From the NCBI GenBank assembly GCA_950295325.1, contig OX485809.1:14694001-14758000 (forward strand): a stretch of 64,000 nt of DNA, read 5' to 3'. The notes under the pieces were generated by a model that worked only from the letters and a program-made list of their open reading frames with translations, ran no database searches and was not told the origin of the DNA. The translations under genes were made by a program, and so were the position numbers. This DNA is from Polytrichum commune. Lineage: Eukaryota > Streptophyta > Polytrichopsida > Polytrichales > Polytrichaceae. Shown here one piece after another: positions 1 through 64,000 of this stretch (position 1 is its first letter; every line of letters starts with the position of its first letter).

Positions 1-967
1 ATCTAGGTGGTAGGTTGGCTTCTAGGGATATCACAGGGGACCTTTGGTGGTTTCATAGTGACTTGAGCTCCAGGGATCTTCGATTGATCTCCGTGAGATC
101 ATTATCAAGGCGGCTGTTGGCTAAATGATCAGAGTGCAGAAGCTGTTTCTTCTTTCAGGGAAGGGCAACTGGATCAAGTGCATCAGACGATAGCAACGAC
201 ATATTCGTCAGGGTAGCATAAAGAGAAAAACTGCAAGGAGATAGCAGATCTGGTTCAGAAGTGTCTGACTCCTTGACGCAATGTAGGAGCAGTAATTATG
301 ATTGGAGGGGAGAGCAACAGTCATGGGGACCAAGTGGAAAGAAAGAAAGCTCTTCTTTCTGGGAGCTGAGTGTTGAAACAGGAACAGTATTAGACGACAG
401 TGTATCAATCGAGGAGGTACTTCTACCTTCCTTCCGTATTTGAAACTTTCTGCTGAGTACTCTTTTCAACAATGGCATTGTACTGGCAACTATAATATTT
501 TCATTTTCAGGAGAAGGCTTTGTTTGTTGTGAGTTCTGCTGCCATGAACTTAATAATTATATTTCATGTAGAATTGGGTGGTTTTGGTGACAGAAATGAA
601 GCCATCTTATTGATTACAACAGTGGGCAGGTTTGATAAGTTGTATTGACTAGCATGCACATATACCTGGTCACATTTGATGTTGTGTGTAGTTGTGGATG
701 TACTGAAAAGAATAGAGTGCGAGCATAACTATGTCGATTTGTGAGGATTGTAACTTGAGCTCTTCAAAGGAAGTTGAATGCAGTTCTTCCTTTTTGACAA
801 GATTCACTAGATGTGTGGCTCTCTGAATTTGAGGAGTAAGCCAGTATGACAAACTTATTTGTTTGTTACTCAAACCTATAGAAGGACAGTAATTAGGGAT
901 TATTAATCACACAATCATGTATCTGGAAGAAATGATTCACCACTATTCTGTCTGAATCCCATAGCAG
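1..967 (+). other. Upstream region and probable 5' UTR of SPK1
   Basis: No open frame that I can support. An AG at 966-967, just before GGG and the SPK1 start codon, looks like a splice acceptor. The 5' UTR is therefore probably split, and the transcription start lies further left or outside the window. Another pyrimidine-rich tract ending in CAG near 158 may be a second UTR acceptor. No repeat stands out. Confidence 0.35.
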
Positions 968-970
968 GGG

Positions 971-3900
971 ATGGGTGAAATTGCTTTGAGCGGGCAGCGG
1001 TTTAAACGTATTCCTCATCCATACTCCGGACAGTCAGCAGATCTTGAGCCTTTGGTTAGCTCCCCTTTCATGTTATGTTTGATTGCTCTATTCATATTGT
1101 CCTGATTTTATGCTCAAATTAGGTAGTCGTTGCAAGAGATATGAGCTGTTTATTTGTGTGTATATACATTACTTTGTTGCAATGTTATTAAACTGATTTA
1201 TGGGCTGGCATCTACACTTATTGGCAGCAATAACTTTGGGAATGTTATTGTTGCCTTTTCTTAAGTCAGATTATCACCAACTACACTAAGTAGGTGAATA
1301 GTGCAGGTCAAAATACTATGTGGTTTGCTTTAATTTGTATTTGTTGGGACTAATACATTTTGATGACATGTAGCTCACCTTTTTGCATAATTTACCACAA
1401 AGTACTTACGAGTCACATCAATTCACATGTGCGTTCAATTAGTGTGGCCTGCAATTATTGGACTTCTAGTCCTATGGTTATAGCAATGACAATAATTGTC
1501 CTGGCTACGTTTTTTGATGCTTGCAGTTGAATGGCAATGTGGATGCATGGCCTCATCTGAAGGAATTGCTGCAAAGCTACAAAGCAGACTGGGTGAAGGA
1601 TGAGAGCAAATATGGGCACTATGACAGTGTGCCACCTCCTTCATTTGAGAACCAGATTTTTGAAGGACCTGACACAGATATAGAGACAGGTCAGCCTTGT
1701 CTCTGTTCACTTTTTTAATCGCCATGAGTAAAATTCTAGATACATTTGGGATGGCAGGTTGTTGTTTCTATACAAGTCATGCTCCTTAAAGTGCTGTGTA
1801 TATTGGAAGGTCATTTTGCTCTTTTATTTTGCTTGTTTTAGTATGTATATATAGGCCATTTCAAATATCCATACTAAAATTGAAGTATGCAACCTTTTTA
1901 TGTATTAACCCTCTTAAGGTTGTCTACAGAGTTGCGACTTTCAAACATAAGGCTTGGTAGAAATGGGGATGCTACAGATGATGAAGATCCGACAACATCA
2001 GGACGGTACTCTGGCAGATTGTTCTCTGGGCGGTTTTCTGGAAGATCTACTGCAAGTGATGTTCCAGATTCGTTCCTCACCAAAGCACAGAAGGTTCTAC
2101 TAAAGCAGCCTTTGTTTTTCTCAAGTCTATAGGTTACACTCATGCACTTAAAGGTGACTTTGTGCTTACAATATTCCTTCCAAATTATATGAAGAGGTGG
2201 AGTATTTTTGGCCATGAATATCTTAATGTGGCCTTAAAATTCTAGTTGTGCTCAGATAATTGTTCACTGTTTGTGTTAAGTTTCTGTCTAATGCACATTT
2301 TGTGTTCTTGAACTGTTTTTTAATGCAGTTAGGCTGATTATCCCATTGTTCGCTACTCTTTGATTGTGGGATTCATTCTTATTGATAACTGATGTTAATG
2401 TCGCATGATTCATGCAGCACTATGGTGGTGCTCCAATACCTCCTTATGAACCAGTTTTTAACTGGCGAGCAGCGAGGGCCTCTGTATTTGGACAAAGGAT
2501 ACCAGAACTTCCATCAGCACTATCACCTAGGTCAAACATAGCACTTAGATTTATTTGTTTTAATTTCAACCTCTAAATTGACCAGGCAATTGGTACATAC
2601 GAGTTGTGCATAAGGGTTATCTGTAGTTGTTTTATATCACGATTTTACAATGTCACGTCTCCAATTTTTCTGTTTTTCAAGCACATTGCTATGAATTTAG
2701 TTTATATTTATCAAGAGATGTAATTTCTGACAAGCCCATGTTATACTTCGTGAAATTACTTGCATTGATTGTGTACCATGCTGAACCCTGGTTCTTCGAC
2801 TCTGGATATATGCAGTGGTGGATTGAAGGTATCTGTCAAGGTTGTGTCTCTAAACATCCAGGCTGGGCTTGTTGGTAAGATTGTGAAGGCTGTTGGCTGC
2901 CAACCACTTGTCATTTGAAATTCACATGGGTTAATGTCAGCTGAAATTTAATTAATGCCTAATACTTTCATATTTCATGTTTCTGTACCTAAGGAGGATA
3001 TATGAGGGTATCTTGTAACGAAGTATGGATTCCTTATTTTAATTCTGATTCTTAGGTGATGGTAAATTCCCAGATTTTGTATTATTTGTCTGAACTTGGA
3101 TGGATTACTTCTTGGGCATTTTCTGTATGAGGTTTGATCTTTTCCAGAGAAAACTTCATGGTTATTAAAATCTAACTCACAAGAATACTGCATAGCCATT
3201 AGATCATGAACCAATCTGAAAGTGAAAGGCCTCAAATATATGGATGGTGGCTAATGTGTACAATACCTCTGCACTGCTCTAATATGTTTTAAAGTGGTGA
3301 TTGCTATTTAATGAGCACAAATGTGGCATGATGCAGAACCATTGTATGGCACCTTGTGTTTGTATCATCGAGAAAAACGGGAAAAGCTTTCAGAGGATTT
3401 TCACTTCCGGTGCTTACCATCAGAATTTCAAGATGTACTTCTACATATCACTCTAATATTTTATGTCTTATTTATTTTATTTTTATTTTTATTAAAATTT
3501 GTGTATCTACTCTGCTCCTGCTCCAGTAAATTTAGCTTTATGTTGGATGTTTTATATATGTTCTACTGAACTTATTATTCGTGCAGGAGGCTGGTGGATA
3601 CCAGAGGAGGGCTGTATTTTCTCTGGAGGCAGCTTCACCAGCAGTGTGTTTGTTGGTCCAGCTTGAAAAGCATGTTACTGAAGAAGGAGGTGTTACGCCC
3701 TCTGTTTATACACGAAAAGAACCTGTGAGTGTGCCCCAGGAGTTGTTTGAAATGTAGTTATTTGATATAACCTTTTTGATACCCTTGCGATGGTAGTAGT
3801 CCTACTAGGGTTCTTATCAGGACTCCTGAATCTCTCTGGCTTTTCTAGATATTCATTTCTGCCTCATGCTAACCAACAATCGGCCATCATGTGAACTACA

Positions 3901-4519
3901 ATACTTGAAAGTTCTTTTGGCATGAGTAGACGGGCTTACACTTCTTATACTATGCTGTTTGTGTTTCCAGGTACACTTAACAGAAAGAGAAAAGCAGAAG
4001 TTGCAAGTCTGGGCACGTGTGATGCCATTTCGAGAACCATTTGCATGGGCAACAGTAGCATTATTTGATGCCAATATCACAGGAGGTGTGGGTGGCTTTT
4101 CATCATCTCCAAACAGCAGCCCACTGCCTCCTGGACTCCTGGGATCAGCTTTGATGGAGGCATCACTTGATTCAGATGGAAGGCTTATTGCTGATTCAAA
4201 GGCAGAGTCTGCAAGTGTGCCAGTTCTGGTTGATGTGCCAAGTCTCCACCGAGTAAAAGAAAACTACACAGAAGAAATGCTTCAGGTTGGTGTATTCTGT
4301 TCCAGCAGCTTGTCTCTCTAGATCTGTAAGGGGCTATAATGTCTGGCACTATATTGTCAAAGTTTTCAATAATTGGAGAAATGCTTTTGTGCTGCATTTG
4401 ATTTCTTGCACTTTCTGTCTTATCTGTATATATGACTTCCATTAGTGGGCTAACTGTGAATAAAATAGCATTGAGCTAAGAATGACCCCATCTCTCCCTT
4501 CCTCTCTCTCTACATGTGT

Positions 4520-4550
<31 letters not shown>

Positions 4551-7500
4551 TATATATACATATACATATATATCTTTTTATGTAAAGGGTGTGGATGCAA
4601 GTTTCCTGAATTTCTGCAAACAGTTCTGATATTTTGCAATTATTGATTGTTTTACACAAATTGTACCCTTTTGGAATAGCCCATATATGTATAAATAGAC
4701 CATGTATTTCTTTCTTATAATCATCTTAATTCTATATTCAAGTATCTGGCATGTTTTAGATTTTCCACAAATTCAACTTTTAAATGTAGTAATAATGACC
4801 AACCTATCAATGTGAGAGTACAACTTATACTCACCTGGTTGTTTGTTTAGCGGATTGCTGCTTATATCAAGTGGAATGTCCGGCTAGAAACACTATTGTT
4901 TTTCACAAACTATTGGGCTTGTATTGTTGCAGGATCCAAAGCGCAAAGTGCACAAGCCTGTGAAGGCTACTTTGCGGCTTGAGATTGAGAGGCTGTATAA
5001 TGATGAACATGAACAGGACCTTATCTCTGAGTGTGGTAGCTTTAGTAATGGCTCCATTGATGGTGATGCGCGTTCAACAGGGGGGGCTTCTCTCTCAGGG
5101 CGCTCTACTCAGGGCCTTGGATTCACCAAGGCGATGTACAATGGACATCAAAAATGGAGCCCAGGGGAAAAGCACCGCTACTTACATTCTGGCAGTGGGA
5201 GTAGCATTGAATTGGGGCGGACTGATGTATGTGTAAAGAATACTACTCCAAGAAGTGAGGCAGTGAGAGATTGTTGGCTACCTGACCTTTTCGTACTTTT
5301 TTGCTTATTGGCTCTCTTGTAAGTAGATTTTATTTTGGCGTTCTAATCAGGTGCTGCACTACATTGTGTATGGCAGTTTCGGGCTGTTGAATTTCGATCA
5401 GGTCCAAAAGCAGAGCCTCTATCGCAGCTGTTACACTGTCTGTACATTTATCCCCAATCGGTTAACTTAAGTAGAAAGCGGAATCTCTTTGTTAGAGTGG
5501 AGCTTCGAAAAGATGATGGTGATATTCGGAAGCCGCCCCTTGAGGTAAGGTCTCATCTAAACGATGTTCTTTTTATGCTATGCATGATTTTCTCCGGTGA
5601 ACATCCTTGTGTATCAGAAAATGAGAGGGTGTAAATTAGAGGTGCCCTGATTGGATTGAAAAGTGAACCAAGTGTTGTCAAAGTCTTCAGAGCAGTATCA
5701 TAGTGTGATTGGCACTGAATCATATTCTTGGTGTTGTATAACAGCATGATGTTCAATTCATCAGATGTGTTCTATATTACCCGTAACTTGGTTTTCAGTC
5801 TGTCGAGTTTTGTCTTGAGTATCCGTAATCCCATGTCATTATCCTCCTATTGGCATGAATTTGTTTCTGGGAAGGTTCCTTGATCCAGACCACATATTAT
5901 GCCTCCAAAAGTGAAGCTTTGTGTCTTCCTTTGTGTTGTTTTTAGGCTTCAGTATCCTGCCCCTTCCATGAGTATGAAATTTCTCACTTTTTCATAAGTT
6001 CTCTTAGCTAGTTTAGTGGTAAGTAGCAGTATTTCCTTTTCTAGCGAGGATAAGTTTTCCTTCTTGGTGAGTCTTGTCTCCCTAGACTTCTGGATGGCCT
6101 TCAAGTGTTTTCTATTTGAAATCGATTTGCTCCTTTGTATCGGGTCTAAAATTTTTATTCTTTTGAATGGATCAGGCACTTTACCCAAGGGATGCAGACA
6201 GCTCTATGCAAAAGTATGCACACTCTCAACTTGATGTCAATACTAAGACCCCTCACTACCATGATGAGTTTAAAGTTCGATTGCCATCCATTCTGACTCC
6301 GCAACACCACCTTCTCTTCACATTCTTCCATGTGGATCTTCAGATGAAGCTTGAGGCACCAAAGCCGGTACAGCAGCTTTTTCCTCTTCATTTTCTAAGC
6401 TAGTATTTATGGCTGAAAATTTCTTTATCCTGTATCTGCATAAATCTGAAAGATGGATTGGACTTCAATTCGTTATATTAGACATTTACTGATTTCTGGC
6501 TGTATGGCAGGTTGTAGTGGGGTACTCTGTTCTCCCGCTCTTATTTGCTTGTCAGTAAGTTTCACGATGCCTCACCAAGACGATATGATATTTTAAACCT
6601 CTGGATATCAATACCAAGTACCATCTGCTAGTACTGTAAATTATCAAATTCTTGGCTTAATTCAATCATCAAAATACAAAATAAATTGGTTCAGCTGTTA
6701 ATTATCTCTGCCTTGATGTGGCCAGATCTGAATGTTTTAGTCACATGCCAGGTAGTGACAATCAATGTGTAGTCAAATTATTTGATCTTGATATCAAAGA
6801 CTATGAAGCAATTTAAGGATTCAGTTGTGATTTTATGTTCATAATGTGGTGGCTGCAGAGTACATCGGTTGGATGGTAGCCTACCCATTGCCAAAGAACT
6901 GTATTCAAATTATTTGCAAGACAATGTGAAGGTTCGTTGGAATGTTTTTGGCTTTAAAGTGCTTTTTTTTTAAACCTTTCAAAAATACATGTTGATGATT
7001 GAGTTACTCTTTTGAAGTTCTATACTGTCTATGGTATATAGTGTCACCAGCCTAATGGTGTCACTTATCCTATTATGAGATGTATGTCTAAGTTATACTT
7101 ATGTTCAAGAGGTTGACTATTAGGGTAACCACATGACACTTGGCATTAGAATGCTCAATAATACTATTGAGTCCTATATCTAGATTACTGTAAGTTGACC
7201 ATCACTGGAAACACACAACACTTGGCATTAGTGCACTCAAATAATGTCTTCCTCTTGGTTTCTAAAACATAAACTAATATCTGAAGAGCCATTATGTCCT
7301 ACACTAAACATCATACTATAAAACATCATTCACTTCAAATAATTACTTACACTGACAAATACTTCATGTTGACAACTAGCAGAAGTGACATTTGTAGACC
7401 TCTAGGCAAATTAGGGTAGCCCTTTGCAAATAGTGTATCTGACACTAAATAGCTTACACATTCTTTAATGTCAATGGTTGTCAGGGTCACTTACTATTTG

Positions 7501-10500
7501 GAACTACGAAATGCTATAGCTTCTTACTGCATATTTGATATTTTACAAATAAAGTACAAACTGGTAGGTTGGATATTATAGAACATGAATCACTTTGCGT
7601 GGCAAAGACTTACATTCCAAATAACAAGTGACAACAATGTGTAACTCCAAATAGTAAGTGACACTACATATCATAAACAGTGTAGTGAAGGAGATGAGGT
7701 TCCATTGGCTTTTCTCCTCCATTTTTATGAAAACTCAATGTCTCAGGTTTTCCCCATGGGCATTGATTCCTGCTTTAGTTAACAGCTGTTACTAAGAGTC
7801 TATTGTGGATTTTTACACAGCAGAAACAACTTTCATGTCCTGATCTGTGGTTAAGTATCATTTGGAACCCTTATGGCTAGTCTACAAATTGCAGGAAAGG
7901 TTGGAGTACCTTGATGATGGAAGAACAGTATTTAAACTTCGATCACGATTGTGCTCATCACTTTACTCTGTAAATGAGAGAATACGAGAATTTTTTGCCG
8001 AGTATGACCGCCATATTCTACGGACAAGTCCTCCCTGGGGCACTGAGCTAATGGAGGTATGTCAATCTATTTGCAGCAGTACATTTGCAATGAACTCTAC
8101 CTTGCCACCTATCTACAAACTAGATCTTGTAATAAAAGAAGAATTATCATATCGCAGACTCCTTATGACATCTGGGAAGGCTGCACATGTACCAATCGTG
8201 ATCTAGAGTCGGCAGACTTTGTGATCTCAATTTGATAGGCAATATGTTCACGGCAGTCCTTTCAGATATGTTTTACTCCACGGACGGTGTAGGAAACTTC
8301 TCTGTCTGATCACCAATTAATATTCAACTGACTTAATAATCATGAGGATTTGTAGGCCATCAATGCATTGAAGACTGTTGAGTCAACAGCAATGCTGCAG
8401 TTCCTTCAGCCGTGTTTGAATATGCTTTTGCGCATGATTGGCGATGGAGGAGAAACTCTGCAGGTTTATTATTTACCCAGATTTCCAAGCCCCACTTTCC
8501 TTCTACTTATCTGCTATATATCTCCGTTACATTCACTGAAAATGTTTCTTTTCCAGTACAGGAGCTTGCTTTTGATGTGACTGAGCGAGGCTAATCACTA
8601 GGATTTTATAGAGGTGTTTGTCGGTAGCAAGGCAATGTGATGGGTGGATATTTTCATCAGTAAAAAGAAGATTATTGAAAAAATTCTTTGGCTATCTTCT
8701 ATTGTAAGTAGATTCAAACAGAAAACCTTAAATCTCATTCCACATTAAACTATGCGTATTTAGAGTTAAGTATTCCTAAACTAACGTGTTTAAAAATGTT
8801 TTCCAGGTTGCTGCATTTCGATCAATGGTCAATATCATAACCAGGTATTAATCTCCTGATACTAGAATATATTGCAATGAGCAATTTTTGATGTGAGTGC
8901 ACCAGATATTGATTTTTCATGGTATCTACTCGCTTGTAGGGTACAAGCTGAAACATCGGATGGAGCTGAGCGTAATCGCTATCTTGTGCAATATGTGGAT
9001 TATGCATTTGATGATTTTGGTGGTCGCCACGAACCTGTGTATCCAGGCCTCTGCAGTGTCTGGCGAAGTCTAGCCCGCAGCAAGGTACATAGCGAATTCA
9101 TTTCAAACTAGCACTGATCACTGTTCACATATTCGTTCAGGATCTATGCTTTCAACACAAGTTTTGGGGCCAGTTTATTAACAGATGTATTGGTGATGTA
9201 GGCCAAGGGCTACAGGGTTGGACCTGTGTATGATGATGTCCTTTCTATGGCTTGGGTATTTCTGGAGCTAATTGTCAAGTCAATGGCTCTTGAGCAGTCT
9301 CGCACCTACTGTGAGGCTCTTCCTCCAGGTATGTCCCCAGTGGCAAAATTGTCAAATCATCCCTGAAGATACTCACTTTGCTTGAGATGCTGTACACTAT
9401 TTTTTTAGACTTTGTATTAGTGTGATGTGAATGTCTATTTCTAGACAGACTTCCTGGGTTTCTGAGGGCTGGGATGCATCACATTTTATAGGATTTCTAC
9501 AATCAGCACTCTGGATTTCCATTGTTGTCAGTAATCTAACAATTAGTAATCTCAACAAACAAATTGTTGGTGATTAGTTTATGCGTGAATTGGATGCCTT
9601 AGTATGTTTTGAAACTTGACAATGTATGTCAATGATGACTATGTGCAGGTGAAGAGTTGCCCCCGCTACAGCTCAATGATGAGGTGTTTAAAAGCATTGG
9701 CCAGTTGTACGATTGCCTGTTAACAGAGGTTCATGAGCGTGGCAAGAAGGGACTTATTCTTGCCAAGAGGCTGAACAGTAGTCTGGCATTCTTCTGCTAT
9801 GACCTTCTCTCAGTCATTGAGCCCCGGCAAGTTTTTGAGTTGGTGAGTGGGTCTATTTACAAGCTGCTGGGTTTTACATGCTAGAGTCCTGATGATGGAT
9901 TTTTGTGGACATATCAGCAGTTTGATTATATGAAAATTTACACTCCTTCATTAATGTAGTCCGTCCAATGGCTACATTGATGTTACTATTGAGCTCTTTT
10001 ATCAAGAACAGTACTGAAATGTACTGTGTTGGATCTACAGGTAGCGCTCTATTTCAATAAGTTCACAGGGGTTTGTCAATCAGTGATACACGAATGCAAA
10101 TTGAACTTTCTGCGCATCATCTGTGATCATGATTTGTTTGTTGAGATGCCTGGTAGAGATCCTACAGAGAGGTGGGTGTACTAGAGAACTCTCAGGCCTT
10201 GGAAGTCCGCTTTGTCTTTGTATGGCCAGGTTGTTGGTGATCGATGCTCATGTGCCCTTTGCCTGTTACTATTGAAGTTCAAATGCGTGATTGTGTTATG
10301 CAATTTCTGTTAAAGTCCAGGATGTCCCTGTATGAATTTATTTTAAGCCAGGGAACTGTTCCTGGTTGATTCTGGATATCTGTAGGTTGTTAATGGCTTA
10401 CAATGACATTGTAATCCAATCAAATTTAATTGACGTCTATGTGTTTGACTGAAGTTTAGCCTCCTACCCCAACAATCAATGACAAAAATAGAGGACTGGC

Positions 10501-13500
10501 TTTTTGATAAGATGATTATACATTCACTGGCACATGTCAGTTATCTTCACTTGTATGGTTTAATTGCAGGAATTATTTGGCATCAGTGCTGATGCAGGAG
10601 CTCTTCATTACTTGGGATCATGAAGATGGAGCCTTGAAAGCCAAGGTTGTTAGCAGTTCATGTGCTTGAAGAGGATTAGTGCAGCTACTGCTAGTTATGT
10701 GTAGATGTAATGCCTATAGAAGTTATTTTGAAAATTTGAAATTTTTATTATTGAGGTGAAAGTGATACACCACACAAGAACATGCCAAGGATATAGGAAG
10801 TATTGGATGTAATGTGAAATGTGTCACCAAATCTGGTATTGAATATGTTTCTGCTGTGTAGGCAACTCGGATTCTTGTGCAGCTTATGTGCAAGCATGAA
10901 TATGATGCGCGTTACCAAACTCTGGATGACAAACTCTACATTGCACAGCGCTACTTTCCATTAGTAGGGCTGGTAAGCTGAGAGGAAATATTGCGTTATT
11001 CTTGTCAATAGACTTATAGGTCCCAGGTTACCCTTGGTTATATCCACTTTTTTGTTTATGAACAGTGCCTTTTGTCATTTTCTACTGTTTTCTTGCTGTG
11101 CAAGTTTGCATCTAGAAAGTGTTGAACCCCCTAGACTGAGGTATTCATTTTAATTCTGTTTTGTTCTTGTTTTCTCAAGAACTGATGGGGGATTTGGTCA
11201 CTCTTGGACTGTATGGGGCAGATTTTGGATGAGATGCCAGTCTTCTATGGGTTGGGCCCCACTGAGAAGCGTGAGATATTGGTATGTGTGCTGCACATTC
11301 TCCGATACTTGGATGATGCATCCCTTGTTAAAGCTTGGCAGCAAAATATGGCTCGAACAAGGCTGTTCTTTAAGCTTCTTGAAGAGTGCCAAGAACTTCT
11401 AGAGGTGAGAACTCACAGCATATGATATTGTCTATCTCTTCACTAAACTAATATGGTTTATTCTGAAGCATGTGCAAAATTGAAGTTCTTGTGAGCTATA
11501 TACATGCAGGGGCACCACAGATAGAAAAGTCTTACTCTCTGCGGGGTGAAATTAGGAACTGGCAAGCTTTTAAGTTGAGTTGAGAAATGCAGAACAATCA
11601 GTGTCTTTTATTAATACCACTACTAATGTCACTCATTCAAACGTTGCTGGATATTGTGTGTGCAGTACAAGAAGGCAGGAGCTGATGGCTTGATGGGTGC
11701 TATGCCTGCAAATGAACAGGGAGAGAGCCCCCTTCGCTATTCTGAGAAGCTCTCTCCTGCTATCAATCATTTTCTTGTTGAAGCTTCTCGACAGGATGTT
11801 AGAGTAAGTGCAATTCTAGATTCCTCAATGTAAAAATTTGGGTCCCCCCTTTCTTCATTTCATTGGTTTGTCCAGGATTACTGTAGCTCAGGATCAAAGG
11901 CAACAGAAATAGCTGGTATTTATAAGCATCTGTCACATCCTGTTGCTTCTTCTTTATATCCTTTTTGGCACATTGAAGGTTATATGAGTAGCCCCAAGTC
12001 AAAGCCCAATCCCATTTGTGTCCCCTATCTAAGACTCCCTTGTCTTATGTACCGCAGCTTACAAAAAGTTCTCCTGGGGCCCAGTGGATAGTGCCTCAGG
12101 TGAGTCCAGACATCAGTTCTTTCTGGAAAAGGGTAAGCCCAATATCAAATAGTTCAAGTAGCCCAAGTCATCCTCACTCATTACGGGAAGCTTTGGCACA
12201 AGCTCAGTCAGCGGGAAGGGGAGGAGGCAGGGCTCTCCGTGAGAGCCTGCATCCCATGCTCCGGCAAAAACTGGTCAGCATCTTACTCTGCTAGATATCT
12301 GGTTTATGAGAGAGATATTGTTTATCAATGTCATTCTTTGTATTTTCCAGATTTTGAGCATCTTCATTAAGAGCCAATTCCTGATACTGTCATATTGCAG
12401 GAACTTTGGGAAGAAAATCTCAGTGCCTCAGTGATGCTTCAGATTCTGGAGATTCTAGAGAAGTTTATGGATGCTACATCAAATCAGGCTGTCGCAACTG
12501 ACTATATGAAGCTTGATTGTATCACAACTATATTTATTGGATTTTTAGGAAGAAGCCAGCCTTTACCTTTCTGGAAGGCTTTTCTACCTGTGTTCAATAA
12601 CTTATTTAGTCGTCATGGGAAAACACTTATGAGCCGAGAAAATGATAGGTTCTTGAAACAAGTTGCTTTCCATCTCTTGAGGCTGGGGGTTTTCCGAAAT
12701 GAGTCGATTCGGAAACGGGCAGTTGTGGCACTCCAGATCCTTGTTCGAGTAAGATCTATTCCTGTTTCCAGTGTTCATGCTGACTTGCATGGTCTCTAAA
12801 AGTGCAAAAAAATAATGCTCATCGAAGGTGCAAAAAATGATAGACAAGTGTTCAAGAAGAAGATATTCCTAGAAACTGTTGTTATTATTAGTCATTATGC
12901 ACACCACATTCTATTGCATGTCAAGTTGGTTTTTCCTCAAAGCATTGCATTCCAATCAGTTCTGTTCATTTTCCTCAGTTGCCGTCATTTACCGCATTTT
13001 CCTTCCATAATGATTCCTGCATCTGTTATGTACCTAATATCTTTGCACTTTAGTGGATTTAGCCCTTCTGTTGACAATTTAGAAATGTGCGGTGTTTCTG
13101 GTCCCTTTGATGAGCATTATTTTTGCATGTTGGTGACCTTCTCACAGCTTAACTGCACTGGTACTTCTGCAGAACGCATTCCATTATTTTCAAGGTCTCT
13201 CTAGACTCCGTGTGATGCTCACCATCACACTGTCAGAGCTTATGTCAGATGTCCAAGTTACACATCCCCGAATGGATGGGACCTTGGAGGAAAGTGGAGA
13301 ATCACAGCGGCTTCGTAGATCACTTCGACAAATTGCACAGGAGAATGTTAGTCTTGAGCTTCTGCGTGAATGCGGACTTCCTGATAATACACTCACAGAA
13401 ATGCCAGAAGAAGGATGTGAACATCAATGGAGCTGGGATGGAGTGGCTGATCTTTCAAACACTTTGCTCAAAGCTGTGGAGGCTGCTGTTGGACATGCTC

Positions 13501-16500
13501 TTCTTGTGCGTTCTACCCTTTTGAAAATCTTAAACCCCTTGGCTAGTATATTTGCATTCTTATTTTGTGATCTTATGTAGTTTTTGGAGTTTGTGAAGGA
13601 TTTTTAACCGATTCCTTTTAATCATATGTGCTACATCTTGTGACATTTTGGGCTGGACATGAACTTCTTAATCTTCTGTCTGACCATTTGAAACTTCTCC
13701 TGACTCTGAAAATACTGTTACTGTATAGGGCCCAGAAGTCATGACCAGCGACAAGTATGCTACTGCAGAGGCATACTATGGTCTGGCCAGAGCATACTCC
13801 AATGTGCCAGATCTACATATCATGTGGCTTCTGTATCTTTGTGAAGTTCATCAAGGGAATCAATCTTATGCAGAAGCTGCCCAGTGTGCTGTTGCAGTTG
13901 CAGGTGTCATCATGCAGGTGCATATTGCTCTGTCTTTGACTGTTCAACATCTTATTCTTCATATAGTCTTTCAAGGAATCTGTCTGGATGTTTAGTTTGC
14001 AATCTTTATGGAGTGCGGAAGCCTACTTCACAAATCCTAGACTAATAATATGTTTTTCTGGTCATTCTTCAACGTCCTGTGGATTTTGTTTGCAAGTTTT
14101 ACATATACAACCTCAAACCAGAAAGTTCTACCGAACTGAGAACAAGCTTTTGTTCTAGTTGTTTTGGCTATCCTTTCGTATTTCAAACCCAGCATAGAGT
14201 CCTCAGTTTAGTATTTTGAGATAGTGTACGTGAAGAAGAACGATATCAATGCACAATAATTTTGCATCTTGTAAGAGTGCTTGGAAAGTTGATTGCAGGC
14301 CATAGTTGGGAAAGGTGATCATGTGTGGGAGAAAGAACATGTTGAGTCCCTACGTAAGATTTGCCCTATGCTTACTGGTGCCTGCTTTGGGGAAGCTGCG
14401 AGCGCGGAAATTGAAGGGTATGGGTCATCAAAGCTCACTGTTGAATCAGCTGTCAAGTATCTACAGCTAGCAAATAAACTCTTCGTCCAAGCTGAGCTTT
14501 TCCACTTTTGTGCTGGTACACTCCTGCACCTTTAGTGCTTAATCCTGTCTCTTCATTGCCCTGCTGTTTCTTCTTGTGGAGAATAATTCTAGCACATGGA
14601 GCTGTTAATTTTTGTGCATGTTTGTTCTCTTAAAGTCGAGTTCTGTTAATTTTCATCTTCAGCATGCAGTAAACATGTTGCTCTCTATACTGGTTGTCTC
14701 CTCTCCATCTTTTTTGCCCAATGGAGCAGACTGTGGCAAGTCAAATAGAACTGTACAATGGTTGACAATTACAAATCTGTGACTTTATCAATGAAATTGG
14801 TTTGCCCTGGTGCAGTTTTCATCCTGTAAGTCTTAAAACCATTAAATATTGTCATTTTGCCAGTCACAAATATTCATGATGTCTTCTGCTTCACTAAAGC
14901 AGGAAATGTGTTTACCTTTCCATTGAAGATGAGTATTGCCTAGATATGTAGGAGGATGTGAAGCCTAGGACGTTAGACCCTTCTACTATGTACAGTGTGA
15001 TGAAGTAATATGACATTGGAATATTTGGCTTTTCGTGACCCAATGTGAGCCATGTGAATGTGATCCATTTCTTGATGATTCTTTTATATGAACCAAATTG
15101 GGTCTTTGATTGCTAAGTCCCCTTTACTAGTCTAGACTAGTAAAACTCACTCATCAGGTTTTCTATGCAACTTGCTGAAGATAGGGTTGCATGATGATAC
15201 TTTTTCACTTGACCTGCTAAGGTGAATCCCCATGGATACACTGATTTGCAAGAGGACTTCACTCTTTGGATGAGGTTTTGCTCTTTTACTTATTAATAGT
15301 TATTCTCTTGGGACATGACTGAAAGTTTATGCATGTACCTGAGATATGAGAGTGAAACAGTGATATGCATACTAAATTCAGTCATAAGACCTGTTGAGCT
15401 GTTGAGCTTATAATGGATGTCATGTATTGTAATTACTATGTCTGTGTGCAGGCATCTTGGAACTTATCATCCCAGTTCATAAATCTAGGCGTGGATTTTT
15501 ACAGCTTGCAAAGTGTCATACCTCATTGACTGCCATTTATGAATCCATAGTGGAGCAAGAGTCCAGCCCTATCCCTTTCACAGATGCAACTTATTATCGA
15601 GTGGGATTCTATGGAAAAAGCTTTGGGAGTCTCAATTGCAAGGAGTATGTGTACAGGGAGCCACGAGATGTGCGGTTAGGGGATATAATGAGGAACTTGG
15701 GAAACATTTATGAGCCCAGGGTGATTGAGGGAAATCAGACCTTGCATATTATCCCAGATTCTCGACAAGTGAATCCTGAAGATCTACAAGCTGGAATCTG
15801 CTATTTACAGATCACATCCGTGGATCCTGTAACAGAGGATGAGGATTTAGAGTGTCGACGAGAAAGACAATCTGTGAAGTCAGCTGCAACAATTAGTGCA
15901 CGGGTGTTTGATAGATTTCTATTTGATACCCCTTTCACAAAGAATGGCAGGTCTCAAGGAGGTCTTGAAGACCAATGGAAAAGACGAACAGTTCTATGGA
16001 CTGAAGGCCCTTTTCCTGCTCTTGTGAACCGAATAGCGGTTGTGAAGTCAGAGTCTCGAGAATTCTCTCCCATTGAAAACGCCATAGGCATGATTGAAAC
16101 TCGTACAGCTGCATTAGCTGGAGAGCTTGATGACCAGCGTGTCAGCGAGGATAACCAGCTACCGCGCTTACAAAGTCTGCAGCGAATCCTGCAAGGAAGT
16201 GTTGCAGTGCAGGTAAACCAGTCATCAGAATACCCACTTTTAACATTGTAGCCTACCTGTTCCCAAGTATTACACTCACCCTTGTTTCTGTTTTAGGGGT
16301 TTATGTTTCTCAATACTTGGACATCAAAGTAATCTTCATGGTTCAGGGAGGAGAGCTGGAAACATAAACGAGAGATTGGGACTGACATTCAACAGATGAT
16401 TGTTTATGAGATTCTATATGATTGTTGACACTATGCTGATGTGGTTTTATTTTGTTTTGCAGGTAAATAGTGGAGTTTTAGGTGTGTGCACTGCATTCTT

Positions 16501-16714
16501 GTCTGGAGAGCCAACGAGGTTGCGCTCACAGGAGCTTCAGCAACTCATCGCAGCGCTGTTGGAATTTATGGCTGTATGCAAAAAAGCCATCCGAGTGCAT
16601 GCACGGCTAATAGGAGAAGAGGATCAAGACTTCCACTCACAGCTGGTCATTGGGTTTCAGTCTCTCACTGCAGAGCTGTCTCATTACATACCTGCAATTT
16701 TGTCAGAGCTGTAA
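971..16714 (+). CDS. SPK1: SPIKE1-type DOCK family guanine nucleotide exchange factor
   Basis: Plant DOCK-family GEF that loads ROP/Rac GTPases at membranes and signals to the WAVE/ARP2/3 actin pathway (family knowledge). Exons: 971-1054, 1527-1689, 1930-2093, 2418-2530, 2816-2874, 3337-3434, 3587-3724, 3971-4285, 4933-5226, 5377-5544, 6176-6367, 6511-6554, 6859-6931, 7895-8056, 8356-8463, 8807-8844, 8940-9084, 9202-9328, 9649-9842, 10041-10171, 10570-10645, 10862-10972, 11222-11404, 11666-11803, 12058-12273, 12401-12748, 13173-13505, 13729-13917, 14299-14515, 15452-16212, 16463-16714. They sum to 5,634 bp, about 1,877 residues, close to the roughly 1,830 usual in flowering plants. The C2/DHR1-like region is about residues 477-635. 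DHR2 is about 1,410-1,877, with hallmark stretches DATYYRVGFYG, YVYREPRDVRLGDIM, RVFDRFLFDTPFTKNG and the C-terminal AELSHYIPAILSEL. The start is the first in-frame ATG (MGEIALSGQRFKRIP). No lesion is seen. Intron 13 carries a MITE. Confidence 0.95.
4519..4575. repeat. CA/TA microsatellite in SPK1 intron 8
   Basis: An uninterrupted CA dinucleotide tract of about 27 bases is followed directly by TA-rich ATATAC repeats. It lies inside the intron between exons 8 and 9 and should be length-polymorphic. Confidence 0.9.
7020..7687. mobile_element. CACTA-type MITE in SPK1 intron 13
   Basis: A 668-bp insertion with imperfect terminal inverted repeats. The left end reads CTATACTGTCTATGG, then ATAGTGTCAC. 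The reverse complement of the right end reads CACTACACTGTTTATG, then TAGTGTCAC. It encodes no protein. The same end pattern (CACTACAC..TTTATGGTATTTAGTGTCAC-like) occurs at 31206-31525, 34917-35407 and 44280-44678. The CACTA start suggests non-autonomous relatives of the CACTA (CMC) superfamily. Target-site duplications are not clear. Confidence 0.7.
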
Positions 16715-18195
16715 CTGGTGATCAGTTCTGTGGGCGAAAGCTGTTCAGACAGGATAGATTGTGGTTGCATTCTCTGGAAATAGATCATATGACAAGGGTG
16801 TGAGCTCCATCACAACTGCAGGACGCTCAAGGAGTTGGCCACTCCTTTGATCTTTGAGGTGTCTGTTTCCCTCTCTACAAGTTGATGTGCAGGTGTGGAA
16901 TTACGTCCCGCTTCCCAACTTATTCATTTAGGGAGGACTCAGACAGATTGCACTGTATGCATTCTACACAGATAGGAATGAAGAGATAGGAGCAGAGAGA
17001 GTAGATGTAACCAAAACGTGTAGCTTCTTGTTGACTTGTAGATTGAGAGAAATTTCAGTCCCCTGCACAAAGGTAACAAGGTTCTTGCTGAGGAGTGAGG
17101 GATCCACATGTCCTGACAACAAGGATAAAAAAGGTTCTCAGATCAGTACCTCAAGGTTCTCAATGCAGGAATATCATTACTGGAGATTGTGATTTGGGGA
17201 CTACACTCTAAATGTGTGTCACTCCTGTGTTGCAGGCAGCCATGTCCAGACTCCAGATCTGGAGGCATTACTTCTATAGACAATTCACTTCATCTTCACC
17301 ACTCGTAGCATTCTCAAGGTCTTTCGGTAATTTCTCAGGCCTCTTGTGCCCCTTTTCCATAGGCCTCCAGGCTTTAGACTTTTCACACAGCTGGTATATT
17401 CAGCCACTTGAGGATGTGAAAGGCTATGTAGGGCTAAGCCACTTAACTGGGTCCTGAAAACCCTTGGAATTCAAGTTTCAGATGTACATTTACCATGTGA
17501 CAGAGCATTACTCTTTGACGGAAGATCTGACTTGAGGTTTGTTCGAGATATTGTGCACGCACCCTTTTGGACTTGTGGTTTATTCTTGGAGAGATGATTT
17601 CTGCTACTGCATTCTGAAATTGATTGGGAGTAATCATGAAGCAAGCAAAGGTCTCTGGTATAAGAGTCCATTTGAAGTTTCTAGAATTGCTTGAAAATCA
17701 GTCTTATCTCCTAGCAACCAGTGAGTGAAGTGATTTGTGATTCTTGAAGTCTGGGTTTGTGCCATTCCATTGAACACTGTAATTTTATGGGGTGTGGGAA
17801 TTTGTTGCAGTTGTGACCTCTTTGCTTGGATACCTGCCCTTGAAATGCCACCTGGAACGCGAACACACCCAACTTCCAATAGTGCGCACTCCCCGAGACT
17901 CAACACCGAAGTATTCTAAGAAATTGGATTTGGCATATCTATTGAAACAAGTTTAATAAGAATCAGGAACTCTTGATACAATGCTTGGAGCTGACATAAT
18001 CAATAATCCAGTGGTTTTTCTTCTGAGTTTTTTTCTCTCTAAGTTGACTTTCCTAAAGCCTATGATAAGTGACACTTCATCATATTTATTTATTTTATGT
18101 AGTTGCAACTTTAAACTACGCGTACCCTCTGAATACACAGATATGATCAAACATTTTTTCAAAGATGCCAGTGTTGGTGTTAATACTCATGGCAC
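16715..18195 (+). other. SPK1 3' UTR and downstream region
   Basis: Follows the SPK1 stop codon. About the first 1 kb is plausibly 3' UTR, but I cannot fix a cleavage site. A 161-codon frame at 17981-18466 is AT-rich, resembles nothing known and runs into a MITE-like end, so I do not call it a gene. Confidence 0.4.
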
Positions 18196-18250
18196 ACCAA
18201 CTACACTAAAAATTGTATTTCGTGTCATATGGTATTTAATGTACTGTGGT
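18196..18250. mobile_element. Partial CACTA-type MITE end
   Basis: The stretch CTACACTAAAAATTGTATTT followed by CGTGTCATATGGTATTTAATG closely matches the left end of the MITE at 44280. I could not find a matching right end nearby, so this is probably a truncated or badly eroded copy. Confidence 0.4.
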
Positions 18251-19416
18251 AGCTTCTCTAATGACAATTCTTATGATTACGTTTACATGTACTATCATCC
18301 CAACTTACAGTACTTGGTCAATCTAAGCCTAATAAAAAGCCTTAGGTCGGGTATGAATGCGAAATTTGAAAGGTCTATCATGGTTGATAAACTAACTCTC
18401 ACAAAAGTGAGTGATCGTATTGTAGAGGTGCCTACTCTTGATCAAGACCCCATTGGCAATCTATAGGGTCCTGGAGTTTTGATAAGGCTTGGATTGAATT
18501 TCTATCAAGTTGGAATTAAATTTTGATAAAGCCGAAACCAATAGTGTCGTGACGCATATCTTGGTTTTGAGCGCTAAAGCGAGGAGGAATGAGCGGTTAT
18601 GGCAGACTCTAGACATTGGTAGTATGTGTGGGCCAACTTTTGGTCTTAAAAATTCACAATAATTTCAATTCAAGGATTAAAATTAACAAAAAAAGAGTTG
18701 CAATCCTCCTGATTTCTATCTTCCTACATGGGTAAAAATTGGACCACCTCATACTTCTCTATATCTCGTGCAAAATCTCTTAAGTGATCAGTTATGGACG
18801 CTACTGCTCTAAATGGGGAAATGTGTTGGATGGCTTCACCCTCTCTTAGTCTAAAGTGTGGCACCGTGATTGTCTTGATAAGGAAGCCAACTTTATGTGG
18901 TCCCTTTGGCACACCTGAAATACTATTTTTCCATTCTGCTTGCAATCTATGGTTGAATCTGAATAGGTTGTGGGATTGTGGGGTTGCAGGCAAGCCTAGT
19001 GCATGTGGATTTGCGAGGTTAACATCCTACTACACGATAAGATATGTCACCCTAACAAACATGACCAGTGGACCAATTTGATGTTGAAACAATGGATTTT
19101 GGGGGACGACTCCCTGTGCCCTTCCAACAAAATTTGGAGCTTGTTACATTTCACTATACTCTGGTATGAAAAAGAACATTTAATACTGTGGACTGCATCA
19201 TTTCCAAAAATATAGGTGCTCCATGTGCTCAGTATCCCAATATGTCATGTACTCAAGTTAGAGTTGTCAATGATTTTATAAGTGCTAGGGCCCCCGCATG
19301 GCCTCCGTTGCCCGAAAAGCTTCCTTGCCAAAAATCTTCACATGAATGGATTTTTTAATGTTTTCCTTACGTTCCTACTCGGACACTTTCCTTCTCAGAC
19401 TCTATGTTACCGTGTG

Positions 19417-19988
19417 CAGTAATCTCCTGCTTAAGTACGCACCTGTTTAAGTACACTTCCCAGTTAAGTGTGTAATTTTTTTGACAAAAATCAGGGTTCA
19501 GATTTCATTGTTTGAACATGTCATGCAAAGTCATTTGCCGCGAATGCATGAATTTTCTACACTTGACATTCAATGTTTGTTTGTTAACGTTTCGTAGGAA
19601 ACGTCTCAAATAATCATCGCAGTTCATCATACATTTGTCCAACTTCCGTTCGAACATCGGTGCAAAGCAATTGGTCATTGATGTCAAGGACAATGTTGTG
19701 TGGAGCTTCAAAACCTTTGAAGTCGGTAGCACTTTCAGATTCAACAAGTGTCTCAATAGGTTGGATTTCGTCATCGATAGGTGGTTCTTCTTCAATTCGC
19801 ATCGTTTCCAGAACTTCATCAACGTCCTCTAACATAAGAGCTCAATATTCTTCGTTGTTTGCATCATCGATATTTAACAAACCTCTCATTTCTTTTGGTT
19901 CGATGGAAATCTGCAAAGTACGCACCTACCAACTAAGTGCGCACCAACAACTCTGGTTCAAAGTGCGTACTTAATCGGGAGATTATTG
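19417..19988 (-). mobile_element. Deleted pogo/Tigger-like transposon with transposase C-terminus
   Basis: The terminal inverted repeats begin CAGTAATCTCCTGCTTAAGT on the left and CAATAATCTCCCGATTAAGT on the inverted right end, followed by the shared ACGCAC. The right flank is TA, the usual target of Tc1/mariner-pogo elements; the left flank has lost it. The minus strand has two overlapping frames (19835-19614 and 19822-19505) that read as one decayed protein. It has an acidic stretch, then ...MYDELRRFLRNVN..., and ends RQMTLHDMFKQ, which resembles the terminal motif of pogo transposases. The frames are offset near 19620, so a frameshift separates them. The DDE core is absent: an internally deleted remnant. 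Confidence 0.6.
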
Positions 19989-20392
19989 TACACCCTAACC
20001 TCCATAATGTCACCCTCTGCAATGTCACTCCCTCTTATATCTTGAAACCCTAGGGAATGAATGTGCTTATTTTAATCTTCCTCTTTGTTGTCACCTTTCC
20101 CTCCCATATATCACGGGGTTTGGCCTTAAAATAATCCACCAAAGAATTCATGTCAAGTGATTCTGCCTACATGTCTATTCTTGATTGGATATGAGGAGGC
20201 ATACTATCATTTATACTTGATGAGATGGGAGTACCAAGTTATCCACTTGCTTGAGATGATCATCAATCATAACCGCTTAGGTCTTGGACCAAAATTTGGA
20301 GATTATAGGAGGTGTTGCACACCTTCATGAATGAAAATTTGTGACAAGTTAGATAAACCCTTTTGCTCTTGGACGAGTGATTGGTAATGTAT

Positions 20393-20860
20393 GGGAATGA
20401 ACACATGTTACCTTGCCATCAGTTGTACTAGGCACTCAAATTACCCACCTCACCGCTACTGTAACTTGGTAGGTTGGACACCTCCTACAACCTATGGCAC
20501 ATCTCCTTGCATTCATTATCTAGGTCACAGAGCTCATGCCAAGGCAATTCTTGATGTGTCTAGGATGTGGCTATTCTTGATTGGATACAAGGAGACACAA
20601 CCTCACATGTTCTTGATGACCTGGCCTTGGCCTAAGCACTATGTTCGGCAATGGAGACACGTCGCCTTGGCATCGGTTGTAATAAGTGTTATCTACCTCA
20701 TTGCAGCCACAACTTGGTAGGTTGGGCACTTGCCATGGCAATAACCCATGGTATATCTCCTCGCATCCATTACCTAGTTAGTAGAGCTCATGCCAAGGTA
20801 ATTTTGATGGCGTATCTATTCTCGATTGGATACGAGGTGGCACATTCTCACCGAAAGCAT
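20393..20860. repeat. Two-copy degenerate tandem repeat of about 248 bp
   Basis: The segment AACTTGGTAGGTTGG at 20463 recurs at 20711. The surrounding text is shared too (CTCATGCCAAGG, then GATTGGATACRAGG). A shorter third trace, with ATTCTTGATTGGATATGAGG, lies near 20175. No coding capacity is recognised. Confidence 0.65.
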
Positions 20861-20936
20861 ACCCAGCTTCGAAAGTGTTGTATGCAAAACAACCAACTCA
20901 TGTGCAAAAGTCCCGTTGAATCAAAGGATAGCTCTA
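20861..20936. mobile_element. Truncated copy of the 350-bp TIR repeat family
   Basis: The text GTGTTGTATGCAAA..CAACCAACTC..AAAAGTCCCGTTGAATCAAA..GGATA matches the right-hand end of the elements at 27279-27630 and 40312-40670. The left part is missing. Confidence 0.5.
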
Positions 20937-21512
20937 ACATTGCAAAGCTTGTTTGATGATTAGCGATCAATAAAGTTATTTGTAAAGTCAAGCAAATGAA
21001 ACCATGAGTTTTGTCCCAAACTCTAAGTTTACAAGGGTTAACACAAAGTCACCCGAGTTTTCTTATTTCTAGAATTATCATACACAAAGAGTGGTTAAAA
21101 ACCGGTTTTTCTAGCTTGTCCTACTAGAATGGGTGGGCCAAGCTAGTATTGCATAGGTCAATCTGGGATTTAGGACAATGGGTCCCATACGCATACCTTA
21201 TTTTAAATCTTATAATTGTCTCAAAACTTGAGAGATACAAAGAGAACCTGCCAAAAGTTTTCACTCAACTTTCAAAATAGACTTCGATACACGACAAACA
21301 AACGAGCTCTTAATAGAAAGTTTCCTCACGATTTCATCCCTCTTTGAGAGACTTCACGGATAACTTTAATTTTCTTAATATCTACATAGCTTGTGGAATG
21401 ACAAACCAGTCGTGCAGCTGCCAATTCCCATTCAGCCGTTATGTGACCATCATGTTCAATTTTTACTTTCAATTTCATGGCCCTAGCTCCCTAAGATGAC
21501 CTCGACTACCTC

Positions 21513-21913
21513 GGGGTCAGTTCACACGGGATCCCAAGTCCTAAGTCCCAAGTCACATGAGGTCAATCCGTGCAATCTCAACCGTTGAGAGCATGGAAGT
21601 TGGGACTTACCACTTCACACGGGGACCCAAGTCCTAAGTCCCAAGTATGATGTGAATGCCTACATGGCATTAACACTTTTTGGAGATGAGGCTTAGGACT
21701 TGTGTTGAGAGTTGGGTTGAGCAAAAAACTACACCCAACTCTCAACCCAAGTCCCACATATATTTTTGCATAGAATAACCAAGATCCAACTTTGATGATA
21801 ATTAACCATATTTTAATGGTTTCTTGAGGCTCAACAACTGTGATTTGGCCTCAGTGTTGGGACTTGCTAACATGAGTGGGACTTGGGATTTGGGATCCCA
21901 TGTTGAACCAGCC
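21513..21913. mobile_element. MITE with GGGTCAGTTCAC-type ends, possible CTC target duplication
   Basis: The left end GGGGTCAGTTCACACGGGAT and the inverted right end GGCTGGTTCAACATGGGATC both continue into CCCAA..CCCAAGTCCCA. CTC sits immediately outside both ends, consistent with a 3-bp target duplication. The length is 401 bp with no coding capacity. The interior repeats the phrase CCCAAGTCCTAAGTCCCAAG twice. Confidence 0.55.
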
Positions 21914-21984
21914 CTCACATCAAGGTGTAGAAGAATGGTGTTCTTGTGAAAACTTTGTCGAGGGTGGTCGAAATCCTTAAAGTG

Positions 21985-22170
21985 TTTTTAAGACCAACTG
22001 TATACATGTGATATCTTTCGGATTTTCTTTATTAATTTGAGGAATATTCTGTAAAATCCTCTAAATGGATAAGTTTATTTCCTGGAGTCTTGAATTTGAA
22101 CCGATTATTTCTCAAACTCAACTGGTTTATCTGTAACTCTAGGAGGTTGTTTCTCCCCGTTCATTGGAAG
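21985..22170. repeat. Half copy of the ACCGGTT foldback repeat
   Basis: Resembles the left arm of the foldback at 24290-24745 (CGGATTTTCTTTATTAATTT, then AACCGATTATTTCTCAAACTCAACTGGTT), but has no opposing arm. Confidence 0.5.
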
Positions 22171-22608
22171 GGATCGTGAATAATCTTGACATCAAGTTGA
22201 ATCCCAATCATCTATAACCTCATGCCATGAATTGGAATCCATATTCATTTACGCCATGTTGAATCTGAATCGTTGGATGCACATGATTCTAGATGATTCA
22301 AACTCAAGATAACTTTGGCAATATCTTGAATTTGATTTCTCGGCCTCATGCATGAGTCGCAATACGAGTTCATCTCACCATCATGAATCTGGCTGCATGT
22401 TTGGTTGAGATGCTCAAGTTTCAAGGGTCATTTTGACATCCTGAATTTCGATCCTCTGTACCTCATGGCATGAATTGGTATCCGAGTTCACCTCGCCAAC
22501 CTGATATTCATTTTTTTTTTGAAAGTTGCAATTGCGTTGAGATGATCAGGTTTAGGGTAATTTTGAATGCTTCAAGTCACCTTGAATATGAACCCATGGT
22601 TGAGATAA

Positions 22609-23375
22609 GGGGCCATTCACGGTTGGGGTACTACTTTTGGGACAAAGGACTTAAGGACTTTGTCGCATTGATCTTGGTTTTTATCATGATTTACTATTAT
22701 TTGATCAATAAATTTTACATAAATAAGTAGATAGTTCATAAGCTTTATCAAGAAATATTTTTATTATCATTTAATAATCGCCCAAAACCCAAAACCCTAA
22801 ACCCTAAACCCTAGGCCACATCAGTGGCATTTTTTTGCTATTTAGATGTGCATTGGTGGTCAATTATTTCCTGTTATGTATCTTGGTACCTTGGTAAAAG
22901 TGTCATGTGCCCATTCATATAAATTTTTTTGTCCAATTCTAATACTAGACATTCCTTTTACGTGTGGCCGTGAGTATATGTATATTTGGACATGTTTGGT
23001 GCCACATGTAAGGTTGGGCAATTGCTATTCAATACATATTTGGTTCTATTGGTACACACTTGAACGATGAGTGTGAGGAAAACATTTGGGATCATTTCGA
23101 TTGATTCTTGTTGTCCTTTTCATTCCTTGATCCTAAGGTGAACAATTAAGACAACACTCCTGAATGTCCTTTAAGGAATCAAAATGATATCTTAGATGAC
23201 CTAATTCCTTCTAAATTAACTTTGTCAGTGTACTCGATATGGAGTATGAAATGTAGGTATGATCCAAAATATGCTTCACAATACAAATCTAAGCATACCA
23301 AGCATGTGAAGTTATCCAAAAAGGTCCGTTTTCCGTTAGACGGCCAAAAGTAGTACCCCAACCGTGAATGGCCCC
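22609..23375. mobile_element. Non-autonomous transposon with perfect 32-bp TIRs
   Basis: The 32 bases at 22609-22640 (starting GGGGCCATTCACGGTTGGGG) are exactly the reverse complement of 23344-23375. ATAA lies directly outside both ends, which fits a 4-bp target duplication (or 3 bp if the true end is offset). The length is 767 bp. I see no transposase. Perfect TIRs suggest a recent insertion. The interior holds a telomere-like CCCTAAA tract at 22784-22814. The superfamily is not assigned. Confidence 0.75.
22784..22814. repeat. Interstitial telomeric repeat (CCCTAAA)n
   Basis: About three CCCTAAA units with a degenerate leader, matching the plant telomere sequence. It lies inside the 22609-23375 element, so it may have moved with it. 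Confidence 0.85.
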
Positions 23376-23701
23376 ATAATCAAGTGTGACTTCGAAACCC
23401 TGACTATGAGTTTCTACTCCATGACCTAAATCGGAATCCGAAATTAGGTCGCCACCAACTGAATCCCCGATTGCACTTCGATCAAGATGATCAAGTTAGG
23501 GTTATGTGAACATCTTGTATTTGAGTTTTGTACATCATGCCTCAATTCATGGCCATAAGTTGAATACTATTCACCTTAACAACTTGCATCTAAATTTCCT
23601 CCCTTCTTACCAGAACATGTATATGAAAACTTAACCCGATATCCTAAATCTCAATTCCGAATCGATTATTCAATAAATTCCAGTACGTAGAGCATCTCAC
23701 A

Positions 23702-23841
23702 TAACATTACTTAGTTGATGAGCTTTGTTCATGGATCCAACAATAGATTCGAGAATAAAGACTATGGATGTCGGAATCCCAATGCTTCAGAACTATTTGA
23801 AGTCAAGACAACGAACACAACTCATCAACTAAATAATGATA
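23702..23841. repeat. 140-bp inverted-repeat element
   Basis: The left arm contains TTAGTTGATGAGCTTTGTTC and the right arm is its near reverse complement (GAACACAACTCATCAACTAA). The arms are about 30 bp with few mismatches around a loop of about 75 bp. This is a small MITE or hairpin of unknown family. Confidence 0.55.
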
Positions 23842-24289
23842 TGGGGGTTGAACCATTAAACCCGTTCTTGCTCTTCTCAAGTTGAGATGATTGAGTCACT
23901 GCCATGATGTAAAATATTCTCTCTCCTCAAAAATATTCTTGAAATTGGAAGCACTATCACTTTGTTCCCTTTGGCTGAGTTATTTAAAATTGTCACAAGA
24001 GGTTGTTGAATACAGATGATCCATGCACGACCAATTTGAGAAACCAATTTTTATTTTGCCCACACTATGAAAATAGTTAAAGTCCATGCCAACTTTCCTA
24101 GATTGACGTTGTAGGAGGATTGTAGGCATAATGGCACCCTAATAAGGTAAATATGTTTGAAATAGTTAGTTTTTTGTTCAAAATTTTTGTGATTTGCAAA
24201 TATAATAAGATATGTTAGCAACAATTAAGGTAGATAGGTCTCAAATACTTACTTTTCCCAACATTTGCCACTTCCCTGAGGATATGAAA

Positions 24290-24745
24290 CACACAATTGG
24301 TTTGAGATGGTCAACAATGGGTCAAAATCCTAGCGTTTCCAAGTCCAACTGGTTACATGTTGTGAATTTTCAAATTTTCTTTAATAATTTAAGGTATATT
24401 CCACATATTCCACTTTGAACAATTGGTTAGCTTCCTGAAGTCTCGAACTTCAACCGGTGGTTATTTCTCAAACTCAACCGGTTCATCTATAACTAGCGGT
24501 CAATTCTCCCATTCATTCATAAAGTCTACCCAAGCAATGATTGGGGAGAACCGGCAGTTAGTTACAAATGAACCGGTTGAGTTTGAGAAATAAGCGGTTG
24601 AAGTTCAAGACTGCAGGAAAATTACCAATCATTGTAGAGGAATTTATAGAATACACCCCAATTCAATAAAGGAAAACCGAAGGATGTCAACATGTAACCG
24701 GTTGGACTTGCAAACATTAGGATCTCAACTGATTATGTCCAAAAA
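24290..24745. repeat. Long foldback element, arms about 210 bp
   Basis: The left arm (24290-24505) and right arm (about 24540-24745) are imperfect reverse complements around a short loop. Shared landmarks are AACCGGTTGAGTTTGAGAAA and TTGAAGTTC. Half copies occur at 21985-22170 and 36370-36565. A transcript through it would form a long hairpin. No coding capacity. Confidence 0.7.
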
Positions 24746-25194
24746 TCTCCCCGATCACTGTACCCAAGAACCTGAAATTGACATGAAACCTGGATAACAA
24801 TGGGGCCAGCTTCAGGGTTTCTCTCCAACTCCGAGATTCCTGTTTACACTAAGTGTAGATACTACTAATTAAAGTAGGGTTGGAAATCTATGAAATTGGA
24901 AGATACGGGGTTTAAGGAGGAGTAGGAGAGGTTTGGCTCACAAATGTACAGAATTGGAAGATGTGGGGTTTAAGGCGAGTGGGGTGTAGGGTTTGAACTG
25001 TGGAGGGCCAGACTACAAGGGTTTAACTGAACTGAATTATCCTGGACCAGAGGAATGAAGAGGGAGGGAGGGCGAGGTGGAGGAAGAGTGCATTTGACAA
25101 TGCTTGCTTCGGCGGCACTGTGTGCAAGAGAAGAGTTCATTTGTGTCCACTGAAATCCTAGGGACATTGCTGTGCAGCTTGGATCATCGCAGAA

Positions 25195-25204
25195 ATTAGG
25201 GTTT
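25195..25204 (+). promoter_or_regulatory. Telo-box upstream of UTP25
   Basis: ATTAGGGTTT (reverse complement AAACCCTAAT), about 210 bp before the start codon. Telo-boxes are enriched in promoters of plant ribosome-biogenesis and translation genes, which fits the downstream product. Functional assignment is inference. Confidence 0.5.
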
Positions 25205-25414
25205 TGATCTGTGGATTTGGGAAGTGGCGGAGGAGTTTGTAGCCAGTAAGTAGAATCGAATGCTGGGATTTATTGTGGCGAGGAGATTGGGGTATTAGTG
25301 CATCCAGGTTCCGTGCACTCAATTAGGTCACGTGCAAGAATACTTCCCCAGGGTAGGAGGAGTCTGTAGGCTCCCTAATTTGCAAGCTCATTGGTAAGTG
25401 TTAACCATTTTCCG

Positions 25415-27175
25415 ATGAGAGGGATGAAGAGGAAGGGAGGACCTTCGCGAGGAGGTGGAGGTGGAGGTGGAGGAGGACGAGGTGGACGGGGAGGAGGACG
25501 AGGGGGAGGAGGGGGTAGAGGAAGAGGAAGGAGAGGTGGGCGTGGGGATTCTGGTGGAGGCTCCAGGGGGAATAATAATGGTGCCAGTAAGCGGGGTCGC
25601 CATCATCATACGCAAACCCCCGATTTTGTGCCACCTGCAGGTATGGATCGCTTTATTCTCTACCTTGTCATGTAATTCAGAACATGGTCATGCAAGTATG
25701 GTTATGACTCCGTTAGAATGCAGGTGCAAGGGCAACGGGGTTTAGGGTTTAAGGATAGAGTAATTTCTCGGAAAATGGTGATGCAAATATTTGCTATGAC
25801 TCAGTTAAGACAGACTTGTAAGGTGCAAGGGCAACGGGGTTTAGGGTTTAAGGAAGAGGTGATTTCTGGGAACTCTGTGTTGTCAATGACCTGTTTCTGT
25901 TTGGTTGTATGAGTAGATCTCAAGCCGATGAAGCTTGTTGAGAATGGTACAGACAGTGACGATGAGGAGTACGAAGAACCTCCGAGTGCATATACTTCCT
26001 TACTGCACACTTTGCAAGCTACAAGCCAGTCATTTGCTAAAGTTTATGCTCAACGGTATTCACTTCCTTCTTTTTAATACCAAACAACTATATATTCCCC
26101 TCCACTTCTCAAGATTGTTAAACATCACTGGTTTTTATGTTTAAATTGCCTTTTTCCAATGTTTTTAGATGAGATTGTTTGCTTTTGTTGTCTGCTAGTT
26201 AGACCATCCGTTTTGAAGCACTGTAAGTCTTATTATCTGACCCAACGCCAATCACATTGTTGGGAAAATGAGTGTGAAGGTTCATGCTGAAGTTCCCCAT
26301 ACTGGCAAGTCATAGCAAATAATTAGTTGTATGGGTATATGGATGTATTGTAAGTTAGCAAAGCCACTGCCTTTGAAAATTGGAAAGATTGTAGATGTGT
26401 GCGGCTTGTCCACACAATAATCCTACTTATGTATCCGAATTTATGTGCTGAACCAGTCAGAAGGAAGAGCAAGGAGATAGTGCATCTTCTGAGGAAGAAG
26501 CTGGCAGTGATCTGGAGGATGAAGGTGATTTTGACCTAGAAGATGATGAAGGTGAATCTTTGTCTTTTGATACCATTCTATCTCCATGTTATTCAATTTT
26601 TCCATCTGAAAAGTATCCAGCTTCAAGTTTCTTGCTGCACATGCGGATTCCTGGGATGACATGCAAGTATCCTCTGGGAGTTGCTTAAGTTTAATAACTA
26701 GCAATTTAAAGTCACCATTCTTGGGTAATTCAAGACGACCAAGGGAGTTTTCAATTCATCCAACTTGAAAAAGTTCCAAAGAGAAGGAGCAAACAAAGCT
26801 ACAAACCTTGAATGCTTGATAATAGTATTGATAATTGAATGCTTAATATACTCAGTGCCTGAACTGACAATTTTAGCATCATCTACCTTGTGTGTGCCAG
26901 AAGGTGAAGCTGCAGATGGTGATGCTGGAACAGGGGATGAAATGGATGATCAAGCAAATGGTTTGGAGGGTAAAAACTCAGATGGAAATTCAAGCTCAGA
27001 GGAAAGTGAATGGGAAGAGGTGGATGGTGATGCTGACGTTCATGCAGAAGTACCAGATGAAAAAATTGAAGCTGACTCTGACTCTGACTCTGACTCTGAA
27101 AGACTGTCAAGTGGGGCAAGTGCAGGCACATGTACAGAGTATGACAATGTAGCTTCTTTTTGCTTCATGTGCATG

Positions 27176-27208
<33 letters not shown>

Positions 27209-30200
27209 GTTCGAATTGCATAGAAAAAAGGTTATGTACTACTGTGAAGGATAGTATTCTGGGTTTGGACCTCAGAATAGAGTTTTCCTTGAGTTCAACA
27301 GGGAATTTTGGTCAGGAGTTGGTCCCCTTGATTTCCCGTTGGTTGTTTTGCAGGCAAAATCAGTAATACCTTTCCACTCGTGGAGCATGCTTGGGGTATT
27401 GTTTAAATTTGAACGAAGAGCACCCTATTTAGGTTCATTGAGGCCAACTCATTTTAGGACCATGTGGCATGCCAAAATGAGTTCGACTCTCAACACACCA
27501 ATATAGAATGTTCTTTGTTCAAACCTCCACACGACCTTCAAGCATGCACTGAACACTTACCAAGCATGGAAGGTGTTGTATGCAAAGCAACCAACTCCCG
27601 ACCAAAAGTCCTGTTTAGTCACAGGATAAATATATATTACTCAACTCAAAAGTTCAACTAACTTTTCTCCCAGTGAGCACATTTGAGAGTTGGAGGAATT
27701 GCAATGTTGTACTAGAACATCTGTGCAGTATCCCTGAATTAATACCAAGGTGATGGTTTTGTTTCTCATTTTCAGCCCTTTCAAATTGCACGTGGAGCTC
27801 GAGCTTACTGATGAGCAGATTTCAACATTGGTTGAGGGTAATGCAAAATTTACAACTGAAGTTGCTGCAGAGGATTTACCCAACAGCCAATGGCTTACCA
27901 ACATGCCCAACTTTCCTAAGGTGAATGTAAAACCATTTGATAAGGCCTACAGACTTGTCAAAAGTGTAAAATCATACATGCTATTCCCTCCTCATTTGTT
28001 GCCTTTCACTACTTTATGTGTCACTTTCTTATCCTATAAAAATTAAAATGGAGATTTGGCAGGTAACCATCTATCAGTATTTCCACATGCCTCTAGCTAA
28101 CTTTGAACACCTGCATTAGGTTGAAAAAGAGTTGAGCAAGTGTGGGTTGAAAGAGCGGCTTTCCAAACATTGGCTGGAGAATACTGACCACAAGCTGTTT
28201 GGAGACTTCCAGTCGGGAGGGCAAGCCCAATTTTTTTCACTATGTAAGTTGGTTTTGGAAGTTTTTCTGGGCAAACTATATGTGCAGTCTGACTTGATGG
28301 CTAGTACCTCTTTATTTATACGTTTATTTTCATATGAGTATGGCTGACATTTGACAGGCTTGCAGGTAACAGCTATAGAGATATTTTGCACACAAGCAGA
28401 TGTGGGCCTGAGAATATTGTGTCCTCCAGCCAAGAACATCAAGTTTTCATGAAGGCCTATGTTCTTCACCTTGTAAGTTGAATTTTGCATATCTAGATTG
28501 GATCCCCTTTTTAACAACGGATTTGGAAATTTAGTATTTTGATATTCTTCCTTGCATCACGAACATGGTATCATTTTTTGTGCATTCATTGTGACATGGT
28601 TGTTGTGCAGCTCAATCATATCCTCAAAACAACTGACCTTGTCACTCGAAACAATGAAAAGTTGCACCGGCAGCAATCAGATGGGAATGGTAAAAAAAGT
28701 AATGATTTTATAGACCTCCCTCGAGATCAAGGCTTTACTCGTCCCAAGGTAAAACTTCAATTGAAGTCTACCCTCTATTGCTTATTGAGTCATTGTGTAC
28801 AGAACAGATGTCTAAGAGCACTGTGGAACATAGAAGAATTTATTGAACTGAATAGCTCGATTATGAAATTGTGTAAAGTCTTTGGATGATTTGTAGATAG
28901 TGAATGCACTTAAGGTATAGATTCTGGCAGAAAATTGAAAAGTAAATGTGCATGTTGAGGATTACTTGTAGAGACATTATTATGAATGGAATTTACTCAA
29001 AACATGACTGGTCAGAACACATTTTCACTGGAAGCATACATGTGCCTGTGTAGTATATATTCAATTTAGCTGTTGCAAATTGTGTTAATACTTGTTTACT
29101 AACAAAGTATAACATTCTCACTTAGTTAATTGCAAGAAATAGCCTTTTATCAAATGGGAGCATCTCATAAGTGAAAAATGAACAGGTGCTGATACTATTG
29201 CCCTTGCGGAGCACTGCAGAGAAGTTTGTAAAGAGCTTGATAGAGCTAGCTCCTAAGGCTCAGGCGGTTGGCAACTACCCTTCTTTTTATATTTTGTACC
29301 TCAATTATTTCTCGAATGATTTTTGAGATACCATATTTGAAATGCCTTTACATGTTTACAACACTCATTCTTTTGAACTTGCGTCTACTTGCAGTTTTGA
29401 TCTTCTAATTACTCTTTTGTGCTCAAATTATACATGTGTTCCTCCCATGTTCAGGTGGATGTTGAACACAAAAATCGGTTTTTTGATGATTTTGGAGTGG
29501 ATGAGGATGAAGATGATGACAAGGCTGAAGATGTACCAGACAAGGATGTTGAGTACAAAGGTGGAAAACCTAAGGATTTCAGTGACCTCTTCCATGGCAA
29601 TAATGATGACCACTTTCGTATAGGCATAAAGTTCACAAGGTGAGTTTGCAGTATCATTCTACGTTGAAAGATCTATTTAATTTGCTTATTTTTAATAAAT
29701 TTTGTAGTGGTTTTATGTGTATCTCAGTATCTAATTTGACACCTATCATTTTGTTCTATTTTCTTTGTTGTCACAGGAAAAGCATAAAGCTGTACAGCGA
29801 ATTTTACTCATCAGACATCATTATTGCATCACCTGTTGGCCTTGTCACAGTAAGCCTTCTCACTCACTTTTATACTTAATTATGTTCTTACTTACCATTT
29901 TGTCATAGTTATACATTTATTGTGAAGTGTATGAATTTTACAACATATTTGATTTCCTCAGTTATCAGAGCACTTGCCAGCACTGCAGTTCTTACTAAAT
30001 GTTGTTGTGGGTTTGGAATCTCACAACTTATGAAACTTTCTCGTCTAGTCCTACAGAAGTGATTTAATTTAATATGGGCAATTCATTATTTATTCTCTAC
30101 AGCGAATTGGTGAAGCCGAGAGTTCCAAGAAAGAAGACAAGCTAGATATCGATTTTCTCTCGTCTATTGAAGTGAGCACACAATCCATCCACTCGCTTTT

Positions 30201-33200
30201 ACTCGTTTACTCTATAACACGAATCTTTCATATTGTGATTGTGTATTCAGGGATTGTCCTTAGGGTGGGTTTACACTAGGGTCCAATACCAAAGAAACTC
30301 TCAAATTGAGCAATCCTATTGCCAGAGATCAAAAATCTGGACCCAAGACATTTACACTAGGGTCCACGACTGGGGTATGAAAAATGAAATGGTGCTAATA
30401 CCGCCAAATTTTGTTGGTCTCCACTCAAGAAAATACTTTCCTAGTTTATGAAATCAATTTTCAAGCTTGGGTCCTATCTTGAGTCCGAAAAGTAAGGTCC
30501 ATTGAAGAGGTGTTTTGGACCTCAAGTTTCTTGGGCCCGGACCCCAATGTAAACTGATCCTTATTCTCATCAACTACATATGTAGTCTGGGTTTGAGCAA
30601 TTGAAAGGGTTGAATTGCTTTTGACACATCCACCAGAAGAGAGTAGTGTGGAACATGATACATAATAGAAGCGAGCACGAGAAGAGTCACTTAGGGTCTA
30701 CTAGAAATGATTTTGTTTTGACTGTGATCATTGTTGCTTACTTCAGTATTTGTCCTGTGTGCAGATTATTGTTGTGGATTATGTGGATTGTATACTCATG
30801 CAGGTTTGTACGTAAATACTTCAATACACAGTCAATTCCTTGCCAACAGAAGATTAATTGTGTTCCTTGTTGAATTCACCCTTAAAAGGACCATGGTGTT
30901 TTTGGAAAAATGTGATGGCTTCAGATGAAAGGCTTAATGAATTCTAGAGTCTTTTCTCCAATTGGAAACAACCAAAAGTAAATACCCACACGGTTGGAAG
31001 TTGCATACATATACGCTTATGTTGAGGAGAAAACCACATTCCATGTTTTTGACGTTAATAATTTATATAATAATCATGTGTTAATTAAACAATTTGTTTC
31101 TTTGTATACAAACTGCAAACTTTATAATGCCTCACAAGAAACAAGTCAAAAGACAATTGTTTACGACAGTGGTGACTAAATTTGTTACATATGGAAAGAA
31201 AACTAACAATACACCGTTTATGGTATTTTCTATCACATACGTAGTAGTGTCACTTATTCTATTATGATGCCAATGCTAGGTTTACATGAATGGTCAACAT
31301 ATTGACCAATAGTGTAATCTCATGTCGTTAAGTGTGTTTACTAATATCTTGGCATCAGTATGCTCAATAATATCATGAGGTCTATGCCTAGGTTACACAA
31401 TGGTCAAGTTGTTGACCATAAGTGTAAACAAATGACACTTGGCATTAGTATTTCTCAATGGTATACTCTAAACTAGATGCCTAGTATTTAGAATGATGAC
31501 ACTAAAGACCATGAACAGTGTAGTGTATTCATATGTATTTGTGTTTTGTTTTCCTTGTTCTCATTTAAAACATGTGTATTATACCAATTGGAATTGTACA
31601 ATATTGTATAAACACTAATTTAAGAATGTCTAAAAATACACCTAGGAGCTTCAAAATACATAAACAGTAATTGGGAAGCCCACTATGGGCTCCATGGGCA
31701 TTCAAAGGTCAAGATGAATATAAATCTCTAATTTAGATAAAGTTTGTGGGTGTTATTTGGTTTGTTTTTCATGTTCTCCAGCTTCTATTGATTAGATTCA
31801 CATAACAAAACTGTGTTGCATTAGCAAATATATGATGAAACATATGCAAAAATCAGACATCCCCGAATTCTATTATGGTTATTGGAAGTGCATACTTGTT
31901 GTTTTACTTAATTGGATACATTGGTGCTCCCAATTGTGTTCACTATTGAGTGTAGAGTAGTTATTAATATTTGAAGATGTAGTCCAATCTCTTTTAAACA
32001 TGTGTCTTTATGATGTTTTCTCTTTGATCCTCACCGGACCACATACCAATCAAATATTGGATTCCAATTAAGGAAGTGATCCATCTACCCTGGGTCCTGA
32101 TCTGAGAACTTCTGATCTACAGAACTGGAAGCATGTTATGACTGTTTTTGACCATCTCAATCGAATACCCACACAGCAGCACGGCACAGACTTCATGCGT
32201 ATCCGAGAATGGTAAGACATGCAGAGTATTTACTGTCACAATTAATCTGATGATACGATGAAATTTCTCCAGCTGAAAATGCATGTTGGATGTGGCTGAT
32301 GAAGTATCCAAGCACAAGAATGACAAGAATATTGTGTATCACTGCAGGCATTTAAATGGTCATTCTCGTCACTATCGCCAAACCATCATGCTTTCGACCT
32401 TTGCTGATGCAGGTTGGAATTCTGAAACTTGTATGCGTCAAATAAGGTTCACATATGACTCTATCTTCACGTCCTTCTTATAGGTTGTGCTAAATATGGA
32501 ATGAATATCATAGACCAAGTACAATATTAGTTTAATACTTGTTGGGGATTTGTACAAATCTTGATAGTTTAAGAGCTGGTATGAGCTACCCATTTTAAAT
32601 CTAACATATTTTCACACTCTGCAGGTGTCAATGCACTTTTCCATCGGTCTTGTGTCAATCATGCTGGCAAGGTACATGGAAGTTTCCCACCTGTGTTCTC
32701 AGTGGTCTTCTAAAATTTTTATTCTAAGTATAAAACCATGAAAGTCATGTTAATTGAAAAATACGAGGGATCTGGTATTGATTTTGTGGTGGATATTTTT
32801 TCGTCTTCAATTACCAATTATCTGGTTCTGATGTGCAGGTGAAGCTGCGAAGTGTATACCCAGGAGTGCTGTCGAAGGTTGTATTACAAGTCCGGCAGGT
32901 TATGTTTTGTACCTTCTTTCAGATTATACGGAATGATCTGCCAGTTTCATAAATCAAATTATTTTTAACAGTTGGCAAGACTCATGTGCAGTAGGTTCTA
33001 AGGCGTTTCTATTGGATATGACGTATCTAAATTATTGTTGTATTTAATTTTGTTCAGATCTATGAGAAGATAGATTGTCAAGGAACAACGGATGCGGATG
33101 ACGCCCGGTTCGAATTTTTCACCAAGCAGGTGTTGGGTTACATCTCTTTCTGAAATAGGAAAATTCATATTTTCAGTTTGTGAATTTAGGCTTCAGAATG

Positions 33201-35633
33201 CGGCTATTTGAAGAGATTCTCTATCAAGCATCAAATTTTAAATTGCTTGGAACTCTACTTTTGCAGGTTTATCCACGCATCAAGGATTCTCTGCAGGTTA
33301 GTTTAGTTTATCTCTTGAGGTGAATTCAGTTATAAGGTTTTTTCTATCATAACATATCTTATGTTGATTTATATGGGTTCAAAACTACTGGACAGACATA
33401 TTTAATGTGTGGAATTTCTCTAATGTCATAAAATCACACATGATAAACATTTGCATCTACAATTGGTGCTTAAGTCCTTTGTCTGCAGGAAGGAGACTGA
33501 TAACTATTTTACTCCCTGAGAGAGTTCTTTAGGGTAAATCATGGGTAACAACTCTCTTAGAGTAAATATATTTATTCTCCTTGCCACGGACAAAGAACTT
33601 AAGCACAAATGTAGATGCAAACATTTATCATCTGTGGTTGCACTACAATTCAAGAACGTCAGACCTCAGCTGATTATGTATCTAGTATTCCATTTGCTTT
33701 CAGGTCTGCAATTTTTTTGTGATTTGGATGTGGGACTTTCCCAATCTGGACAGAAGTAAGATTCGTTCTTTGGATGTCCACAGGGCGGAATTTTGATTTT
33801 CATACGATCATACTTCGATTTTGTGCGACTGCGAGGTTTTCTGAAATCTCAAAATTCATCATTTTGTTTGCTATCAGAGTAAGTTAGTCTGCACTGGGCT
33901 GGGACCAAGGGTGTGTTTACACAAGATAAAGAGATGATTTGAATGAACCCCCAAAAAATTTTGGATTTTTTTTATATTCTATGATACTGAATCTATGTTT
34001 AGCACATCCTATCAAAAGAGGAAGGAAAACGATTGTGATATATGTGGCATGTATTTGAGTCTGGTCCATTTATACTAGCTCAAATGTTCCTACAATTCAC
34101 ATAAATGGGTTCTCCAACTGGATAATGCATATGATAAATGGGCTAAATTAAGACAGGGCCAGTTTTGACAATTGTATCTAAACAACTCAAGAAGTTATAT
34201 TGAACCCGAAATAAATTGCTGGAGCCTCTTAATTTCTGATGTGTCAAGTAACTGCGTAGACCTGAATGTTTTTGAGACGTGTGCTTCAGGTACACAAAGT
34301 CAGCTGATGTTTCAAGAAGCCGTTCTTGGTTTTTCCACCAAAAGAGACGTATAATGCTTTATACTGAGCGTGCACACTATTTTCACCGCTACAAGGTATT
34401 GTACATTCCCATGCTAATGCCATTGATTATTATCATTAATGTTCTTTTAGTCCAGAGGTCAAACATATGTTGAGCTTGTGATCTATGATATGAATCTATG
34501 TTGCTTGGTGTTGCCTTTGCAGATAAGGGGTATTCGTGAACTGATCTTTTATTCACTTCCGGAGCATCCTCAGTTTTATGCTGAGGTATTATCTTGAACT
34601 TTCGGCTTAACTTCAATAGTAGTTGGCGTTTAGTACATCACTTAAGTGTTGCATGCATCCCATATGAATTTGGGCATCATTTTTTTTGCAATGGCTCAGG
34701 GGAATGACTGATCCATCATAAATGTGCAGTTTAGGCTTCCACTCATTGATTTGGTTGAGATTTTGCTGGTGTTGTTTGAAGCCCATAAGCACATGGTTGA
34801 TTTTTGGGCCAAGAATTAATTAAGTTGGAAAATGCAGGTCTCGAATCTTTTGGAGGGAGTAGAGAATCCAACAACTACTGTTTTATTTAACAAGACTGAT
34901 ATGCTCCAAGTAAGAGCACTACACCGCATATGATATTCAGTGTCATGTAGACTAATTGCGAAGGGCCTAAACTAGATGCCTGAAGGTCTCACAGTGTCAT
35001 GTCCGGTAATTGCCAAGATGACACTATTTGTTAACATAATTAATTATTTTAAGCGATTTTATTTTTATTTGTTTATTTTATTTATTTACATTATGACAGT
35101 TAGCATAGCACATTGGGATACTTGAGATGATAGTTTTGTGTTTTAGTATAAAGGGGAAGATGTTCTTGAGCATACTAATTTCAAGTGTCATTTGTGTACA
35201 CTTGAGTCAACTTGTAGACCATTGTGCAACATAGGCATAGATCTCAAAACACTCATGTTGAGATATTAGGACGCACACTTGAACGCCAAGTATCATGAGG
35301 TGACACTAATGGTGAAGTTGTTGATGATTAGTGTAACCTAGCATTGGCCTCATAATAGGGTAAGGGGCGCCACTATGCATGTGACACTAAATACCATAAA
35401 TGTTGTGCTTTTTTAGTGGAAAGTTTGGCATTGAGTTGGGTTATATACATATTCTCAAAGGTCATATTTTCAGTATAAAGCCCACCAGAAGCTGTACTTT
35501 TGTGTTTTGAATTTGACAATATAACTGAGATGTGTTTGTGGCTACTATGGTTTTGCAGCTGGAACGAATTGTAGGCACCTCTCGGGCGAAACGAATGCGT
35601 AGCTCAGAAAACAAGACTTTCATGTTTTGTTGA
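25415..35633 (+). CDS. UTP25: UTP25 / NOF1-type SSU processome protein
   Basis: Nucleolar factor of the 90S/SSU processome acting in 18S rRNA maturation (yeast Utp25, zebrafish Def, Arabidopsis NOF1). Exons: 25415-25640, 25917-26055, 26457-26551, 26901-27138, 27776-27920, 28120-28243, 28366-28472, 28611-28748, 29186-29266, 29455-29639, 29777-29849, 30103-30171, 30765-30803, 32123-32211, 32348-32412, 32625-32671, 32839-32898, 33058-33129, 33267-33296, 33784-33878, 34290-34395, 34523-34585, 34838-34909, 35559-35633. The sum is 2,433 bp, about 810 residues. Residues 10-60 are Gly/Arg-rich (RGG type). An acidic Ser/Asp region follows to about 230, then the Utp25 domain: [37 protein letters not shown] at the degenerate DEAD position, [50 protein letters not shown]. 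Helicase-like but probably not an active ATPase. Several introns hold MITEs. Confidence 0.93.
25690..25889 (+). repeat. 99-bp direct duplication carrying a telo-box, UTP25 intron 1
   Basis: Two consecutive copies about 99 bp apart share AGGTGCAAGGGCAACGGGGT followed by TTAGGGTTTAAGGA. Each copy contains the telo-box TTTAGGGTTTA (25741-25751 and 25840-25850). The location in the first intron of a ribosome-biogenesis gene suggests a duplicated intronic enhancer motif (inference). Confidence 0.7.
27176..27201 (+). repeat. Poly-T tract in UTP25 intron 4
   Basis: A run of about 26 T starts about 37 bases after the exon 4 donor. It is prone to length error in sequencing and is not close to the acceptor, so it is not simply a polypyrimidine tract. 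Confidence 0.85.
27279..27630. mobile_element. About 350-bp TIR element, UTP25 intron 4
   Basis: The ends are imperfect inverted repeats: AGAGTTTTCCTTGAGTTCAA..GGTCAGGAGTTGGT on the left, TTTATCCTGTGACTAAACAG..GGTCGGGAGTTGGT on the inverted right. About 350 bp align along the length with 40312-40670 (shared GTTCAAACCTCCACAC, GGAAGGTGTTGTATGCAAA). Fragments lie at 20861-20936, 37265-37412 and 56850-56945. A non-autonomous family. Confidence 0.65.
30263..30560. mobile_element. PIF/Harbinger (Tourist)-type MITE, UTP25 intron 12
   Basis: 298 bp with the left end GGGTGGGTTTACACTAGGGT and the inverted right end GGATCAGTTTACATTGGGGT, both followed by CC. TTA directly flanks both sides (30260-30262 and 30561-30563), the diagnostic 3-bp target of PIF/Harbinger elements. 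A second copy of the family lies at 44739-45039. Confidence 0.8.
31206..31525. mobile_element. CACTA-type MITE, UTP25 intron 13
   Basis: The left end CAATACACCGTTTATGGTAT and the inverted right end CACTACACTGTTCATGGTCT are both followed by an AGTGTCA-type block. About 320 bp. The interior phrases (GTCAACATATTGACC, CTTGGCATCAGTATGCTCAA) recur in the copies at 7020 and 34917. Confidence 0.7.
33437..33638. repeat. Near-complete hairpin in UTP25 intron 19
   Basis: The left arm (ACATGATAAACATTTGCATC, then TACAATTGGTGCTTAAGTCC) and the right arm are imperfect reverse complements over about 90-100 bases each. They meet around 33540 with almost no loop. The transcribed intron would fold into one long hairpin. 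Probably a MITE. A small-RNA precursor is possible but unproven. Confidence 0.65.
34917..35407. mobile_element. CACTA-type MITE beside the exon 23 donor of UTP25
   Basis: 491 bp. The left end CACTACACCGCATATGATAT and the inverted right end CACAACATTTATGGTATTTA both run into AGTGTCA. The element starts 7 bases after the last base of exon 23, so the donor GTAAGAG directly abuts the transposon end. The interior is AT-rich. Confidence 0.7.
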
Positions 35634-36369
35634 ACACAATTTTTGAGGAAATAGGAGTATTATTGGTGAGTCTGAACAAGCTTAATTGAGTTTGTGCATG
35701 ATGATATCCAAGTTATTTGAATTATGCATTTATGCTTAGCGAACATCAATTTCTTCTCTACCAATCAGAATTTCAATTAGTAAGTCTTTTGCCATTAAGA
35801 GCTCTTCCCACTTATTATGATTCTGTAGCATCTATACACACAATGGTTTGATCAGGATTAACTTGCATAATGATTGTATATAACTTACACATATAATTGT
35901 AAGTCATTTGTGCTTGGCACAAATTATATCAGAATTCTTTATAATCATTAATATCTAAAGGGAAGCATGTTTATGGTCAAGTCTGTAGCCAAGCAATGAA
36001 CGGGGAGAACCAATAAAATAAGAGAAATTGCATATTCTTAGGAGTAATAGCAGGTAATTCTTTTCTTGTGAAGAGAAACACATTCCAAGGAGAATGTACT
36101 TATTTTTTTTTAAAAATCATGAATATGGAAATTACTACAAATTTCGAAGTGTAAATTTGAAGGTTACCCGTACTGGATCTATTGGTTAACCCATAACTGC
36201 TCATCTCAATACTACTCGGCATTGATAATTGTGAAAACTCTTATGGGAGCAATCAATCACAAGCCACCACCACATAAACTTTAAATTTGTCTAAAAAATA
36301 TATATCTCATCTATGTCATCATTATATGACCGCAGTGAGTGGTCCAATGGACCTGGTCGACTATGGATG

Positions 36370-36565
36370 CCTCGACCTTAGTTACAGATGAACCGGTTGA
36401 GTTTGAGTTTGAAAAATAACTGTTTGAAGTTCAATGTTTCAGGAAAATTACTGATCATTTAAGAGGAATATACTTCAAAGCAATAAAGAAAAACTGAAAG
36501 ATTGTCGTGTAACTGTAAACATTAGGATTTTGACCAATAATGCCTAAAAAATCTCTCTGGACACT
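36370..36565. repeat. Half copy of the ACCGGTT foldback repeat
   Basis: Matches the right arm of the foldback at 24290-24745 (GTTACAGATGAACCGGTTGA, TTCAGGAAAATTACTGATCA, CAATAAAGAAAAACTGAAAG). It lies between the convergent 3' ends of UTP25 and the minus-strand gene. The segment 35634-36369 holds nothing else I recognise. Confidence 0.5.
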
Positions 36566-36974
36566 GTAGCCAAGTTTTGGAGCTGATGAGTATCTTATTC
36601 ATTGTCAAAGTGAAGATTCTTGTAAATATTAATTTTGCTGATATATTTTGAGCACGCAGTCCATCCCCTTCAAAATTAGTCTTTTCAGTGTCCATCTTGC
36701 CAATGAAATATAGCTGTCCGGTTAGAAAATGTGACCCTGAAAGGCCACTTTCCTATATATCTTCTGCTTAAAATGACGGTTTTAGCACATCTACTTTACT
36801 GTCTACAAAATACATATGGCAACTGGACAAACAGAGAAGTGCACAGCAATGTCAACTGTAACAGTATGAAGGGTCACATAAAATTGAGACGATATTTTTC
36901 AAGTACACCACAACCTGGGTTCATGATCCTCCACAACTTGTCTTATCTACCAACTCTATACCAGGTGCACAAAA

Positions 36975-39900
36975 TTATAGTGCCCAAGAGGATCTCAACA
37001 TGAATGCTGGGGTTCGGGTATGCTTGTTGAGCAGATATACAAGACCAGGTTGGAGATTAAACCCACGTCCCATGCTCAGTTTCAGGAAAGCCTCCACTTG
37101 AAACTGTGTACCACCTTCTTCACCTGAAACAGCAACCGTTTGTTTTAGAAGAATCACTGTCTAAAGCTTTAGGCATGCCTAAAGCTGCTGAATTTATTCT
37201 AGCACTGTCAAACAGCTTTAGGCATGCCAAGAGGTGCTAGAATAAATTTGGCCCTCAATGGACCGAATTAGGGTGCTCTTTGTTCAAATTCAAAGACTTC
37301 CTCCAAGCATGCGTGACAAGTGGAAAGAAAATTATTGATTATGTATAGAAAACGAAGGGGACGATCTCCTGGCAAAAAGTCCCAATGAATCGAAGGATAA
37401 CTCTATTCAATCTCAGCAGTACAACCAGATCGTGACTGGACTGCATGTTTTCAGAGTGTGGATTGCCTAACCTGCATCCTCCCTGGTGCCAAGGTATCCA
37501 CTGTCATCCCCCACACCAAATAAATCAGATTTTGAGCTCCCAATGCAGAGACCCCAACCAGCAGTTTTCCCTAGAGACTTTCCCAGACTCACACTCCATT
37601 GCAAGTCCCGCTTCTCTGAATCTTGAAGCAAGTCTCCTCGTTCAACCTGTGACAAACACTCAGTCTCTAGTGATCCAATTTATCTCATTAAATAAGCAAT
37701 TAACAGTGGATTTGGAAGACCATGCAACTCAAAATATTTGATTCATATCTCACTTTCTTATGGAATCTTAAAGTGAAAAGATCCCATGACCCATTGCGGT
37801 CACGTAGGGGCATCCATCTTGCGCTAGATTCCACCTTTTGCATGGGATGAAAGTGCCTCTTGAATGATATTGCGTACCACTTAATGGTTTGAGAATGTGG
37901 GACCACAAGTTCCATGCCATGCTTGCTTCTAATGCCTTAAATACAATTTATTGAAAAGTGTAAAATTGGCAAATCCATGCACTCATTTATATCATGGGTG
38001 TGCTGTACGGTGGACTTGCCAAGTGTGCACATAGGTCATATTATGCCTCCACTTGGTTTTTACTTTTGAGGGGACCATTTACCATATGCTTTGTGCTCAC
38101 TATACCCTTAATTTTAGGTGATTACACTAGGTCACAAACCAAAATAAGTGCACCTACCTTACTTAAAAATGGTTGTAGAATAACTGACCTGTGCCCAGCC
38201 TCCAAGACTGATGTTGGCGCCCACATCAATTTCTCCAGCCACGGCAACAGATTGCATTGCAGTTCCATGGCTCTCTGGGGCAGCAGCAGCTGGTCCATTG
38301 AGTTCTCCATAAGGTGTTCCCCAAGAGGCATTTGCAGAAAAGCTAGATGGGTTGTTGTTGTCCAATGATGTACGTAACTCGTGGGGGCTGCCTAAAGGAG
38401 GACTGGAGGAACTTAATTGCCTCTTATGCAAAGTTTTGGACAGCACAAGCGGTCCCATCTCACTCCAGTGCAGACCTGTGAAAGATGGAAGGGGAGGGCT
38501 AGGCCAGAAACGGTTAACGGCAGAAAGAGAGAATACTGAATTCTCCCATGGCTGGAACATGATTTGTGCAAGTGTGCTTAAACAGAGAGGTCCACTTTGT
38601 GACTGTCCAGTAGGGAAAGATGACCCGGTGCCCCAATCTGATAGGTACTGGGAGACTGATAGGAGTGCACTATTACCCCTCAAAGTGGCACCCAGTGCTG
38701 AGCCAACACAATGGTTGTACAAAGCTGGCCCTACCCTTGCGAATTGTGTCAATGCATCACCCTGTGAAAACATACCCAGATTATTAGCCCATCATCTTAA
38801 CCCTTAAAGGACGTAGGGGGTCAATGTACAACATTTATACAAAACATCTACAAGCCTCAGCAAGTGATAAAATCAATTTTGGGATTGAAACTTTATTTAG
38901 TACATTATCTTATGTCAAGGAGGCATATGATACATGTTCATATGTGTTGATGATCAGAATACAAAATATGTATTCATATCCAAGGGCACTCAGGATGTGT
39001 ATTTGAACCTAAATATTCAATAAAATTGAGGTCTTCAACCAATTCAATGAGTGCAGTGAAAAATAAATAAAATAAAATTTTAGGTAGGGTCACTTTTGAC
39101 ACAATTAGCTTAAAAATGGAAGTATGAAGCTCAAATACACGTTCTCGTGCATGAAAAGGCCCAGTCTGGGCCTCTGGAACGTTTAAGGGTTAACACATTC
39201 AGTATGGTGATAAGATAAGGCAAATCAAGTCTTTAGAACAGCTCCTATAGTCACTCTAAAATGATTCTCTCAAAAATGGGCTTCCTAGGTTTTTGAGGGG
39301 CCGCATGCTTATTCCACCCACAAAAGCCCATCTATTTTCCAACTCCTTATTGCCCAGTCATTATTAAGAGTGCACAAACCGTGATTACTAGAGTGTCGTT
39401 ATTCTTTCAATTTATTGGTGGGCAATGAAGATTTATAATATATATATGGACTTTATGTGTGAGATGAACATGTACCATTGACCCAACAAACTTTGAAAGC
39501 CGATTATTGAGAGAATCATTTTACAGTGACCATAGGAATTGCTCTTAATCTCCAAGCGGGCTCTTAAAAAATGAATGAAAGCTTCAAAAATAGCAGGTAT
39601 AAGTGCCATATAATTCTGAGCTGTGCAGGCTTCTTCTCCACCATCTCTAGTTATGGAAATTTACACATGTCTAAATAAACAATTCCTTGCATATATTTTT
39701 GGTGTGAATGAAACACTGACCTGTAAAGGATTGACAACCTCCGTGATGTCACTAGTTCGAGCTCCAAGTGGTGCAACCACAACTGTTAAATCATCTGTTA
39801 CTTGAGCGTTGTAGACAAGTTTAGTAACAGAAATGGGTCCACCAAGTATGCTGCCATCACTGCCAGCATGTCCAGCTGAACACTCGGTGATCATCACATC

Positions 39901-42900
39901 CTTCCCTCGGAAAGAGGTCTCAAACGTAAACCGCACATCCAGTCCTGTGTAAAGACCAGCTTGTTCAAGTGCTGTTCGAGAATACCTACTGTTACTATCC
40001 TCCAACAATACAAAAGCACCACCTGCGCACACTTCTCCCTTAAGCCGAGTTTTATCTGCTTCACGTAGAGCTGGTCCACCAGTCTTGGACTGGCGTAAAC
40101 CAGTGTGAACCTCAATCTTGTCAAGTCGTTCCCTTACTTTCAGTAGATCTGAAAATGCTTCACGCTGTAATCGCCTCAAAGCAGCTGTCTGCACAAAAGG
40201 GACACACAAGTACAAAAAGGAGTCATCAGCATCAAATGCTGAGGAAGTAAAGCTCAAGAAACTAATGGCAACCCTAAAAAAAAAGCTTCATTGCTTGAAT
40301 CTTCAATCATTAGAGTTATCCTTTTAAGTCAATGGGACTTTTCATCAAGAGTTGGTCCCCTGTAAGTTTCCATTGGTGGTTTTTCATACAAAAATCAATA
40401 ACTATTTCCCACTTGGGTTGCATGCTCAAAGGTAGTGTTTGAATTTGAATGTAGAGGAACCTACTTCAGTTAATCGCAGGTCAAACTTGTCTTAGCACCT
40501 CATAGCATGCCAAATTGAGTTTGATCCTCAATAAACCGATATAGAATGATTTTTGTTCAAACCTCCACACTACCTCCAAGCATGCACCAAAAACGTACCA
40601 AACATGGAAGGTGTTGTATGCAAACCAACCAACTCCCGACCAAAAGTTACATTGAGTAAGTAGATAACTTTATTGCTTGCTCATCTTAATGGTATATTCT
40701 GAGACCTAATTTGCATTTTTATATATAGCTTCAGGAATAATACAAATGATGCTTTGGATAGGCTCACAAATTTTCTGAGGTGATACTTCTGAACAACTAG
40801 AATCTGCCACACAAACTAGACTATTTTGTAAATGCCTCTATGCCTAGCAATTTGAGGCATGGAGTCAGGTCTAAGATTCATAATGGTTAGCCTTGACATA
40901 AGAAATGATGCATCCTTTGTCACTGAGAATGTTGATATACAAACCTCGGAGCGTTTAGCAAGTCCATCATCTCCATCTTTATCATGAATAATGCGTGTTG
41001 CCACCTCTTCCACCAACACATCCAACTCACTGTCCTTTACCCTTGATGGACTGCCTGCTCTGAAACTCCCCTGAACTCCTGTTAATAATACTCTGTAAGG
41101 AACCCAGATTCACAACCTAAATCCACCAAATCTGAATAGTAGTCACAAATGTGTTTTATGCAAGTTGAGACATAAACTACTATCAACGCTTTCACTAAAG
41201 TAGCGTGTAGGGCACCATGATGCTAACTCTTACAGGACCGAAGTATTTCATTACATATATACACCTCTTGCTGCATAACATACTGAAGCATGTGTCCAGA
41301 CGTTCTCTTCCTATTCTAGCTTCAACAATAAATCCAAGAATCAAGGTCCTTGATTACATATATGAGTGCCAAGCATACCTAGTCAAGTGGCATTAAGGTA
41401 TGGGGGGCGTTACTTGGTTACTTTTCGTTATCAAATGCCTATATTTGAGTGGGGTGGTGTGAGGTTAGGTGCGGATCTAAGAACAGACACCAGAAAGGAA
41501 AGTGTTTAAAAGATATTGGACTACGTGCTCAGTATTTTTTAACCATTCTAGGTTCAATAGTCAACATAATTGGGGGGGACCAATATGACTATTTAATGAG
41601 CTAGATACTTATATGAACTCCAAAAAGTAATGAGGAAAATGGCTACGACCACAATTTGAGTTTGTCAATCATGTCGCATTAATTGTGTGCTTTATGTCCT
41701 ACATGAAGTGGGCGCAGAGCTAAAAGTGTCCATTTAAGGCCTACTTACCTTAAGCTCTCATGAGTGGACACCTCATTGTTACCTATCTTCGAACAAATTA
41801 TTCTCCCATCTACTAAGATTCAACTTAAAGATCTTGCCAAAAAGAATCTCTCACCAAGTGTATACTTGCCAAGATGCTTATTTCGGGTGTACACCCGTTA
41901 CACCACTTAAAAATACAGTGTATTCTCCCATGTGGCCATGATTATATAATCTTTTCCAAATCTCAAAGATGTTCATGTCACATGGACTTCAAGACCTTTC
42001 CTCCAATGGCACGAGGATCGAGTGATTTGCTTAGTATTGGCACAAGTTACCATTGTACGTTAGAAGATATACTCCATGAAAGACAGTTTTAAGCTAGGGT
42101 TGGTTTTCTGACCTGATCGCTCTTGAGGATTAGGGGCTGCAGACACAGGAGCATCGCCAGGGGTCAGAAAATTTAGACAGTCATGTGCTGCCTTATCAAT
42201 TTTCTGAAGCACTCCACCGCCCGAACTAAATGCTTCCGCCTCCTCTACCATTCCAGTTCTTTTCTTCCTATCAACCGGAAGATCACCGAATGGTGCTTCT
42301 CCATCTATTGCATCTCCAGCTGCCGAACTCAAGGATGCAAATACTCGAAATCTTCGAGCCCTATAATACTCGGGTTGCTCCTCATCCTCCCTACTTTCAG
42401 AATCTTTCACGAGGATTTCATTGCTGTTCTTTGCGTCAAAGCTTCCATTTCCACCATTGCCACCACCTCCATTGTCATTACCACCACCATCCCCAGAACC
42501 TCCATTTCCAGCTCCAAATACCAGATTACTCGGCTTAATCTTGCAAAGACTTGCAAAACTCCACATCGTCGAAACAGAGTAACCAAACAGAAGAGGACCT
42601 CCATGTTGTGTCGATTCGAACTCAGAACCTCCAGATTCACACACGACGGTACCCGATCCTCCATGGGAACGAAAGGAACGATCAATATCACGATGGCATT
42701 CGTGTTGCGATGCCTTCTTCTTCTTCTTCTGACCTAATTTCGTCACACTACTCTTCCTACTACTACTCAACCCTAATGACCGCTGCTGTTTCAGTCCGCT
42801 CGAGTCCAATTCCACTTTGCAATTTGCGCTTGTGAACGTGCAATCCGAAACCAGCAACGACAACTTACTCTTGCTCCGCTTCTCGGGAAACCGGGAGAGA

Positions 42901-42959
42901 GAGTTCAAGTCCCCAAGCCTCGTTACAATTCTCTGGCTGTGCAACAATCCCAGCGCCAT
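36975..42959 (-). CDS. Conserved-looking, probably plastid-targeted protein of unknown function
   Basis: Not recognised. Minus-strand exons: 42959-42113, 41078-40945, 40188-39721, 38761-38189, 37646-37472, 37123-36975. They sum to 2,346 bp, 781 residues; every junction has GT-AG and keeps frame. The start is the first ATG in the long frame (MALGLLHSQRIV). The first 40 residues are rich in Ser, Arg, Lys and Leu with few acids, like a chloroplast transit peptide. A Gly/Asn-rich segment (GAGNGGSGDGGGN) follows near residues 150-175. The middle has a Lys/Arg-rich helical part (LRRLQREAFSDLLKVRERLDKIEVHTG). The C-terminal third has many short Gly- and aromatic-rich, strand-like segments and ends FMLRSSWAL, which could be a beta-barrel or beta-sandwich. 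No catalytic motif seen. Introns 2 and 3 carry MITEs. Confidence 0.8.
37265..37412. mobile_element. Fragment of the 350-bp TIR repeat family, intron 5
   Basis: GGTGCTCTTTGTTCAAATTC, CCAAGCATGCGTGACAAG and AAAAAGTCCCAATGAATCGA..GGATAAC match the right half of the elements at 27279 and 40312, in the intron between exons 5 and 6 of the minus-strand gene. Confidence 0.45.
39236..39544. mobile_element. Tourist-like MITE with TTA duplication, intron 3 of minus-strand gene
   Basis: Ends GAACAGCTCCTATAGTCACT and (inverted right) GAGCAATTCCTATGGTCACT, both continuing into the shared block TAAAATGATTCTCTCAA. TTA flanks both sides (39233-39235 and 39545-39547). 309 bp, no coding capacity. A different family from the element at 30263. 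Confidence 0.8.
40312..40670. mobile_element. About 350-bp TIR element, intron 2 of minus-strand gene
   Basis: The left end AGAGTTATCCTTTTAAGTCA and the inverted right end AAGTTATCTACTTACTCAAT both run into CTTTT..GAGTTGGT. It is a full-length relative of 27279-27630. Confidence 0.65.
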
Positions 42960-44279
42960 TTTCAAATTCTCAGCCAGCCGATCGATCAATTAATCCACGA
43001 TGCCATCGCGTGAGTCGTCATGCAATCCTAATGACAAAGCGCTGCTAGAGTGTAGCTCATCGGAATTGGTCCAGCAAGAAAGAACGAAAGAAAAGAAAAG
43101 AAAAGTGCGGCGGCAGGATTGTAACTTAGTCGTAATATGTAATTCATCATTTTGTGACGATGATTTTGATGATGGTGGTGGTCGGAGAGGACAAGAGCTT
43201 GCATTAGGGTTTGTAAGAGCGTGATCACACATTCTACACCAAAACGCTAACAAGAAAGGGATGCTAAATCGGGTAACATTATTTTAGAGAGGAGTAGTCT
43301 CATGATATGTTCTTAATAAAGTGTGGGTCCCGCGGTCAAAACTAATATCCATAACTCAACGACGTTGGCCTTCATAATATAGCAGTGCGATGTTGGGAAC
43401 TCGGTTTGAATTTGAGTCTTTCTGCACAATTTTTCAAGTATCTGACTGTTATATTGGGAGGGCCCACATATAGAGAGTTGAACGATGAGTAATGTTAGGG
43501 CCACTTCACACATGAGCCAAGGGCCATGACCATGAAATGGTGAGGGCCCTTGATTGTCATCCAAAGGTTGTATCATGGGTGTTGGGAAAGCCATTTTGTG
43601 TAGTGACATGCCCTCAAACATGGTGTGAAGTGAGAATGGACCATGTTGAAGGACCATTGCATATTTTATTGTTGGGAAAAGAGGGGGCAACCCTACCTCA
43701 CTAGTTCCGTATCTTCATTTTCTCTCTTTTTCATTTTTTTTTTTAGTTTTACATTGGTGGGGTAAGAAAAGAGAGCATGATGGATCATCTTGAGCGAAGA
43801 GGGGGGATTCTTGTTGCATTGGCGTTATATTGGTGTTTTGCACATGATTGTGCAACATGTGCTTGATATGTAAGCATTGGCATTCAATGGAGAATGGGAA
43901 AATGCCATGATTTTGAGCATTTACTTTGAAAGTATGAAGATGAAGGCTTTACATAGAAATAATTGAAGCTAAGACTCTATTTGGTCAATGATTGTGAGAT
44001 AGGAATTGATAGTTGATTCTCTTACAGAGGATTTCAAAGTTGGACTGCAATAGACCCAAGCTATTCCGACCTAGGAAAGTTGTATGGGCCTCGCTAGTGA
44101 TGCAATAGCGGTTGGGCTTGAAGTGTGGATCCACTTCATGAACTAACCCAACATTATCCTATTGCAGGGTCATGTATTGATAACATGTGAGCTCTAAAAT
44201 TGTTGGTTGAGTATCAACACAAGGCTCGTAGATTGTGTTTCTCATTCTTGTTAATTTGATTCAAGATGTTGTAACGGTA
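42960..44279. other. Upstream region of the minus-strand gene
   Basis: On the minus strand an ATG near 43233 opens a frame that closes at 42990, just before the main start. If transcription begins that far up, this would be an upstream ORF of about 80 codons, but it may equally be untranscribed. The rest (43260-44279) holds no supported gene. It has a T-rich tract near 43730-43745. Confidence 0.35.
43203..43212 (-). promoter_or_regulatory. Telo-box upstream of the minus-strand gene
   Basis: ATTAGGGTTT on the plus strand reads AAACCCTAAT toward the gene, about 245 bases before its ATG. The match is exact but the motif is short, so function is inference. Confidence 0.35.
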
Positions 44280-44678
44280 CACTAAATATTGTATTTAGTG
44301 TCATATGATATTTTATGTCACCGTACTAATTTTTCTAAGGGCACTTCTTATGAATAACTTTATAGATATTATCATGAAGGATAGAAATTTGGATGAAATC
44401 CATGCTAAGCATTGAAACATAGTTTAGTATATTTTGCAGCCTAACAATTCTATAATGAAATATTGTCATGGATGATTGGAATTTGGATGGAAAATCACTT
44501 AGTAAGCAACAATAATTGCAACAATTTAAATTTGTAATGCCCAATTTTTTTTAACAAGGAATAACAAATAATGTTTAAGTTTACATTCAGTGTTACTGAC
44601 ACTACAGGGGCAGTTTACAATTAGTATTGAGCAAGACAAATATAATTGGTGACACTAAATACAATATTTAGTATAGTG
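44280..44678. mobile_element. CACTA-type MITE, intergenic
   Basis: The left end CACTAAATATTGTATTTAGT and the inverted right end CACTATACTAAATATTGTAT both run into TTAGTGTCA. The first two dozen bases are themselves palindromic (AATATTGTATT region), so each end can fold. 399 bp, no coding capacity. Confidence 0.65.
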
Positions 44679-44738
44679 TGTAAGGTGTTCGTAACTTAGA
44701 TAATGTTCTAGACACAATGGTCAGTTTGGATACTATTG

Positions 44739-45039
44739 GTGGGTGCACACCAAGGTCCAAGACCAAACAAACTTCAAAATCAAGTGATCTTATTGGTTGA
44801 GAGCAAAATTTTGGACCCAAGAAGTTTACACTAGAGGCAAACCCAAAGTATGAAAAACTGAAGTGGCACTAATGTGGCATAATATTCATGCTAATCTCAA
44901 CAGTTCCCAACTAAAAAAACTATTCTTCCCAGTTGGAGAAATCAATCTTCAAGTAGTTTGCGTTTAGTTTTGAGTCCCAAAGTAAGGTCCAATGGCATAT
45001 GAGGGGTGTTTGGACCCGGACCCCAATGCAAACCCACCC
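44739..45039. mobile_element. PIF/Harbinger-type MITE, second copy
   Basis: Aligns end to end with 30263-30560. Shared landmarks: GGGTGCACACCAAGGTCCAA, TTTGGACCCAAGAAGTTTAC, GGACCCGGACCCCAATGCAA. The right end ACCCACCC is intact. The left end has lost a base or two and its TTA flank is not preserved. Confidence 0.7.
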
Positions 45040-46859
45040 TCATGATAGGTTCAAACAATCTACTAACCTTATGTGGTATCCCTTACCATTGCAAGTAAAA
45101 ATACCTAGGTTCACACCTACCCATTTTTAAGTTGCCATTATGTTAAGAAACCATACAGGTTGTCTTAAGTTCATGGGTGGGACATTGTAAAGGATATTTG
45201 TGCACCACGTGCGGCGGAGGGGTATTTGTTTAGGGGTTATTTACTTCAAAGGCACGATATAAAGGTTCCCTATAATTACTTATTTCTCTAAAAGAACGTA
45301 TGTGTTTGCGCCCTATCATTACTTATACTTCCCATGCGAATGCAATTTGTTGTAGTTAATATTCCTTTTGAGTAATGAAAAGTAATCTTAGTCCATACAT
45401 AAACCATATTCATACATACTATTGCAAGCACGGTTCCCTTTCAAGCCATTGCAAAAAACTTGTGCCTGAGAATCATATTATAGAACACAACAACATGTTT
45501 TCCCACGTACATTATACACATTTTCATCTATCCAATGTGCAACATGCTTACAAACATATCATACGAACATAAACCCTAGGATCCTAAAATTTAATGCCTA
45601 TATTGCTTCTACTAGAAAGTAATGGCCCACATATTAAACCTATCTACTTTCATAACATTAAGTAGCAAGTCCGGAATGACCTTCTCAAACGAGCATCAAA
45701 TTGGCGCCTGCTGGTTTGATGTTCTTTCAAGTGCAAAGGTAATGCTACCTTTGAGTTTTACTTAGGCTATTTTTAATCTATTTGGATAATTACTTTCAAT
45801 GCTTAGAATTAATTATGTTGGTTTCTAGCACAAAACTAATGCCAAGTGGTGGTAAAGGTTCTAATCTAGGCTAAATTATAATTTAAACAAATCTAAATAG
45901 CTATAAAGCAACGGGAAAGTTGGTGAGGTCAAAAAAATAGTTGCACTTTTTGAAAAAATCTCCTAACATCCACATTGGAAATCTCGTTGATGCCTTTTTG
46001 AAGCTACTATATTTGATTAATTATTCATTCATTCACCCTTGCTTTGGAAGTTTTTCCCTTCTTGTTGAGGTAATATTGCGGGTACTCAAAGAGTTCCCTG
46101 CTAGCATTACTACTTAATGTTATGGAGATGTCATATTAATAAATGTTTCTACATCAAACATATGTGTCATATAGGAGAAGTTTGTTTACGTGTAAGATAT
46201 AATTTGACAACTAGGTCGTCACATGTAACACTATATTAAACATTTCGGGACTTTTTAGTGTCCCAAAATTGAAAAACATGTGTACTGTTGCCCATTGGGA
46301 ACACGGGAATGTCATTGGGAACGTCATTGGGAACATGACTGGGAACAATGGGAACACGGCCGGGAACACCTATGAGGACAAGGGAACGTGCTTTGCGTGA
46401 CAAATGGGCATTGGTGAGTCATGGATATGGGAACAATTAATTGTGGTAATGTTTGCATCCATGCATGCCTCCATAACATGCATCATGCACACCTCTTAGT
46501 ACATAGAATATTGATAATATTAAATTATTGGTTGGCATATTATACAACATTACACATTACACGTGGACAAATGCATATGGTAATTTTTTGAGAAGCCTTA
46601 CATTAACGTTGTGTCTACACCACACATGTGGGTATGCCATTTCTGGCAGTACGCACGTAATGCTCCTGTTGGAGTTTGAACAAAAAATATTTCATTTGTC
46701 AAAATTGGACCTCACTAGCCCCTACAATCTATACAAAGCAAGTTTGTTTCGTCTAGATCCAACCACCATGCTTGTTAACCCTGTTTTTTTTATCACCGCA
46801 AAGTGCGTCCACTAGATGGTCGTTTGCCTGTTGCATGTCCATGGCAACCTTGAGGCGCA
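45040..46859. other. Gene-free interval with a short GGGAAC repeat
   Basis: No supported gene. At 46294-46370 the motif GGGAAC recurs about seven times with 3- to 8-base spacers (ATTGGGAAC, ACTGGGAAC). The frame at 46528-46815 is unsupported. Confidence 0.4.
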
Positions 46860-49800
46860 CTAGAGTCCAACGACGTCCACCTCAACCACCCTCTGTCCAC
46901 GCTCTGCTGTTGAACAACGTCGAAGATTATCTTTGGCAAATCCAATTTGCTCTGGTGGAATAGTAACCCTTAAGGGCTCAACATCTTGATGTTCTGGCAG
47001 AGGCCAAGCTGCCAAAATGCAATCGATTGGTTGCCAGTCAGGAATGGAGTATTTCGAGTCACGTTTCCACTTGAAGTTGGGGTTTGAGTCCCACCCACTC
47101 CATTTCTTTGATAGGTCTCTGGCAGTTGAAGTGGGAGTGAACCATTGTACAGGAATTTGGCGTGGATGCTCTCCCGTGACATCCAAGTTGGGTGGAGACA
47201 ACGCAAGGCAAACCCAAATGGGTCGTACTATATCTTGTTCTTGGGGACGCAATATTAGTAAATGCCCTTCATGTACATTATCGGCGATGCGGAAAGCAGG
47301 TACGGGACGAAGGTTTGCTGGACCAACATAATGGTCATCCGGCTGGTGCTCTTCCCGAAGCTCTCCATTATGCGAGAACGGATGTGCATCTGATTGGACT
47401 GTACTCCGTGGCCAGAATCCCTCAGCTAATGGCAAGCCGACAGTGTACACGTTTGTGAGATGTGTTTCCAATGCCTCCTTCACCCCTATCCAATATTGCA
47501 AGATATGCATGTGTGAACCCATATATGCTCCAGTCGTGTCATGGTCACATATTGATTGCCAATAGTCAATAAACCCTTGGAGACCGACAAGAACATCCTC
47601 AAGCTTGGCCATACCTCGAGGTTGTGCAGGAGAAGGGTCCCCGGATGGGAGACATGGCTCCCCTTTTATATTGGATTTCCACATCAATATACCATCTTTG
47701 GGCAACCACTCTTCGTGCGTGCTGAGGACTTTGTACTGCATAACAGGCCAACCATCATCTCGGACATAAAATTTGAACTGTTGGGCCTTTGTGTGCCCAA
47801 TGAGTTTGTTGTTACCATTGGGAATATGATCACCAACAAAGGCCCTCCAATCCGGAAGTTCCTCGATCATATGCGGAATAACTGGAACTTTTTCCATATC
47901 CATGTACGATTTCATGAGGAGGGGGATAGTGGGGTAATCATGTTCACGTAGGTCCATGCTCCATCTTCCAAATGATGCATCGATATCATCATGTGTATGA
48001 CCAACCAACAAGTAAGACACATGTACCTCCATGAATATTCTCTTCGCCGTGAGCAGAGACCAAAATGCCTTTACAAACCTGCACTTGTTGTCCTTCCAGC
48101 AATTATCAAGTTGAACATGCAGAACAGGTGGAAGGGGAATAGCTGGGATGGGCTCCGTTGGTGGAGCTCGTAATCCTTCCAAACATACATCACTCCCATG
48201 AAGAATAGCACGATAAAGAGGTGACCGGCCCGAACCCTTGAATAGATTGCGAGATGATGATATTGGAGATTCCTCCAAATCACGGAGAAGTCTCGCGAAT
48301 GAACCTACAGTATGGTTGCAATCTCCAGGGTACATATCCAGAGCATAGTGAGCATATCTCTCATCTCCATGTCCATGGGCCATCATTCCTGTTACAGAAA
48401 GTGGTAATTTTGTAAACATGTCGGTGTCTTTGTTCTTGGAAGCAAAGCATGGAGACGCAGTTTTGCCATGGTCCATTTTGTCATGAATGATAGTCAACAC
48501 CTTTGTGGGGTGTTCAATTGAAAGAGCCCTCATGCAACGGTACGCATTGCGTGCAGATTCTTGCTGCGCTTGGTGCCTCGCCAACTGTTTTGAAAACCCA
48601 GTGTGGGCAGCTGAACCTTTGACATGTTGAAGAATAATGGCCGAAAGCGAATCACACTTTCCACAACGAGCAAAATTGTCACCAACCCTTTTCATCACGT
48701 AGTGTTTAAAGTAGTTATTCCGTATTTTGCTCAGGGTTGAGAGTGAAATTGGTTGCAAACCGCATTTGTCGTTGACCTGCAAAATTGCCAGATAAATAAC
48801 CAATTCATCAATAACCAGATTCATAAAATTGCCAGGTGAATAACCAACACCTCATATGAAGACCAATTCAAGTCTCATTGGTACTTTCACAATAAGTCAT
48901 TCGTTCTAGGTATACTGACAAGTATTTACACCAAGCGGTGAGAACAACTATATCATATGCTTACGTCATTGATGGTGACCAAAAATTTCTTCCATTTTGT
49001 CCCGCGAGGCAAGACCATTTCAACAACACGAGTACCATTTGGCAAAGTGCGGGCCTTATGAGGCATCATGTCGGCTTTATCTTCCAGTAGTGTTGAAAGA
49101 GTGGTAGTAGCTTGTTGGGTGGATGTTCGATTCCGTTTCATGTTTAGATTCCCATGGTCGCGTGGACGCATGCCACATTTGAATTCTGACCGGTTTCTGT
49201 AGAATGTTGTTTTTGAAATTGCAAAAATGTGTCTCCATGCTTTTTCACATACATTGCGACCACTCAAAGTGACAACATTCCTGAAGTTGCCCGGAAGTGC
49301 ATGTAATTGTCCATGGACCTCGAGTTGTTTGGCATGTCTCATGCGGCTTGAACAACTATAAAACTCGGTTCGCAGTTTCAGAGCCTCATCCCTAGGAAAA
49401 TACCTAGTGCACTCTCGATCGCAACAAACAATTGCGGAAAGCTGACAGATACTAGCATTATCAAGTATTTACGATTTTTTCGTCGGTTTGGTATGTAAGG
49501 ATGTACGGGATGAGACATATGCCCTCTTCCCTTCGTTCCTTCGTTTCTCTAGCAATTTGGTTTGCGCACGGGACCTCCATGCGCCCACATGAAGATGGTA
49601 TGCAAGTGTATATCTCTGGTGGAAAACTCCAGATATTGGCCACATTCTCAATGAGAACATCGATCCCATGTCCATCATACCCTCGATAGGTTCCATAATA
49701 AGGACCCCAACGTGATCTAGTCCAAGGCATTTGTCCTCTACACAATCCATTGGATTGACATTACGACAAATTCCCTTTGCCACATTTTCTCCATGTACAT

Positions 49801-50053
49801 TCACAAGCATCACTGGAATGTTCACCCACTGCTCCCTTTGAAGCCCACTGCATTGCACATCAATATCCTCGCCACCAACTTCGATTTCTTCTTCCGTGAA
49901 TACTGCCTCAGAAAGAGATAATTCCTGTATTGAACTGAAGTTAATACATGTTCAAATAATCAAACGATATTGCAAGATACGGGTATATGAAAGCAATGTG
50001 GGATGACATTATACCTCATCCGTATTAGCAGAGCCTGTATCCATTTGCTCCAT
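46860..50053 (-). CDS. DUF7869-type, transposase-like protein, frame broken by one TAA
   Basis: Minus-strand exons: 50053-50015 (MEQMDTGSANTDE), 49924-48965, 48776-46860; about 971 codons. Exon 2 starts with an acidic segment, then V.V....NVAKG..RNVNP.D.V....LG..HVGV, resembling a domain of plant En/Spm-type transposon proteins. A Cys-rich stretch follows (AIVCCDRECTRYF). Exon 3 has CGKCDSL, a His/Arg/Tyr spacing (LARHQAQQESARNAYRCMRAL), then the DUF7869 signature: LDNCWKDNK, VSYLLVGHTHDDIDASFG. These Asp/His positions suggest an RNase H-like nuclease fold (inference). At 49471-49469 an in-frame TAA interrupts otherwise continuous coding; the 20-base gap to the next AG is too short for an intron. 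It may be a recent pseudogene, may be translated from a later ATG (49342), or may be spliced in a way I cannot see. Palindrome array A lies upstream. Confidence 0.75.
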
Positions 50054-50326
50054 TTTCCTAAAAAAACGACACCCTTGTTAATAACAATACATTATACAAG
50101 TTCCAAAGCCATAATATAATAGTGACATGTATTTAGTATTTAATACCTTGCAACAACATTCAGACCGTCGACAAGGCCACACATACAAGAACGACCTCAT
50201 TTTCAGTGAACCTAAATTGGACGTTCTAAAAGAGCCAACACTTCCAAGTCCAATATAGTAGAACCTGCGCAAATGAGGATGCACTTGATCCAGTGGAACA
50301 TCTAAGGGACCATGACCATGGACATG

Positions 50327-51437
50327 CGGATCCACTCGATCGAGGGGATATCTCCAAGATGATCCAGTCGATGTCTTGGATCCTCCTACATGATTCTCTT
50401 CTCCAAGAGGATCCACTCGGTCGAGTGGATCCTCTTGGAGAAAATCCCCTTCGTATAGATTTTATTCGTGTATCCTCTTAGAGGATCCACTTGGTGGCGA
50501 GGATCTCTTGAGAGGAACGTGTCCCATTTAATCCTAGAGGATCCACTTCGTGGAGAGGATCCACTCGGTCGAGTGGATCCTCTTCTGGAGGATTCACTTG
50601 GTGGCTAGGAACCACTCGACCGACTGGATCCTCACCTATAGGTTTCACCTCATGGGCGAGGATCCACTCCATCAACTGGATCCCCTCCAAGATCCCTTGG
50701 TATAAGGGGCACTTTCTATTAGGGCACAATTGGCGTTTAGCCCACTTCGAGTTTAGCCCACTTGGACTTGGAAGTGGGCCTAAACATTAGCCCTACTTTA
50801 CAGTGGACCGTTGAGTGGGCCTTGCAAATGGGCGTAAGGGCTTTATATTGAGGCCCAATCCACGGCCCAGGAGCTTAAATGAATTTGCAATTGCTAGAAC
50901 TAAAGTCCTTGGACCCACATATAGCCCTTGGACCGACTTTTAATATAAAGCCCTTGGGCCCACATTAGGGCGCATTTGGGCAATCTAGGCCCACATATTT
51001 GTTGATGCCTAGGGTTTCGAAGTGGGCCGTAGAAGTGTCCTAACAGAGTACCCCTAAGAAGATCCACTCGATCGAGTGGATCCCCTTGGTATAAGAGGAT
51101 CCTCGATCGAGTGGATCCCCTCCTAGAGGATCCCCTTGGTATGGGGATCCACTCGATCGAGTGGATCCTTTCCTAGTGGACCCCTTGGCAGTGTGTATGT
51201 TTGACAAATTTCATTTGACACCCTCGAATCCAAAGTCAGGTGACATTCTCAAACACGTAAAATGAATGTCTAGGAGAATGCAAAAAACGCAAAATGTCTT
51301 AGGAGAGAACGGGGATTCACCTAGGAGAGGATTCTCCTAGAGGATCCCCTTGCTCTAGAGGATCCACTCGACCGAGTGGATCCTCTCCTAGAGGATCCCC
51401 TTGCTCTAGGAGGATCCACTCGATCGAGTGGATCCGC
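50327..51437. repeat. Palindrome array A: GGATCCACTCGATCGAGTGG-type units
   Basis: About a dozen full or degraded units of a 24-bp palindrome: GGATCCA, then core CTCGATCGAG, then TGGATCC. Full cores lie at 51061-51085, about 51144-51170 and 51411-51435. Core variants CTCGGTCGAG (50415, 50565) and CTCGACCGAG (51366) are reverse complements of each other. At 50401-50440 the symmetry extends to 40 bp with one mismatched pair. Units are joined by CCTAGAGGATCCCCTTGG-type linkers. The middle (50700-51040) instead repeats TGGGCC/GGCCCA and GCCCTTGG motifs. It lies 0.3-1.4 kb upstream of the DUF7869-type gene. Confidence 0.9.
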
Positions 51438-51447
51438 GTGGCACAAT

Positions 51448-51510
51448 ATCGTCTGGAACAACATCGTCTGGAACAATATCGTTCATTGATATCCGTACAG
51501 TTGTACGGAT
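51448..51510. other. Short direct repeats and a TCCGTACA..TGTACGGA palindrome
   Basis: CGTCTGGAACAA recurs with period 15 just right of array A (51448-51484). It is followed by a 20-bp palindrome at 51491-51510 (ATCCGTACAG / TTGTACGGAT, two central bases unpaired). A similar smaller palindrome, TCCGTATTGTACGGA, sits just left of array B at 59862-59876. Confidence 0.6.
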
Positions 51511-52760
51511 GTGTGGAGAGCAAATCCAACAGCAAAGCGAGTCCAGCACTGTATTGAACTGCAAGTCAAAGAGAGGTACTCTAGAGTGGGAGGCAACGGC
51601 AAGAAACGCAGAGATTTGAGGGGGCTCTCCATGAGTGAGTGAAGACAATGAGCTTAGAGACATGAGCCTTTTATACTAGTCGACACCTAATTTGGTGGGA
51701 GATTGCAGACACGATCCTGTACAGAAAATTTAAAGCTTCCCTCCCTATTGTACAAGGTCCTATCTTGAAGGACAAATTATCGTTTGGCAAGGTTCTGTAG
51801 TACAGAATGATAGTATAGCAAGCTGATGTGGTACGTGGTCCACGGGAGAAGTCCATCCACTCATTTGCTGACAAGTGTCCTAGTTTACCCCCCGTCGGTA
51901 GGACCATCAAATTTATCGAAGATTTTTAGATGACATTAATGGCGGTGTACTAGTAAACGCATGTGGGCCAAGATTAAATGCAGTCAACTCTATAAATGGT
52001 GGAGGTTGGAAGTAGGTAAAGAATAACATATAGAATCATGAGTAAGGCTTATAGAATGACTCAATTTATAGAGATAACTCAATTTATTACTCAATTTTTT
52101 TGAAAATGAAGAACATAGCGTTTTATACGGTGTGCACTGGTATTGCACGGGGAAATTTGAAATTTGAAATGAAAATTGGTAAAATTTGATGATTTGTTTT
52201 TTTTTTTTTAAACATTGTTTCTAACTAGAATGTCTTGACACACGATTGAACTAAAAACATTATTACAAAAAACAAAGGCGATGAAAATTTTCATAGAATA
52301 TAAAAAAGATAATATCATTGGTGATGTACTATATGTAGAAAAAAATACCATAAATTTGAAAATTGTCTATGGCATGTAATATACGGGTCGACGTTTAGAG
52401 TTTTTACGTGTATTGGGCAAATGACGAGGTGAAAATTGTTCCAAAATGTGACCTTAACGCATGACAAGTGGCATGCTAATAGATGGTGTCTTCCTTTTAC
52501 TGAAATCCACCTTTGGTTGGGAATTGGTCCCCTATGGTTTTGCACTTGCGAACTTCCTCATTCATTCCTTCCGTTGTTTACGCATGATCGGAAACAAGGG
52601 TGGAATGTGAAAGTGAAACCTATAATTTAGGTGCATTGAGGGCCAAACTTGTGATGGCCCACTAATTAAGATGCAGAGGAATTTAGCAACGCATTAGATT
52701 GACTTTGAAGAAATGTTCGTTGATTAAGAAACATAACACATAGTTAGTGTAGTACTTGGT
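51511..52760. other. Gene-free interval
   Basis: On the minus strand a frame from ATG at 51663 runs toward array A and could be a 5' exon of the DUF7869-type gene with array A in its first intron, but no donor is clear. Otherwise I see only AT-rich sequence, including a T run at 52198-52209. Confidence 0.3.
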
Positions 52761-52788
52761 TTTAGGGTTTAGGGTTTAGGGTTTAGGG
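52761..52788. repeat. Interstitial telomeric repeat (TTTAGGG)n
   Basis: About four TTTAGGG units in a row, in the orientation opposite to the tracts at 22784 and 55851. Confidence 0.9.
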
Positions 52789-55165
52789 GAGTCGCAATGT
52801 TGTTATTATACACGAGGTTGCCAAGTGGCAAGCCTCACATTCATTTGGGAGAATGAAGCATATGGTATTCTACTAGTGGCAAGCCCCAACATTCATAACG
52901 TTTGGGTTTGTTTTCTTTTTATATACAACTACAAAATATAGACTTAAGAAAAACTTAAAATAAAATAAAATTTGCAACCACTCATGTAACATTCAATTGC
53001 GGTGACATTCACATTCCAACTTGCATGCTTGACAAAGAAAAACACATTTTTCCTCATATGTTGGCCTTTGTAGGACCTCCCTACTCTACATGAAAGCGCT
53101 CAACGAACACGATGCTTAGACATAGAAACCAATTTAAGCTTTGTCAATATGGGACTAATATTGACAAAGTCTAAGTAATTAGCCTTGCCATTGAATGGTC
53201 AACACATGAAAGCATGCCCTTGAGCTAGTTGACGTGCATTAGCCTAAGGCCTCCAAACCTTCACCTTCAACGTCTACTAGAAGCACCATCATGATAGCAT
53301 GAGCCGGAGGTCCTATCATGTTGGATGGGTACCAATTTTTCCTACTTTGCGGGTGAAAACTATGAAAATCCAAAAATTTCATGTTACACTTTTGTTTGTT
53401 TGAAAATAATCTATTTCATACCCGAGGTTAGAAACATTTCTTTAAACCAATATCTGGTGGTTCCACATCTTGGTAAAGTTTCACATCATAAAGTAATTAC
53501 AAAAATTGTTGTTTTTTTCAATTCTGAGTCATTTACACTATTGAAACCCTTGGACAACTGCCAAAATAACTATAGTTATGTAAGATTTTCTCAATATATG
53601 TTAGGGACCAACTATAGTTAATTAGAAAAATTTAAAGTATTATTATATATTTGAAGAAGTTTGCCTCTTGATTTGCTTCAGTTAAGGGTCTTCAATATGC
53701 TCGGACCAGTGACTCATGCCTTGATACGATTACTCACAATGTTGGGCTCCGAAACAACCTCCATGTACACCACCAACACAAATAACACACTAGTGACACT
53801 ACAACATCACAAGAAAATCATGTGAACATGTTGCGCTCATGTTTAGTTAACAAGCTTTTTTGGCAGGTCAAATCGCGAACAACTATAGCTACGAAAGGCA
53901 ACTAGTTAACGAATAGTTGGATTTGTTGGTTAGTTGTTCATGATGGTATGCACTATTGAGGGCTGCTTCACACTATGACTGTCCAAGTCGAGAGGCCTTG
54001 GGATTGAGTGGCCAAACTTTGTTGAGAGTCCAAGGAAATGAACTGAAAATAGCCAATAAAATATAATAAGTGGAGCCTTGGGCCGAAGATAGTGTGAAGC
54101 CTCCAAAGGCCAAGCCCAAAGTCCGTACCCAGAGGAGCATCCAACTTTATAATTCCCTGCTCAAAATAACCCCTTCAATCTAACGGCCAAGATTTTGTCA
54201 ATGATTGATTTTTTAATGAAAAAAAACCAACGGCCTCTTGACCATAGTTTGGGTTTCCATTCCCGTCCCACCCAAACTTCCTTCAAGAGTCCGTAATTAC
54301 AATGTTAATTTAGATCCTTATATTTTATGGATATCCACAATGATTGGTGATTGAATTTGATGTACACTCGTGGATACCTTCAGTTCATAACTACATAATA
54401 ACCGGATCGATAGTTGGCAACAATGTATACATATCCACAGCCAATAATGGTACTAACTTAATTTGAATTTATTTTCAAAAATTTGCAACAAAGCGTGAAA
54501 TCCGACCTTTGAGATAAATTGAAAAAACATGATAAGTATAGGTGCTAAAAAATAGTTGTCATGGTCCAAGATGACCCTAAACTACCACGTGATAGCGGAA
54601 AGGTACCCAAACTGTCGCGGATAACATTACCCAACCCAAACGTCTTAACTCCGGCGCGGAGTTCGATGCGGCTCCGGGGAGGTTCGGATGCCAGCTCCGG
54701 TGGGTAGTAATTGGTTCCTCAAATGTACTTGTGGTAGTAATTGGTTCATAAACACCATACAAAACAATGGGTTTATAATCAAGTAAATACCTCACATACT
54801 TGGTTCTAAAACAACGGAAACTAGATAACAAACAAACACCCATCCCCCCGCCTTAGAAAGGTTAGATATACTTAATATTACACTAGCGCCCACCTCCCCA
54901 CGGAGGCAAATCACCTTATACTGCATCACGGTACACCGTGGTCAATGCAAGGCTAACGGATGGGCATTCACGCCGGTATAAAGATTACGGTGTTATTTTT
55001 TCTTTTCTTCTTATGTAGTAATGTAAACACTCACACAACCCACCGACATTATAATGTCAGCACAACGCTAAGAGACGACGTAGTTGATTTAGAACAATGA
55101 ATTCATGATGCCACTTGGACATACATGTAGTAATGTCAAATTATGGCAATATATTTCAGAGTTGG
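52789..55165. other. Gene-free AT-rich interval
   Basis: No supported gene. GTGGCAAGCC..ACATTCAT occurs twice about 60 bp apart near 52815 and 52876. GGTAGTAATTGGTTC occurs near 54703, 54732 and again at 55398, hinting at a diverged repeat spanning 54700-55450. Confidence 0.35.
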
Positions 55166-55335
55166 TCAATCTATCATGAATTGATTGTTCTAAACTACAA
55201 TTGGTTTCTCAATCAATCATAAATTGATTGTTCTAAACTACAATTGGCGACTCAATCAATCATGAATTGATTGCTCTAAACTACATTTGCTTTCTCAATC
55301 AATCATGATTCAATTGTGTAGTAATTGATTTAGAA
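55166..55335. repeat. 43-bp tandem repeat, about four units
   Basis: The unit CAATCAATCATGAATTGATT followed by GTTCTAAACTACAATTGG repeats with period 43. The first half of each unit (AATCAATCATGAATTGATT) is itself nearly palindromic. The last unit is degenerate. Confidence 0.8.
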
Positions 55336-55850
55336 CTATCAATTCATGATGCCACAAGGATTCTTGAGACGCCAATTACTACCTCCCCGACCAATGTGGT
55401 AGTAATTGGTTCCTCAAATGTACATGTGGCATCATGAAATGATTGTTCTAAGTCATGAAGCAATGTGCACCCAAGTTTGCACCTATATTAGAATAAAAAG
55501 ATTTATAATCAAGTATATTTAAAATCGTGGGATTACTCAAACCTTTGGACGTGATGACTCAAATCTCAAAAGGTAATTACGTCAAAAGGTTTTGAGTCGA
55601 GTCTACCCATTGACCCTGCTTGATGATGATCCATCATAATAAATGACGCATGTCATGTGATGCATGCAATCAATAAGATAAATTGCGTAAGTCAAACCTT
55701 TTAATTTTCCTTAAACATAACTAACTACATTGCGTGTTATATTCATATGCAAAATGTCATATTCCCTTGGTCGTAAGAAGGTATGTTGCAAAGCCAAATG
55801 ATAAGCTATTCACTGATACTCAATGTCGTCCAAGTTGGCTATAGAATCTT

Positions 55851-55881
55851 AAACCCTAAACCCTAAACCCTAAACCCTAAA
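55851..55881. repeat. Interstitial telomeric repeat (CCCTAAA)n
   Basis: Four perfect CCCTAAA units. A weaker single trace (CCCCAAACCCTAAACC) lies near 56491. Confidence 0.9.
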
Positions 55882-57211
55882 TAGTTGGTAATGGTTGTAT
55901 TGCCAACCATTCTTGCATGATGTTGCTCGTATACTTGCAATGGGATCATAATCAAGTTGAAAGATCGACGCCCTTGGATATGTTTTACAAGCTTGTATTC
56001 CTACCGCCCAAGTCTTTTCTTGTATTGAAGTTTGAAAGATGCTATTAATATATGAATTGATCCAATGGTTGAATTTCGAGTTTAGGTATCATGTTTATCA
56101 TTAAGTTCCCAATAATAAGTGAAGTTCCTCTAGTTAGACGAGGTTATGTTTTATTTCTTTTTATCATACCAACATTTTATGCACATCCCTACAATTCACT
56201 AAATTCAAAGGTGTAACTGTCACATGATATTACCAAAGTTGAGATTTAGTGTTTGAGTTTACCGTTAATGTTACTTTCATAGGGTGATTTCATAGGGTAA
56301 TGGTGCTATCCTGAATGATGCTGCATTGCAATAACGACACGCTCAATACTAAAGTCAAGGTAACAAATGGGCATACCCATAGTCCAAATTTATTGTCTTC
56401 AATTCTATAATATCCGTTGTTCTCCATTCACTTGAACTATGGAGTGTAGGCAAGATGGACAAGCAATTTCCTTAGTCCATACACTAATACCCCAAACCCT
56501 AAACCATATATGTGGAACGGGCAAGACTTGAACGGGCAAGACTTGAATGTGTGTTTTCTAGTGGGGGTGGAAACGGTAGAGGACCAATGCGAAGACAATT
56601 TAGACCGGATGGATAGTGGAAATGTTGACAATGAGTTCACGAATGTTCAAGGCCTTTAATATGCAACATACCATGTCATGTTACAGTTTATCTATAGTTC
56701 CACTTCAAATCGACACATGAACCATGCCTAGTATATACAAGTGAAATCCTCATTTCACATGATCATGTCTGACTCAACTTATAATGAAGTAATTGAAATT
56801 GTGAAACCACAATATACGCATTTTTTTTCCAATCCATTAGAGTTATCCTTTAACTCAACCGGAGTTTTAGTAAGGAGTTGGTTGTTTCGCATGCATAATT
56901 TTCCATGTTCGGTACTAAGTTGTGGGTGCATGCTTAACTTAGGCTAATACAAGTGCAACCTAAAAAATTTGTAACTTAGCCTATAAAATTTTGAAAGTGT
57001 AGGACAAAGAGCCTATGGACAATTTAAAAACATAGGATATCAACCTATGTGATAAAAAACATGTAGGAAATTTTGCCTACATTTTTTTTAAAAGAGAGGA
57101 ATTTAGCCATTCATCCTTCTTCAAATTGGAAAATTAGTTGGCCTAAGTACATATCTTTAGGCTATATCTTGCAGGGAGAGTAGAGGTTGAATCAGAAGAT
57201 GGTGAGGACTT
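55882..57211. other. Gene-free interval with a transposon fragment
   Basis: No supported gene. 56840-56945 (AGAGTTATCCTTTAACTCAA, then GGAGTTGGTTGTTTCGCATG) matches the left end of the 350-bp TIR family. AACGGGCAAGACTTGAA is repeated in tandem at about 56516-56547. Confidence 0.4.
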
Positions 57212-58020
57212 TCACCCACGGGGGGGTGACTATCGGAATTTTAGAAACCACGTGAGATAAAAAATAGGGTCAATTTAATTCGTTGAGGGTAAAATTTATA
57301 ACTTCGTTAGATCTACCATAGCTTTGGAAATATGTCCCATACATGATTATATATAAAATAGGGCAGTGAATAATTCCTCCATTTTAGTAATCAGTAGAAA
57401 AAAAATAGGATTATAGATATTGGATCCCCCCAAATGTGTGTAGTAGAATCAATAGAATAATTATGGGTTTGACTACTTGGATGAAGAATTGTGTAAATTA
57501 TGTCCAAATTTGAATGAAAAGTGTTAGTATGGAGGGAAAATGTTGTGGATTTTTTGGGGGGAAGGAACATTGTGACTTCTCAACGGCCCTTGGGTTGGCT
57601 TAGGGTTTGGACAAACATAGTGGCGTGAAGGCGGTGAAGCGTTTGGGTAGGAGGTCTTGCGTTGGTGAAGCGTGAAGGGGTGAAGCAGTGAAGCAGTGAA
57701 GCGTGGCACAAAGGCGGTAGGTAAGACACATTTTTTGGAGCTTTCTTTGTTGCTCACATAGTTGATTTTGCAATGCTATAGTATTCCGTTCATTATTTGG
57801 TACTTGTACGATTTATAAAAAAAATATGATGCCAAAAATTGGTCTCTCTAAAAATTTACAAATAAACATAGGGTGCTTAAAAATATGTCAAAGTAACTTT
57901 ATATCTACAAATAGGGAGGGAAAAAATACTGAGAGGTGCATAAATACCCCCCCATTAAATACCCCATTATCGCACGTGGTTACAAAATGTAAGGGGGTGT
58001 GACCCCCCCGTGTTTTCACC
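57212..58020. mobile_element. Putative TIR element, about 810 bp
   Basis: The left end (CACCCACGGGGGGGTGAC, then AATTTTAGAAACCACGTGAG) and the inverted right end (AAAACACGGGGGGGTCAC, then ATTTTGTAACCACGTGCG) match imperfectly over about 50 bases. The interior includes a GTGAAGC-rich patch at 57620-57715. No transposase seen. Confidence 0.45.
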
Positions 58021-58101
58021 CTTAAACTCATTTGAATTTTAGCAACCTTTCATAAATTTGAAATCAACTCTTTAAAAGAAGAGTTGGTTAATCCTTGGCC
58101 T

Positions 58102-58529
58102 AATGTTAGTGTCTCTAATGTCCAAATGCAAGTCACTATTTAGTGTCTCTAATTGTGATTACTCGAATGTCCTAGTTGGCATTTATTGCCATAATTGGCA
58201 TGAGGGCTGATTTATATCATGGGAAGTGGAGAGGTGTAATTGGCCTAATTGGCATAATTGGCATAATTGGCGTAATTGGCGTAATTGGCCTAATTGTTTT
58301 CAATTGTAATAACATGCACGCCACTAATTGGTAAAGCCTATGTCCAAATACAATTCACTAAATGTCTATAATGCCCAAATGCAAGTCACATATTAGTGTC
58401 TAATGTCCAAATGCAAGTCACTATGTAGTGTCTCTAATTGGCATTATAACGAATGTCGTAGTTGGCATTTATTGGCATAATTGGCATGAGGGCTGGTTTA
58501 TAACTTTATACCATATGAAGTGGAGAGGT
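58102..58529. repeat. 284-bp-spaced direct duplication with an AATTGGCATA array
   Basis: AATGTCCAAATGCAAGTCAC at 58118 recurs at 58402, with matching flanks through TGAGGGCTG and AAGTGGAGAGGT. Between the copies, 58237-58300 is a 10-bp repeat (TAATTGGCAT, sometimes GTAATTGGC). Confidence 0.75.
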
Positions 58530-58530
58530 C

Positions 58531-58936
58531 ATCATTGATATACACTTAAGTTGTGACAAGCCAAATAGGGGGCTGCAACCCCTATAAAGGACGCGTACCC
58601 CAGCAATTATGGGACGGTATGCGCAGATCTGAACCGTCCATGTTGACGGCCTAATCCAGATCGTCCGATTTGAGGAAGGGCCGCATCCCTTGGGCAGACT
58701 GACACCCTCCTGTCTCATTTTGACTCGGCCATTCTGCTCCCTCTCTTCCCTTGCTCCCTCTCTTCTCTTGCTCCCTCTCCTCTTTTCCCTTCTATTCGCT
58801 CCTGTTGCGGTGATCGGTGCAGGCAATTCGCTCCAGGTGTGCGTTCCAGGAGGAGCTTGTTGGAAGCGATCGGCGCCCTTCGCATTGCCGCGCCAATCTG
58901 ATACAATTTCAGCGTTACAGCTTGAGACTTGTGGTA
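58531..58936 (+). promoter_or_regulatory. Probable promoter and 5' exon of the ParB-like gene
   Basis: GC-richer than its surroundings, with a CT-rich tract of CTTGCTCCCTCTCTTC repeats at 58736-58800, typical of plant core promoters and 5' UTRs. A good donor (TTGTG before GTAGGT) is at 58934. The open frame here has no ATG in register, so the exon is probably untranslated. Intron 1 would then run to 60393. Confidence 0.4.
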
Positions 58937-59660
58937 GGTTTCCAATTCATTGCATGTTGCTTCCAATTCATTGCATTTTGCTTGCAATTCAGTACATGTT
59001 GCTTCCAATTCAGTGCATTTTGCTTGGTGTGATTTCCAATGCTTGCAATTCATTCCATTTTGCACTTAAACATTTGAACTTAAACATTTGCACTTGAACA
59101 TTTTAACTTAAACAATCTGAACTACTTTTGAACTAAATATTGTGCAATTAAACTTCTGAACGTAAAGTTAACATCTGAACTTAAAGTTAACTTCAGAACT
59201 TAACTTCAGAACTTCTAAACTCTGCAAAACAATGCAAACCAATAAATATTGTGCACTTAAAACTTCTGAACTTAAAAGTTGTTAATGCATACTTCTGAAC
59301 AAACATCTGAACTTCTTTTCGTGAATGCAGTTGATCCTAAACATTTGAACTATAAGTTCTGAATGCATACTTCTGACTCCCAATTCAACTTCTATAAGTC
59401 AATGAACTCTCAATTGCTACTCTGAATTCAATGTATACTCGAAGCTGGTGGCCTTATCATGAATTAGGTTATGAATTCCTACTCTGAATTGAAGTGCATG
59501 TAGAAGCCCATTCTTTGAAGCACATCTTTTCCAGAATGGTTGAATGGTTTGAATTGGATGCAATTGGATTGATTTGGTTTGCTTTGAATTGGTTTGGGTT
59601 GCATTGGATGCAATTGGTTTGCATTAGTCTGGTCTGCATTGGTTTGCATTGGATGCAAGT
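58937..59660. repeat. Low-complexity repeats filling intron 1 of the ParB-like gene
   Basis: Three successive simple-repeat styles: about 22-bp units of TTGCTTCCAATTCATTGCAT (58937-59070), then ACTTAAACATTTGAAC and AACTTCTGAACTTAAA types (59070-59350), then GGTTTGCATTGGATGCAATT (59540-59655). Each is degenerate. Confidence 0.6.
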
Positions 59661-59906
59661 TCTTTACAAAATTTTATGCTATCTTCCAAGTTAGCTGAAT
59701 TGTTTGCAATGTCCATAGAAGAAAAGAAACTTCAATTACATATGTCAATGCACAATTTCATTGACTAAACATGATCTGAAAGACATGCAAGGGGGGAGCA
59801 ATTGTTGATAAAATTTACCTTACCCCACACTAATAATAGGCATAAAAGCCATCATGAGCCCTCCGTATTGTACGGACGAAAAGAACCTAACCCATAACCC
59901 TAACAA

Positions 59907-60311
59907 CTTCCACTCGATCGAGTGGAAGTGGCCATGGCTTGGCCGCCTGCCTGTGGCCCATGTCCTGGGCACTTCCACTCGATCGAGTGGAAGTGCCCAT
60001 GGCTAGGCGGCCTGTCTGTGGGCCTAGCACTGGGAACTTCCACTCGATCGAGTGGAAGTGGGCATGGCTTGGCCGCCTGCCTGTGCGCAATGCGCTTGGC
60101 ACTTCCACTCGATCGAGTGGATGTGCGCATGCCTAGGCGGCCTGCCTGTGGGCCTAGCACTGGGAACTTCCACTCGATCGAGTGGAGGTGCCCATGGCTA
60201 GGCGGCCTGTGGGCCTAGCACTGGGAACTTCCACTCGATCGAGTGCTTATTGCATAATGATGGGGGACGCCTATGTTTTGACATTGCAGCTTCCACTCGA
60301 TCGAGTGGAAG
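59907..60311. repeat. Palindrome array B: seven CTTCCACTCGATCGAGTGG-type units, 65-bp period
   Basis: Palindrome starts are 59907, 59972, 60037, 60102, 60167, 60228 and 60290, giving spacings 65, 65, 65, 65, 61 and 62. Each is CTTCCA, the core CTCGATCGAG, then TGGAAG. At 59967-59998 the symmetry is perfect over 32 bp (GGGCA added on the left, TGCCC on the right). The spacers alternate between two kinds: one with CTTGGCCGCCTGCCTGTG, one with CTAGGCGGCCTGYCTGTGGG. The last palindrome lies in unrelated sequence. The array sits in intron 1 of the ParB-like gene. Confidence 0.95.
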
Positions 60312-60393
60312 TATCCTTCGCATGATTTCGACATGATTTCTCAATTGAAATGCCCACATTGATATATTGATTTTGTTCCCATCCCCATTGCAG

Positions 60394-63300
60394 GTGATGG
60401 ACAGGGAGGTGCTGTGGAGTGACCTTGTAGGGACTCTACATGAAGGGCCGAATGGGCCCTACTGGGCTGTGAAGGACACACATTTAAAACATTGGTCACT
60501 CCAAATTCACCAAAAAGACAAAAGGTCCCCCATGCAGTTAACATTTGCTTATCGCATAGACAAGAGCTGGATTCCAAATCCTGGCAACCCTATAACGATT
60601 GCTGCTGTGGGTACTAAGGATAGGCTAGATATTTCAGTGCAAGAGGGGCTCGAAGTGAGAGTAATGTCCCTTGATTGCAAAAAACATGTATTCCACTTGG
60701 AGCCATTTTTAGAATCCATGTCCGCGCTCCCTTCAAAGGACAAGGAAGAAATTCAGACGGTCATGGTATCTGGAGTATCGAAGAAGGCGATCAATTTGTA
60801 CTGGAGACACTAGGGGATATAAATGAGAAGTTGGCCACTGAACAAGAATCATATATGAAGCAGAAGAAGAAGCAGGCGGAGACTGTTCTGAAATCAAGGA
60901 CACATGAAGGAGGGTCTAGCAGGTCGAGGACCCCGCAATCAAAGAAAGCCTCTCAGAAATCGGCCGACGATGATTTGAGAGGCACAACTGAGACGGGGAA
61001 GTAAAAAAAGAGAGGTGAGATTGTGCATTTCTCCGCGCCAATGGAAGGCGACGATATGGACAGGCCGCCGACTGCGAAAAACAAAGCGTATGGCAAAAGA
61101 GGATCATCACCAGATAGAAAGACAAAGCCAAAGAAGATGAAATCAACGGAGGAGGACACCCCCTTGGTGCTAACTGCAACAGAGAAGGGGAGGGTTATTA
61201 CGCATGGCGAGGAACCCAGTCTCGAAGAAGCAGCAAAGGACCGCAAGAAGTTCATTCAACTTTTTGGACACCTCTATCCATTTGGGGTCGAAGCAGTCTT
61301 CCGGGTTAATATAAAAAAAATGACGAGCGCAAAAGCATATCAGGTCACTCGTCCACTGGATGATGCCGGGGTAGCCCTTATGAAGAACTACCTCGTTCAA
61401 ACGCCACCGGCTTGGCCGCATCACAATCTGTGTTTGATGCCCAAATTCAAGAAGGGGGAGAAATGGAGAGAATGGATGACGTGGGATGACATTAAGGACG
61501 GTCAGTTTGTCATCATCAACGGGCAGCACAGCGTTGCTGCATCAAGGCAGATAATAGGCCATAGAGATACAGAGCCTTCATTGCGAGAGAAATTGAAGGT
61601 ATGGCCGTGCACAATAGTTTGGAGCGACGATCCAAGCATGACTGTTCGACTCTCGTACACCTTAAATAACTCGAACTCTTTCAACAAGTTCACTCCAACA
61701 TGGACAACCCAGATCATGTACTGTCGCAGGGTGTGGGTGAAATTGGGAAGGCCTCATAAGCAGCGAATCAATGCTGCTGAGGGATCACTCGATCCAAATA
61801 TGTCTACGGCCTGGAAGGTATGCCCTCCACTTCATATGCTTAGCGTGTAGTAAAGGCATATCATGTACTTCTAATTTATTGTTCTATGTTGTGTACTTGA
61901 ACCCCCATGTGCATAGAGGGCTCCTCTCGATCGAGAGGAACTCCCCAGGGTGCAGAGGGTTCCTTTCGATCGAGAGGAACTCCCAGGGTGCAGAGGGTTC
62001 CTCTCGATCGAGAGGAACTCCCCAGGGTGCAGAGGGTTCCTCTTGATCGAGAGGAACTTCCCAGGGTGCAGAGGGTTCCTCTCGATCGAGAGGAACTCCC
62101 CAGGGTGCAAGTTTGTTTCATTCATATTGGTTCTTGTATTGACATTCAACAATTCTTGTATTTTGACATGGCAGAATTTCACAACAAGCATGGAGGCCTC
62201 TTTCACAGCCATAGCTAGAGGAATCACTCATGCAAATCTGAATGCAGAGCTCACCCTCATCATGGCTCCAGATCCGACGTCGAGATTGTGGAGGAGATTT
62301 TTATAGCTCACGAAGAGGGCACACTCATGAATCCAGATAAGCATGGCTATACATTTCTGGATGACTACATGGAGGCTCAACAGAAGCTGCGAGCCCGTCA
62401 CGAAAAGAAAAAGTCGCCTTCTGCATTTGAAGAAAAACCCTATGTTTGCAAACCTCTAACAAGGGAGACCTTAAAAAACATGGCCGGCCTAACACGGGCT
62501 GATTACTTCCTTTGTGCACAACGTATATTGGATATAAGGAATGGAGAGGATGTTCCCAGAGTGATTCTGAGAACGACAAAGAATCCAAAAGTTTCGACCT
62601 TGAAGTCCTGGTCTAACTTTAGGAAATGGAAGAATAACTTACTTCAAGAGTTGTCTTCACGCGATCCAAAACAGCGTGGTATATGGGGAAATGATTCAGA
62701 GGGTTTTGATTGCGTGGACCGTGCCGTTTGGATCAAGTTCAAAAAGGAGCACGGAATCACAAAGGCAAAGTGGGTTAAGCTCTACCAGGTTGCGGGTGAT
62801 ACATGGCTCAATAAGAAGCGTTTGCCGAACAACAAGTACCTCGAGGCACCCCCTGCATGCGACCGATTGCTGCACGACTGACTTCAAACAGACATGCGGG
62901 AGTGCAATTCGAAGGTCATCACACGCTGGGTAGATTACAATTCAATCAAGAAGCAATTGGTAATCCCTCACCAAGACAATAGCGATATCCAGTGGTTAAG
63001 TAAAAGCAACATATGTGGTGGATTCATAGACTTCAGATTTGTCCCTGGCAGCGTTGACCAACCGGTGTCCACTTCAGTCGTGGAGTCATTGGTGAAGTAC
63101 ATTACCAATCCGGCATGGTCCCCGGGTCTTAAGATTGTCCCTGCTTGGATGATTGTATCGGATCTCCGTAACCACCCAACAGCAGTTGAGTTCATATGTA
63201 TGTTGTGTCGGAGGCATCCAGACACGTTTGTGAATGTACCATCATTCTATTTCCCCTGCCCCGCTGAGGATCTGCCACCATGCAAGGAAGTAGACAGCAA

Positions 63301-63842
63301 GAGGACTTCTCCGGCTCTTTATGTCGACTTTCTGACAACCAAGCTCCTACCCAGGTTCAAAGTCTTCCCATGCCCAATGTTAGCTCCGGAATCTCGACGG
63401 TACACTGTGAGTCCCAAGCAGTGGTCGGAGTTGAGCTATGAAGTGAGTCGCGGCGAGCTGAGGATGGAAACATATCTTACATTCCTTAGCCACCTGGGAT
63501 GCTCGGGAGCAGTGGTCTTGAATTTCTTCGGAGGATTGAAGCCAATAGCTGCCGCACTGGTCAGTTCATTGCACCTCCTCTCTTCGCAACCTCTTCCATT
63601 CATTGGCATGCTTTCAACCGTGCATTCTCTATGATTGCTAATGAATTACTTGTGTGCAGATGAACGAATACAATGTATTTTCGTACATGGATTCGAATTT
63701 CATGCACACATTTGGCGACAAATTGGCACATATTCGTCCCCTTCGCGCCGTTGACTTTCAAGAGGATGAGTCTCATTTTGATGCTTACGGAGCACAGGAG
63801 CTAATTCAACCTATTCGAGATGAATCCCCTCCTCAATTGCTG
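60394..63842 (+). pseudogene. ParB-N-like / possible methyltransferase-like gene, interrupted
   Basis: Exons 60394-61817, 62175-63559 and 63660-63842; continues past the window. The start is ATG 60397 (MDREVLWSDLVGT). Order: a 125-residue domain I do not know, then a Lys-rich, partly coiled-coil linker. Next comes a ParB-N-like domain at about 61270-61650 (VFRVNIKKM, YQVTRPLDDAGVALMKNYL, DGQFVIINGQHSVAASRQI, comparable to the GxHR box). A basic region follows, then a C-terminal part with VVLNFFGGLKPIAAAL and FSYMDSN, resembling motif I and the acidic loop of DNA methyltransferases (weak). Breaks: a frameshift near 60765, TAA at 61002-61004, a second frameshift between 62219 and 62306, and TGA at 62879-62881. 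Coding sense resumes cleanly after each. ParB plus methylase is a phage-like pairing. Most likely a young pseudogene of a multi-copy family. Confidence 0.6.
61919..62104. repeat. Palindrome array C: five CTCTCGATCGAGAG units, 39-bp period
   Basis: Starts are 61923, 61962, 62000, 62039 and 62078 (period 39, once 38). The unit is GTTCCT, core CTCGATCGAG, then AGGAAC, followed by the near-constant linker TCCCCAGGGTGCAGAGG. Single-base core changes occur in units 2 (TTTCGATC) and 4 (CTTGATCG). It lies in the 61818-62174 intron. Confidence 0.95.
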
Positions 63843-63920
63843 GTACGTCTACATTATTGCACGAGTCAAGTGGAAATACATTGTGGACATACTTTAGTTT
63901 CTTTCAAGCCATTCTATATT

Positions 63921-63977
63921 TCCTCTCGATCGAGTGGAAGCTTGGTGGCCTGGTCTTCCTCTCGATCGAGTGGAAGC
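63921..63977. repeat. Palindrome array D: two units, 36-bp period, probably continuing
   Basis: CTTCCT or TTTCCT, core CTCGATCGAG, then TGGAAGC, at 63920 and 63956. One arm position is mismatched (T opposite T), so this is a hybrid of the arms in arrays B and C. It starts 78 bases after the donor at 63843 and reaches the window end, so more units are likely beyond it. Confidence 0.85.
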
Positions 63978-64000
63978 TTCGTCGTCTTCCCATGACCTTC

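Follow-up and report, generated by a model that had tools for sequence, protein, structure and literature searches.

Family-specific palindrome arrays in the noncoding parts of a 23-kb DNA transposon in the moss Polytrichum commune

In a 64,000-nucleotide stretch of the Polytrichum commune genome (C7:14694001-14758000, hereafter the window; the assembly comprises 407,808,757 bases in 64 contigs), palindromes recur in four arrays, and the locus raises the question of what keeps the two sides of such palindromes alike. A preliminary description of this DNA held that the arrays share a constant core, that left and right arms change jointly between arrays, and that independent point mutation would not maintain such symmetry, implying either selection for it (a dimeric protein site or a hairpin) or a copying mechanism. 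Judged by bibliographic entries, no plant repeat was found among the literature matches listed for the core CTCGATCGAG, and the literature on moss palindromes, transposons, ParB/sulfiredoxin and Zisupton contained no published description of the element analyzed here among the matches listed.

The four arrays on a shared core are real: CTCGATCGAG occurs as 17 exact sites at four places in the window and in none of 100 shuffles, and the arrays hold 23 cores with at most two mismatches (9 in A, 7 in B, 5 in C and 2 in D).

50328..51435, + strand: array A, nine cores (at most two mismatches), arms GGATCCA/TGGATCC, 5' of the DUF7869 gene
59905..60312, + strand: array B, seven cores, main period 65, arms CTTCCA/TGGAAG
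61915..62109, + strand: array C, five cores (three exact), period about 39, arms GTTCCT/AGGAAC, in predicted intron C
63918..63977, + strand: array D, in predicted intron D; two cores whose hybrid arms mismatch at one pair

Read from the centre outwards, the half-sites are CGAGTGGATCC in array A, which in parts has a tandem period of about 50, CGAGTGGAAG in array B and CGAGAGGAAC in array C. In these three arrays the arms are symmetric as originally described, but array D, with two units 36 bp apart, departs from the rule: a C-like left half is joined to a B-like right half, and both units consequently mismatch at pair 6. The core is likewise less constant than was claimed, given that centres G/T and A/C also occur in array A, so that the central pair is variable, and that the core differs across element families (see below); what persists is a conserved two-fold core within each family. 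Symmetry in single units extends to pair 17 (unit 59983) or pair 22 (unit 50421), and arms that are perfect to at least pair 9, with the central pair left free, were found at 15 centres inside the arrays versus 3 elsewhere in the window. Two small palindromes of the CCGTA..TACGG type lie near arrays A and B (51491-51510 and 59861-59877).

Covariation in the window was assessed on 22 of the 23 units (21 distinct rows, the deleted unit at 51107 being excluded) against 500 shuffles, all of which were exceeded by the fraction of paired cells (92.9% versus 81.7% shuffled), the number of cells with a two-sided change (26 versus 11.0) and the covariation score (0.308 versus 0.139). Two further measures on the same units stayed at the shuffle level, namely the count of pairs altered in both arms (4 versus 3.3, equalled or surpassed in 174 of 500 shuffles) and that of additional pair types (9 versus 8.2, equalled or surpassed in 196 of 500). 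So small a set of arrays offers a limited number of independent changes within the window.

All four arrays lie inside a single DNA transposon of 23,031 bp (46227-69257 in window numbering), a setting that the preliminary description had not anticipated, nor had it expected the core to vary across families.

46223..46226, no strand: target duplication ATGT, left copy; the right copy follows immediately after 69257
46227..64000, + strand: part of the transposon within the window; the element continues to 69257
46227..46259, + strand: imperfect terminal inverted repeat of about 33 bp at the 5' end
46860..49951, - strand: DUF7869 gene, probable DDE-type transposase (Pfam and predicted fold); gene start not fixed
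60394..61817, + strand: ParB-fold gene, first coding exon (open reading frames; fold of relative P0002)
61818..62174, + strand: predicted intron C (GGAAG/GTATG .. GGCAG/AAT), holding array C
62175..63842, + strand: ParB-fold gene, predicted following exon, with one in-frame stop (62879-62881) in the window copy
From 63843, + strand: predicted intron D, holding array D

Two copies on C2 and C6, approximately 99% identical, served to set the element ends, which were then read off in the window copy. All three copies, examined end to end, carry imperfect terminal inverted repeats of about 33 bp and 4-bp target duplications (GGTT on C2, CATG on C6 and ATGT in the window). With these inverted ends, the target duplication and the predicted RNase H-like fold of the putative transposase, the host element is a multicopy 23-kb TIR DNA transposon of which the arrays are noncoding parts. 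The combination of a 4-bp duplication with AACAC ends matched no named superfamily in those portions of published descriptions that were compared. The CpG observed/expected ratio is 0.66 in the element (46227-69257) versus 0.39 in the flank (1-46200), short interstitial telomere-like repeats (CCCTAAA/TTTAGGG) occur at 22781-22813, 52761-52788 and 55850-55881, and an exon with DHR-2 (DOCK-type) domains is located outside the element at 15433-16248.

The DUF7869 gene (Pfam PF25273, E 1e-40) consists of open pieces at 46860-48851, 48953-49468 and 49469-49951 that are 94.7-96.0% identical to the C2 copy; a stop between the last two pieces is present in the window copy and absent in the C2 copy. 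Its product is probably a DDE-type transposase, as modelled, and DUF7869 had no literature match. The ParB-fold gene, named after the ParB/sulfiredoxin-like fold predicted for its relative P0002, is broken in the window copy, where the frame shifts near 60813 and a stop precedes 61005, and array B precedes its first coding exon in a predicted 5' intron whose donor is not fixed. The predicted structure includes the ParB N-terminal (CTPase) fold, both fold matches (DDE-like and ParB-like) being modest, and in the element pieces scanned with Pfam no DNA-binding domain of the ParB-fold protein was found. Among the matches listed, relatives of both neighbouring genes are mostly metagenomic, the only organism named being the moss Ceratodon purpureus (46% identity). 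The C2 copy additionally contains an ORF resembling NIF-type phosphatases (L184:2955-3773), and the metagenomic protein P0037 looks like the same ORF.

Genome-wide, where the preliminary description had sought enrichment of the core and covariation of the arms, both were found: CTCGATCGAG occurs at 579 sites versus 123 for its reversed control, and TTCCNCTCGNNCGAGNGGAA at 403 versus 0. The TTCCNCTCGNNCGAGNGGAA sites comprise 101 with A..T, 284 with T..A and 18 with anything else at the flanking pair, so that at least 385 of the 403 are complementary there. Palindromes lie directly 3' of the same exon in 30 of 30 element copies examined, out of 138 exon matches in the genome, and these copies hold 229 loose-motif units versus 3 in reversed sequence. 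Complementarity was observed at pair 6 in 209 units versus 112.9 expected and at pair 11 in 203 versus 98.3, counts that are not corrected for relatedness of the copies; pairs 2, 3, 7, 8 and 9 are nearly invariant and show no excess complementarity in the same 30 copies. The centre itself breaks this pattern: among the matches listed, 20 of 50 centres lack self-complementarity. Six of 86 sites among the matches listed are more than 32 kb from any exon match listed; the random-position control redraws a position for each match, and the number of matches times 40 kb over the contig span likewise comes to roughly 1%.

Each of three element families possesses its own half-site, inverted around two free bases. 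The distant family, with exon identity of about 30%, uses CGTTCGTA: seven copies contain 69 right and 76 left halves that form 62 inverted pairs, all 2 bp apart, and in two copies the units are irregularly spaced, most of them unpaired soon after the core and a few paired to pair 14-18. The half-site of the 508-aa family, CGAGTGAAA, was paired in 9 of 9 cases in the single copy examined. None of six cross-family counts yielded an inverted pair of one family's half-site in another family, the only cross-family matches being two unpaired 508-type halves in fam1. The 46,200 bp of the window outside the element contain two unpaired fam1-type halves and none of the other two types. Core positions are less variable than those farther out (2 of 22 versus 35 of 92).

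Relatives of the ParB-fold gene in metagenomes that run past the same splice donor provided 28 tails, often ending in translated palindromes. Among tails of at least 15 aa, 5 of 23 reach p < 0.01 unaided. One protein, P0006, contains four palindrome copies, spread over three frames; back-translated, they converge on ACTTCCAGTCG-AC-CGACTGGAAGTT, with a single position in 30 compared columns lacking a letter that fits all four. When left and right halves were re-paired among 17 palindromes (13 metagenomic, picked by eye from the tails, and 4 from the window, with the poorly fitting P0016 and its two mismatches retained), 9 mismatches were observed versus 20.05 expected (p = 4e-4). When the first 158 metagenome proteins were scanned blindly for palindromes at the codon level, the outcome was much like that of shuffled proteins (best score 20.0 versus 19.3); the codon-level signal rises above shuffled only in tails beyond the splice donor. 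P0165 was considered as a mutated B-type palindrome and rejected, its tail resembling the 508-family copy L195, which has the site TTTCACTCG. Outside these proteins, CCWCTCGATCGAGWGG was found as one palindromic site in each of 26 stretches of the viral collection and in each of 80, out of at least 120, stretches of prokaryote genomes; no arrays of it appeared among the matches listed from either collection, and a viral protein scan found no relative.

A dimeric DNA-binding protein encoded by the element fits the fixed half-site and spacer, the exclusivity between families and the clustering of the sites. We consider it about an even call that the palindrome is a family-specific two-fold site for a dimer of such a protein, which would recognize its own element's copies, likely for anti-silencing; both binding and the anti-silencing role are inferred. 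The ParB-fold protein is, because of its fold, the first candidate for the binder. Clustered in introns and upstream DNA, the sites would allow the protein to recognize and mark the element's own copies, and marking would most likely protect the activity of these copies from silencing, in the way that VANC acts on VANDAL elements. Several points count against this reading: some arms are very long, larger than any protein site; the arm type can differ between arrays of one element (A, B and C in the window copy), with pairs 2-9 differing between arrays in 7 of the 28 copies that have both introns; both fold matches are modest; and six of the 86 listed sites are those noted above as distant from any listed exon match.

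The outer arms bear on the contrary proposal, that the palindromes are a functionless mutational by-product, made or repaired by template switching or conversion and multiplied by slippage. In one founder palindrome, L163, all 57 of 57 pairs beyond the centre match. Across 11 copies (mean exon divergence 5.3%, L159 excluded beforehand for an indel), seven compensatory paired changes, five of them transversions, fall on the same branch; the 46 slid controls, for which the complementarity test is laxer than in the real register although long slides compare fewer pairs, average 0.13, so that independent point mutation is insufficient, as had been argued. The same copies tolerate 38 one-sided changes and contain two two-sided changes that are non-complementary, and, given this tolerance and the over-frequent paired changes, a DNA copying process is a likelier cause of the likeness of the outer arms than strong selection on pairing. 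Template switching at quasi-palindromes is a known mechanism that, according to the available portion of PMC8794818, can alter both arms in one step, which would suit the paired changes in the moss arms. It leaves the conserved, family-specific core unexplained: the core is less variable than the outer arms, each family has a fixed half-site with a 2-bp spacer and zero cross-family pairs, and most of 22 distant-family units among the matches listed are unpaired soon after the core. We therefore regard a mere by-product as rather unlikely, and would combine the dimer site with a copying process: beyond the core, hairpin template switching or arm-to-arm conversion would keep the arms alike, and arrays would grow by tandem duplication. 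Array A holds 12 and 6 loose-motif units in the approximately 99% identical C2 and C6 copies, a difference that, by comparison of these sequences, is a recent tandem gain or loss.

Other roles for the symmetry fare less well. Intronic RNA hairpins, with stems selected for splicing or as small-RNA precursors, would suit the predicted intronic positions and the strong folding of arrays C (z -7.1) and B (z -14.4), but self-complementary units in any array fold well and array A sits upstream of a gene on the opposite strand. Isolated mismatches in arrays B-E (33 G-T, 21 A-C and 39 other) reveal no clear G-U preference, for which reason hairpins are not favoured, and at pair 12, where G-T prevails (42 versus 5 units), a single inherited state accounts for most of the excess; this explanation is improbable. 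Of the possibilities originally put forward, selection for symmetry is thus consistent with the conserved two-fold core and copying with the paired outer-arm changes, whereas the RNA hairpin recedes. Sites for a dimeric host factor, serving the element as enhancers, would account for arrays upstream of and within genes, but different half-sites in families of one genome, and the near absence of all three types from the window outside the element, make this quite improbable. Short symmetric motif arrays inside a DNA transposon also recall subterminal repeats bound by a transposase for transposition; this is highly improbable because in three full elements of about 23 kb every loose-motif unit falls within 4.1-18.6 kb, away from the ends.

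VANDAL elements carry a MULE transposase and generate a 9-bp target duplication, unlike the moss element with its DUF7869 gene and 4-bp duplication. Given this difference, and since no DUF1985, DUF287 or MULE match was found by Pfam in the moss element pieces scanned, the moss element is not a VANDAL. The layout is nonetheless similar. According to the available text of PMC5735166, the VANC protein of Arabidopsis VANDAL21, which carries DUF1985 and DUF287, as VANC proteins do, binds motif arrays and removes methylation; both elements have motif arrays in introns (predicted in the moss) and upstream noncoding DNA, and both encode an extra protein. VANDAL motifs are short, family-specific and often tandem, motifs and proteins diverging between families (PMC5735166 and PMC10398659, as far as available). 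The VANDAL21 motif is given as YAGTATTAY, and no word beginning with "palindrom" occurs in the main text of PMC5735166, whereas the moss sites are two-fold symmetric.

ParB-parS (also Noc and KorB) resembles the moss element in placing a ParB/sulfiredoxin-type fold, predicted here, beside clusters of perfect palindromes. The moss element differs in being a eukaryotic transposon, and its ParB-fold protein reads GQHS at the motif where ParB has arginines; by Pfam, no HTH and no ParA match was found in the pieces scanned. That it is a eukaryotic, transposon-borne ParB-parS-like system, in which each family's ParB-fold protein would load onto parS-like palindromes of its own family and coat its own DNA against silencing or to steer inheritance, with site and protein co-diverged into several mutually exclusive specificities in this genome, is a doubtful but conceivable extension of the predicted fold.

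If the dimer-site reading is true, plant transposons acquired sequence-specific self-recognition in a lineage other than VANDAL as well, through another protein fold and a two-fold site. With three protein-site pairs present in one genome, the co-evolution of specificity can be put to the test, and the long founder palindromes offer a natural record of how the likeness of arms is kept up.
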